From the IMG/VR virus record IMGVR_UViG_3300043410_001332, positions 1 to 35,134 of that record: a stretch of DNA of 35,134 nucleotides. One strand, written 5' to 3'. Below, in pieces: positions 1 to 35,134 of the stretch (position 1 is the first letter of the stretch; every line of letters starts with the position of its first letter). Under the pieces are notes generated by a model. The model had not been told where the DNA came from. It saw nothing but the letters and a program-made list of their open reading frames with translations, and made no database searches. The DNA comes from a virus. The position numbers and the translations under genes were made by a program.

Positions 1-47
1 CCAGAAATGCAGTATGCGGGGGAATGTTAGTCAATAATTCTTTTGAT

Positions 48-292
48 GGGCCTGCCATGGTTTCGACAGGGCAAAGAGTAACAGAGTGGACAGCAGGGCA
101 ATGCGAAAGCCCTTAGGATTGGGGGTGACAATACAGTAATGTCATGTCAATATGATATCAGTATTTCCCGGTCGTAGAAGCAAAAAACTTAAATGCAAAT
201 GACGAAAGTTACGCATTGGCTGCTTAAACGCATCCTGGGGTAAGACATACCTCGCAACAGAAACTCAGAAAAGGCTCTTCGGAGCCTTTTTT
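48..292 (+). ncRNA. ssrA: tmRNA, probably the coding piece of a permuted two-piece tmRNA
   Basis: tmRNA releases stalled ribosomes and tags the nascent peptide for proteolysis. The segment opens with GGGCCUG followed by the conserved UUUCGACAGGG (61-71). An internal reading frame at 180-227 encodes AKNLNANDESYALAA and a stop, preceded by UAGAA, which resembles the UAGUC upstream of the E. coli resume codon. A strong terminator follows only about 45 nt after the tag, and no T-arm or 3' acceptor strand with CCA lies downstream. This fits the circularly permuted gene order, in which the acceptor piece lies upstream. The window itself begins CCA, which could be the acceptor end, but that cannot be verified. 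The tag ending resembles proteobacterial tags. Exact RNA ends are approximate. Confidence 0.8.
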
Positions 293-293
293 C
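269..293 (+). terminator. Rho-independent terminator after tmRNA
   Basis: The stem AAGGCTC / GAGCCTT (271-277 / 282-288) has a UUCG tetraloop, is flanked by A-run and T-run tracts, and ends in a T stretch. It runs directly into the -35 box of the next promoter. Confidence 0.9.
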
Positions 294-322
294 TTGACAG
301 AAAAAGATTCCTTTGTTATACT
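294..322 (+). promoter_or_regulatory. sigma70-type promoter for the NAD+ salvage enzyme
   Basis: TTGACA (294-299), a 17-nt spacer and TATACT (317-322) make a near-consensus host-type promoter. It starts at the tail of the tmRNA terminator. The predicted start is near 329, leaving a leader of about 60 nt before the gene at 388. Confidence 0.85.
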
Positions 323-370
323 AGAACTAAATAAAAATGTAATGAGATAGACTTGTTACGCTCACAACTT

Positions 371-389
371 ATACAAAGGATTTTTGTAT
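371..389 (+). promoter_or_regulatory. Hairpin embracing the ribosome binding site and start codon
   Basis: ATACAAA (371-377) and TTTGTAT (383-389) are a perfect 7-bp inverted repeat. The loop carries the GG of the weak AAAGGA ribosome binding site, and the right arm includes the first two bases of the ATG at 388. It may modulate initiation, but the stem is AT-rich and its effect is unproven. Confidence 0.5.
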
Positions 390-1407
390 GTCTAAACCAT
401 ATGGTACCCTTGTCCTTATTGGACGCTTTCAACCTTTTCACAATGCACACCTTGAGATTATCAAGCGTTGCACAGCCCTAACAGATCAACTAGTTGTTAT
501 TGTTGGATCTGCAAATCAACCTAGAACTTATAAAAACCCGTTCTCTTTTGAAGAACGCCGCAAAATGATTCTTGCCGCAACTGCTGGCTTGAGTATGCGG
601 GTTTATGTTGAGCCTAACGTAGACACTATCTACAATGACCAAGCATGGGCAGTTCGTGTCCAAGGCATCCAGAGCAAGTACCGCATCTTGGGCGCTAAAG
701 ACGCTATCATTGGTCACAAGAAAGATGACTCTTCATTCTACTTAGATATGTTCCCCCAATGGGAATACATCAACGTGGAAGAAATTGAACCACTGAGTGC
801 CGTTAACATTCGCGACCTGTACTTCAAGCGTAACGCTAACATGGCGTTTATTAAAGGTGTGGTTCCCGAAACTACCTTTGTTTACTTAGATGCTTTTAAA
901 GATACTGCTGAGTATGAACAAATCATCCGTGAACGTGAGTTTGTGGAAGGTTACAAAAAGCAATACGCCAGCTTGCCTTACCCACCAATCTTTGTTACCA
1001 CCGACGCTGTGGTTATGCAAAGTGGACACGTACTAATGATCAAACGCCGCAGTGAGCCCGGTAAAGGTTTGTGGGCATTGCCCGGTGGATTTGTTAACGC
1101 AGACACTGACAAGACAATCGAAGATGCTGCACTTCGCGAACTCCGTGAAGAAACTGGTATTAAGGTTCCCGGTCCTGTGTTGCGTGGTAACATTGTGCGT
1201 ACTAAGGTGTTTGATGCAATCGAGCGCAGCACTCGTGGACGTACTATTACACACGCCTTCAACATTGTTCTACCCGATGGCGAACTGCCCCGTGTTAAAG
1301 GACAAGATGATGCAGAAAAAGCACGTTGGGTTCCTATTGCAGAAATCAAATCCGAAGAGTGCTACGAAGATCACTACGAAATCATTCAACACTTTTTGGG
1401 TGCCTAA
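388..1407 (+). CDS. nadM: Bifunctional NMN adenylyltransferase / Nudix hydrolase
   Basis: Predicted to make NAD+ from NMN and ATP; the fused C-terminal Nudix domain probably hydrolyses ADP-ribose-like compounds. The N-terminal half has the nucleotidyltransferase signature GRFQPFHNAHLEII (about residues 12-25, an HxxH variant) and a later nucleotide-binding loop containing NIRDLYF. The C-terminal half has a complete Nudix box starting GGFVN (about 232), with E in DKTIEDAALRELREETGI matching GX5EX7REUXEEXGU. At 339 aa it matches known NadM-Nudix fusions. The next gene is nicotinamide phosphoribosyltransferase, which makes its substrate, so the two form a two-step nicotinamide-to-NAD+ route. The ATG at 388 is preceded by AAAGGA and driven by the promoter at 294-322. 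The domain call is firm; the Nudix substrate is inferred. Confidence 0.93.
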   Translation: MSKPYGTLVLIGRFQPFHNAHLEIIKRCTALTDQLVVIVGSANQPRTYKNPFSFEERRKMILAATAGLSMRVYVEPNVDTIYNDQAWAVRVQGIQSKYRILGAKDAIIGHKKDDSSFYLDMFPQWEYINVEEIEPLSAVNIRDLYFKRNANMAFIKGVVPETTFVYLDAFKDTAEYEQIIREREFVEGYKKQYASLPYPPIFVTTDAVVMQSGHVLMIKRRSEPGKGLWALPGGFVNADTDKTIEDAALRELREETGIKVPGPVLRGNIVRTKVFDAIERSTRGRTITHAFNIVLPDGELPRVKGQDDAEKARWVPIAEIKSEECYEDHYEIIQHFLGA

Positions 1408-1410
1408 TAG

Positions 1411-1439
1411 TTGACGTAGAAGTTGGTCTACGTTATACT
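1411..1439 (+). promoter_or_regulatory. sigma70-type promoter with palindromic spacer
   Basis: TTGACG (1411-1416), a 17-nt spacer and TATACT (1434-1439) lie just after the stop of the preceding gene. The predicted start is about 1446. The second NAD+ gene therefore has its own promoter although it could also be read through from 294-322. Confidence 0.8.
1415..1432. repeat. Inverted repeat filling the promoter spacer, operator candidate
   Basis: CGTAGA (1415-1420), a 6-nt centre and TCTACG (1427-1432) form a perfect repeat lying between the -35 and -10 boxes. This is a classic repressor position, but no regulator is known. Confidence 0.55.
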
Positions 1440-1449
1440 GTAAACAAGT

Positions 1450-1468
1450 CCTAGTGATAGACACTAGG
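1450..1468 (+). promoter_or_regulatory. 5'-leader hairpin
   Basis: CCTAGTG (1450-1456), loop ATAGA and CACTAGG (1462-1468) form a perfect 7-bp stem only about 4 nt from the predicted transcript start. Hairpins at this place often stabilise mRNA. The ribosome binding site AAGGAG lies downstream, outside the stem. Confidence 0.5.
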
Positions 1469-1494
1469 CAAAACAAACTGATAAGGAGTTTATC

Positions 1495-2895
1495 ATGAAA
1501 CTAGCAAAAAACATTCTACTTAACACCGACAGCTACAAAGTGTCGATGTTCAAACAATATCCAGTAGGTACTACCGGTGTATACTCATATATCGAGTCAA
1601 GGGGTGGACGTTACGATAGCACGGTATTCTTCGGAATACAAGCTTTTATCAAAGAATACCTACTCGAGCCCATCAAGCAAGCAGATATTGATATCGCTGA
1701 GGAAATCCTTACCGCACACGGCGAGCCTTTCAATCGAGCAGGATGGCAGTACATTCTTGACAAGCACGATGGATACCTCCCAGTTGTCATTCGAGCCGTC
1801 CCTGAAGGGACAGTGGTTCCTGTGCGAAACGTCCTGGCAACGATTGAAAACACAGATCCAGAATGCTATTGGCTAACTACATATTTGGAAACAGCTATCC
1901 TTCGTGCTATCTGGTATCCTACTACTGTTGCCACACAAAGCAAAACAATCAAAAACGTAATTAAAGATTACTTGGAGCGAACAGGTGACCCAACTCTTAT
2001 TGATTTTAAACTCCACGACTTTGGTGCTCGCGGTGTTAGCTCTTTTGAATCTGCCGCAATCGGCGGAGCAGCTCACCTTATCAACTTCATGGGCACTGAT
2101 ACAATTAGCGGTGTACTCTATGCTCGTGAGTTTTACAACGCTGGTGTTGCTGGCTTCTCGATCCCTGCAATGGAACACAGCACAGTCACAAGCTGGGGTC
2201 GCAAAGACGAAGTAGAAGCATATCGCAATATGCTGACACAATACGGCAAACCTGGTCAACCAGTTGCGTTTGTAAGTGACAGCTACGATATCTTTAACGC
2301 CGCAAGTAAATTGTGGGGCGAAGAACTAAAGCAACAAGTAATCGATAGTGGTGCTGTTGTTGTTATCCGTCCAGACTCCGGCGACCCTCTTGCAATTAAC
2401 CAGCAATTGATTGAGATCCTTGGAGAGAAATTCGGATACACAAAAAACAGCAAAGGATTCAAAGTCCTCAATAATGTTAGACTTATTCAAGGGGATGGGG
2501 TTAACGAGCTTACTATTCGCAGCATACTCGGAGGGTTCATGGCCATGGGTTGGAGTGCTGACAATATTGCTTTTGGCATGGGCGGAGCCCTACTGCAAGC
2601 AATTGATCGCGATACTCAAAAGTTTGCGATGAAATGTAGCTCTGCTCAAATCAATGGCGAATGGGTAGACGTGCAAAAGGATCCTATTACTGACTCAGGT
2701 AAGAAATCTAAAGCAGGCCGGGTCAAACTTTGGACAAACAGTGGCGGTGAGTTTGCTTCTGGCGTAACTGCCCCTACTGGATGGTCTGATAAGGGTATCG
2801 GCGGTTGGACTGATGCACTACAAACAGTGTTCCAAAATGGGGCATTGTTTAACGAGGTTGACTTTGCTACAGTTCGAGCAAATAGCAACAAATAA
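1495..2895 (+). CDS. nadV: Nicotinamide phosphoribosyltransferase (NAMPT/NadV)
   Basis: Condenses nicotinamide with PRPP to give NMN, which the upstream gene product converts to NAD+. Hallmarks visible in order: DSYKVSMFKQYP near residue 12, HDFGARGVSSFESA (about 174) followed by FMGTDT, the catalytic-histidine segment AMEHSTVTSWG, VSDSYDIFNA, VVIRPDSGDP, IQGDGV and FGMGGALLQ. All are at the expected order for the NAMPT family, and 466 aa is close to the usual size of about 490. The start ATG 1495 has AAGGAG upstream. A strong terminator follows at once. The pair matches the NARP2 module reported to let phages rebuild NAD+ after host NADase defences deplete it; that role is inferred from gene content. 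Confidence 0.95.
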   Translation: MKLAKNILLNTDSYKVSMFKQYPVGTTGVYSYIESRGGRYDSTVFFGIQAFIKEYLLEPIKQADIDIAEEILTAHGEPFNRAGWQYILDKHDGYLPVVIRAVPEGTVVPVRNVLATIENTDPECYWLTTYLETAILRAIWYPTTVATQSKTIKNVIKDYLERTGDPTLIDFKLHDFGARGVSSFESAAIGGAAHLINFMGTDTISGVLYAREFYNAGVAGFSIPAMEHSTVTSWGRKDEVEAYRNMLTQYGKPGQPVAFVSDSYDIFNAASKLWGEELKQQVIDSGAVVVIRPDSGDPLAINQQLIEILGEKFGYTKNSKGFKVLNNVRLIQGDGVNELTIRSILGGFMAMGWSADNIAFGMGGALLQAIDRDTQKFAMKCSSAQINGEWVDVQKDPITDSGKKSKAGRVKLWTNSGGEFASGVTAPTGWSDKGIGGWTDALQTVFQNGALFNEVDFATVRANSNK

Positions 2896-2919
2896 AAAAG
2901 CCCCGAAAGGGGCTTTTTC
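2895..2919 (+). terminator. Rho-independent terminator after NAMPT gene
   Basis: AAAAAGCCCC, GAAA tetraloop, GGGGCTTTTT: a 10-bp perfect stem with a T tract, beginning with the last base of the stop codon. Confidence 0.92.
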
Positions 2920-2949
2920 TTGTCAACGTAAATACTACCTGTAGCGTTA

Positions 2950-2957
2950 TATAAATT
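2950..2957 (+). promoter_or_regulatory. Possible late promoter, TATAAATT
   Basis: TATAAATT differs from the T4 late consensus TATAAATA at one base and lies about 45 nt before the gene at 3003. A GTAAATA also occurs at 2928-2934. No convincing sigma70 promoter was seen here: TTGTCA at 2920 is 22 nt from a TATATA. Confidence 0.3.
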
Positions 2958-3002
2958 AGCAATTGATGCTTACGACTATGTTAGATTTTAACCGACAGTA
3001 TT

Positions 3003-3362
3003 ATGAAGAAACTTGCAGCACTGGCTCTAATCATTATTCTCGCTTTGAACCAAAGCCAGGCAAAAACGACTTCCGTGGAACGGGTTATGGCATCCCAAAA
3101 ACGTTTCGCGTTGAAGATTCAAACGCAGACGAGAAACGTTCTTGTGCTTGTCGTCCCAAGAGCACAACGCCGCCTATTCACTGATGATGATAATGACAAT
3201 GCGCCGGGCCCGGATGAGTTGGACTTACAAAGCCCGTATGCAAGACCTCGTGTATCAGAAAAACGTAAAGATCTCAGTGATAATCTAAGTGACTACGTAA
3301 AGATTAGACTTGCAGTTGCTCGAGCAAAGGCATTAGAAAAATACCGAGAGCAGTGGGCATAA
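3003..3362 (+). CDS. Small exported protein of unknown function
   Basis: 119 aa. The N-terminus MKKLAALALIIILALNQSQA is a textbook Sec signal peptide with likely cleavage after SQA, so the mature protein of about 99 aa should reach the periplasm. The rest is charged, with an acidic DDDNDN patch near residue 62 and a basic helical C-terminus rich in K, R and A. No domain was recognised. There is no clear ribosome binding site. The overlapping frame at 2963-3184 starts earlier but lacks any protein-like signature, so this frame is preferred. It sits between the NAD+ module and an oxygenase-like gene, 14 nt before the latter. Confidence 0.65.
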   Translation: MKKLAALALIIILALNQSQAKTTSVERVMASQKRFALKIQTQTRNVLVLVVPRAQRRLFTDDDNDNAPGPDELDLQSPYARPRVSEKRKDLSDNLSDYVKIRLAVARAKALEKYREQWA

Positions 3363-3369
3363 CTAAATA
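3363..3369 (+). promoter_or_regulatory. Late-type promoter motif CTAAATA
   Basis: CTAAATA directly follows the stop of the upstream gene and lies 7 nt before the ATG at 3377. A transcript begun here would be leaderless or nearly so. The same motif stands before structural genes at 25191, 28026 and 33474. Confidence 0.4.
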
Positions 3370-3376
3370 TTTTTAG

Positions 3377-3919
3377 ATGAGCCTTTTCAACATTCCATTA
3401 AACGATCAAACTCCGCTCTTCAAATCAGACTATACGCATCCGCATTTTGAAGAGCGCACACACGTAAACATTAACTTAGACACAGATTTAAACCCTTATT
3501 GGACACAGCTAATTGAGTCCAAGGGTTTGCAAATTTATCGCGTTGAGTTATTTTACGGCCCCAAAGACTTTCCTTATACAATGGGAATACACACTGATCG
3601 TGGATACGGTGACTGGGGTAAGATTAATTGGGTCTTTGGCGGCGATGGTTGCGAAATGTTTTGGTACCGTCCTTTGTCTGCCGAACACCGAGCAATAAAA
3701 GAAACCGCAGTTCATTCCAATTACAACTTGTACGAGCCACATGAAGTTAAAACTCTTTGCTCCGCAAAAATTACAACACCGTCAATTGTACAAGTTGGCA
3801 TTCCACACAATATTGTTAACCCCGGAAAAGAACGTTGGTGTTACAGTATGGTAATCAATGATCCCGAAACAAACAACATGGTAACTTTCGGGCGTCTAAA
3901 GAAAGCATTTGGGAAATAA
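3377..3919 (+). CDS. 2OG-Fe(II) oxygenase-like phage protein
   Basis: 180 aa. The iron-binding H-x-D is seen in YTMGIHTDRGYGDWGK (residues about 67-82). The distal histidine and co-substrate arginine are in VGIPHNIVNPGKERW (about 140-154), giving the H-x-D...H...R pattern of the double-stranded beta-helix 2-oxoglutarate dioxygenases. T4-like phages often carry several such proteins of unknown target; candidate roles are modification of DNA, protein or small molecules. No Shine-Dalgarno is visible before ATG 3377. It may be read from the late motif at 3363. Family call moderate, substrate unknown. A second protein of this type is at 24255. Confidence 0.65.
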   Translation: MSLFNIPLNDQTPLFKSDYTHPHFEERTHVNINLDTDLNPYWTQLIESKGLQIYRVELFYGPKDFPYTMGIHTDRGYGDWGKINWVFGGDGCEMFWYRPLSAEHRAIKETAVHSNYNLYEPHEVKTLCSAKITTPSIVQVGIPHNIVNPGKERWCYSMVINDPETNNMVTFGRLKKAFGK

Positions 3920-3924
3920 CACTC

Positions 3925-3952
3925 TTGCAATGCAACAAAATCCTGTTACACT
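3925..3952 (+). promoter_or_regulatory. sigma70-type promoter for outer-membrane protein gene
   Basis: TTGCAA (3925-3930), a 16-nt spacer and TACACT (3947-3952). The -10 box is exactly the loop of an inverted repeat CCTGT (3942-3946) / ACAGG (3953-3957). Predicted start about 3959. Confidence 0.6.
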
Positions 3953-3958
3953 ACAGGT

Positions 3959-3972
3959 TAGTGGAAACACTA
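3959..3972 (+). promoter_or_regulatory. 5'-leader hairpin with GAAA tetraloop
   Basis: TAGTG, GAAA, CACTA: a 5-bp stem at the predicted 5' end of the mRNA, resembling the hairpin at 1450-1468. The ribosome binding site AAGGAAG at 3982-3988 is outside it. Confidence 0.4.
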
Positions 3973-3995
3973 CATTTCAATAAGGAAGTTTATAA

Positions 3996-4550
3996 ATGAA
4001 AAAATTTGCAATCGCATCTATCTTGGCACTAGCCGGCGTCGCCGCATCTGCCGCAAACTTTGTTCAAGTTGAGCAAGAAAACGTAGTTGGTCGTCAAGGC
4101 GCCGGCGGTAGTAACGTTAGTTATCTACGTGCAGGCAAGGACCTAGGTGATTACACCATTGGTGCCCAAGCTCGCACAGCTCGCTTTAACGCAGGCGGAA
4201 TTGCGTCTAGCCTAGAAGGTACTGTTTCTAACAAGAATGTATCTGCTTTTGGCATTACTCCATTCATTGGTGCAGGTCGCGACTTTGGTGGCGATGCAAC
4301 TAAGCCAGCTTATAGCTATGGTCTAGTTGGTGCAACAGCAGGTGCTAAAGTTGGCCCAGGCTTTGCATTAGTTGGTGCTAAGACTCGCGTTGGTTCTACT
4401 GAAGCCGGCGCACGTACTAAACAAACTGTTGCGTTTGCATCTTACTCTGTACCAGTCGCAAACAACACATCAGTTAACGTTGGTCTAAGCCGCTCTGGAC
4501 AAGACATCAAAGAAAAAGGTGTTAGTGTAGGCGTTAGCTTTGGTTTCTAA
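3996..4550 (+). CDS. Outer-membrane beta-barrel protein (porin-like)
   Basis: 184 aa. Residues 1-20 form a signal peptide ending ASA (cleavage before ANFVQV). The mature part alternates small and aromatic/hydrophobic residues in short strands separated by G-rich turns. It ends in VSVGVSFGF, the C-terminal-aromatic signature used for barrel insertion. It most resembles small 8-stranded barrels and host porin-like proteins. It is monocistronic, with a sigma70 promoter and its own terminator, suggesting early expression. A phage could use it to mask receptors or exclude superinfection, as with lambda Lom-like proteins; that is inference. Host origin is plausible. Start ATG 3996 with AAGGAAG upstream. 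Confidence 0.8.
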   Translation: MKKFAIASILALAGVAASAANFVQVEQENVVGRQGAGGSNVSYLRAGKDLGDYTIGAQARTARFNAGGIASSLEGTVSNKNVSAFGITPFIGAGRDFGGDATKPAYSYGLVGATAGAKVGPGFALVGAKTRVGSTEAGARTKQTVAFASYSVPVANNTSVNVGLSRSGQDIKEKGVSVGVSFGF

Positions 4551-4568
4551 TTAGAGACTAACTTATCC

Positions 4569-4592
4569 AAAGGGCCTTGACGGGCCCTTTTT
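4569..4592 (+). terminator. Rho-independent terminator overlapping the next promoter
   Basis: AAAGGGCC (4569-4576), loop TTGACG and GGCCCTTT (4583-4590), then T residues. The loop is itself the -35 box of the following promoter. Confidence 0.85.
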
Positions 4593-4605
4593 CGTCCTAT
4601 ACAAT
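4577..4605 (+). promoter_or_regulatory. sigma70-type promoter for rubrerythrin gene
   Basis: TTGACG (4577-4582), a 17-nt spacer and TACAAT (4600-4605). The -35 box occupies the loop of the upstream terminator, a very compact terminator/promoter fusion. Confidence 0.7.
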
Positions 4606-4622
4606 ACACTAAAGGAGAAACT

Positions 4623-5093
4623 ATGTCGATTACGATTAAGAACTTAGAAGCGGCATTTGCTGGTGAGTCACAGGCATTTACTAAGTACATGTACTTTGCT
4701 AAGATGGCACGTGCTCAAGGTTTCGAAGATGTTGCAAAACACTTTGAGCATACCGCAAGTCAAGAACTTCTTCATGCTCATGGGCATTTAGAATTACTAG
4801 TTGGTAAGCCAGATGTTAAGCATTGCTTGGAAATGGCCATTGAGGGCGAAACACATGAGTTCACAGTCATGTACCCAACAATGCAACAAGAAGCAATTGT
4901 TGAAGGTAACCGAGAAGCTGAACGAGAAGCAGCACACCAAATTGCAGAAAGCCAAACTCATGCAGAAGAATTCCGTGCAGTGTTAGCCAAAGCAGAAAAG
5001 CGTTTCAATGCGTTGAAGAAAGTTGAACAACGTCACGCAGAAGCTTACCAAGAAGTTTGGGAAGCTGTTAACACAAGTCAAGGAGCAAAATAA
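4623..5093 (+). CDS. Rubrerythrin-like ferritin-fold di-iron protein
   Basis: 156 aa, all-helical. Rubrerythrin di-iron ligands are recognisable: E in GESQAFTKY near residue 15, E-x-x-H in ASQELLHAH (about 48-56), a further E in EGETHEF and E-x-x-x-H in ESQTHAEEF (about 109-117). Rubrerythrin reduces hydrogen peroxide using electrons from rubredoxin. The usual C-terminal rubredoxin domain is missing here; instead a separate rubredoxin gene overlaps the stop codon (TAATG). The pair therefore looks like a split rubrerythrin. The C-terminal 40 residues are a charged helix. RBS AAGGAG precedes ATG 4623. Such peroxide-defence genes are unusual in phage genomes. Confidence 0.87.
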   Translation: MSITIKNLEAAFAGESQAFTKYMYFAKMARAQGFEDVAKHFEHTASQELLHAHGHLELLVGKPDVKHCLEMAIEGETHEFTVMYPTMQQEAIVEGNREAEREAAHQIAESQTHAEEFRAVLAKAEKRFNALKKVEQRHAEAYQEVWEAVNTSQGAK

Positions 5094-5221
5094 TGGAACA
5101 CGTATGCGTAGTATGCGGTCATGTACATGACGAAGCCACCGAAGGTAAATGGGAAGAACTTCCAGACACATTCGTTTGCCCTGAATGCGGCGTTGGTAAA
5201 GAAGATTACGAGACTATCTAA
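5093..5221 (+). CDS. Rubredoxin (small iron-sulfur-free FeCys4 protein)
   Basis: 42 aa, MEHVCVVCGHVHDE at the start. The two CxxCG-type knuckles CVVCG (5-9) and CPECG (29-33) bind one iron. Short for a rubredoxin (normally about 50 aa), it matches the rubredoxin domain of rubrerythrin. Its ATG overlaps the rubrerythrin stop codon (TAATG), so the two are translationally coupled; AGGAG lies 7 nt upstream. The likely role is electron donor to the upstream di-iron protein. A terminator follows. Confidence 0.88.
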   Translation: MEHVCVVCGHVHDEATEGKWEELPDTFVCPECGVGKEDYETI

Positions 5222-5242
5222 GTAATACTCAAGTATTACATT

Positions 5243-5265
5243 AAAACCTGCCACGGCAGGTTTTT
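5243..5265 (+). terminator. Rho-independent terminator after rubredoxin gene
   Basis: AAAACCTGC, CACG, GCAGGTTTT followed by T residues. A separate small inverted repeat, GTAATACT / AGTATTAC at 5222-5239, lies between it and the stop codon. Confidence 0.85.
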
Positions 5266-5268
5266 CAT

Positions 5269-5297
5269 TTGCCAAAAACGGCGTTTTCGGTTATAAT
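5269..5297 (+). promoter_or_regulatory. sigma70-type promoter with palindromic spacer
   Basis: TTGCCA (5269-5274), a 17-nt spacer and TATAAT (5292-5297). The spacer carries an imperfect palindrome, CCAAAAACG (5272-5280) / CGTTTTCGG (5282-5290), an operator candidate. Confidence 0.75.
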
Positions 5298-5336
5298 ATA
5301 CACATACAAATAAACCTCACTCACTAGGAGCAACAA

Positions 5337-5630
5337 ATGGACTTACTTACAGCATACGCAATATGGGCAACCGGCGCAATCCTACTCGTTGGCACATTTG
5401 CTGCTCGTGTACCACAGGAAGACGTGGGAATTGTGTTCTTTCTAGCAGTCGTTTGGCCCTTGAGCGTCCCGGCTATCCTGTTCATGTGTGCGTTGACCTT
5501 TGTGGGATGGGAGATGGACTTGGCCAAGGGTACTAAGATGTTTGGCGCTCGCAAGAGCACTAACCCGGCGGTCAAGGGTTTTGCTTTCACAGTATTCAAA
5601 CAAGAATTCCAGTTCTTTAAGGTTCGTTAA
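5337..5630 (+). CDS. Small membrane protein, unknown function
   Basis: 97 aa. Two hydrophobic segments are visible, about residues 5-22 (AYAIWATGAILLVGTFAA) and 29-56. They are followed by a basic cytoplasmic-type tail rich in K and R. No family recognised. AGGAG lies 8 nt before ATG 5337, behind a strong promoter. It is first in a run of small genes leading to the DNA ligase. Inner-membrane location is inferred from hydrophobicity. Confidence 0.75.
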   Translation: MDLLTAYAIWATGAILLVGTFAARVPQEDVGIVFFLAVVWPLSVPAILFMCALTFVGWEMDLAKGTKMFGARKSTNPAVKGFAFTVFKQEFQFFKVR

Positions 5631-5637
5631 GGAGTTA

Positions 5638-5853
5638 ATGATGTCGCTTTCTATGATCGTCTTGATTGTGCTAGCAGTGATTGTAATCGGTGCAATTGCA
5701 AAGCCAGCAGAACAAGTTATGTTGATGCAGTATGTTTCTACTCACGAAACTGATCCAGCTGCACGTATGCTCAAAATCCAAATGATTCACAACCTGGACA
5801 ATATCAAAGATGACTTTGTTCGTGCCCAAACTGTTAACCAAATTTTGAAATAA
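5638..5853 (+). CDS. Small membrane-anchored protein
   Basis: 71 aa, starting MMSLSMIVLIVLAVIVIGAI: one N-terminal transmembrane helix and a soluble tail of about 48 residues ending VNQILK. The open frame extends upstream to 5500, but that part overlaps the preceding gene. AAGGAG at 5629-5634 directly supports the ATG at 5638 (or the next codon, 5641). No family recognised. Confidence 0.75.
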   Translation: MMSLSMIVLIVLAVIVIGAIAKPAEQVMLMQYVSTHETDPAARMLKIQMIHNLDNIKDDFVRAQTVNQILK

Positions 5854-5854
5854 C

Positions 5855-6106
5855 ATGACACAAGAATACAAAGACTTTCTCAAACGAGATCTAGCGATCA
5901 ACGACTATGTTGTATTCCCTGCCCCACGTGGTGGCGGCATGAAGCTAGGTAAGATTATCAAGTTTACTCCTTTGCAAATTCGCGTTGAGTGGACCTACAA
6001 ATGGCGCAACGAAGTGCATTCAGAGAGCGCACCACGTTATGCTAGCCAATGCGTTCGCGTTGAAGGTCCGGATCTTACAATGTATCTGTTAAGTGGTGAT
6101 TACTAA
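5855..6106 (+). CDS. Conserved small phage protein
   Basis: 83 aa, starting 1 nt after the previous stop. The central part (NDYVVFPAPRGGGMKLGKIIKF, positions about 17-37) looks like a small beta-barrel, and the whole resembles short proteins common in T4-like phages of aquatic bacteria. Function unknown. No strong ribosome binding site, so translational coupling to the upstream gene is likely. Confidence 0.7.
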   Translation: MTQEYKDFLKRDLAINDYVVFPAPRGGGMKLGKIIKFTPLQIRVEWTYKWRNEVHSESAPRYASQCVRVEGPDLTMYLLSGDY

Positions 6107-6107
6107 C

Positions 6108-6305
6108 ATGGCGTATGCTACTTGCACTAATTGCGGATACGAATCCAGCGATGGTCGCGGTTTTTGGGGTCTCCGGAACTACTTCAAAATCAGCGGCCAC
6201 TTCTGTGGCCCATGCTATGACAAAGTATCACACGACAGTTATGGCAAGCCAGAGCAGCCCGGTGAGTACATTGCTATCCTGCTCAAACAAAAAGTGCCAG
6301 CATGA
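6108..6305 (+). CDS. Small zinc-ribbon protein
   Basis: 65 aa. Two Cys pairs, CTNCG (6-10) and CGPC (33-36), suggest one structural zinc. ATG 6108, one base after the preceding stop, is preferred over the in-frame 6093 start, which would overlap the upstream gene. Function unknown; zinc ribbons of this size often bind nucleic acid or protein. Confidence 0.7.
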   Translation: MAYATCTNCGYESSDGRGFWGLRNYFKISGHFCGPCYDKVSHDSYGKPEQPGEYIAILLKQKVPA

Positions 6306-6634
6306 AAAACAAATTACGCCTAAACTACGATTATCACGATGTGCCCGAGCATACTGCCGAAGCATTAGAAAACTATTTCTTCTATGGGTATGAGCCGGGT
6401 AGTTTCGTGTATGCAGTACTAACCAATGACCTCATTGGTGCTTGCACCAGATGTGATCACGTTAACCGCGATCAGATTGTGCAAATTGTGAAATGGGTTA
6501 TACAACGTGCGCCAGCTGGGTCTTGGGGTAGCGAACATCGTGTTCTTAACTGGATTAAAGACACGGATCAATGCCGTACTCAGTTTGTTGAAGCGTGGGA
6601 AAAGAAAGCTATGTGGGAAACTTTAGGTAGTTGA
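6302..6634 (+). CDS. Conserved hypothetical phage protein
   Basis: 110 aa, overlapping the upstream stop by ATGA. Contains MYEPGSF-like and RAPAGSWGS segments seen in small conserved proteins of T4-like phages. Two cysteines (TRCDH) do not form a full metal site. Mostly helical by composition. No function assigned. Confidence 0.72.
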   Translation: MKNKLRLNYDYHDVPEHTAEALENYFFYGYEPGSFVYAVLTNDLIGACTRCDHVNRDQIVQIVKWVIQRAPAGSWGSEHRVLNWIKDTDQCRTQFVEAWEKKAMWETLGS

Positions 6635-6636
6635 TT

Positions 6637-6664
6637 TTGCCCATAATGGAATTTTTGCTATAAT
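6637..6664 (+). promoter_or_regulatory. sigma70-type promoter for DNA ligase gene
   Basis: TTGCCC (6637-6642), a 16-nt spacer and TATAAT (6659-6664), with AAGGAAG before the ATG at 6688. Confidence 0.65.
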
Positions 6665-6687
6665 ATACACATTAACAAGGAAGACAC

Positions 6688-7995
6688 ATGAACAAGCCCT
6701 GGGAAGTTATTGCAGAACTCGAAGCTACTAACAGTCGTCTCGAGAAGGAAGCAATTATTAAACGCGAAAGTGATGCTGGCAATGATGAGTTGTTTGCCGG
6801 ATTTAAACTTGCGTATGATGCAATGATCACGTTTGGCGTTAAGAAAATTGAAGAAAAAACTGGCGATGGCCGCGGCATGGCGTTCAGTACTTTTATGCAA
6901 CTTGCCGACAAACTGATTTCACGACACACAACTGGCAATGCCGCTATTACTAGCGTTGCATTTATTAGAATGAACTCCACAGAAGAACAGTGGAATAAAT
7001 GGTACCGTCGTATTCTTATCAAGGATATGCGTTGCGGTACTAGTGATACAACCATTAACAAAGTTGCAGACCCCAAGTATCACATTCCAGTGTTTACTTG
7101 CCAACTTGCACACGATGGTGCCAAGTATCCCGAAAAGATTAAAGGTCGTAAACTTATCGAAGTTAAACTTGATGGTATGCGAGTCCTTACTATCGTGTAC
7201 CCTAGTGGGCAGGTTGATCAGTACAGCCGCAATGGCAAGGAACTTGTTAACTTTCCGCACATCAAAGAACAGTTTGCAAAACATGCAAAGCTGCTCAAAG
7301 CACCAATGGTGTTTGATGGTGAGATTATGAGTGCAAGCTTCCAGGACTTGATGAAGCAAGCTCGTCGCAAGACTGATGTTCAAACCGACGATGCAGTTCT
7401 TAACTTGTTTGATCTTGTAACACTTGACGAGTTCCGTGCAGGACGCTGCGACACCGCACAAGCCCTGCGTAGCTTTGGACTTCGTGCATGGCTCACTCCA
7501 CTTGCCGAACACATGCCTAACGTGGAAATGGTTGGACAAGAACTTGTTGACCTTGACACCGAAGAAGGCTATGCTCGTTTCCGTGAAATTAACCAACAAG
7601 CAATTGATGGTGGATACGAAGGCATTATGATCAAGGATCCCGATGCTCCTTACGAGTGCAAGCGTACTGTGAGCTGGCTCAAAGAAAAACCCTTTATTGA
7701 AGTGTCGCTTACTGCTGTGGCAGTTGAAGAAGGCACCGGTAAGAACGTGGGCCGCATGGGTGCGGTACTGTTTGAAGGAACTGATGACGGCAAGTTTATC
7801 CGTGTTAGTGTTGGCGGCGGTTGGAGCGACAAGGATCGTGATGACATTTGGGCTAACCGAGATGCTATCCCCGGCCAAGTTGGCGAAGTTAAAGCAGATG
7901 CCGCAACTAAGAGCCAAGATAGCGATGACGTGTGGAGCTTGCGCTTCCCCCGATTCAAAATTTGGCGTGGATTTAACCCAGGAGAAAAACTATGA
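6688..7995 (+). CDS. ATP-dependent DNA ligase
   Basis: 435 aa. Seals nicks during phage replication and repair through a lysine-AMP intermediate. Motif I is EVKLDGMR (catalytic K near residue 159), motif III DGEIMS (about 211), motif IV EGIMIKD (about 310) and motif V SWLKEKPF (about 327). A C-terminal OB-fold region follows (GRMGAVLFEGTDDGKFIRVSVGGG). The size is similar to T4 and other phage ATP ligases. The N-terminal 140 residues form the helical DNA-binding region. It has its own promoter and AAGGAAG ribosome binding site, and its stop overlaps the next start by ATGA. A 332-aa open frame on the opposite strand is a shadow. Confidence 0.95.
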   Translation: MNKPWEVIAELEATNSRLEKEAIIKRESDAGNDELFAGFKLAYDAMITFGVKKIEEKTGDGRGMAFSTFMQLADKLISRHTTGNAAITSVAFIRMNSTEEQWNKWYRRILIKDMRCGTSDTTINKVADPKYHIPVFTCQLAHDGAKYPEKIKGRKLIEVKLDGMRVLTIVYPSGQVDQYSRNGKELVNFPHIKEQFAKHAKLLKAPMVFDGEIMSASFQDLMKQARRKTDVQTDDAVLNLFDLVTLDEFRAGRCDTAQALRSFGLRAWLTPLAEHMPNVEMVGQELVDLDTEEGYARFREINQQAIDGGYEGIMIKDPDAPYECKRTVSWLKEKPFIEVSLTAVAVEEGTGKNVGRMGAVLFEGTDDGKFIRVSVGGGWSDKDRDDIWANRDAIPGQVGEVKADAATKSQDSDDVWSLRFPRFKIWRGFNPGEKL

Positions 7996-8228
7996 GTGAT
8001 CGAGCACGTGAGTATTTCAATACCTATCCTTGTCCCAACGAGCCCAAGTATTTTACTTTGTTTGGATACTTGTTTTCCGTAAACTGGGCCAATGATTGTT
8101 GGACACATATCACAGACCGCGAAAACGAAAAGACTGATTGGTTGCACTTTGGTAAAGTGCGTAACATGAACGGTCAGACCATGTACGAAATTGTTATTTG
8201 GCGTTTCTTAATGTTGTGGGGGAAATGA
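7992..8228 (+). CDS. Small protein of unknown function
   Basis: 78 aa, ATGA overlap with the ligase gene and so probably coupled to it. Aromatic-rich (many F, W, Y) with isolated cysteines. No domain recognised. GGAG lies 6-9 nt before the start. Confidence 0.65.
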   Translation: MSDRAREYFNTYPCPNEPKYFTLFGYLFSVNWANDCWTHITDRENEKTDWLHFGKVRNMNGQTMYEIVIWRFLMLWGK

Positions 8229-8491
8229 TGGTTACTCTACCTGTAGATTTTGTTGCAACTAATGCCCCTGGCTACTTTTGGAATGTAAAGGAAAAGAAAC
8301 TTTACAGCATTAAGGTAACCGGGCTACTTAAACCCCTGGCATTCCATAAAGGTGGTACCTTCTATGGTGTTTCGCATAAGCCCGGATACCAGATCAGTAT
8401 TAGGGGCCGGAAACGCACACTAACACTAGACTACTTGAACTCACTTCAGCCCACAGCAAAGTGGGAACAGATTGGACTGTATGACGTTTAA
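8225..8491 (+). CDS. Conserved small phage protein with basic core
   Basis: 88 aa from ATG 8225, which overlaps the previous stop; ATG 8228 is equally possible, with GGGGGA upstream. The centre (GYFWNVKEKKLYSIKVTGLL, then YQISIRGRKRTLTLDYL) has beta-strand character. It resembles short proteins found beside replication genes in T4-like phages and, more loosely, DNA-binding NUMOD-type modules. DNA binding is only a guess. Confidence 0.65.
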   Translation: MMVTLPVDFVATNAPGYFWNVKEKKLYSIKVTGLLKPLAFHKGGTFYGVSHKPGYQISIRGRKRTLTLDYLNSLQPTAKWEQIGLYDV

Positions 8492-8711
8492 CGTTAGGGA
8501 AAGCCAACTAAAAACTCTGCGATCATCTGATCCGGAGTTTATGTTGCATGATGGATTAACTATTTCTCCCAGAGCAGGCTTGGAGATCTCGACAAACTGC
8601 CCAAGAGAGTATAAACTAATACTTGCAAACTGCATTGACAATGGATGGATCAAACCCATTGCAACAATTTACAAACACGAACAAACATTCAATTTACTAA
8701 AAGGAAACTAA
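8481..8711 (+). CDS. Small protein of unknown function
   Basis: 76 aa from ATG 8481, which overlaps the previous stop by 11 nt; an in-frame TTG at 8472 is less likely. Pattern RAGLEIS...CPREYKLILANCIDNGWIKPIA looks like one compact alpha/beta domain. No family recognised. Confidence 0.6.
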   Translation: MTFNVRESQLKTLRSSDPEFMLHDGLTISPRAGLEISTNCPREYKLILANCIDNGWIKPIATIYKHEQTFNLLKGN

Positions 8712-8712
8712 A

Positions 8713-8877
8713 ATGGGATATGATGCACGAGCCGTTAAAATCGGCAAACCAGTTAAAACTCTTGCCGCAACTATTTTGGATAAACATGCACGTGGTGCTT
8801 TTATCCGCAGTTACGTCAAAATTGCAGAAGACGAAGCACGCCAAAAGGGCTCCCGCAACAAAGGCGACAAGCGATGA
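8713..8877 (+). CDS. Very small basic protein
   Basis: 54 aa, MGYDARAVKIGKPVKTL at the start, ending in a lysine- and arginine-rich tail (KGSRNKGDKR). Start chosen at ATG 8713 because AAGGAAAC lies just upstream and the stop overlaps the next start (ATGA). A longer frame at 8645-8902 overlaps both neighbours and is a shadow. Function unknown. Confidence 0.7.
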   Translation: MGYDARAVKIGKPVKTLAATILDKHARGAFIRSYVKIAEDEARQKGSRNKGDKR

Positions 8878-9173
8878 GCTTGGAGTATCACTTCAACAAT
8901 GACAACCCGGATTTCGATATCCAGGAACGTCATCGTGATATCCAAAATTTGCTTTGGAAGCATCAATGTGAAGTGACGTTTACTAAGGTAGACGGAAGTG
9001 CGCGAACAATGCCGTGTACACTTATGGCAAGTGCATTGCCTGCACGTGATGCATCTAAGCTACACGAAACTCGTTTGTACAAGCCCGAGACTTTGAGTGT
9101 GTGGTGCTTGGATAAAAGCGAGTGGCGTAGCTTCCGTACCGCCAACGTAACTCATATTAAGGTACTGTCTTGA
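8874..9173 (+). CDS. WYL_2-like Sm/SH3 beta-barrel protein
   Basis: 99 aa, ATGA-coupled to the upstream gene. The C-terminal 65 residues have the pattern CEVTFTKVDGSARTMPCTL ... LSVWCLDKSEWRSFRTANV. This matches my memory of the WYL_2 (DUF2693) family, a small Sm/SH3-like barrel found near UvsY in T4-like phages. Probably involved in replication or recombination; no exact role known. Confidence 0.75.
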   Translation: MSLEYHFNNDNPDFDIQERHRDIQNLLWKHQCEVTFTKVDGSARTMPCTLMASALPARDASKLHETRLYKPETLSVWCLDKSEWRSFRTANVTHIKVLS

Positions 9174-9685
9174 ACCCCAGCAAAAGCCCCGATCGTCATA
9201 CTTTCCAAAAGAACGCATACATCAAGCGATGCGAAGAGGAAGGTGAAGAGCCTCGCGCTGAATACCTTGAATTGTATTCTAGCGAGGACGAAGCCGACGA
9301 TGCGTGGGCCAAGCAAGAGGAACATTCTAATGACATGGAATGGGACTTGCGTACCAGTGATTGGATGCTGGAAAAGGTTCGCAACAGTAAGACTTACGCC
9401 CAGAACTTGTATGCGGCTATTTGCAACAACGAGTTTCAAAAGATCGAAGTGTTTCCAATTCTAGCAGGGCAAACTTGCAGTTACTCGTGGCGCTATGCTG
9501 GTGGTATTATTGCAGACATGCGCCAAGAAGGTGACTACATTGATTGGTATTGTTCCGGAATTCAAGATAGCGAAGCTATTAAAGAAAACAACGGAATTGT
9601 ATCCGAAAGCGTAGTTACGCCCGAAGTCGAAGCCGATCTTAGACAGTTAGGTTGGATGGTATTGGATAACGAGGATGAAGTTTAA
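9170..9685 (+). CDS. Conserved acidic phage protein, TTG start
   Basis: 171 aa, initiated at TTG 9170 that overlaps the upstream TGA (TTGA). The protein is strongly acidic (EEEGEEPRAEY, SEDEADDAW). The C-terminal half has the conserved-looking GGIIADMRQEGDYIDWYCSG and VTPEVEADLRQLGW. This arrangement recurs in hypothetical proteins of T4-like phages. Function unknown. Confidence 0.75.
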   Translation: MNPSKSPDRHTFQKNAYIKRCEEEGEEPRAEYLELYSSEDEADDAWAKQEEHSNDMEWDLRTSDWMLEKVRNSKTYAQNLYAAICNNEFQKIEVFPILAGQTCSYSWRYAGGIIADMRQEGDYIDWYCSGIQDSEAIKENNGIVSESVVTPEVEADLRQLGWMVLDNEDEV

Positions 9686-9911
9686 TCTTTTACTATTAGT
9701 GGTGTTACTATCCGGTTGTGCTGCTAGCATAGTAGACACCGGAGTAACCCTATCTACTGGAAAAAGTATTGCAAGTCATGCCCTTAGTAAAACCCACAAC
9801 CAAGACTGCAACACCCTGAATCTTGTCCACGGTAATGAAATCTGCAATAAACTTTACTATGGACAAACATATCAACAAAAACTATCAAAAGACTTGCTAT
9901 CACAGTATTAA
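9675..9911 (+). CDS. Small phage lipoprotein
   Basis: 78 aa. Signal peptide MKFNLLLLVVLLSGC carries a lipobox LSGC, so Cys15 is the predicted lipidated residue and the mature 64-aa protein should be membrane-anchored in the periplasm. Two further cysteines (CNTL, ICNK) could form a disulfide. Overlaps the upstream gene by 11 nt; GAGG stands just before ATG 9675. Phage lipoproteins are often superinfection-exclusion or lysis factors; which applies here is unknown. Confidence 0.8.
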   Translation: MKFNLLLLVVLLSGCAASIVDTGVTLSTGKSIASHALSKTHNQDCNTLNLVHGNEICNKLYYGQTYQQKLSKDLLSQY

Positions 9912-9923
9912 TATTGTTATACT
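9894..9923 (+). promoter_or_regulatory. sigma70-type promoter for HTH gene
   Basis: TTGCTA (9894-9899), an 18-nt spacer and TATACT (9918-9923); predicted start about 9930. Confidence 0.6.
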
Positions 9924-9930
9924 AGAGTCA

Positions 9931-9945
9931 GCTTAAACATTAAGC
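9931..9945 (+). promoter_or_regulatory. 5'-leader hairpin
   Basis: GCTTAA, ACA, TTAAGC: a perfect 6-bp stem at the predicted mRNA 5' end; AAGGAAA before ATG 9968 lies outside it. Confidence 0.45.
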
Positions 9946-9967
9946 AACTACTTTAAGGAAAATTTAA

Positions 9968-10255
9968 ATGACTACTATCAAGTTAAAGCGTTTCGATCTA
10001 GAAACCAAACAAGGCAAACTTTTCAAGGCGTTGGTGCTTGACAAGGAAACTTTGAGTGCCGCTCAAATTAGCAAGCGATTCGATATTAAGAATCCAAGTG
10101 CTACTATTAGCGACATCCGCGCTCGTGGTTATGCAATCTATGCAAATACACGCAAAGCAGGTAACGGTGTTCTAGTTACAGAATACCAACATGGCGAAGC
10201 AAGCCGTAAGATGGTTGCTGCCGCTTACAAAGCAATGGCAATGGGCTTAGTGTAA
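9968..10255 (+). CDS. Small helix-turn-helix DNA-binding protein
   Basis: 95 aa. The segment LSAAQISKRFDIKNPSATIS (residues about 30-49) followed by DIRARGYAIYAN reads as a winged helix: HTH, recognition helix, then a beta-wing ending in VLVTEYQHG. Similar short HTH proteins are widespread in T4-like phages. It is monocistronic with its own promoter, leader hairpin and downstream terminator, which suits a regulator. Target unknown. Confidence 0.78.
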   Translation: MTTIKLKRFDLETKQGKLFKALVLDKETLSAAQISKRFDIKNPSATISDIRARGYAIYANTRKAGNGVLVTEYQHGEASRKMVAAAYKAMAMGLV

Positions 10256-10277
10256 TATTGCTGTAATATTTGGGCAA

Positions 10278-10284
10278 CTAAATA
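10278..10284 (+). promoter_or_regulatory. CTAAATA late-type motif, uncertain
   Basis: CTAAATA in an AT-rich stretch between the HTH gene and the next terminator. It lacks an adjacent gene start, so it may be chance. The rest of 10256-10334 holds AATATT repeats and a weak CTGG/CCAG hairpin. Confidence 0.2.
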
Positions 10285-10334
10285 TTATTAATCGGGCACA
10301 AGATAGCGTGTCGCTGGATTTGCGTAACCAGCAT

Positions 10335-10353
10335 AAGGGCTTAGGCCCTTTTC
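10335..10353 (+). terminator. Rho-independent terminator
   Basis: AAGGGC, TTAG, GCCCTT followed by TT; immediately adjoined by the next -35 box, as at 269-299. Confidence 0.75.
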
Positions 10354-10355
10354 TC

Positions 10356-10384
10356 TTGACTGCTAATTCCAATTCATATATAAT
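10356..10384 (+). promoter_or_regulatory. Promoter of a leaderless phosphoesterase mRNA
   Basis: TTGACT (10356-10361), a 17-nt spacer and TATAAT (10379-10384). Six nucleotides separate the -10 box from the ATG at 10391, so the A of ATG is the expected +1. Confidence 0.8.
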
Positions 10385-10390
10385 AGTACT

Positions 10391-11239
10391 ATGAAAATCA
10401 ATGTAATGTCCGATCTGCACTTAGAATTCTCTGACCTAGTACTACCTGGCGGGGAAGTACTCATCCTAAGTGGCGATGTTTGCGAAGCAAAGCACGTTAA
10501 AGCTGAGTACGATGTAAACAACATTCTAAACGAGGGCGACCCTAGCACCGGTAACATGAAACGCATGGACCGTTGGACTCGCTTCTTCCACGAAGAATGT
10601 ACCAAGTACGAAAAGGTCTTTTATGTTGCTGGCAATCACGAACACTATGGCTACACATACCATAAGACCATTCCTCATCTAAAGGACATGATGCCTGCTT
10701 GTGTTACTGTGCTTGAAAAAGAAGCCTGTGAATATCGCGGGGTTTTATTCCTAGGTGGTACGCTGTGGACTGACATGAACAACTTTGATCAGCTGACGTT
10801 ATACCATATGAAGTCAATGATGAACGACTATCGTCAGATTACTATGCTTAACGAAGCCAAGAGTGTTTACCATCGCTTGGTGCCAGAGCATACTACAACC
10901 GAGCACGTCAAGACTAAAGAGCTGTTCAAGTTTTACTTGGAAGAAAATCGCCGTCGCGAGACGCCACTGCCTGTGGTTGTGCTAACACATCACGCACCGA
11001 GTAAGCTGTCTACTCACCCGCACTATGCAAATGATACTATCATGAATGGTGCTTATAGTTCAGACCTAAGTGAGTTTATCCTTGACAATCCAGAGATCAA
11101 ATACTGGACTCATGGACATACACACCATACGTTTGAATACAAAATTGGTGATACGACTATTATGTGTAACCCCCGAGGTTATGCAGGATACGAAGCCCGC
11201 AGTCAAGAGTTTGATCCTACACACGGGTTTGAAATTTAA
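10391..11239 (+). CDS. Calcineurin-like metallophosphoesterase
   Basis: 282 aa. Di-metal phosphoesterase motifs in order: SDLHLE (D-x-H, residues 8-13), LSGDV (about 26), VAGNHEHYG (GNHE, about 80), LTHHAPS (about 199) and THGHTHHTF (G-H-x-H, about 239). All expected metal ligands are present, so it should be active on phosphoesters; the substrate (nucleotide, RNA end or protein phosphate) cannot be told from sequence. The promoter places the start codon at +1, so translation is probably leaderless; there is no Shine-Dalgarno. Its 3' end overlaps the convergent minus-strand gene by 23 nt. Confidence 0.92.
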   Translation: MKINVMSDLHLEFSDLVLPGGEVLILSGDVCEAKHVKAEYDVNNILNEGDPSTGNMKRMDRWTRFFHEECTKYEKVFYVAGNHEHYGYTYHKTIPHLKDMMPACVTVLEKEACEYRGVLFLGGTLWTDMNNFDQLTLYHMKSMMNDYRQITMLNEAKSVYHRLVPEHTTTEHVKTKELFKFYLEENRRRETPLPVVVLTHHAPSKLSTHPHYANDTIMNGAYSSDLSEFILDNPEIKYWTHGHTHHTFEYKIGDTTIMCNPRGYAGYEARSQEFDPTHGFEI

Positions 11240-11654
11240 GCCCAAACGTTTCAACGCTCCCATAATCCCCATAATTTAAAATTGAGTTTGTGGGTGTATT
11301 ATGGGAGTCTATCTTTGTCTTTATAATTCCATACATCTTATTGTATAGAATATTCCACTCATGCCATTCTTTAACATCGTTTAATATCCTGCGGTAATAA
11401 AGCAATGCTTGGTGATTGACGCTTTCAGTTGTTGCATTAAAATACGTGAACTTTGCATAGATAATATTTGGGTCCGAAGTTAGCACATATTCGGACTTCC
11501 AACCATGTGTGCCATTTGCATAATCGCGTAATCGGCAATATTGATCACGAATAGTGTTGAGTTCTTCGTCTTTGTTGTTTATAATGTATTCATATGCCCA
11601 AGGGATAGAGGCGTTAGGTCTTTTTAGTTCGTGCAATATTACTTGGTTGGGCAT
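11217..11654 (-). CDS. Conserved-looking hypothetical protein, the only minus-strand gene
   Basis: 145 aa, read from ATG at 11654 down to 11217. Composition is protein-like (TIRDQYCRLRDYANGTHGW, then LLYYRRILNDVKEWHEWN), and no competing plus-strand gene covers 11280-11672. It is convergent with the phosphoesterase gene, overlapping its end by 23 nt. The upstream minus-strand region is AT-rich without a ribosome binding site, so leaderless or weak initiation is possible. No family recognised. Confidence 0.65.
   Translation of the reverse strand: MPNQVILHELKRPNASIPWAYEYIINNKDEELNTIRDQYCRLRDYANGTHGWKSEYVLTSDPNIIYAKFTYFNATTESVNHQALLYYRRILNDVKEWHEWNILYNKMYGIIKTKIDSHNTPTNSILNYGDYGSVETFGLKFQTRV
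11257..11307. repeat. Inverted repeat inside the 3' part of the minus-strand gene
   Basis: CTCCCATAAT (11257-11266) and ATTATGGGAG (11298-11307) are perfect 10-bp arms. A smaller palindrome, AATTTAAAATT, lies in the loop. It sits just past the end of the plus-strand phosphoesterase and may serve as a structure limiting read-through. Confidence 0.5.
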
Positions 11655-11672
11655 ATTAAATTTAATTAATTA

Positions 11673-12080
11673 ATGAGTTATAACATATATAGCAGTCCAA
11701 ACTACACCTATGGAAATATTACTCTAAATACTCCCAATACTACCGGAAGTGTTTATACCATCGGAGTAGGGGCAAACGGTACAAGTGCAACCGACTGGGC
11801 TAATGCCACGTGGACTACAGCGCCAGTGACTATTAGTCAAAAAGCAACCATCGACCTTAAAGGTGAGGATGCCGACATTGTTATTAATGGTGAGAGTCTA
11901 AATGAAACCTTAAAGGGCATCAAGGATGCATTACGTATTCCGGGTAAATTAAAACGAGATGCCAAGTTAGAGCAGGACTGGGAAGAACTCAAGGCCGCAG
12001 CAGACCATTATAATAAGTTGCTTAAAGAATATAGCGAAAAGCAACGAGTATGGGACACGCTCAAAACTGAAGACAAATAA
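11673..12080 (+). CDS. Conserved tailed-phage protein, possibly virion-associated
   Basis: 135 aa. The N-terminal half is rich in S, T, N, G and Y (YSSPNYTYGNITLNTPNTTG). The middle has DLKGEDADIVINGESLNETL and the C-terminus a helical LEQDWEELKAAADHYNKLL. This three-part pattern is common in T4-like and other tailed phages near structural or morphogenesis genes; function is not established. ATG 11673 lies in an AT-rich stretch without an obvious ribosome binding site. Confidence 0.72.
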   Translation: MSYNIYSSPNYTYGNITLNTPNTTGSVYTIGVGANGTSATDWANATWTTAPVTISQKATIDLKGEDADIVINGESLNETLKGIKDALRIPGKLKRDAKLEQDWEELKAAADHYNKLLKEYSEKQRVWDTLKTEDK

Positions 12081-12098
12081 TTCGTTATTATGTATAAT
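12070..12098 (+). promoter_or_regulatory. Promoter opening the array, leaderless start
   Basis: A weak -35 AAGACA (12070-12075, four of six to TTGACA), a 17-nt spacer and TATAAT (12093-12098). Six nucleotides later comes ATG 12105 at the predicted +1. Confidence 0.65.
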
Positions 12099-12104
12099 AA
12101 ACAC

Positions 12105-12281
12105 ATGAGCACAATTATTATTGAAGGTCCCGAAAGGGCAATTCGAGCAGGTACGTGGGCGGAGAATAACATTAAAGATACTTGGAATTTGAATTTAATG
12201 GATCCATTTTCTAACAATTATCATTTTACATTTTCCAATCCAGACGAAGCATCAATGTTTGCACTCAAATGGGCACAGTAA
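12105..12281 (+). CDS. Array member 1, FALKW family
   Basis: 58 aa, starting MSTIIIEGPERAI and ending in YHFTFSNPDEASMFALKWAQ, the full C-terminal motif. There is no W-C motif. ATG 12105 is preferred over the upstream in-frame 12090 because the -10 box at 12093 places +1 exactly on it; the mRNA would be leaderless. Function unknown. Confidence 0.7.
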   Translation: MSTIIIEGPERAIRAGTWAENNIKDTWNLNLMDPFSNNYHFTFSNPDEASMFALKWAQ

Positions 12282-12526
12282 AAGTTTTAGTTCATAAATT
12301 CTCATTAGGGGATGTTGACGATCCAGAAATATATGCGGCGCAGCCTATATATGAATGGCAACAGACTGAAGCTGGCAAATGGGTCATGGATCACAGCGTA
12401 GACACATACTGGTTGAAGCATAATGATTATCAGTCGTATAATTACCAATATAAAATTGTAGCAACATTAACTGAACAAGACGCAACCTACTTTGCATTAA
12501 AATATGATAACGCTGGAACATCATGA
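12269..12526 (+). CDS. Array member 2, divergent FALKY ending
   Basis: 85 aa. Its ATG lies inside the AAATGG coding for Lys-Trp of member 1, giving a 13-nt overlap. The end reads TLTEQDATYFALKYDNAGTS, a degenerate motif with Tyr for Trp and a short extension. Aromatic-rich. Function unknown. Confidence 0.65.
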   Translation: MGTVKVLVHKFSLGDVDDPEIYAAQPIYEWQQTEAGKWVMDHSVDTYWLKHNDYQSYNYQYKIVATLTEQDATYFALKYDNAGTS

Positions 12527-12740
12527 ATGGAATCGCATACGCAAAGTGCTCAAAGAAGAGTATGCGTGGAAGCCTAGCGTTCTGCTAATTCGTGAAACAA
12601 TGAAGCGTGAACTAGGATTCACTACACGTTATCACAGAGTGTACAAAGAGCAAACAGGGTACATCGAACGTGTATGTTTGGATTTCTATAATGATGCTAG
12701 TGAAAGCTGGTTTAGATTAAAGTACATGAACCGTGAGTGA
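12504..12740 (+). CDS. Array member 3, conserved small phage protein with FRLKY end
   Basis: 78 aa, starting MITLEHHEWNRIRK. Contains MKRELGFTTRYHRVYKE and ends LDFYNDASESWFRLKYMNRE. The end fits the array pattern loosely, and the body resembles small conserved proteins of T4-like phages. Overlaps member 2 by 23 nt. Function unknown. Confidence 0.65.
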   Translation: MITLEHHEWNRIRKVLKEEYAWKPSVLLIRETMKRELGFTTRYHRVYKEQTGYIERVCLDFYNDASESWFRLKYMNRE

Positions 12741-13104
12741 CATTTTTAAAATCAAAGCGATGTCTGCACCCCGGCAGGGGTTAAACTATTCTGTTTCGTG
12801 GGACGGACGTGGCATTGTAAGCAAGCAACAACAACTAACCAAAATTTGGAAGGCTGCGTTTGATGCTTGTAAAAAAGGCTTCCAAGTTGGATTTAGTTTT
12901 GATTCTGGCGAAGCTGTAAGAATTGATGCATCTGTAGCATATAGTGATCAATACCAAAGTGTTGATTATTTGATTCACTTGGTTTCAAAACACGGCGGCA
13001 TTGTTGGTGTAGGCTTTGCATATCGCGAAGAAGCAGAAGAATTTGTAGATGCAATGGAAAAACACATTGCATGGAACTTACTAAAGCGTGACTTCAATGA
13101 ATGA
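12733..13104 (+). CDS. Array-embedded protein 4, no LRW end
   Basis: 123 aa from GTG 12733, which overlaps the previous stop by 8 nt. The sequence alternates strands and helices (GRGIVSKQQQLTKIWKAAFD). Near the end, VGFAYREEAEEFVDAME resembles the F-x-F-x-x-E-x-D part of the array motif, but no LRW follows. It may be an extended relative or an unrelated insertion. Function unknown. Confidence 0.65.
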   Translation: MSDIFKIKAMSAPRQGLNYSVSWDGRGIVSKQQQLTKIWKAAFDACKKGFQVGFSFDSGEAVRIDASVAYSDQYQSVDYLIHLVSKHGGIVGVGFAYREEAEEFVDAMEKHIAWNLLKRDFNE

Positions 13105-13321
13105 TATATTTGCTCATTGGAAGGAACAGCGTTTTATTATTGCACCAGGTGATCTAGTGGACAACGAAAAGCTAGTTATCCTCACTGACTACAATTACTG
13201 GGCAGATAATACAGACGAGTTAATTGCTTGGTGTAAAGAACGCAATGTAGTTACACAAGGTATGACTGTAGTATTTCCCAATGATGTGTCTTTAACAGAA
13301 TTTGTACTGAGGTGGTCATGA
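13097..13321 (+). CDS. Array member 5, WCKE and FVLRWS motifs
   Basis: 74 aa from ATG 13097 (an upstream in-frame GTG at 13088 is less likely). Central LIAWCKERN and terminal VSLTEFVLRWS are present. CTGAGGTGG in its last codons is the ribosome binding site for the next gene, which starts inside TCATGA. First of a run of tightly coupled members. Confidence 0.75.
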   Translation: MNDIFAHWKEQRFIIAPGDLVDNEKLVILTDYNYWADNTDELIAWCKERNVVTQGMTVVFPNDVSLTEFVLRWS

Positions 13322-13701
13322 CAAATTACAATCCTAACACAGCCGCAAGTGTAACAGCTACGGCGCAAAAGATACTCATGCCAATGATTAGGCAAGTATA
13401 TCCTCAACTGTTAGCCCAAACTATTCTGGGCGTACAACCTATGACAGGGTCAGTTGGTGAAATCTTTACTATGAAGGGAAGTTACAAACCACAATCAAAA
13501 TACAAATTCAGTCGTGCTAAATGGTACTACGCAGACCATCGCTATGAAGATTATGATGATGTTATGGCATGGTGCACGGAACAGTTCGGTCCGCGACCTA
13601 GACATCCCGATGCATGGACACGCTGGACAGATGAACACATTGATCGTATTCGATTCCGTGATGAAAAAGACGCCGAGTGGTTTACATTGAGGTGGTCATG
13701 A
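13318..13701 (+). CDS. Array member 6, fused to a major-capsid-like (Gol region) segment
   Basis: 127 aa, about 50 longer than typical members. Residues about 17-56, including ILMPMIRQVYPQLL and LGVQPMTGSVGEIFTMK, closely resemble the start of the mature T4-type major capsid protein gp23. There VMGMVRR...P.LIA...GVQPM..PTG.VF.L is conserved. After a linker comes KYKFSRAKWYYAD, shared with member 21. Then come the array motifs MAWCTEQFGP, DAWTRW and a terminal FRDEKDAEWFTLRWS. The frame is continuous and the ATG is coupled to member 5. It is not a capsid pseudogene, because the rest of gp23 is absent and the downstream part is a normal array module. Function inferred only: capsid mimicry or decoy. 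Confidence 0.8.
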   Translation: MTNYNPNTAASVTATAQKILMPMIRQVYPQLLAQTILGVQPMTGSVGEIFTMKGSYKPQSKYKFSRAKWYYADHRYEDYDDVMAWCTEQFGPRPRHPDAWTRWTDEHIDRIRFRDEKDAEWFTLRWS

Positions 13702-13955
13702 GTTTATATACCCATGAAAGTTTAAAGCGTAAGCTAAAGAGTTTTGTGCCTGACGCACAGACTCCATCGGATGCCATTGCTGCTATTAAACGTAGCGGGC
13801 TATTTCAATCATGGCAATGGACCGGTGTTACTGAGTTTGGAATCGTATTAGGTTGGTGTGAAGAACACTTCGGCGACAACTACATTTGGAATTTTGAAAC
13901 TGTATACTTTAAACACGAAAGTGACTATACTGTATTTGCTTTGAGGTGGTCATGA
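13698..13955 (+). CDS. Array member 7
   Basis: 85 aa from ATG 13698 (TCATGA overlap; a longer in-frame extension lies wholly inside member 6). The N-terminal 45 residues (LKRKLKSFVPDAQTPSDA) are helical and unlike other members. Then LGWCEEHFGDN and the terminal FKHESDYTVFALRWS. TTGAGGTGG at the end serves the next gene. Confidence 0.75.
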   Translation: MSLYTHESLKRKLKSFVPDAQTPSDAIAAIKRSGLFQSWQWTGVTEFGIVLGWCEEHFGDNYIWNFETVYFKHESDYTVFALRWS

Positions 13956-14230
13956 GCTTTAATGGTATGGATCGTTTGGCGCAAGCATGGAAGTACGGGA
14001 TACTTGATGATGACCACAATGCCAGACTTTATTTCTTTGAGCCGTTTGACGACCGTGGCTGGCTCAGAGATGATGAACACCGGTGGTATCGGTTAAACTG
14101 TTCATATCGGTTTGGTGATTGGATTGAACAACAGGACAAAGGCTCGTGGGAAGCATATGGTGGCAGACATCGTGCGATCTATCTTGTGCGTGATGACCTG
14201 TATTCTTTTATAAAGTTGAAGTGGCTATGA
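13952..14230 (+). CDS. Array member 8, FIKLKWL ending
   Basis: 92 aa, rich in W, Y, D and R (EPFDDRGWLRDDEHRWYRL). The W-C motif is absent; WIEQQDKGSW occupies its place. It ends LVRDDLYSFIKLKWL, with TTGAAGTGG coding the motif and a CTATGA junction. Function unknown. Confidence 0.7.
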   Translation: MSFNGMDRLAQAWKYGILDDDHNARLYFFEPFDDRGWLRDDEHRWYRLNCSYRFGDWIEQQDKGSWEAYGGRHRAIYLVRDDLYSFIKLKWL

Positions 14231-14490
14231 AACTTAAAACTGGCCGCAGTATTGGGTGGAACTTAGAGTACGCAACAATGGAAATTACACAACGAATTAC
14301 AGATGGTGCAGACTGCTATCCATGGCGCAAGACGTTTGCCCTGTGGCCGGTTAAAACCATTGGGGGCAAATGGCTGTGGTTACGTACAGTATACAAACAG
14401 AAATTCTGGGCTGTTTGGGGAGCAGGCTTCCATATGGAGCCATGCGTAGAATACGCAGAATTATTTGATATTTTAGCAAATGATCACTAA
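14227..14490 (+). CDS. Conserved small phage protein embedded in the array
   Basis: 87 aa without the array motif. RKTFALWPVKTIGGKWLWL, then YKQKFWAVWGAGFHMEP and EYAELFDIL look like a widespread small protein of T4-like phages; function unknown. It is coupled to member 8 by ATGA. It shows that ordinary phage genes sit as islands in the array. Confidence 0.72.
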   Translation: MKLKTGRSIGWNLEYATMEITQRITDGADCYPWRKTFALWPVKTIGGKWLWLRTVYKQKFWAVWGAGFHMEPCVEYAELFDILANDH

Positions 14491-14734
14491 ATGGCGTGTA
14501 CGCAATGATGCAACGGTGTTTGGATGTAAGTATTTTACATTAGAACCAAGTTGGATCGAGTGGGGCGATCGCAACAACGAATGGAATAGTTGGGTAGACT
14601 GGTGCCGGGAAACATATGGTGGCACCGGGGATTTATTTAATCAAGAACCTGTTGCAAGATGGTACGCAAATAGCTCAAGAATGTGGTTTCGAAATGAAGA
14701 AGATGCTATAATGTTCTTATTAAAATGGAGCTAA
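14480..14734 (+). CDS. Array member 10
   Basis: 84 aa. Central WVDWCRETYGG and terminal FRNEEDAIMFLLKWS. The ATG overlaps the preceding gene by 11 nt. The motif is coded TTAAAATGG, and the next start follows the stop after one base, so this junction lacks the GAGG overlap. Confidence 0.75.
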   Translation: MITKWRVRNDATVFGCKYFTLEPSWIEWGDRNNEWNSWVDWCRETYGGTGDLFNQEPVARWYANSSRMWFRNEEDAIMFLLKWS

Positions 14735-14735
14735 C

Positions 14736-15032
14736 ATGGCAACTGAAATTAAACTGGATCGCAAACACCACGACAAACTTGTAGAAATTGAATCATGGTG
14801 CCGGGAACGTTTTGGGCTCGGCAGTCGCCGCTTTGTTAAAAATACATGGCTTGGTATGGATGATTGGTTCTACTACGAAGAACGGGTAGAGCACGTTCAA
14901 GAGCTAACTGAAGAACAAATTGCAGAAGGCGAAACACTGCACGTTGATGCAAGCGACGACGAGGAAAGTGATTTGATCTTTGTTTTCCGTCGCGATGCCG
15001 ACGCTTCTGTGTTTAGCCTAAAATGGCAGTAA
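14736..15032 (+). CDS. Array member 11, acidic insert
   Basis: 98 aa. ESWCRERFGLG lies near the N-terminus, then an acidic stretch (VQELTEEQIAEGETLHVDAS, DDEESD) unique to this member, then FRRDADASVFSLKWQ. GGAG in the previous gene's last codons precedes ATG 14736. The next ATG lies inside its AAATGG. Confidence 0.75.
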   Translation: MATEIKLDRKHHDKLVEIESWCRERFGLGSRRFVKNTWLGMDDWFYYEERVEHVQELTEEQIAEGETLHVDASDDEESDLIFVFRRDADASVFSLKWQ

Positions 15033-15277
15033 CATACAAAACTAATTCAAAATTTCCGGGTGTTAATTTTCCCGTGTTGCATCGTGTGGTTTACGCACAC
15101 ACGCTAGATGGGGTACCGGCGCAATGGCAAATAAGTTACAAAGACTATAGAGTTAACGAGTGGCTTAAAGAAAACTGCAAGCATCCTTACTATCACAGTC
15201 CCGGGTATCTTCGCGAAAAGTTCATCGAGTTCGAATGTGATTATGACGCTATGATGTTTGCATTGAGGTGGGCATGA
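15023..15277 (+). CDS. Array member 12
   Basis: 84 aa, starting inside the Lys-Trp codons of member 11 (10-nt overlap). VNEWLKENCKHPYY replaces W-C-x-E-x-F-G; it ends FECDYDAMMFALRWA. TTGAGGTGG with GCATGA couples the next gene. Confidence 0.75.
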   Translation: MAVTYKTNSKFPGVNFPVLHRVVYAHTLDGVPAQWQISYKDYRVNEWLKENCKHPYYHSPGYLREKFIEFECDYDAMMFALRWA

Positions 15278-15486
15278 CACTACGCACCGACATTCGTCCA
15301 TATTTTCCCAAGATTGCTAATTGGTATTGGGATAATAAGGATCCAGCAACTGATGGGAGCATCTGGGATTGTCTCAAACGCGACCACGATGTTGTTAAGA
15401 TTGGGTCAATGGGTAGCAAGCCTGAGTTATGGGTTTCGTTCCCAGATGAGCAGCACCTGACTATGTTTATGTTGAGGTGGTCATGA
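15274..15486 (+). CDS. Array member 13
   Basis: 70 aa. NWYWDNKDPATDG and IWDCLKRDHDV stand in for the central motif; it ends FPDEQHLTMFMLRWS. Coupled on both sides by GAGGTGG and ATGA. Confidence 0.75.
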   Translation: MTLRTDIRPYFPKIANWYWDNKDPATDGSIWDCLKRDHDVVKIGSMGSKPELWVSFPDEQHLTMFMLRWS

Positions 15487-15722
15487 TTAAGCAGGGCTTG
15501 TTTGATGATTATCACGTTATGGTAGAAGTTGGCGACCTGGAGCGACCACGCCGTCGAGAAATAATCAAATGGTGCAAGGAAAATATTGCACTAAACGATG
15601 GCAACGGTCCATTGGGTCATTGCAGGAAATACGCATTCACATATGAGCTATTTCCCAATTACACAAACTTTGTTTTTGATCGTGAGGCAGATGCATTAAT
15701 GTTTGCACTGAAGTTTGCATGA
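15483..15722 (+). CDS. Array member 14, FALKFA ending
   Basis: 79 aa. IIKWCKENIALND is central; it ends FDREADALMFALKFA, with Phe in place of Trp. The junction reads CTGAAGTTTGCATGA, a weakened ribosome binding site matching the changed codon. Confidence 0.72.
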   Translation: MIKQGLFDDYHVMVEVGDLERPRRREIIKWCKENIALNDGNGPLGHCRKYAFTYELFPNYTNFVFDREADALMFALKFA

Positions 15723-15925
15723 GACATTTGAAGAAAGAACTGTGGCCACATTGTGTATCAGTAAATTCGGACTTAAAACGAGAAATAACCCCAATTGAAG
15801 AATGGTTAGGTGAACAGCTAGGACCTTTTAAAGATCGGTGGAATTGTGTATACCAACACAACCGTACAGATTTTTACTTTCGCAACGGGCAGGATGCTAC
15901 ACTATTTGCACTGAAATACTCATGA
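15719..15925 (+). CDS. Array member 15, FALKYS ending
   Basis: 68 aa. IEEWLGEQLGPFKDRW matches the central motif with Leu for Cys; it ends FRNGQDATLFALKYS with Tyr for Trp. Junction CTGAAATACTCATGA. Confidence 0.72.
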   Translation: MRHLKKELWPHCVSVNSDLKREITPIEEWLGEQLGPFKDRWNCVYQHNRTDFYFRNGQDATLFALKYS

Positions 15926-16137
15926 AGTACTATAATCTCAACAAAACATTCTACGATGGGTTCGCTTATCAGATTCCCTTCAACGTACCCGTTCATTGGG
16001 CTATCGTTGATTGGGTTTGTGAAGATATCGATAATCGTCGTTGGAGGCGTGGTCTGCACGCCAGTGATCGTGACAAGCATTATGTTGAGTTGAAAAACGA
16101 AGAAGACCTAGTATACTTTATGCTTAAATGGGCATAA
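15922..16137 (+). CDS. Array member 16, last of the first transcription unit
   Basis: 71 aa from ATG 15922 (the longer in-frame start at 15838 lies inside member 15). IVDWVCEDID is central; it ends KNEEDLVYFMLKWA. No gene is coupled to its end, and its motif is coded CTTAAATGG without the GAGG, in line with the ribosome-binding explanation for the AGG codon. Confidence 0.72.
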   Translation: MKYYNLNKTFYDGFAYQIPFNVPVHWAIVDWVCEDIDNRRWRRGLHASDRDKHYVELKNEEDLVYFMLKWA

Positions 16138-16148
16138 CATCGTTTATT

Positions 16149-16176
16149 TTGATTGAAATGGATATAATGCTATAAT
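16149..16176 (+). promoter_or_regulatory. Internal array promoter, leaderless start
   Basis: TTGATT (16149-16154), a 16-nt spacer and TATAAT (16171-16176), then 6 nt to ATG 16183. A second TATAAT at 16163-16168 lies 8 nt upstream. This starts the second array transcription unit. Confidence 0.7.
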
Positions 16177-16182
16177 AATGGC

Positions 16183-16380
16183 ATGACTTACAATGTTTGT
16201 ATCAATATTAAACGTGATCAAGTTCTCCCAGATGTTTTTACTTGGCTAATGCATCAAGATTTGGTCCAGCATGAAGACTGGGACTTTACCAAGCCAGACT
16301 ATTTCAAAGACGACTGGGATTATACATTCAAGTTTAACCAGCAGGAACATGCAACTCTGTTTGCATTGAGGTGGGCATGA
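16183..16380 (+). CDS. Array member 17, first of the second unit
   Basis: 65 aa. VFTWLMHQDLVQ is in the central position; it ends FNQQEHATLFALRWA. The start codon is at the predicted +1 of its promoter, so initiation is leaderless. The ending GAGGTGG serves member 18. Confidence 0.75.
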   Translation: MTYNVCINIKRDQVLPDVFTWLMHQDLVQHEDWDFTKPDYFKDDWDYTFKFNQQEHATLFALRWA

Positions 16381-16613
16381 CAACAAAACTTATAGTGAAA
16401 CCAAGGACAAAACGTCCTTATTGGATTGATGTTTGTCCACCACACAACTGGGATAAGTCTGCTGTGTGGCACTGGTGCATTGCAAACTTTGGTCACAGGA
16501 ACTACAGAACTGACAATCCTCGTTGGACTGCAAACATGAAATATAGTTGGGATGGCGGATTCAAGTTTCGTGACGAGCAAGATGCATTGTTGTTTATGTT
16601 GAGGTGGGCATGA
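16377..16613 (+). CDS. Array member 18
   Basis: 78 aa. HWCIANFGHRNYR and PRWTANMKYSW are central; it ends FRDEQDALLFMLRWA. A good representative of the consensus, coupled on both sides by GAGGTGGGCATGA. Confidence 0.77.
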   Translation: MTTKLIVKPRTKRPYWIDVCPPHNWDKSAVWHWCIANFGHRNYRTDNPRWTANMKYSWDGGFKFRDEQDALLFMLRWA

Positions 16614-16804
16614 TTGAACTCAAAATAGATAAAAGACTGCGTAATGCGTATGGTGAGCGAGGCACCCAAGTTACATGGCAATGGTGTGTGGATAACTTTG
16701 GGCTACCAGAACCAAACGGCAAGCGTTGGGCATGGGATACTATGCGAACATTTTGGTTTCATAAAGAAGAAGATGCTACACTGTTTGCATTGAGGTGGCT
16801 ATGA
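16610..16804 (+). CDS. Array member 19
   Basis: 64 aa. Near-minimal unit: TWQWCVDNFGLPEPNGKRW and a terminal FHKEEDATLFALRWL. Coupled on both sides by GAGGTGG. Confidence 0.77.
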   Translation: MIELKIDKRLRNAYGERGTQVTWQWCVDNFGLPEPNGKRWAWDTMRTFWFHKEEDATLFALRWL

Positions 16805-16983
16805 GTAAATTTGCAATTGACAAGAGATACAATCACATTGGTATTAATTTCACTTTCTCTGCAGAAGAGTGGGATGAAATTTATGACTGGTGTAACAACC
16901 GACCTGAATACGATGCTTTTGCAACCGGTATAGTCTATCGTACTGAACAAGATTTAACAGCATTTTTGTTGAGGTGGGCATGA
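16801..16983 (+). CDS. Array member 20
   Basis: 60 aa, among the smallest. IYDWCNNRPEYDAF is central; it ends YRTEQDLTAFLLRWA. Coupled on both sides by GAGGTGG. Confidence 0.76.
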   Translation: MSKFAIDKRYNHIGINFTFSAEEWDEIYDWCNNRPEYDAFATGIVYRTEQDLTAFLLRWA

Positions 16984-17453
16984 AAAAACAAACATTGGTA
17001 GTAGACTTGGAAAGCATGGCTAATGTGCCCCAGTATCAAAAAGACATTTTTGACAAATGGGTTGGGGGAATCGCTGCCGGCACAATGAATGTAATCAGCG
17101 TAGGTCGCCAGACTGGCAAGAGTATGATTTCTTCATACTACTATTCGGCATCAAAACAGCGAAGCATTTCTGTAATGGGTTCTAACTTATGTAAAGAAAT
17201 CTTTTTACCAATGCATCCTGCTACAAAACCCAAGTATCAATTCAGTCGGGCTAAATGGTATAGTGCTGAGATAACGGGTCATGCAACGTGGCGTATGTCA
17301 GACGAGTATAACGAAATCATTGAATGGTGTACTGAACATTTTGGAAAACATCCCGATAAACCAGATGCGTGGAGTCGTTGGTGGGTCGGTCTAGGAGTTA
17401 TCAACTTCCGCGACGAAAAGGATTTTGTGTTTTATAAGTTGAGGTGGGCATGA
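16980..17453 (+). CDS. Array member 21, fused to a P-loop segment
   Basis: 157 aa, the longest motif-bearing member. Residues about 14-60 contain VPQYQKDIFDKWVGGI and NVISVGRQTGKSMISSYYY, with GRQTGKS matching a Walker A loop. The setting loosely recalls the T4 large terminase gp17 (YQRDM ... SRQLGKT). No Walker B follows, so it is unlikely to hydrolyse ATP alone. Then KYQFSRAKWYSAE, shared with member 6, IIEWCTEHFGKHP, DAWSRW and FRDEKDFVFYKLRWA. Coupled on both sides by GAGGTGG. A mimic or fragment of a P-loop protein fused to an array module is the best description; function unknown. Confidence 0.75.
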   Translation: MKKQTLVVDLESMANVPQYQKDIFDKWVGGIAAGTMNVISVGRQTGKSMISSYYYSASKQRSISVMGSNLCKEIFLPMHPATKPKYQFSRAKWYSAEITGHATWRMSDEYNEIIEWCTEHFGKHPDKPDAWSRWWVGLGVINFRDEKDFVFYKLRWA

Positions 17454-17689
17454 AAGTTTATACTAAGAATACCGAGCGTCCTATTTCAGAAATGACTGAG
17501 ATATGGAAATGGATGACTGACATGTTTGGTCCCCCAGAAGCACACAATGGTAACAAGAAGCGTTGGACTTATGGTAAAGATCATCCAGGATTCTTGGGCA
17601 GTGAACTAATTGACGGTACTTGGGACATTGAATGGTTTGACTTCCGTGACGAGGAAGATGCTACATTGTTTGCACTAAAGTGGCTGTAA
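17450..17689 (+). CDS. Array member 22
   Basis: 79 aa. IWKWMTDMFGPPEAHNGNKK with RW following matches the central motif (Met for Cys); it ends FRDEEDATLFALKWL. The motif is coded CTAAAGTGG and the stop overlaps the next start as TAATG. Confidence 0.75.
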   Translation: MKVYTKNTERPISEMTEIWKWMTDMFGPPEAHNGNKKRWTYGKDHPGFLGSELIDGTWDIEWFDFRDEEDATLFALKWL

Positions 17690-17967
17690 TGTTAAAAACA
17701 AAACGCAAAATATCAGATTTGGAACGTGACGAAATTCACCGTAGCCGTCCATTGATGAATTACAGTGGATTTAGTGATAAGTGGACAAGTGTGCAAGTAG
17801 GGGATCAATTTGCCGGTAGCTGGCAATGGGGTCAAGGGCCGTTTTACGATTGGTGTGATGAGAATTGCACTGACATGTATAATATTGTTAAGTATGATCG
17901 TGACACAGTTTACGGTCGTTTTAGAAATCCAGCAGACGCCACAGCGTTTGCATTGAGGTGGTCATGA
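17689..17967 (+). CDS. Array member 23
   Basis: 92 aa from ATG 17689. FYDWCDENCTDMYN is central; it ends FRNPADATAFALRWS. The N-terminal 50 residues are member-specific (LERDEIHRSRPLMNYSGF). GAGGTGGTCATGA couples it to the next, motif-free gene. Confidence 0.75.
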   Translation: MLKTKRKISDLERDEIHRSRPLMNYSGFSDKWTSVQVGDQFAGSWQWGQGPFYDWCDENCTDMYNIVKYDRDTVYGRFRNPADATAFALRWS

Positions 17968-18332
17968 GAACAAGTATTTGGTATCGCACAGAAGAACAGT
18001 CACCGGACAAAAGTGACTACTACCTAAGTTATCGCGGTTTTGGTATGGGCGGCATGAGCGACTATGATCATGCTAACGGCTATATGTACTACGACAAGAA
18101 AACTGATACGTGGTACGATTACAATGACATGCGTGATCCTGCTATTGTGTATTACTGGACTGACGCTGACCCGGAGCAGTGGTGCGAAGAGGACCCACCT
18201 AGCATTAAGATTCGCAAAGGTTATTCACCAAAGAGTAGCATACACGACATTCCGGCTGTACATGATGCATGGGAAGATGTACAGGAAGCAATTAAACGTT
18301 ACGAAACAGTAAAAGCACTATGTCAAAAATGA
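17964..18332 (+). CDS. Array-embedded aromatic/acidic phage protein
   Basis: 122 aa without the array motif; very rich in Y, D and W (DYYLSYRGFGMGGMSDYDHA). It contains YYWTDADPEQWCEEDPP, which resembles a conserved T4-like phage protein, then a C-terminal helix. Coupled to member 23. Function unknown. Confidence 0.72.
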   Translation: MRTSIWYRTEEQSPDKSDYYLSYRGFGMGGMSDYDHANGYMYYDKKTDTWYDYNDMRDPAIVYYWTDADPEQWCEEDPPSIKIRKGYSPKSSIHDIPAVHDAWEDVQEAIKRYETVKALCQK

Positions 18333-18628
18333 AACTGGTTAAGCAATGGTATTTGTCGTTCTTTGATACACAGGACATTGAGTACATTAGCGACCTAGGC
18401 TGTGACTACGAAATCAATGATACAGTTAAAACCCAAGATGTAACTGCACCAAACGGGCAAATTTATCGATATGTTGTAGAGCGAGATCTACATTATGGTA
18501 TCTATATTTTTACCGAAAATGACAAGCAAGAATCAATGATTCAGTTAAAATACAGTGAGAACCTTACATTGATGAGAATGTGGTACGCAAACGAATGGAC
18601 ACGATATGAACTGCAACCTGACATATAA
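18320..18628 (+). CDS. Array-embedded protein with a displaced motif
   Basis: 102 aa. ATG 18320 overlaps the previous gene by 13 nt; ATG 18329 (ATGA overlap) is an equal alternative. Around residue 72, FTENDKQESMIQLKYS resembles the array end motif, but about 21 residues follow it (MRMWYANEWTRYELQPDI). It may be a member that lost its stop and gained a tail. Function unknown. Confidence 0.65.
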   Translation: MSKMKLVKQWYLSFFDTQDIEYISDLGCDYEINDTVKTQDVTAPNGQIYRYVVERDLHYGIYIFTENDKQESMIQLKYSENLTLMRMWYANEWTRYELQPDI

Positions 18629-19055
18629 CGAACTACGTGATCACTTAGATCGCTATAGCACAGACCCGATGGTGCATAAGTTGCTCGAGTACATTAACGA
18701 CAAAGAAGAAAACATCATCGAAGGTCTAATTGACATAGGCATGGATCCTATTAATGGCCGAATCGAAGGAGACAATGGATGGAGCTTACCCGGGCCCTAT
18801 ATATCCGAACTTCGTAACGATGTCGATTACTATCAGCGTGAATCCCAGGAATGGGAAGAAAAGTATGAGGACATGAAAGAGGAACGTAATCGCTTAAAAG
18901 CTCGTAGTGTTGCAGACTTGTTAGCCGACATGAATGAAAAGATCAAACGTGCCGAAGCAGAAGCACGGGAAGTAGATCGCATTGCCACCCAGCTCAAAGC
19001 ACGTAACAAGGATCTTGAAGAAAAGATCAATGTATGGAAAGTATTAGAATCGTAA
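18606..19055 (+). CDS. Coiled-coil phage protein embedded in the array
   Basis: 149 aa. The N-terminus (LTYNELRDHLDRYSTDPMVH) resembles a short domain common in phage hypothetical proteins. Residues about 78-145 are a charged heptad-like coiled coil (EWEEKYEDMKEERNRLKA). No array motif. Overlaps the upstream gene by 23 nt and the next by 22. Function unknown. Confidence 0.72.
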   Translation: MNCNLTYNELRDHLDRYSTDPMVHKLLEYINDKEENIIEGLIDIGMDPINGRIEGDNGWSLPGPYISELRNDVDYYQRESQEWEEKYEDMKEERNRLKARSVADLLADMNEKIKRAEAEAREVDRIATQLKARNKDLEEKINVWKVLES

Positions 19056-19264
19056 AGCAATACGGCATAGCCATTGAAAGCTGGCCATGGCAACAGCAAG
19101 CTGATGTACGAAACTGGCTGGGCAAAAACTTCGGTCCCGGTGGTTGGGGCGAAAAGAACTGTGACAAGCGTTGGGGCCAACAATCTGATTACGGACTAGA
19201 AAACTTGTACATGGACGAAGATGTGTATACTGCTTATTTGTTGAGGTGGGACCATGCCAGATAA
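19034..19264 (+). CDS. Array member 27, extended LRW end
   Basis: 76 aa. VRNWLGKNFGPGGWG is central; it ends MDEDVYTAYLLRWDHAR, the motif plus three residues. TTGAGGTGG precedes the next ATG by 5 nt. Confidence 0.72.
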   Translation: MESIRIVKQYGIAIESWPWQQQADVRNWLGKNFGPGGWGEKNCDKRWGQQSDYGLENLYMDEDVYTAYLLRWDHAR

Positions 19265-19496
19265 ATTTCGTGTTGATCTCGGAACACTGTGGAAAGAACC
19301 ATGGCCCAAATACTTTGATAATTTCTACAATCATTGCAAAAACATTGCAGTTAAAGGCAAGTATCATGTGGACACAGTTGCAAACTACGAACTGCGCCCA
19401 ATGGGTGGTAAGCTAATTAAGACCTCAACACAAGGCTGGTACTTGCGCTGGGACAACGAAGCCAACCATACTGCATTTGTACTGAGGTGGAGTTAA
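19254..19496 (+). CDS. Array member 28
   Basis: 80 aa. FYNHCKNIAVKG stands in for the central motif, and WYLRWDNEANHTAFVLRWS closes the protein. CTGAGGTGG, then AGTTAATG, couples the next gene. Confidence 0.74.
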   Translation: MPDKFRVDLGTLWKEPWPKYFDNFYNHCKNIAVKGKYHVDTVANYELRPMGGKLIKTSTQGWYLRWDNEANHTAFVLRWS

Positions 19497-19693
19497 TGGA
19501 AGTATATTATATCACGTGGGATGGTGCTGACTATCGACGTTGGTGTGTTACTTGCCCAAGTTTGCCAGCAAATGATCAATATGAACGCAGGCAATGGTGT
19601 TACTCACAGGACATGGATTTTGTAAACATTGGAGTCAGATTCTGGTTTGCAGAAGAAAAAGAAGTAATGTTGTTTAAGTTGAGGTGGTCATGA
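19496..19693 (+). CDS. Array member 29
   Basis: 65 aa from ATG 19496 (TAATG overlap). RRWCVTCPSLP and RQWCYSQDMDF give two W-C elements; it ends FAEEKEVMLFKLRWS. Coupled to the next by TTGAGGTGGTCATGA. Confidence 0.75.
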   Translation: MEVYYITWDGADYRRWCVTCPSLPANDQYERRQWCYSQDMDFVNIGVRFWFAEEKEVMLFKLRWS

Positions 19694-19878
19694 CTCTTAC
19701 ACCAAAATACGGTTACGGCCCAAATTGTTATGTTGTGAGGTATCTTTGGGAGTTTGATCGGATCCGACGCTGGATGCACGAAAATGGAGTCGACTATTGG
19801 CACGTAAGTTCTGGACCAGAAGGCACAGGATTTCAAGTAACATCTAATGTAGAATGGTTTAACTTAAAATGGCTGTAA
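19690..19878 (+). CDS. Array member 30
   Basis: 62 aa. IRRWMHENGVDYW is central; it ends VTSNVEWFNLKWL. The next ATG lies inside its AAATGG, a 10-nt overlap. Confidence 0.72.
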   Translation: MTLTPKYGYGPNCYVVRYLWEFDRIRRWMHENGVDYWHVSSGPEGTGFQVTSNVEWFNLKWL

Positions 19879-20072
19879 CAGAAATACAATTTGGTAAGGA
19901 CAAGTACCATGAAGTCGAAACTATGATAAAGTGGTGTTATGAGCATTTTGGCGAAGGTGGCTGGCTAGCCAAGCCCGGTAGTAAATGGTCAGTTGACTCA
20001 GGATTTGGCAACACTTTCTTTATTTTTAAAAATGAAAAAGATGCTACAATATTTGCATTGAGATGGAAATGA
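19869..20072 (+). CDS. Array member 31
   Basis: 67 aa. IKWCYEHFGEGGWLAKPGSK followed by W is close to the consensus; it ends FKNEKDATIFALRWK. Motif codons TTGAGATGGAAATGA provide two possible starts for the next gene. Confidence 0.76.
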   Translation: MAVTEIQFGKDKYHEVETMIKWCYEHFGEGGWLAKPGSKWSVDSGFGNTFFIFKNEKDATIFALRWK

Positions 20073-20281
20073 CCTATTGGCGAGAACTATACACCGACGA
20101 TTACCTAATGCGAGTTTTAAACAAAAAATATTGGCCGCACCAACATGTAGTTAACGATGTTTCGTTAGCTGAGAAATGGTGTTATGAAAACTTTAAAAGT
20201 TCCAATTGGCGCAATGTCGGAAAAACTTTTGCATTTAAACACGGCCAAGATGCCACACTGTTTGCATTGAAATGGATTTAA
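20069..20281 (+). CDS. Array member 32
   Basis: 70 aa from ATG 20069 (ATGA overlap); ATG 20063 in the same frame is possible. EKWCYENFKSSNW is central; it ends FKHGQDATLFALKWI. The next ATG lies inside its AAATGG. Confidence 0.74.
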   Translation: MTYWRELYTDDYLMRVLNKKYWPHQHVVNDVSLAEKWCYENFKSSNWRNVGKTFAFKHGQDATLFALKWI

Positions 20282-20484
20282 AATTAACGTGGCACAAACT
20301 TAACCGGTATCCTCGGGGCCGATGGTTGCAAGCCTTCTGGCCAGATTTCACTGACATAGAACCAACTCTAAATGAAATTCAGCGTTGGTGTAAAGATAAC
20401 AATTGCGGCACACGAATGAGTTACGATATGTGGCGATTCAAAACTCGTGCAGAAGTAACAGCATTTTTGTTGAGGTGGTCATGA
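20272..20484 (+). CDS. Array member 33
   Basis: 70 aa. IQRWCKDNNCGTRM is central; it ends FKTRAEVTAFLLRWS. Starts inside the Lys-Trp codons of member 32; ends with TTGAGGTGGTCATGA. Confidence 0.75.
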   Translation: MDLKLTWHKLNRYPRGRWLQAFWPDFTDIEPTLNEIQRWCKDNNCGTRMSYDMWRFKTRAEVTAFLLRWS

Positions 20485-20669
20485 GCAACGCAGTATATCC
20501 TTACAGAATCGAATACCCCAGAACATCTGGGTGGTGGGACTCAGATTGGCGCAACATATCCGATTGGTGCAATGAATGTATTGCTCCAGGTGAATGGAAT
20601 TACTACGGCGAGTCGTTTGTCTTTGCAAATGAAGCAGACTACATGCTGTTCAAGTTGAAGTGGCTATGA
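20481..20669 (+). CDS. Array member 34
   Basis: 62 aa from ATG 20481 (the in-frame start at 20403 lies inside member 33). ISDWCNECIAPGEW is central; it ends FANEADYMLFKLKWL, coded TTGAAGTGG with CTATGA. Confidence 0.75.
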   Translation: MSNAVYPYRIEYPRTSGWWDSDWRNISDWCNECIAPGEWNYYGESFVFANEADYMLFKLKWL

Positions 20670-20899
20670 GTCATTTACCACGCAATGGTCGTTATGAAAT
20701 CTTTACTCATGGGTTTAAAACACACTGTTTTGACGACCCAAGTCTCGATGAGTTTAGAACACCCGAAGGCATGTTTGAATGGATACGTGAGCAAGACACG
20801 AAATATTGGGAACCGATGCTAGATGCACCGGAAAGCAATGTTGCGTTATACTTGCAACCAGAATTATATACATTGTGGAAACTGAAATGGGCAAAGTAA
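20666..20899 (+). CDS. Array member 35
   Basis: 77 aa. MFEWIREQDTKYWEP is central; it ends LQPELYTLWKLKWAK, a looser motif with one extra residue. The next gene starts directly after the stop, without overlap. Confidence 0.7.
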   Translation: MSHLPRNGRYEIFTHGFKTHCFDDPSLDEFRTPEGMFEWIREQDTKYWEPMLDAPESNVALYLQPELYTLWKLKWAK

Positions 20900-21133
20900 A
20901 TGAATAGTAAACAACGCAGAAATCAACGAGTATTTACACACGAAGTTACTCTAGTGTGCAAGAACGACGAACGTTACTTTGAATTTGAACGCAGAGTAGA
21001 CGAAGCAAAAGGTTGGCTACAATGGCGTACTAAGCGCAAACAGTATACGTTGGGTCAACGTGGCTACGACCGCCAAGTCTTCAAATTCCGCCAGCCAGGA
21101 TTGGCATCTATGTTTGCGTTAAAGTGGACATGA
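20900..21133 (+). CDS. Array member 36, basic
   Basis: 77 aa, strongly basic (SKQRRNQRVF, RTKRKQYTLGQRGYDR). AKGWLQW replaces the W-C motif; it ends FRQPGLASMFALKWT, coded TTAAAGTGG, with ACATGA coupling. Confidence 0.72.
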   Translation: MNSKQRRNQRVFTHEVTLVCKNDERYFEFERRVDEAKGWLQWRTKRKQYTLGQRGYDRQVFKFRQPGLASMFALKWT

Positions 21134-21408
21134 TAGATAATTCATATATTGAAAAAATGGCCAATGATCTTGCGACAATGATTAACGAAGAAATTGTTAA
21201 CCAAGCTATAAGGAAAGATGTTATGTTAAAAGGTTGGACTTGTGCGCCATTTACTACTGATCGATTTGTGTATCCCTTTGAATTTCGTCTTGACGAAGTG
21301 ACTGCTTGGCTACATACTAATACTACAGGCGAATATCGAGTATTCGGCAAAGAGTTTTGGTTTAAAAGTAAAAAAGATTTAACAGCATTTATTTTGAAAT
21401 GGGAATAG
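21130..21408 (+). CDS. Array member 37, last member
   Basis: 92 aa. The N-terminal helix (YIEKMANDLATMINEEIVNQ, residues about 6-25) is unlike other members. VTAWLHTNTTGEY is central; it ends FKSKKDLTAFILKWE. Its motif is coded TTGAAATGG, again without GAGG at the array end. The next gene starts one base after the stop. Confidence 0.73.
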   Translation: MIDNSYIEKMANDLATMINEEIVNQAIRKDVMLKGWTCAPFTTDRFVYPFEFRLDEVTAWLHTNTTGEYRVFGKEFWFKSKKDLTAFILKWE

Positions 21409-21409
21409 T

Positions 21410-22405
21410 ATGAAATCACTTGTATGTGATCAATTTGCGTCAATTGACGCATTAGAATTTAAAGACTTACCTGATCCGGTACCGGGCGAAGGTGAAGTAG
21501 TAGTTGATGTGGCGTACTCGTCAATTAACTTTCCGGATACGCTAATTGTACAGGGTTTGTATCAACTTAAGCCCGAGTTACCGTTTACTCCGGGGCATGA
21601 ATGTTCGGGCATTGTATCAGCAATCGGACCAGGTGTAACTAATTGTAAAGTAGGCGACAGAGTATATGTTAGTTCCACTATTGGAAGCTTTTCGGAAAAG
21701 CTAAAAATCACATCAAATCGTTGCCGTGTATTGCCGCCAGATGTAAGTTTACGTGATGCTTCTGTGCTAGCTGTTGCGTACATTACTTCGTATCATGCAC
21801 TTAAAAACAAAGCAAACTTGCAACCAGGCAAGACAGTATTAGTACTGGGTGCCAGTGGCGGTACTGGAACTGCGGCAATTGAAATTGCAAAGACTATCGG
21901 AGCCAGAGTTATTGCTGCTGCAAGTACACAAGAAAAGCTAGACTTCTGCAAACGTATGGGCGCCGACGAAGTTATTAACTACGACACCGAAGACCTTAAA
22001 GCAAGAGTTTGGGAATTAACAAACAAGCAAGGTGTGGATGTAGTGTATGACCCAGTTGGTGATCGGTATGCCGAGCCCGCAATGCGTTCACTAGGATATG
22101 GTGGCAAGTACTTAGTTGTTGGCTTTGCTGCTGGGGCAATTCCGCACATTCCACTTAACTTAGCACTGTTAAGCGAACGCAGTATTATTGGTGTTTATGT
22201 TGGTGCATGGGCACCACGTGCTGGTAAAGAAATGTTCATGGCAGCGCAAGCGTTAAATTCATGGACAAAAATGGGCAAAATTAAGCCCGGTGCGTCTATT
22301 ACAAAAACGTTTAAGTTTGATGAAGTAAAAGAAGCACTAAAGTTTGCAACTACAAGGAATCTTATTGGTAAAGTATTAATCGAAATCAACCCTAATTTAG
22401 GTTGA
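21410..22405 (+). CDS. Zinc-independent quinone oxidoreductase-like MDR enzyme
   Basis: 331 aa, medium-chain dehydrogenase/reductase of the zeta-crystallin (quinone oxidoreductase) type. The N-terminal GroES-like part has GEGEVVVDVAYSSINFPDTL and TPGHECSGIVSAIG. The nucleotide-binding Rossmann part has VLVLGASGGTGTAAIEIAK (about residue 143) and MGADEVINYDTEDL. The cysteine cluster for structural zinc is absent, as in quinone reductases. It likely uses NADPH to reduce quinones or enals. Such a full-length metabolic enzyme is unusual in a phage and probably came from a host. It follows the array by one base and could be co-transcribed with it. Confidence 0.9.
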   Translation: MKSLVCDQFASIDALEFKDLPDPVPGEGEVVVDVAYSSINFPDTLIVQGLYQLKPELPFTPGHECSGIVSAIGPGVTNCKVGDRVYVSSTIGSFSEKLKITSNRCRVLPPDVSLRDASVLAVAYITSYHALKNKANLQPGKTVLVLGASGGTGTAAIEIAKTIGARVIAAASTQEKLDFCKRMGADEVINYDTEDLKARVWELTNKQGVDVVYDPVGDRYAEPAMRSLGYGGKYLVVGFAAGAIPHIPLNLALLSERSIIGVYVGAWAPRAGKEMFMAAQALNSWTKMGKIKPGASITKTFKFDEVKEALKFATTRNLIGKVLIEINPNLG

Positions 22406-22430
22406 TAACAACGATATTTTATCGTATAAT
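22402..22430 (+). promoter_or_regulatory. Promoter with leaderless start
   Basis: TTGATA (22402-22407), a 17-nt spacer and TATAAT (22425-22430), then 6 nt to ATG 22437, placing the start codon at +1. The -35 box overlaps the stop of the previous gene. Confidence 0.78.
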
Positions 22431-22436
22431 ACAGAT

Positions 22437-23177
22437 ATGAAAGTTTACATTAACAAATACAAGGATCACTGGATTAGTCCCTATACAATGTTGGACTATG
22501 TGTTCTTTTGGACTGATTGGTCGAAGTGCAGCCGTGGGTGGACGCTAACCGACACACTAAACGACGAATCCGACACTCTTAATGGTGGGAAAAGTCGTTA
22601 TGTAGAGCGTCCGGACTGGCTTGAACCTTGGGCAGACCGTCTTATGCCCATTAGCCGAGCAATCCAGTGGGTATGGGACAAAGTTGATCGCAAGATTGAT
22701 TATGTTAAAATCGATCGCTGGGACACTTGGAGCATGGATCATACCTTGGGCAAAATTGCTTTGCCAATGTTAAAGCAACTCAAAGCAACCAAGCACGGTA
22801 GCCCATTCGTTGACGACGAGGATGTGCCTGAAGAACTCAAGTCCACTTCTGCTCCCCCAAAAGAAAACGATTACGACACAGACGACAATCATCACAAGCG
22901 TTGGGATTGGGTCATGGATGAAATGATCTTTGCGTTTGAACACAAGCTAGATGATTCGTGGCAAGATGCGTACCGCTCAGGTACACACGATATGCAGTGG
23001 ATTCCGGTAGACAAGGACGGCAACGAAGTTCCTAAGGGAGAACATAAATACTATCAGATGAAGGATGGTCCTAACAACACATACAAGTGTGACTATGATG
23101 GGATTAAGTTAGTGGAAACTCGTATTCAAAACGGCTTCCGTTTGTTTGGCAAGTATTATCAAGGTCTTTGGGATTAA
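22437..23177 (+). CDS. Conserved T4-like phage protein, function unknown
   Basis: 246 aa. The segment KIDRWDTWSMDHTLGKIALP followed by MLKQLKATKHGSPFVDDEDV, then HKRWDWVMDEMIFAFEHKL, is a highly recognisable hypothetical protein of T4-like phages of aquatic bacteria. Rich in W, D and K. No enzymatic motif seen. No Shine-Dalgarno; the promoter predicts a leaderless mRNA. Confidence 0.85.
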   Translation: MKVYINKYKDHWISPYTMLDYVFFWTDWSKCSRGWTLTDTLNDESDTLNGGKSRYVERPDWLEPWADRLMPISRAIQWVWDKVDRKIDYVKIDRWDTWSMDHTLGKIALPMLKQLKATKHGSPFVDDEDVPEELKSTSAPPKENDYDTDDNHHKRWDWVMDEMIFAFEHKLDDSWQDAYRSGTHDMQWIPVDKDGNEVPKGEHKYYQMKDGPNNTYKCDYDGIKLVETRIQNGFRLFGKYYQGLWD

Positions 23178-23178
23178 T

Positions 23179-23559
23179 ATGGAAGAATTTTTGACTCTAG
23201 TGCTGGAAATAGTTCTGTGGTATGCCTTTTTCCAATTGGTGTTCACACTGTACAAAGTGTGGGCGACTTCAAAAGAACTAGTCGAAGTAAGGAATGAATT
23301 CAAGGAACAACTGATCAAAAAGATTCATTATATTAACCAAGAACTCCACGGCGAGTGCTACTATTGGTTTGATAAAGAAACGGATCAGTTCCTTGCACAA
23401 GGCATAAATGAGTCCGAAATTCGCGCACACTTAATGGAACGGTTCAAAGACCACATCTTTGTACTAGACGACAAACGTGCAATGTTTGGTCCCGAACTAA
23501 AAATTGTCCCAATCGATCAACTACCAAAGTTATTCAATGCAAGCACAAAAACCAGCTGA
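23179..23559 (+). CDS. Conserved phage protein with N-terminal membrane helix
   Basis: 126 aa from ATG 23179, one base after the previous stop; the longer TTG start at 23146 overlaps it. Residues about 5-26 (LTLVLEIVLWYAFFQLVFTL) form one membrane helix. The soluble part, with HGECYYWFDKETDQFLAQG and FKDHIFVLDD, recurs in T4-like phages. Function unknown. Confidence 0.8.
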   Translation: MEEFLTLVLEIVLWYAFFQLVFTLYKVWATSKELVEVRNEFKEQLIKKIHYINQELHGECYYWFDKETDQFLAQGINESEIRAHLMERFKDHIFVLDDKRAMFGPELKIVPIDQLPKLFNASTKTS

Positions 23560-23566
23560 AGGCATT

Positions 23567-23869
23567 ATGATCCAAAAGGACTGGGGCAAGGCCCGGTCTT
23601 ACACTGTTGCGTGTGATTGTGGAGATCACGAGCACAATGCACACATGTGGATCGAAGTGTCCCCAGAAGCAGACGTACAGGATATTACTCTGACGTTCTA
23701 CGTACAAACCACTAACAAGTGGTGGGATAAAAATCGCTTTAAGCAGATTTGGGAAATCATCACAAAAGGCTATACAAAGAACGAAGCCACTGTTATACTA
23801 AGTAAACAGGGCGCATTGAACCTTTCAACTGTAATCCGTAATTCTGTAAACGATCTTTCTAAAAAATGA
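23567..23869 (+). CDS. Conserved T4-like phage protein
   Basis: 100 aa from ATG 23567, chosen for AAGG 6 nt upstream and the 7-nt gap; ATG 23537 is an alternative. DWGKARSYTVACDCGDHEHN has three histidine/cysteine positions that could bind metal. It is followed by TNKWWDKNRFKQIWEIITKG. The pattern is common in T4-like phages. Function unknown. Confidence 0.8.
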   Translation: MIQKDWGKARSYTVACDCGDHEHNAHMWIEVSPEADVQDITLTFYVQTTNKWWDKNRFKQIWEIITKGYTKNEATVILSKQGALNLSTVIRNSVNDLSKK

Positions 23870-24255
23870 GTATGCACTTACACCACCCTAGCCTTAGCCT
23901 TAGTGGCAAGCGCAAGGGCAAAGTTAAATTCCGTAACGCAGAAGAAGCTCGCAAGGCACGTGAGCTAGATGCATCGTGGAAGGAACTTCAAAAGAAATGG
24001 GACGTTGACGCCGAAGATAAAAAGCGTAAACGTGCGTTAGCAGCGCCTGCTTTGTCATACAAGTTGTCTGCTCCTGCAGGGCGTGGATCCACTGCACACA
24101 TCCCTAGCCGTGTAACTGAAGGTGGCAGTACTGCACCTGTTCATAAAGTATACACAGGCACAAAGGTAATTGGAATTGGCACAATGCACAAGTCCAATGC
24201 TGTACCTATTTTTAGCGACGAAGAAGCTATTGAAATTAGTAAAATGCGTAGATAA
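23866..24255 (+). CDS. Conserved basic phage protein
   Basis: 129 aa, ATGA-coupled. HLHHPSLSLSGKRKGKVKF at the start, a lysine-rich helix in the middle and GIGTMHKSNAVPIFSDEEA near the end are hallmarks of a hypothetical protein found in very many tailed phages. Function unknown; it travels with the preceding two genes. Confidence 0.85.
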   Translation: MSMHLHHPSLSLSGKRKGKVKFRNAEEARKARELDASWKELQKKWDVDAEDKKRKRALAAPALSYKLSAPAGRGSTAHIPSRVTEGGSTAPVHKVYTGTKVIGIGTMHKSNAVPIFSDEEAIEISKMRR

Positions 24256-24950
24256 TGAAAGTTAACTTACCGGATCACCTTTTTTATTCATTGGTTGATA
24301 TACCACACCCACCTCAAGATATCATTGACTCGGTTATTAAGACCGCAGAAGAAAATTATGCAAATGGTGATACAAATGCACAGTTTCTAACTCGCCCGTC
24401 AATTACAGATGAACAGATGCTGCAATACATGGCAACTAGGTTATCTAAAATCGAAGGCAAACCGTACATACGTGCCGATTACAGACGTTATACTGTAGAG
24501 GACAAAGTTAAACAATGGTTTGAGGAAAACGTTACAACTGACTATAACCAAATCGGTAGTCAAATGATGACAAACAACGGTGGCGACCCATATCCAGCTA
24601 CTACGTTTGGTGGTATTTTTACTCCGCATACCGATGGCAACATCAGGATGTACGTATTAAACTACATTATTAAGAATGGTAGTGACAAAGCTGAAAACAT
24701 TTGGATGTCGGAACCGCACAAAGGGCTAATCAGAGATGGAGATCCAATTCAATTCCCCGACTCAGAAAACTTAAAAGTGATTAAATCGGTAATACTCCCT
24801 GAAAGATCATGGTGTATGCTATACGGTAAAATTATTCACACAGTTAGAAACTTAGAAACAAATAGGATACAAATAAGCGTAGGATTTTCGCAAGAGCAAT
24901 TTGATAAACTACGAGAAAAATTTAAGATAGATCTTAAGAATTATGGCTAA
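24255..24950 (+). CDS. 2OG-Fe(II) oxygenase-like phage protein
   Basis: 231 aa. [17 protein letters not shown] (about residue 124) holds the H-x-D, and [20 protein letters not shown] (about 194-213) holds the distal histidine and the arginine. This gives the dioxygenase pattern. It also resembles prolyl-hydroxylase-like phage proteins, whose targets are unknown. Start overlaps the previous stop by one base (TAATG). It overlaps the IF-1 gene by 8 nt. Confidence 0.65.
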
Positions 24951-25161
24951 AGAAGAATCGATTAAAATGTCGGGCAAAGTTGCAGAAGTGCTGCCCAATG
25001 CAATGTTTAGAGTTAAACTAGAAACAGGGCATTTAGTAATTGCTACCTTAGGTGGTAAATTAAGGAAAAACAGTATCCGAATACTGCTCGGCGATGCAGT
25101 GGACATCGAAATGAGCCCGTATGATATGACCCGCGGTAGGGTCGTTTACCGAAACAAATAA
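24943..25161 (+). CDS. infA: Translation initiation factor IF-1
   Basis: 72 aa, exactly the size of bacterial IF-1, a single OB-fold that binds the ribosomal A site during initiation. Diagnostic stretches: [44 protein letters not shown] and [12 protein letters not shown]. From memory more than half of positions match E. coli IF-1. The start overlaps the upstream gene by 8 nt. Core translation factors are rare in phages. Possible roles are replacing inactivated host IF-1 or biasing initiation toward phage mRNAs, several of which look leaderless; both are inference. Confidence 0.93.
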
Positions 25162-25172
25162 CCCAAGACTTG

Positions 25173-25218
25173 ATAACCTATAGTTTTGTGCTAAATACAG
25201 CATATTACTATAGGTTAT
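25173..25218 (+). promoter_or_regulatory. RBS-sequestering inverted repeat with late promoter in the loop
   Basis: ATAACCTATAG (25173-25183) and CTATAGGTTAT (25208-25218) are perfect 11-bp arms. The right arm contains the AGG of the only ribosome binding site for ATG 25223. The late-type promoter CTAAATA (25191-25197) lies in the loop, which also folds as TGCT/AGCA. Read-through RNA would hide the ribosome binding site; RNA started in the loop would not. Confidence 0.7.
25191..25197 (+). promoter_or_regulatory. Late-type promoter CTAAATA
   Basis: Located in the hairpin loop before the first structural gene; the predicted start is about 25203, downstream of the left arm. Confidence 0.5.
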
Positions 25219-25222
25219 TCTC

Positions 25223-27982
25223 ATGAGTTTTGCTAACATTAACATCGGTACTACCCCAGGCGATCACAGTGGTGATCCATTACGGGTTGCATTTAACAAG
25301 ATCAACAATAACTTCCAGCAAATCGCAAACGGTAACGTTGCGATTAATGTAACGTCTCCGGTGCAATCGGTTGCAGGAAGAACTGGTAACGTTGTTTTAA
25401 CTGCTGCTGATGTAATTGGGTCCATTACAATGGGCAACGTACAGGCTGCAATGAATGACTTTTCTGCTGGCTTTGCAACTAAAAACGATTTAGCTGCAAA
25501 TATCCACTCAGTAACTGGCACGGTAGTAACTGAACTTAATACATTAGAAAAAATTGCAACTACCCTAGGAAACAGTGCATCGTTTGGTTCTGATGTTCTT
25601 GGTAACTTAGCAACTAAAACAACCCAAATTAGCGCATTGCAATCTAATGCAATGGCCCAACAAGAGTCAATAAACTATTTGTCAGATAGCATCATTGCTG
25701 CTAATATTGCTATTGCACAAAATGCCTCAGACATCCAAACACTATTCTCTAATGCCGCTAGCCAAGCAAGTTACTTAGGCAACTTAACTGCTAACGCTGC
25801 TTCACAAGGTTTGTATCTTGACAGCCTAACATCTAACGCAGCCACCCAAGCATCATCACTTGACACGTTAACGGCCAATGCTGTAGCTCAACAAACTACA
25901 TTAATTTCATTGTTCGCTAATGCTGCAACACAGGATGCATCTCTTACAACTCTAATTGCCAACGCAATATCACAGCAATCAACGTTGGGAAATTTACTGG
26001 CAAACGTAACTTACATTGAGGGACAAATTGATGGTGCCAACGCTGCTATTATTACAGCCAATACCGCATTAAAGGGTTACGTTGATGTACAAATTGCTGC
26101 CGTTAACCAAGGATGGGGTGCTAATGCTGAATCTGTACAGAGCCAATTAACTGCTGCCAACGCTGCTATTATTACAGCCAATACCGCATTAAAGGGTTAC
26201 GTTGATGCACAAGATACTGCGGTTACTAACGCATGGACCGCTAACGCAGTTACTACCCAAAGCCAATTAACTGCGGCAAATACCGCAATTACCACAGCCA
26301 ACACCGCAATGAAAAGCTATGTTGATAGTCGCGAAACTGCTATCACTAATGCATGGACTGCAAACGCAGCATCACAACAAACTTCTATTGCTAGTTTAAT
26401 TTCGGGTGCATACACCAATAGTAACGTTGCTGCATACTTGCCAACCCACACTAGTAACATTGGTGGCAAAGATTTATTATTAACAGGTAACATTCAAACA
26501 TCCGGTGCCTTCCTTACTTCTAAGCATCAATTTAGAGGATTTGCAAGTATTGGTAACTTTGTTGATGGTACTCAGGCTGCTCTGTTAGTTGTTAACGCAT
26601 CTGCATCACAACCAGTATCAACCGCTGCAACTATGCAAGTAGTTGGCCCAGTTACTGGTATCCCTGTACAAATTGCACTAGACTCACACACTGCTGCTGC
26701 GGCACCAACATTTATTGGTAGACGTAGCCGTGGTAACTTAGTAGTGCCTACTGCTTTACAATCAGGCGACTTAATTACATCTTTTGCAGCCAAAGGTTAT
26801 GGCGCAACTGGTTTTAACACTGCAACTGCTCCGGGTTTTGCAGTATATGCAACTGAGAACTTTACTGATACCGCACAAGGTACACACTCAGTTATTTCGT
26901 ATACCACTCCAGGAACAACTAACACAATCCACCACACTCGTTTTGACAGCAACGGTAACGTATTAATTGTTGGCGGGTCAACATCTATTTCCCCAACAAC
27001 AGGTGCGTTAGTTGTTAACGGTGGTGTTGGTATTGGCGGTAATTTACATTTAACTGGTAATATCCAATCTCTAAACAGCATTACAACTTTGAGCGACATT
27101 AATGCTAGTGGGTCATTATTTGCAAATGCTCAAATTGTATCAAATACCGCAGTATATTCTCCAAAGTATTACTTTGCAAACGGAGCTCCATTATCGTTCT
27201 CGTTTGATACTGCGGCAGCAACAACATTTATTAGAAACTACGGTGGTAATACATATATTGCAAATCTGCAAATACATAATGCCACTATTACTGGTGACGG
27301 TTCCGGACTACCATTAATCTTCGATATGCAAAACACCATCGCCAACCATACGTTGCAGGCAGAAGGTATGTTGGTTGCTAATGCAAGCACACAATCAACT
27401 AGTGCATACGATGGCGCATTGCTGGTACCGAATGGCGGCGCGGGTATCCAGGGTAACGTATTCTGTGCAATTCAGCCCGATACTCGTATTCAAGCAGGTC
27501 AAGGCGGCACATATCTGCCAAACGTTATCGGACAGTTTACTAGTGACGTTAACAACTATTCCCAAGTCAACATGCAAAACTTGCACCACGGTTCTTTTGC
27601 AAGTAGCGACTTTGTTGTAACTGCCGATAACGGTTCAGACACTGAAAACTTCGGTGACTTTGGTATCGCTAATAGCCAATACATGTATCCAGGATACGAA
27701 GCTATTTTACCAAACGACACTTACTTAATTGCAAACGGCGGAAACCTATTAATTAACGCAGGTTCGCCAACTAAGACTATTAAGTTTGCAGTTGGTGGTA
27801 GTGATGCCACTGATATTGTTGGCAACTGGAGTAATGTAGCCCTAACGGTTAGCACAAACCTAGACGTACTAGGAGATATTTCCTATACTCCAGCCAATGC
27901 AAGTAACTGGAATACATCTATTACGTCAATTAGTCAAGCACTTGATGAATTGGCCGAAAGACTAAGAACTGCAGGATTCTAA
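25223..27982 (+). CDS. Long phage structural protein, probable tail fibre
   Basis: 919 aa. The N-terminus (GDHSGDPLRVAFNKINNNFQ) is the short anchor motif seen on many T4-like structural proteins. SPVQSVAGRTGNVVLTAADV (about 45-64) is typical of tail fibres. Residues about 170-270 are a 15-residue periodic region (LTANAASQ..L), probably a trimeric coiled coil. It is followed by three 40-residue repeats (AANAAIITANTALKGYVD). The C-terminal half is G, N, S and T rich beta structure. Likely a virion fibre involved in host recognition; no chaperone domain seen at its end. Late expression is expected from the promoter and hairpin upstream. Confidence 0.82.
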   Translation: MSFANINIGTTPGDHSGDPLRVAFNKINNNFQQIANGNVAINVTSPVQSVAGRTGNVVLTAADVIGSITMGNVQAAMNDFSAGFATKNDLAANIHSVTGTVVTELNTLEKIATTLGNSASFGSDVLGNLATKTTQISALQSNAMAQQESINYLSDSIIAANIAIAQNASDIQTLFSNAASQASYLGNLTANAASQGLYLDSLTSNAATQASSLDTLTANAVAQQTTLISLFANAATQDASLTTLIANAISQQSTLGNLLANVTYIEGQIDGANAAIITANTALKGYVDVQIAAVNQGWGANAESVQSQLTAANAAIITANTALKGYVDAQDTAVTNAWTANAVTTQSQLTAANTAITTANTAMKSYVDSRETAITNAWTANAASQQTSIASLISGAYTNSNVAAYLPTHTSNIGGKDLLLTGNIQTSGAFLTSKHQFRGFASIGNFVDGTQAALLVVNASASQPVSTAATMQVVGPVTGIPVQIALDSHTAAAAPTFIGRRSRGNLVVPTALQSGDLITSFAAKGYGATGFNTATAPGFAVYATENFTDTAQGTHSVISYTTPGTTNTIHHTRFDSNGNVLIVGGSTSISPTTGALVVNGGVGIGGNLHLTGNIQSLNSITTLSDINASGSLFANAQIVSNTAVYSPKYYFANGAPLSFSFDTAAATTFIRNYGGNTYIANLQIHNATITGDGSGLPLIFDMQNTIANHTLQAEGMLVANASTQSTSAYDGALLVPNGGAGIQGNVFCAIQPDTRIQAGQGGTYLPNVIGQFTSDVNNYSQVNMQNLHHGSFASSDFVVTADNGSDTENFGDFGIANSQYMYPGYEAILPNDTYLIANGGNLLINAGSPTKTIKFAVGGSDATDIVGNWSNVALTVSTNLDVLGDISYTPANASNWNTSITSISQALDELAERLRTAGF
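26035..26330 (+). repeat. Three tandem 120-nt repeats in the fibre gene
   Basis: The 53-nt stretches 26035-26087 and 26155-26207 appear identical, and a diverged third copy lies at about 26275-26330. The period of 120 nt encodes the 40-residue repeat ending in ALKGYVD. This suggests recent duplication and possible length variation of the fibre shaft. Confidence 0.85.
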
Positions 27983-27985
27983 ATA
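27979..27985 (+). promoter_or_regulatory. CTAAATA motif over the stop codon, uncertain
   Basis: CTAAATA includes the stop of the fibre gene. It may be chance; the motif at 28026 is nearer the next gene. Confidence 0.2.
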
Positions 27986-28005
27986 TACGCAGTTTAACCC
28001 AAAAC

Positions 28006-28057
28006 AAGCATAGATTCCAGTTACGATAAATAACATATAATAACGGAATCTATGCTT
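28006..28057 (+). promoter_or_regulatory. Inverted repeat with late promoter in the loop
   Basis: AAGCATAGATTCC (28006-28018) and GGAATCTATGCTT (28045-28057) are perfect 13-bp arms ending 1 nt before ATG 28059. The 26-nt loop holds ATAAATA (28026-28032). This is the same arrangement as at 25173-25218: the translation start is occluded only in transcripts begun upstream. Confidence 0.72.
28026..28032 (+). promoter_or_regulatory. Late-type promoter ATAAATA
   Basis: Matches the core of the T4-type late consensus TATAAATA (here GATAAATA). A TATAAT at 28036 is also present but has no -35 partner. Confidence 0.55.
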
Positions 28058-28058
28058 T

Positions 28059-29846
28059 ATGACAACCGCGGCACACTTAGACACAATTAATGTAGGACTT
28101 TCTGACAATGACGGCAGAGGATCAACGATCCGCGATGCCTTTATGTTAGTTAATAACAACATTAATAAGTTAAATTTCCAACTTAATAGTGACGGTACGC
28201 ACTCTGCTCAATACGCAGGCACATATCTAACACTTACAAACGACTTATATGCTAACGCAGGTACCATTCAAGGTGCAACTGTTAAAGCATCGTCAATGTT
28301 TGTTAACGGAAGTCCTGTACTAACATCACAATCTGGTGGTTGGGCTGGTGGTATGATTCCGTACTACGGTATTTTTGCTAACACCGACCCAAGTTACAGC
28401 ACAACAACTGGTGTTGTTCAAGTTGCTGGTGGTGTAGGTATTCAAGGAAACTTAAACTTAGGTGGTTTACTAAATGTAGATGGCAACGTTAGTTTAGGTA
28501 ACGTTACAGCAAGTGGTAAATTAGCCATTAGCAGCATTAACACAACCGGTACAGGCACATTTAACCAACTTAGTGTTGCTGCTGGGTCCACACTTGCTGG
28601 CACAACACTGTTTGCTGGCCCAAGTACGTTCAACGGTTCCCCTGCTTTTAACGCAGTTTCTGCGTTTAACAACGATGCAACGTTCTTTGCTAACGTAACC
28701 CTAAACGGAACTATTAACGGATCTGGTGGATTAAACTTATTCCAAGCGACATTAACACAAGGTTCTATTAGAACGCTTGACGCAACTAGCATCCAGGCTC
28801 GTGCCATTGGTAACGTAACACCGGGCAGTGGTGCTTTTACAACTTTAACATCTAGCGGTACATTTACAGCTAGTGGGCAGTTAAAAGCTAATAGCGGAGC
28901 AGCAAGTACAAGTACAACAACTGGTGCTTTGATTGTTGCAGGTGGTGCGGGCGTTACAGGCGACATGTTTATTGGTGGTAACTTAACTGTTCAAGGCACA
29001 ACATTAACAGTTAACACTGAGATTATTAACCAATCTGTTGTTATTGCAACTTCGATTTCTAGTCCAACTGTTATTGCAACCACGTTAAATGCTGCAACCA
29101 TTGGTAACATTAGTGCTAACCACGTTGGTACTGGTACTTACTTAACATCGTTAAACGGTGCTAATTTAAACACAAGTTCAGTACCAAATTCTGCACTAGC
29201 AAACAGCTCTGTAACTGTAACTGCCGGTACTGGTATGTCCGGCGGCGGCACTGTTGCGCTAGGTGGAACCGTAACATTAACAAATGCAGGTGTAACTGGA
29301 CTAACTGCTGGGGCAGGTATTGGTATTTCGGCATCAACCGGCAACGTAACAGTTTCAGTATCAACAACTCCAACATTTGCAAGTATTAGTCACAGTGGAA
29401 CTAGTGGTACTGGCGACATCGGCTCCAGCGGTAACACCTTTGGTACTGTATACGCTACTGCAACCAGCGCAAAATATGCCGACGTTGCTGAGAATTACAA
29501 ATCAGATGCACAATATGAACCAGGAACAGTTGTTGCGTTTGGTGGCACACATGAAGTTACTGTTGCTGAAGACGGAACTAGAAAAGTAGCCGGTGTTGTT
29601 TCAACAGATCCAGCATACTTAATGAATAGCTGCTGCGATAGCGAGTTTGTTGTTGCTGTGGCGCTACAAGGTCGCGTCCCAGTTAAGGTACGTGGCAAAG
29701 TAGAAAAAGGTGATATGATGGTATCAGCAGGTTCTGGCTTTGCTAGAGCAGACTTTAACCCTATTTTAGGAAGTGTAATAGGTAAGGCTTTAGAAGACTT
29801 TAATGGTATCGAAGGCGTTATCGAAGTTGTTGTAGGTAGACTATAA
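28059..29846 (+). CDS. Phage tail-fibre/structural protein with C-terminal processing-type domain
   Basis: 595 aa. N-terminal anchor motif DNDGRGSTIRDAFMLVNNNI, then a long G, T, S, A and N rich beta region with repeated GALIVAGGAGVTGD-like turns. The last 115 residues read YADVAENYKSDAQYEPGTVV, then HEVTVAEDGTRKVAGVVSTD and GKALEDFNGIEGVIEVVVG. This C-terminal domain is common on T4-like structural proteins and resembles the Peptidase_G2 (self-cleaving or chaperone) family. ATG 28059 has only a weak ribosome binding site, within the right arm of the hairpin. Its stop overlaps the next start. Confidence 0.82.
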   Translation: MTTAAHLDTINVGLSDNDGRGSTIRDAFMLVNNNINKLNFQLNSDGTHSAQYAGTYLTLTNDLYANAGTIQGATVKASSMFVNGSPVLTSQSGGWAGGMIPYYGIFANTDPSYSTTTGVVQVAGGVGIQGNLNLGGLLNVDGNVSLGNVTASGKLAISSINTTGTGTFNQLSVAAGSTLAGTTLFAGPSTFNGSPAFNAVSAFNNDATFFANVTLNGTINGSGGLNLFQATLTQGSIRTLDATSIQARAIGNVTPGSGAFTTLTSSGTFTASGQLKANSGAASTSTTTGALIVAGGAGVTGDMFIGGNLTVQGTTLTVNTEIINQSVVIATSISSPTVIATTLNAATIGNISANHVGTGTYLTSLNGANLNTSSVPNSALANSSVTVTAGTGMSGGGTVALGGTVTLTNAGVTGLTAGAGIGISASTGNVTVSVSTTPTFASISHSGTSGTGDIGSSGNTFGTVYATATSAKYADVAENYKSDAQYEPGTVVAFGGTHEVTVAEDGTRKVAGVVSTDPAYLMNSCCDSEFVVAVALQGRVPVKVRGKVEKGDMMVSAGSGFARADFNPILGSVIGKALEDFNGIEGVIEVVVGRL

Positions 29847-32800
29847 TGTCAAGACCAGTATGGATTACAGAGGGCGGGAACTTAGGTACCTTCCCTGAAT
29901 TAGAATTTTTTTCAATGCCGTTGGAAGTTAACAATCCAACTGGAAGCCCTGTAACATTTACCTTTTTAAGTGGAGAATTACCACCAGGTTTGCAAGTTAT
30001 TAAATCTGGTACCCTTCAAGGTGTTCCTGTTGTTCTTAACCCAACTGCTGTGGGCGAATCAAGAACTTACAAATTTACAATTAGAGCTAGTTGTCAAAGT
30101 CCAGTGGTAGTCGTGGATCGTACATTTAGCTTTACAGTTAGTAACATCGTTCCACCTACTATTACACCAGAAACAACGCAGTTAGCTGAAATCTTCGACG
30201 GTACGTTAATTAATATTCAGTTAGAAGCAATTGAAGCGAATCCGGTTGCAGTATTAACTTGGAGTTTAGTTAGTGGTGAATTGCCACCGGGTGTAACATT
30301 ATCCAAGTCTGGATTGTTAACTGGTTTTGTTGGTCAACAACAAAACCCTGCAACTGCTGGTAAAGTAGGTTTTGATGCACAAGGTACCCAAGTAGCAGAA
30401 CCGTTTACTGTTACAGGAAACGTTATTACTCCCAACGGAACCACAGCGTTAACAACCGAAGAGCCTTTCTTAAATCCTCAACAATTTGAGGAATTGCCAT
30501 ACGACTTTACTACCGCATCGTCATCTAATAGAAACTACACATTTACTGTGCAAGTTTATGATGGCGCCAACTCTGATATGCAAACATATAATATCAGAGT
30601 AGTTGCTAAGAGTACATGGACAACTGACAACGATATTAATACTGTTGACGACGACTTTATTACCGTTGATGCTGATTACAAGTATAACCCAATTATCACA
30701 ACAACAGTAACTAGCTTGCCTGTTGTTAGACAAAACAGTAATATTGCATTTAAGTTTGATGCCGTTGATTTTTATAACTCTGAGTTAGAATGGTCTAGTA
30801 ACATTACTTCTATATTGCCTGAATTGAGACTAAATCCAAATACAGGATGGTTGACCGGCCATATCGGTTTGCAACAAGAATACGAGCACACATATACGTT
30901 TGATGTAATTGCGTCAAACGTATTCACCGATGGCAATAGCATACCTATCACTTATTCTAGTGATCCACTAGTTTGTAGTTTAACTGTACTTGGCGACATC
31001 AATAACAAAATTGTTTGGAATTCACCAAGTCATTTGGGGTCAATGATCAACGGATCAGTTAGTGAGTTTGCTATTAGTGCAGACTTTGCTGGCAACGCTG
31101 CTGCGGCAACAAACGTCACAGTACGTTATAAGTTATTGCACGGCTTCCTGGCCAATGGTGCTCCGGCTGCAAATGGTCCACCAACTACATCCCCAAACAA
31201 TTATGTAATTGATCCATGGACTAACGATTACTATAGATCTACTAGAATCGGATTGCCACAAGGACTTAATTTACTTGAAAGTGGATTAGTTGTTGGCCGT
31301 TCGTCCTTTATTCACTTTAGTTTAGATAATAACTCAACAACCATCGACGGCAAGTCTACTACGTTTGACTCTACGCATTCATTTACAGTGCAAGCAGAAG
31401 CCGTTGATAGCACTAATAATAAGATACTTGTTACTGGTAGCAAGACTTTTACGATTACAGTTGATAACTTATACGAAGAGCCATACGAAAACTTATACAT
31501 GAAGGCGTTCCCAACCATTGAACAACGCCGATTGTTTAGAGATATTATCAGTGACTCGAGTATGTTCCCCGATAATATCATTTACCGCTTAGATGATCCA
31601 AACTTTGGCAAAGCAAAGGAAATGAAATTCTTGGCTATGAGTGGTATTGCTCCTAGTCAGTTATCGACGTATGCTAATTCAATGGCTAAAAACCATTACG
31701 ATAAAACTATTAAGTTTTCTAATGTTAAAACAGCTATTGCAACTGATCCAAATAACAACTATGCAGTTAAGTACGAAGTTGTATATGTTGATATCATTGA
31801 CCCATTTAACTTAGATAACTCCAACGTAGGTATTGAAGTTGATTTGTTAACTTCTAACCTAAGTAAGATTACTAACATGCATTATGACCCTAGAGGTATT
31901 GCACATTCTATGCTATATCCTAATACGTTTGACAACATGCAAACTCGGGTTGAAACAATTGGGTACAGCGCACAAGGTGTTATTCCGGACTGGATGACTT
32001 CTGTACAAGAAGATAAAACAGTTCTAGGGTTCAAACGTGCATTAGTATTAGCTTACACTAAACCTGGCCAAAGTAAAACTATTGCGTATCGTATTAAGAA
32101 TCGCGGTATCGACTTTAACGTCATTAACTTCACTATTGACCGATACCAACTCGACAATACATTAAGTGCCAACTACGATATTGCAGAACAAAGTTTTGTC
32201 AATGGACGTTCAACTACATTTGACGTACTAACATTAATCACAACTGAAGATTACGATGTTGTAAACTATGCCTCAGCTATGGCGTTTGACATGATCAATG
32301 GCAAACCGTTTGACTTAATTAAAGACAATGGCGGCATTGACGGAGTAACGGCTTTCCAAAGTGGCGACCGTTTGATCTTCGGCAAGCAAGAAAATATCAC
32401 CAACGGCGCATACGCAGACGGGTGGGTTAACTACGCTGTAAATGATTATAACGAATCATACGATAGCAACTTGTATGATAATTCGTATGTTGTGCCGGGT
32501 TACTTAGAACGAGAAGCAAACAGAAATACACCATCACTGTTAGCAGATGCTAACTCCGGTGACACACATTTGTATGTTCCGCATATTTCTAGCCAAGACT
32601 ACATTGGCTTGATGATTGCCCCAAATAGTTTTATACCAAATAATACGGTAGTAACTGCATCACAGATGGACAATTCAACAGGCACGTTAGCATGGAAGCT
32701 AACCCTAAATAATCAATTGGTTGATAATGCGTACATCGGTGATGCAATAAATGCCGTACATTATGTAACTGTAGTATCTGCAGATGGCGAAACATTAACA

Positions 32801-33514
32801 GTATCCGGTTTACCATCTGCAATGAGTGACCGAGTTGCAATTATCGGGCAGGAAATTCTAGGCAACGGTATCCCAAACGATACAGTTATTACTAACATTT
32901 TGGGTAACGTATTGTATGTCACAAACCCTACTTCAGAATTAGTAGATCCAGTTGCAGGCGACTTAATTGGTTACCGCATAATTAACCAACGTTCTGGCAT
33001 TTGGGAACTTAACATTAACCAAGACAATTTTGTAACTTTAAAGTTTATCAAAGAAATTGCACAAGGCGATGTTGTTAAAGTTCTAGGTGGTCAAAGCTTT
33101 GGTTCTTGCTTCTTACGATATAGTCGAAGCATTGATCAGGGAAATACTGTCCCTGAATTTGAAAACGTACCGCACAACTTGTCGTATAACGCAACTGGTG
33201 GCGGCAATGGCACAACCTTTGACATGGGTGGAACTAAGATCATCGAGCGTCGAGATGCGCCGGGCACTGAATCTAACCCAATTAAAGATTGGAAACCTCG
33301 CACATATTACCCAATTGGTTCTATTGTTAAAGCAAACAGCCAAATCTGGGTTGCAGTTGTTAATGTAATGCCAACTGTTAACTTTGTAGAGAAAGACGAT
33401 CGAATCACAGCGGATCGCCCTGCGGTCCCATTTATATACTGGAAATTGTATGATAGCATACCACTGTCCGGTGATAAATATTTAAAATTCCCACAAACTG
33501 GAGTATTTAATTAA
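29846..33514 (+). CDS. Large virion adhesin with Ig-like repeats
   Basis: 1222 aa, largest protein of the window. Repeated TFTFLSGELPPGLQVIKSGT and VLTWSLVSGELPPGVTLSKS segments match He_PIG/cadherin-like Ig folds (at least two clear, more diverged at about residues 310-350 and 440-500). The C-terminal part has WKPRTYYPIGSIVKANSQIW, reminiscent of a small carbohydrate-binding module. Probably a baseplate- or fibre-associated surface protein. TAATG overlap with the upstream gene and a shared base with the downstream start region indicate one late operon. Confidence 0.8.
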   Translation: MSRPVWITEGGNLGTFPELEFFSMPLEVNNPTGSPVTFTFLSGELPPGLQVIKSGTLQGVPVVLNPTAVGESRTYKFTIRASCQSPVVVVDRTFSFTVSNIVPPTITPETTQLAEIFDGTLINIQLEAIEANPVAVLTWSLVSGELPPGVTLSKSGLLTGFVGQQQNPATAGKVGFDAQGTQVAEPFTVTGNVITPNGTTALTTEEPFLNPQQFEELPYDFTTASSSNRNYTFTVQVYDGANSDMQTYNIRVVAKSTWTTDNDINTVDDDFITVDADYKYNPIITTTVTSLPVVRQNSNIAFKFDAVDFYNSELEWSSNITSILPELRLNPNTGWLTGHIGLQQEYEHTYTFDVIASNVFTDGNSIPITYSSDPLVCSLTVLGDINNKIVWNSPSHLGSMINGSVSEFAISADFAGNAAAATNVTVRYKLLHGFLANGAPAANGPPTTSPNNYVIDPWTNDYYRSTRIGLPQGLNLLESGLVVGRSSFIHFSLDNNSTTIDGKSTTFDSTHSFTVQAEAVDSTNNKILVTGSKTFTITVDNLYEEPYENLYMKAFPTIEQRRLFRDIISDSSMFPDNIIYRLDDPNFGKAKEMKFLAMSGIAPSQLSTYANSMAKNHYDKTIKFSNVKTAIATDPNNNYAVKYEVVYVDIIDPFNLDNSNVGIEVDLLTSNLSKITNMHYDPRGIAHSMLYPNTFDNMQTRVETIGYSAQGVIPDWMTSVQEDKTVLGFKRALVLAYTKPGQSKTIAYRIKNRGIDFNVINFTIDRYQLDNTLSANYDIAEQSFVNGRSTTFDVLTLITTEDYDVVNYASAMAFDMINGKPFDLIKDNGGIDGVTAFQSGDRLIFGKQENITNGAYADGWVNYAVNDYNESYDSNLYDNSYVVPGYLEREANRNTPSLLADANSGDTHLYVPHISSQDYIGLMIAPNSFIPNNTVVTASQMDNSTGTLAWKLTLNNQLVDNAYIGDAINAVHYVTVVSADGETLTVSGLPSAMSDRVAIIGQEILGNGIPNDTVITNILGNVLYVTNPTSELVDPVAGDLIGYRIINQRSGIWELNINQDNFVTLKFIKEIAQGDVVKVLGGQSFGSCFLRYSRSIDQGNTVPEFENVPHNLSYNATGGGNGTTFDMGGTKIIERRDAPGTESNPIKDWKPRTYYPIGSIVKANSQIWVAVVNVMPTVNFVEKDDRITADRPAVPFIYWKLYDSIPLSGDKYLKFPQTGVFN
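33474..33480 (+). promoter_or_regulatory. Late-type promoter ATAAATA
   Basis: GTGATAAATATTT lies 33 nt before ATG 33514, inside the end of the upstream gene. GGAG at 33500-33503 is the likely ribosome binding site. Confidence 0.45.
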
Positions 33515-34317
33515 TGGCATCTAATATCAACCCGAATAACATCAACGGCAACTATCCTGTAGCGGGTCAGGACAACGACAGTCAAGGTTTCCGTGATAAC
33601 TTTACTAACATTTCTAACAATTTCAGCTTTGCTGCTACGGAAATCACTGGACTTCAAAATGCAATGACTAACGTACAAAGCACAGTTGCTACTGACGGTA
33701 ATGTCACTGCATACTACGGCAATGTACAACAAGATCTAATTGTTGGCGGAACCACTACTTTAGGTGGAGTCGTTTATGTTGGTAGCAACGTTGCACTAAC
33801 TGATGGCACCGCAGGCTTGACTACCGTGTATCCAACAACAAACCAAGGATACGACTTAGGAACATCAACACTACAATTCGGTAACACCTATTCTGCTAAC
33901 GTATATGCAAACGTAAGCTCTGTAGTAAGTTCTATCCATTCTTATGAAGTTGACCAAACTAAATTGGTAGGCGCATCACCATCAGCTGTACAAGCAATTA
34001 GTGTGTACGACGGTTGTCGCTGGATGTTTACTGCTAACGCTGCAAACAACTGCACCCTAAACTTTGTTGGCGTTGGCAATGCTATTGCAGTAGGCCAAAC
34101 AGTAAAGATTGAAGTTGCAATTGCAAACGGTGCTACTCCATACTACCCATCAGCTCACCAAATTGACGGTGTTGCTCAAACTAGTATTAAATGGTTAAAC
34201 GGTACTGTACCAACAACTGGTAACGCAAACGCAACTAACTTGTATAACTATACTATCACTAAGACTTCTACTGCACCCGCATATAGCATTTTTGGTCTTA
34301 AGTCAACGTACCAATAA
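33514..34317 (+). CDS. Phage structural protein with N-terminal NF anchor motif
   Basis: 267 aa. NINGNYPVAGQDNDSQGFRD followed by NFTNISNNFSFAATEIT is the T4-like structural-protein anchor, stronger than in the two fibres upstream. The remainder is beta-rich (LIVGGTTTLGGVVYVGSNVA). It may be a fibre-connecting or decoration protein. Last of the late block; a hairpin spans its stop codon. Confidence 0.8.
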   Translation: MASNINPNNINGNYPVAGQDNDSQGFRDNFTNISNNFSFAATEITGLQNAMTNVQSTVATDGNVTAYYGNVQQDLIVGGTTTLGGVVYVGSNVALTDGTAGLTTVYPTTNQGYDLGTSTLQFGNTYSANVYANVSSVVSSIHSYEVDQTKLVGASPSAVQAISVYDGCRWMFTANAANNCTLNFVGVGNAIAVGQTVKIEVAIANGATPYYPSAHQIDGVAQTSIKWLNGTVPTTGNANATNLYNYTITKTSTAPAYSIFGLKSTYQ

Positions 34318-34326
34318 TAATTGGTA
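34309..34326 (+). terminator. Hairpin over the stop codon, weak terminator
   Basis: TACCAAT, AATA, ATTGGTA: perfect 7-bp stem including the stop codon. The following tract (TAACTTTATTT) is only moderately T-rich, so termination is uncertain. Confidence 0.5.
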
Positions 34327-34335
34327 TAACTTTAT

Positions 34336-34364
34336 TTGACTCCTAACGCATATTGTTTTACACT
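34336..34364 (+). promoter_or_regulatory. sigma70-type promoter for the MazG-like gene
   Basis: TTGACT (34336-34341), a 17-nt spacer and TACACT (34359-34364). Confidence 0.75.
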
Positions 34365-34385
34365 ATGCTTTAGGAGTTATCTTTT

Positions 34386-34790
34386 ATGCAAATCGATTTA
34401 ATCAAATACCAAAACTTCGTAGCAGAAGTTACAAGCGATGCTAGTAACAATCTCGAAGTACTAATTGCACGTATGCGTGAATTAGAAGCAGCAGGCATTA
34501 ACATTGCTTTACTTAACACAGCTAGTACCGGTCTAGGTAGTGAAGGTGGCGAGTTCCAAGAAATCGTTAAGAAAATGTTGTTTCAGGGCAAGCCATTTAA
34601 CGAAGACAATCGCTTTCACATGAAGCGTGAACTAGGCGATATCATCTGGTATTGGGCCAATGCTTGCCGAGCACTTAACTTAGATCCGAATGAAGTTATT
34701 GCTGAAAACGTGAATAAACTACAAAGCCGTTACCCCGGTGGTAGCTTCGATGCACACTATAGCGAGAACCGTAAAGAAGGCGACCTATGA
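34386..34790 (+). CDS. MazG-like nucleotide pyrophosphohydrolase
   Basis: 134 aa. Helical all-alpha NTP-PPase. Conserved GSEGGEFQEIVKKMLFQGK (E-x-x-E-type metal motif, about residues 57-75) and RELGDIIWYWANACRALNLD (E-x-x-D, about 86-105), then NKLQSRYPGG. Phage MazG proteins hydrolyse non-canonical or excess nucleoside triphosphates and are proposed to act on dNTP or alarmone pools; the substrate here is unknown. It has its own promoter and AGGAG ribosome binding site. Confidence 0.88.
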   Translation: MQIDLIKYQNFVAEVTSDASNNLEVLIARMRELEAAGINIALLNTASTGLGSEGGEFQEIVKKMLFQGKPFNEDNRFHMKRELGDIIWYWANACRALNLDPNEVIAENVNKLQSRYPGGSFDAHYSENRKEGDL

Positions 34791-34972
34791 AACAAAAGCT
34801 AATCGTTATTCCATTCGATGGCGGTTACGCTAAATTACTTTTCAACAAAGTAGACGGCCAGTGGGAATGTATCATGACTGATGAGTACATGCATCTGTTG
34901 GCGTCTTACTTAAAAGGCGAAGAGCCTCGCGAATGGGTTACTCCAGTTGACTTAGGCGATTTTGATCACTAA
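34787..34972 (+). CDS. Small protein of unknown function
   Basis: 61 aa, ATGA-coupled to the MazG-like gene. IVIPFDGGYAKLLFNKVDGQ looks like a small beta sheet; acidic C-terminus. No family recognised. Confidence 0.68.
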   Translation: MKQKLIVIPFDGGYAKLLFNKVDGQWECIMTDEYMHLLASYLKGEEPREWVTPVDLGDFDH

Positions 34973-35134
34973 TGGGACTAGGGCCAGCAGTTTGTCAGCA
35001 TTGCCAAGTAATGGCAACGTTTACTAAGGAACCAATGCCTGTAGTAAGAAATTCAAGTACTAGAACGGTATCCAAATGGACCAATTGGTACTGTGAGTTC
35101 TGCGGTGAAACGGATCCAAATGATTCAGCGGGCC
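34972..35134 (+). CDS. Zinc-ribbon-like protein, truncated by the window end
   Basis: At least 54 residues, open at the window end. TAATG overlap with the upstream gene. VCQHCQ and YCEFCGE give two C-x-x-C pairs about 34 residues apart, a probable zinc site. Function unknown. Confidence 0.65.
   Translation, partial: MGLGPAVCQHCQVMATFTKEPMPVVRNSSTRTVSKWTNWYCEFCGETDPNDSAG

Follow-up and report, generated by a model that had tools for sequence, protein, structure and literature searches.

Overlapping ATGA gene pairs with translational coupling are a familiar feature of phage operons, and integron-like arrays are composed of interchangeable single-gene cassettes with a conserved repeat between them. 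Jumbo phages can also carry expansions of small proteins, an example being the approximately 35 zinc-ribbon copies of Bacillus phage G (PMC7824862). At the protein level, phage capsid proteins trigger CapRel, Thoeris and Lit (PMC9712102, PMC11312562, PMC3014915), and in the last of these cases a short region of the major capsid protein gp23, the 29-residue Gol, by itself constitutes an in-vivo signal through EF-Tu (PMC3014915).

The DNA analyzed here, hereafter the window, is a 35,134-nucleotide IMG/VR virus record (IMGVR_UViG_3300043410_001332), which agrees with the phage context assumed in an earlier, sequence-only reading. That reading had described a tandem array of about 32 paralogues. 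We built a family profile from members in other phages only, with the window excluded, and 32 of the 37 array ORFs match it at E<0.01 (30 of these at E<0.001), compared to a background of 9 of 1110 shuffled sequences that reach E 0.01. Pairwise BLAST inside the window agrees with this membership. When the last 10 residues are trimmed, the profile still finds 27 of the 37 ORFs at E<0.01 (7 of 1110 shuffled sequences), and therefore the homology extends past the terminal motif rather than being limited to the last 6-8 residues, as expected for the single old family that had been proposed. Thus, 32 array genes share one undescribed protein domain. Most ORFs start at the ATG of an ATGA overlap rather than at a GTG a few codons upstream, and a sigma-70 promoter scan performed no better than shuffles. 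The array and many of its ORFs are as follows.

12090-21408, + strand: whole array, with 32 family members among its 37 ORFs; overlaps mostly 4-bp (ATGA) or 10-bp
12090-12281, 12269-12526 and 12504-12740, + strand: leading three members, with orthologues in the corresponding place of loci L009, L022, L038 and L044 (39-65% identity)
12733-13104, 14227-14490, 17964-18332, 18329-18628 and 18606-19055, + strand: non-members inside the array, no profile match at E<0.01
13097-13321, + strand: member, profile E 5e-9; L009 orthologue 72% identical
13698-13955, + strand: member, profile match
13952-14230, + strand: weaker member, profile E 4e-4
14736-15032, 15023-15277, 15274-15486, 15483-15722, 15719-15925 and 15922-16137, + strand: six members, profile match
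16183-16380, 16377-16613, 16610-16804 and 16801-16983, + strand: four members, profile match; structure predicted for 16610-16804
17450-17689 and 17689-17967, + strand: two members, profile match
19034-19264, 19254-19496, 19496-19693, 19690-19878 and 19869-20072, + strand: five members, profile match
20272-20484, 20481-20669, 20666-20899 and 20900-21133, + strand: four members, profile match

The earlier estimate of 60-90 aa per unit stands in part, failing for 13318-13701 and 16980-17453, which are longer chimeras. As in phage G, a single small domain is represented by tens of paralogues in the genome. By its description the phage G domain is a different one, and the joint, turnover and self-protein excerpts presented below are unreported in the part of that source on which we draw.

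The shared domain is predicted to form a beta-alpha-beta-beta-alpha structure (member 16610-16804, pLDDT 85), and in a second modeled member the domain has a pLDDT of about 84-93. Its conserved columns are F, L, W, F, D (a helix cap), A and R/K, with no invariant catalytic residue among them, and a reading of the family as enzymes was rejected for lack of such a residue. Because only hydrophobic-core positions, the helix cap and the terminal basic residue are conserved, the members are probably binders rather than enzymes. We also rejected a DNA-mimic reading, which the acidic members might suggest, given a mean net charge of -0.9 (range -13 to +11). A scan of 111 members against Pfam, PHROGs, NCBIfam and PADLOC revealed no curated family for the domain, only scattered single-member matches (best E 0.003), no structural-protein signal in Pfam or PHROGs and no convincing PADLOC match to an anti-defense family, in keeping with the earlier remark that no function had been described. 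The best E in a PDB profile search with the family was 0.47. Among PDB folds, Foldseek gave no match at E<=0.001 and the best VIA match (Z 5.1) is a common arrangement, although such an absence is not proof.

Two features of the array, its dual-coded joint and its self-protein excerpts, had been missed in the first reading. At the joint, the sequence TTG-AGG-TGG-TCA-TGA encodes L-R-W-S-stop and simultaneously supplies a Shine-Dalgarno stretch and the ATGA start for the following gene. The corresponding pattern, TTYNNNYTNARRTGGNNATGA, occurs at 15 sites in the window, all within the array, whereas shuffles expect 0. Two joint types occur, exemplified as follows.

13301-13321, + strand: joint TTTGTACTGAGGTGGTCATGA, with the F-x-L-R-W-S C-terminus, Shine-Dalgarno GAGGTGG, stop TGA and next ATG within 21 bp
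19858-19878, + strand: second joint type TTTAACTTAAAATGGCTGTAA, with the next ATG inside the K-W codons (AA-ATG-G) and a 10-bp overlap

The second type has an offset of -1 in 56-59 junctions across all loci. AGG accounts for 137 of 151 motif Arg codons (91%) when the next ATG is 5-12 nt away, for 16 of 33 when no start is near, and for only 70 of 879 Arg codons (8%) elsewhere in the domain. The idea that R/K is conserved at the joint for the Shine-Dalgarno function only was rejected, since R/K is kept in 57 of 58 cases without a nearby start. It is therefore the AGG codon, and not the residue, that tracks the next start. The end motif acts as a joint between genes of the array, and adjacent genes are probably translationally coupled, to judge from the sequence. 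As in the ATGA pairs of other phage operons, stop and start overlap and the ribosome-binding site lies within the upstream gene, but here the overlap is a repeated motif, present at some 20 joints, and is also the place of gene exchange. The array likewise resembles integrons in that single-gene cassettes, linked through a conserved repeat, can replace one another. It differs from them in that its repeat is coding, approximately 20 bp long and within the gene, and in that exchange looks like ordinary recombination between repeats.

Gene turnover is evident among phages that are approximately 92-99% alike, which differ by whole members with breaks in or beside the joint (L031/L037, L018/L031, L033/L037). 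Locus L009 carries seven orthologues of window members in a changed order. The earlier suggestion that the family might be shuffled is thus borne out, both by this reordering and by whole-gene insertions and deletions at joints. Loss, gain and shuffling of whole genes take place within this repeated joint or next to it, and recombination from joint to joint leaves the operon intact and translation unbroken. In contrast, the description ‘fast-evolving’, if taken as diversifying selection, does not hold: within subfamilies, orthologous member pairs have a median dN/dS of 0.18, versus 0.13 for the remaining ORFs of these loci.

IMG/VR contigs and Sinorhizobium phage Phosso carry up to 30-46 members each, with 36-46 in Phosso, which is an isolated phage. 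No megablast match to the array was obtained among 50,697 phage records, and in tblastn searches of named phages with single members Phosso alone has an array-like context. Atu_ph07 has 7 weak members. Only two isolated phages with the family were found, and searches of T4, S-PM2, phiM12, phiM9, CcrColossus, HTVC008M, phiW-14 and PAU gave no member. A pattern scan of bacterial genomes yielded 17 matches, none confirmed, and hence no sign of cellular or prophage copies at that sensitivity.

Some members carry, ahead of the family domain, diverged excerpts of the phage's own core proteins. The best-sampled source is gp23, as represented by the following features.

13318-13701, + strand: chimeric member, N-terminal gp23 excerpt plus family domain; PF07068 2.6e-12 (above its cut-off), phrog_138 6e-13; conserved in L073-L076
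13339-13485, + strand: its gp23 excerpt, residues 8-56 against gp23 49-97 of relative phages; covers T4 gp23 93-121
21130-21408, + strand: member with an N-terminal helix, INEEIVN, similar to the excerpt of the gp23 central helix in L094/L095 relatives (weak alone)

The excerpt of 13318-13701 is 45% identical to gp23 of phages G008 and G021, comprises about 50-60 of some 390 gp23 residues, and so does not make the gene a full-length capsid protein gene; it is predicted as a disordered tail preceding the folded domain. T4 gp23 residues 93-121 (PAVMGMVRRAIPNLIAFDICGVQPMNSPT), which we take to be the Gol region, align with the class A excerpts. Among 456 phage proteins, gp23 is matched by 14 members in two regions (25-101 and 151-217) and is the only protein with more than two matching members, whereas with reversed members as a control no protein was matched by more than one. 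Compared with gp23 of related phages, the gp23 excerpts show about 40-50% identity. This part is under purifying selection (dN/dS about 0.1-0.2), with synonymous sites free (pS 0.45-0.72) and the protein kept; a view of the chimeras as pseudogene relics was rejected on these dN/dS values. In comparison with the Gol/Lit system of E. coli e14, the excerpts cover the same N-terminal segment. There, Gol belongs to the real capsid protein and triggers defense, whereas in the array diverged copies are attached to a different domain and retained by the phage.

Additional excerpts resemble a P-loop, the active site of ribonucleotide reductase (NrdA) and motif A of PolB.

16980-17453, + strand: chimeric member, P-loop excerpt, NrdA-like active-site excerpt and family domain; L009 orthologue with N-terminal extension, 70% identical
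17103-17123, + strand: GRQTGKS P-loop motif in this excerpt (motif match)
17181-17210, + strand: SNLCKEIFLP, matching the NrdA active-site motif (phage G008 NrdA: MSNLCTEINLPT)
14480-14734, + strand: member (profile match) without a P-loop excerpt, unlike its L010 and L040 relatives, in which one is N-terminal
20069-20281, + strand: member without excerpt, of a subfamily in which G008/L160 have PolB motif A and L009 has gp23 Gol

Judged against NrdA of G008 and G021, the SNLCxEIxLP motif is complete in 16980-17453 and L067 and partial in L009, L074 and L163. The likeness is to the motif only, since no member matches NrdA by BLAST at >=27 bits, and there is thus no NrdA catalytic domain. A Walker A motif in matching context is seen in L071, which over 27 residues is 52% identical to a helicase-like G008 protein of 479 aa. 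For L071 and G008, the P-loop source is thus better explained by a helicase than by a terminase, whereas the P-loop of 16980-17453 may have come from a terminase or another ATPase. That one scaffold subfamily carries different excerpts indicates module exchange. Further cases of PolB motif A occur in L157-L162, with the motif core kept and the flanks variable (L157 versus L159). Among 571 members, the observed and shuffled counts are 10 versus 0.065 for gp23 Gol, 8 versus 0.135 for the P-loop, 5 versus 0.015 for NrdA, 6 versus 0.05 for the gp23 central helix and 1 versus 0 for PolB motif A, but the patterns were drafted after examples were known and these counts are not blind tests. Most family members have no recognizable excerpt. 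Because only highly conserved motifs stay recognizable after divergence, ascertainment could account for the fact that gp23, P-loop, NrdA and PolB are the ones observed. Fragments of the gp23 regions named above, of a P-loop and of PolB motif A also occur in phage G010, whose shared motif is a different one (VW[DE][KR]L); the G010 chimera with this second motif was found in no other contig.

We tentatively favor, as quite possible though short of probable, a reading in which the array is a cassette repertoire of binders that act in the host cell, with excerpt members perhaps serving as decoys; the architecture is observed, and the function is conjectural. Each of the overlapping cassettes encodes one small domain, and the codons of its predicted last helix double as the Shine-Dalgarno-like stretch and start of the next gene. 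Members would be released into the infected cell as a repertoire, each with a different, mostly host, protein target. Excerpt members would display epitopes by which the real phage proteins are recognized by bacterial sensors or by host factors, and would titrate or mis-signal these sensors or factors, while the bulk of members would act via shape and not via an excerpt. The arms-race role suggested earlier stays conjectural, with indirect support from excerpts of proteins known as targets of bacterial sensors. Among the points against our reading, most members have no excerpt, Gol activates Lit, so that a protein bearing Gol could do damage instead of protecting, and the low dN/dS of the family is not a sign of an active arms race.

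Several other explanations must be considered. It is somewhat unlikely that the members serve host take-over without decoys, as small binders of host enzymes or regulators, with fragments captured by chance and then retained as nothing more than N-terminal extensions. T4 offers a likeness in its many small early proteins, the joints are recombination-prone, excerpts are absent from most members and no anti-defense family is matched; but purifying selection on the gp23 part (dN/dS about 0.1-0.2), the recurrence of motifs across several subfamilies and in G010, with its different shared motif, and the retained PolB core between variable flanks (L157 versus L159) speak against it. We consider it unlikely, too, that the array is a counter-immunity epitope display, in which conserved core-protein motifs (capsid, P-loop ATPase, ribonucleotide reductase, polymerase) on a common scaffold would saturate or mislead pattern-recognition sensors, with G010 (VWDRL) having evolved likewise independently or sharing the peptides.

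Competition between phages seems decidedly unlikely. Excerpt members would then act as dominant-negative fragments against co-infecting relatives, whose capsid assembly, packaging or replication they would poison, while others would hit further competitor proteins. The excerpt sources are present in a competitor as well, and both gp23 regions lie in intersubunit elements of the HK97 fold. However, the fragments would also poison the phage's own proteins, in which these motifs occur as well; the excerpts are short, predicted to be disordered and approximately 40-50% identical to related gp23, and active-site motifs are not interfaces. A virion-internal or structural role, with the domain as a packaging tag for members carried in the capsid, is very unlikely: T4 packages small internal proteins and gp23 segments could dock onto the shell, but the domain has no structural-protein signal, and member number and content vary between close relatives. 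Highly improbable is a link to homing elements, whereby the fragments are by-products of homing at intein or intron insertion sites, or decoy sites that divert it. Three excerpt types (P-loop, NrdA active site and PolB motif A) coincide with classic intein sites, and the terminase of phage G005 seems to hold an intein (L089). Against this, the gp23 excerpt is kept as protein while synonymous sites are free, and so the DNA target is not selected; gp23 is also not known as an intein host.

If the excerpts are incidental, the finding reduces to a new protein family in an accessory island of small genes. Whatever the function, the joint is unusually compact, with one sequence serving as helix, ribosome-binding site, start/stop overlap and recombination site, and it would explain how some 30 genes of the same family are both kept and reshuffled in one phage. 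If the favored reading of a binder repertoire with decoys is true, then the array would provide a natural protein library for screening against defense systems, and its excerpts a direct list of phage motifs that bacterial immunity may recognize: gp23 Gol, the gp23 central helix, the P-loop, the NrdA active site and PolB motif A.

The virus record is 35,134 bases long and carries the following features:

12090-21408, + strand: array of 37 small ORFs
13318-13701: chimera, a member with a gp23 segment at its N terminus
16980-17453: P-loop and NrdA motif together

A profile built from the members of other phages, with the window excluded, matches 32 of the 37 array ORFs (E<0.01) and leaves five unrecognized. 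When the last ten residues are removed, 27 still match, compared with 7 of 1110 shuffled sequences. These matches bear out the sequence-only reading, which counted about 32 paralogues at 12105-21408, and they place homology beyond the last 6-8 residues. A non-member within the array (14227-14490) has orthologues 49-81% identical in array loci L004, L005, L006, L010, L040 and L043.

An IMG/VR alignment search returned 45 loci, and a 63-position profile found 455 members in 47 loci, with up to 31 in 10.6 kb; several large contigs carry about 30-40 members apiece. In isolated phages, members number 36 at E<=0.001 (46 at E<=0.05) in Sinorhizobium phage Phosso, where they form several clusters, and seven, all weak, in Agrobacterium phage Atu_ph07. 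Members are absent from eight further named phages, one scan of bacterial genomes found none, and neither curated families nor PADLOC models nor PDB sequences gave a convincing match.

AlphaFold2 models the member at 16610-16804 as beta-alpha-beta-beta-alpha (pLDDT 85). The same elements recur in the chimera (pLDDT about 84-93), where the gp23 excerpt is modelled as disordered (pLDDT about 48) and lies N-terminal to the folded domain. Good structural matches (TM-score up to 0.8) are limited to uncharacterised proteins of uncultured phages; solved structures match only as common small alpha/beta arrangements. The conserved columns comprise core hydrophobics, a helix-capping Asp and the terminal R/K-W, a set that would fit a binding scaffold rather than an enzyme.

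In most cases, the end of one member is also the beginning of the next gene. At this joint, the C-terminal codons TTT-GCA-TTG-AGG-TGG-TCA-TGA contain a Shine-Dalgarno-like stretch, GAGGTGG, a few bases 5' of the ATGA that supplies the next start, a pattern occurring 15 times in the window against none expected. Across all loci, AGG accounts for 137 of the 151 Arg codons found here if the following ATG lies 5-12 nt from the Trp codon. Without a nearby start its share is 16 of 33, and in the rest of the domain it is 70 of 879. In a second joint type (56-59 cases), A-TGG itself supplies the next ATG. Because R/K is kept whether or not another gene follows, the residue looks to be retained for the protein and the AGG codon for the ribosome. 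One of the few non-overlapping gaps (16138-16182) holds a TG-extended -10-like site whose TATAAT ends at 16176; overall, the scan for promoter-like sites did no better than shuffles.

Phages about 92-99% identical across long stretches differ by whole members. Loci L031 and L037 differ by one missing gene, and the sequence switch falls within tttgcattgaggtgg; in L018/L031 and L033/L037 the difference ranges from a single gene to a few, and the break points lie in or adjoin the joint. Locus L009 has orthologues of seven window members in changed order. Since median dN/dS is 0.18 for orthologous pairs versus 0.13 for other ORFs, the subfamilies appear to be old, conserved and re-sorted rather than under diversifying selection.

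Some members carry at their N terminus an excerpt, a short piece of a conserved phage core protein. A gp23 profile run against large relatives finds full gp23 and several small array ORFs with an N-terminal or central segment. When 571 members were compared with 456 larger proteins from two phages, gp23 was matched by 14 members (regions 25-101 and 151-217) and was the sole protein with more than two; at most one reversed member matches any given protein. The window's chimera is no recent accident, because it is kept in loci L073-L076 and its gp23 part has a dN/dS of about 0.1-0.2, like its domain. GRQTGKS P-loops, NrdA SNLCxEI, PolB motif A DxxSxYPS and the gp23 helix EIDxEI each occur far above shuffled counts, using patterns composed post hoc from examples. 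On one scaffold subfamily the excerpt is gp23, NrdA, or a P-loop combined with NrdA; on a second it is PolB or gp23, or is missing, as at window 20069-20281. In the close relatives L157/L159 (4001-4270), the PolB core D-N-D-I-S-S-M-Y-P is constant and the next residues vary.

Phage G010 carries another small-ORF cluster (L103, G010:C1 255610-261200, minus strand), whose excerpts resemble those of the array but whose shared motif, VW[DE][KR]L, is different (11 small ORFs versus 0.9 expected from shuffling). Its ORFs include segments of both gp23 regions that the array excerpts. They also contain a PolB motif A peptide, DNDISSLYPSMM, which is similar to DNDISSMYPG of phage G008, as well as a P-loop; one carries a sigma-like protein. 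The gp23 chimera of this type occurs on a single contig.

Other genes of the window were assigned by eye. A host-like metabolic gene resembling quinone oxidoreductase/alcohol dehydrogenase (21410-22405) lies directly 3' of the array. The stretch 388-2895 holds two ORFs that look like NAD-salvage genes: the first has nucleotidyltransferase and Nudix-like sequence, and the second resembles nicotinamide phosphoribosyltransferase. They are worth noting since NAD+ is depleted by some defences that sense capsids. In a related phage, the gene for the large terminase (L089, G005:C1 27381-30875) has an apparent intein immediately before CSFITADETLI.

The data show one family with one predicted fold, a dual-coded joint at which members are exchanged, and core-protein excerpts, of which the best sampled is under selection. 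Such an array might serve interference between phages, or plain host take-over with fragments acquired by chance; alternatively, the excerpts could be by-products of homing, or the members virion proteins. Ascertainment is the chief caveat: a motif has to be very conserved to remain recognizable, so excerpts from other genes may be present but unrecognized.

Avs defences are triggered by terminases. The gp23 excerpt spans the Gol region, which we take to be residues 93-121. The Gol region is reported to be gp23's most conserved part and to bind EF-Tu (PMC3014915), and capsid proteins trigger CapRel, Thoeris and Lit (PMC9712102, PMC11312562, PMC3014915). Because the excerpted proteins include the capsid protein, a known trigger of such sensors, we favor a reading in which the array would be a repertoire of binders supplied in the infected cell, and its excerpt-bearing members would act as decoys.
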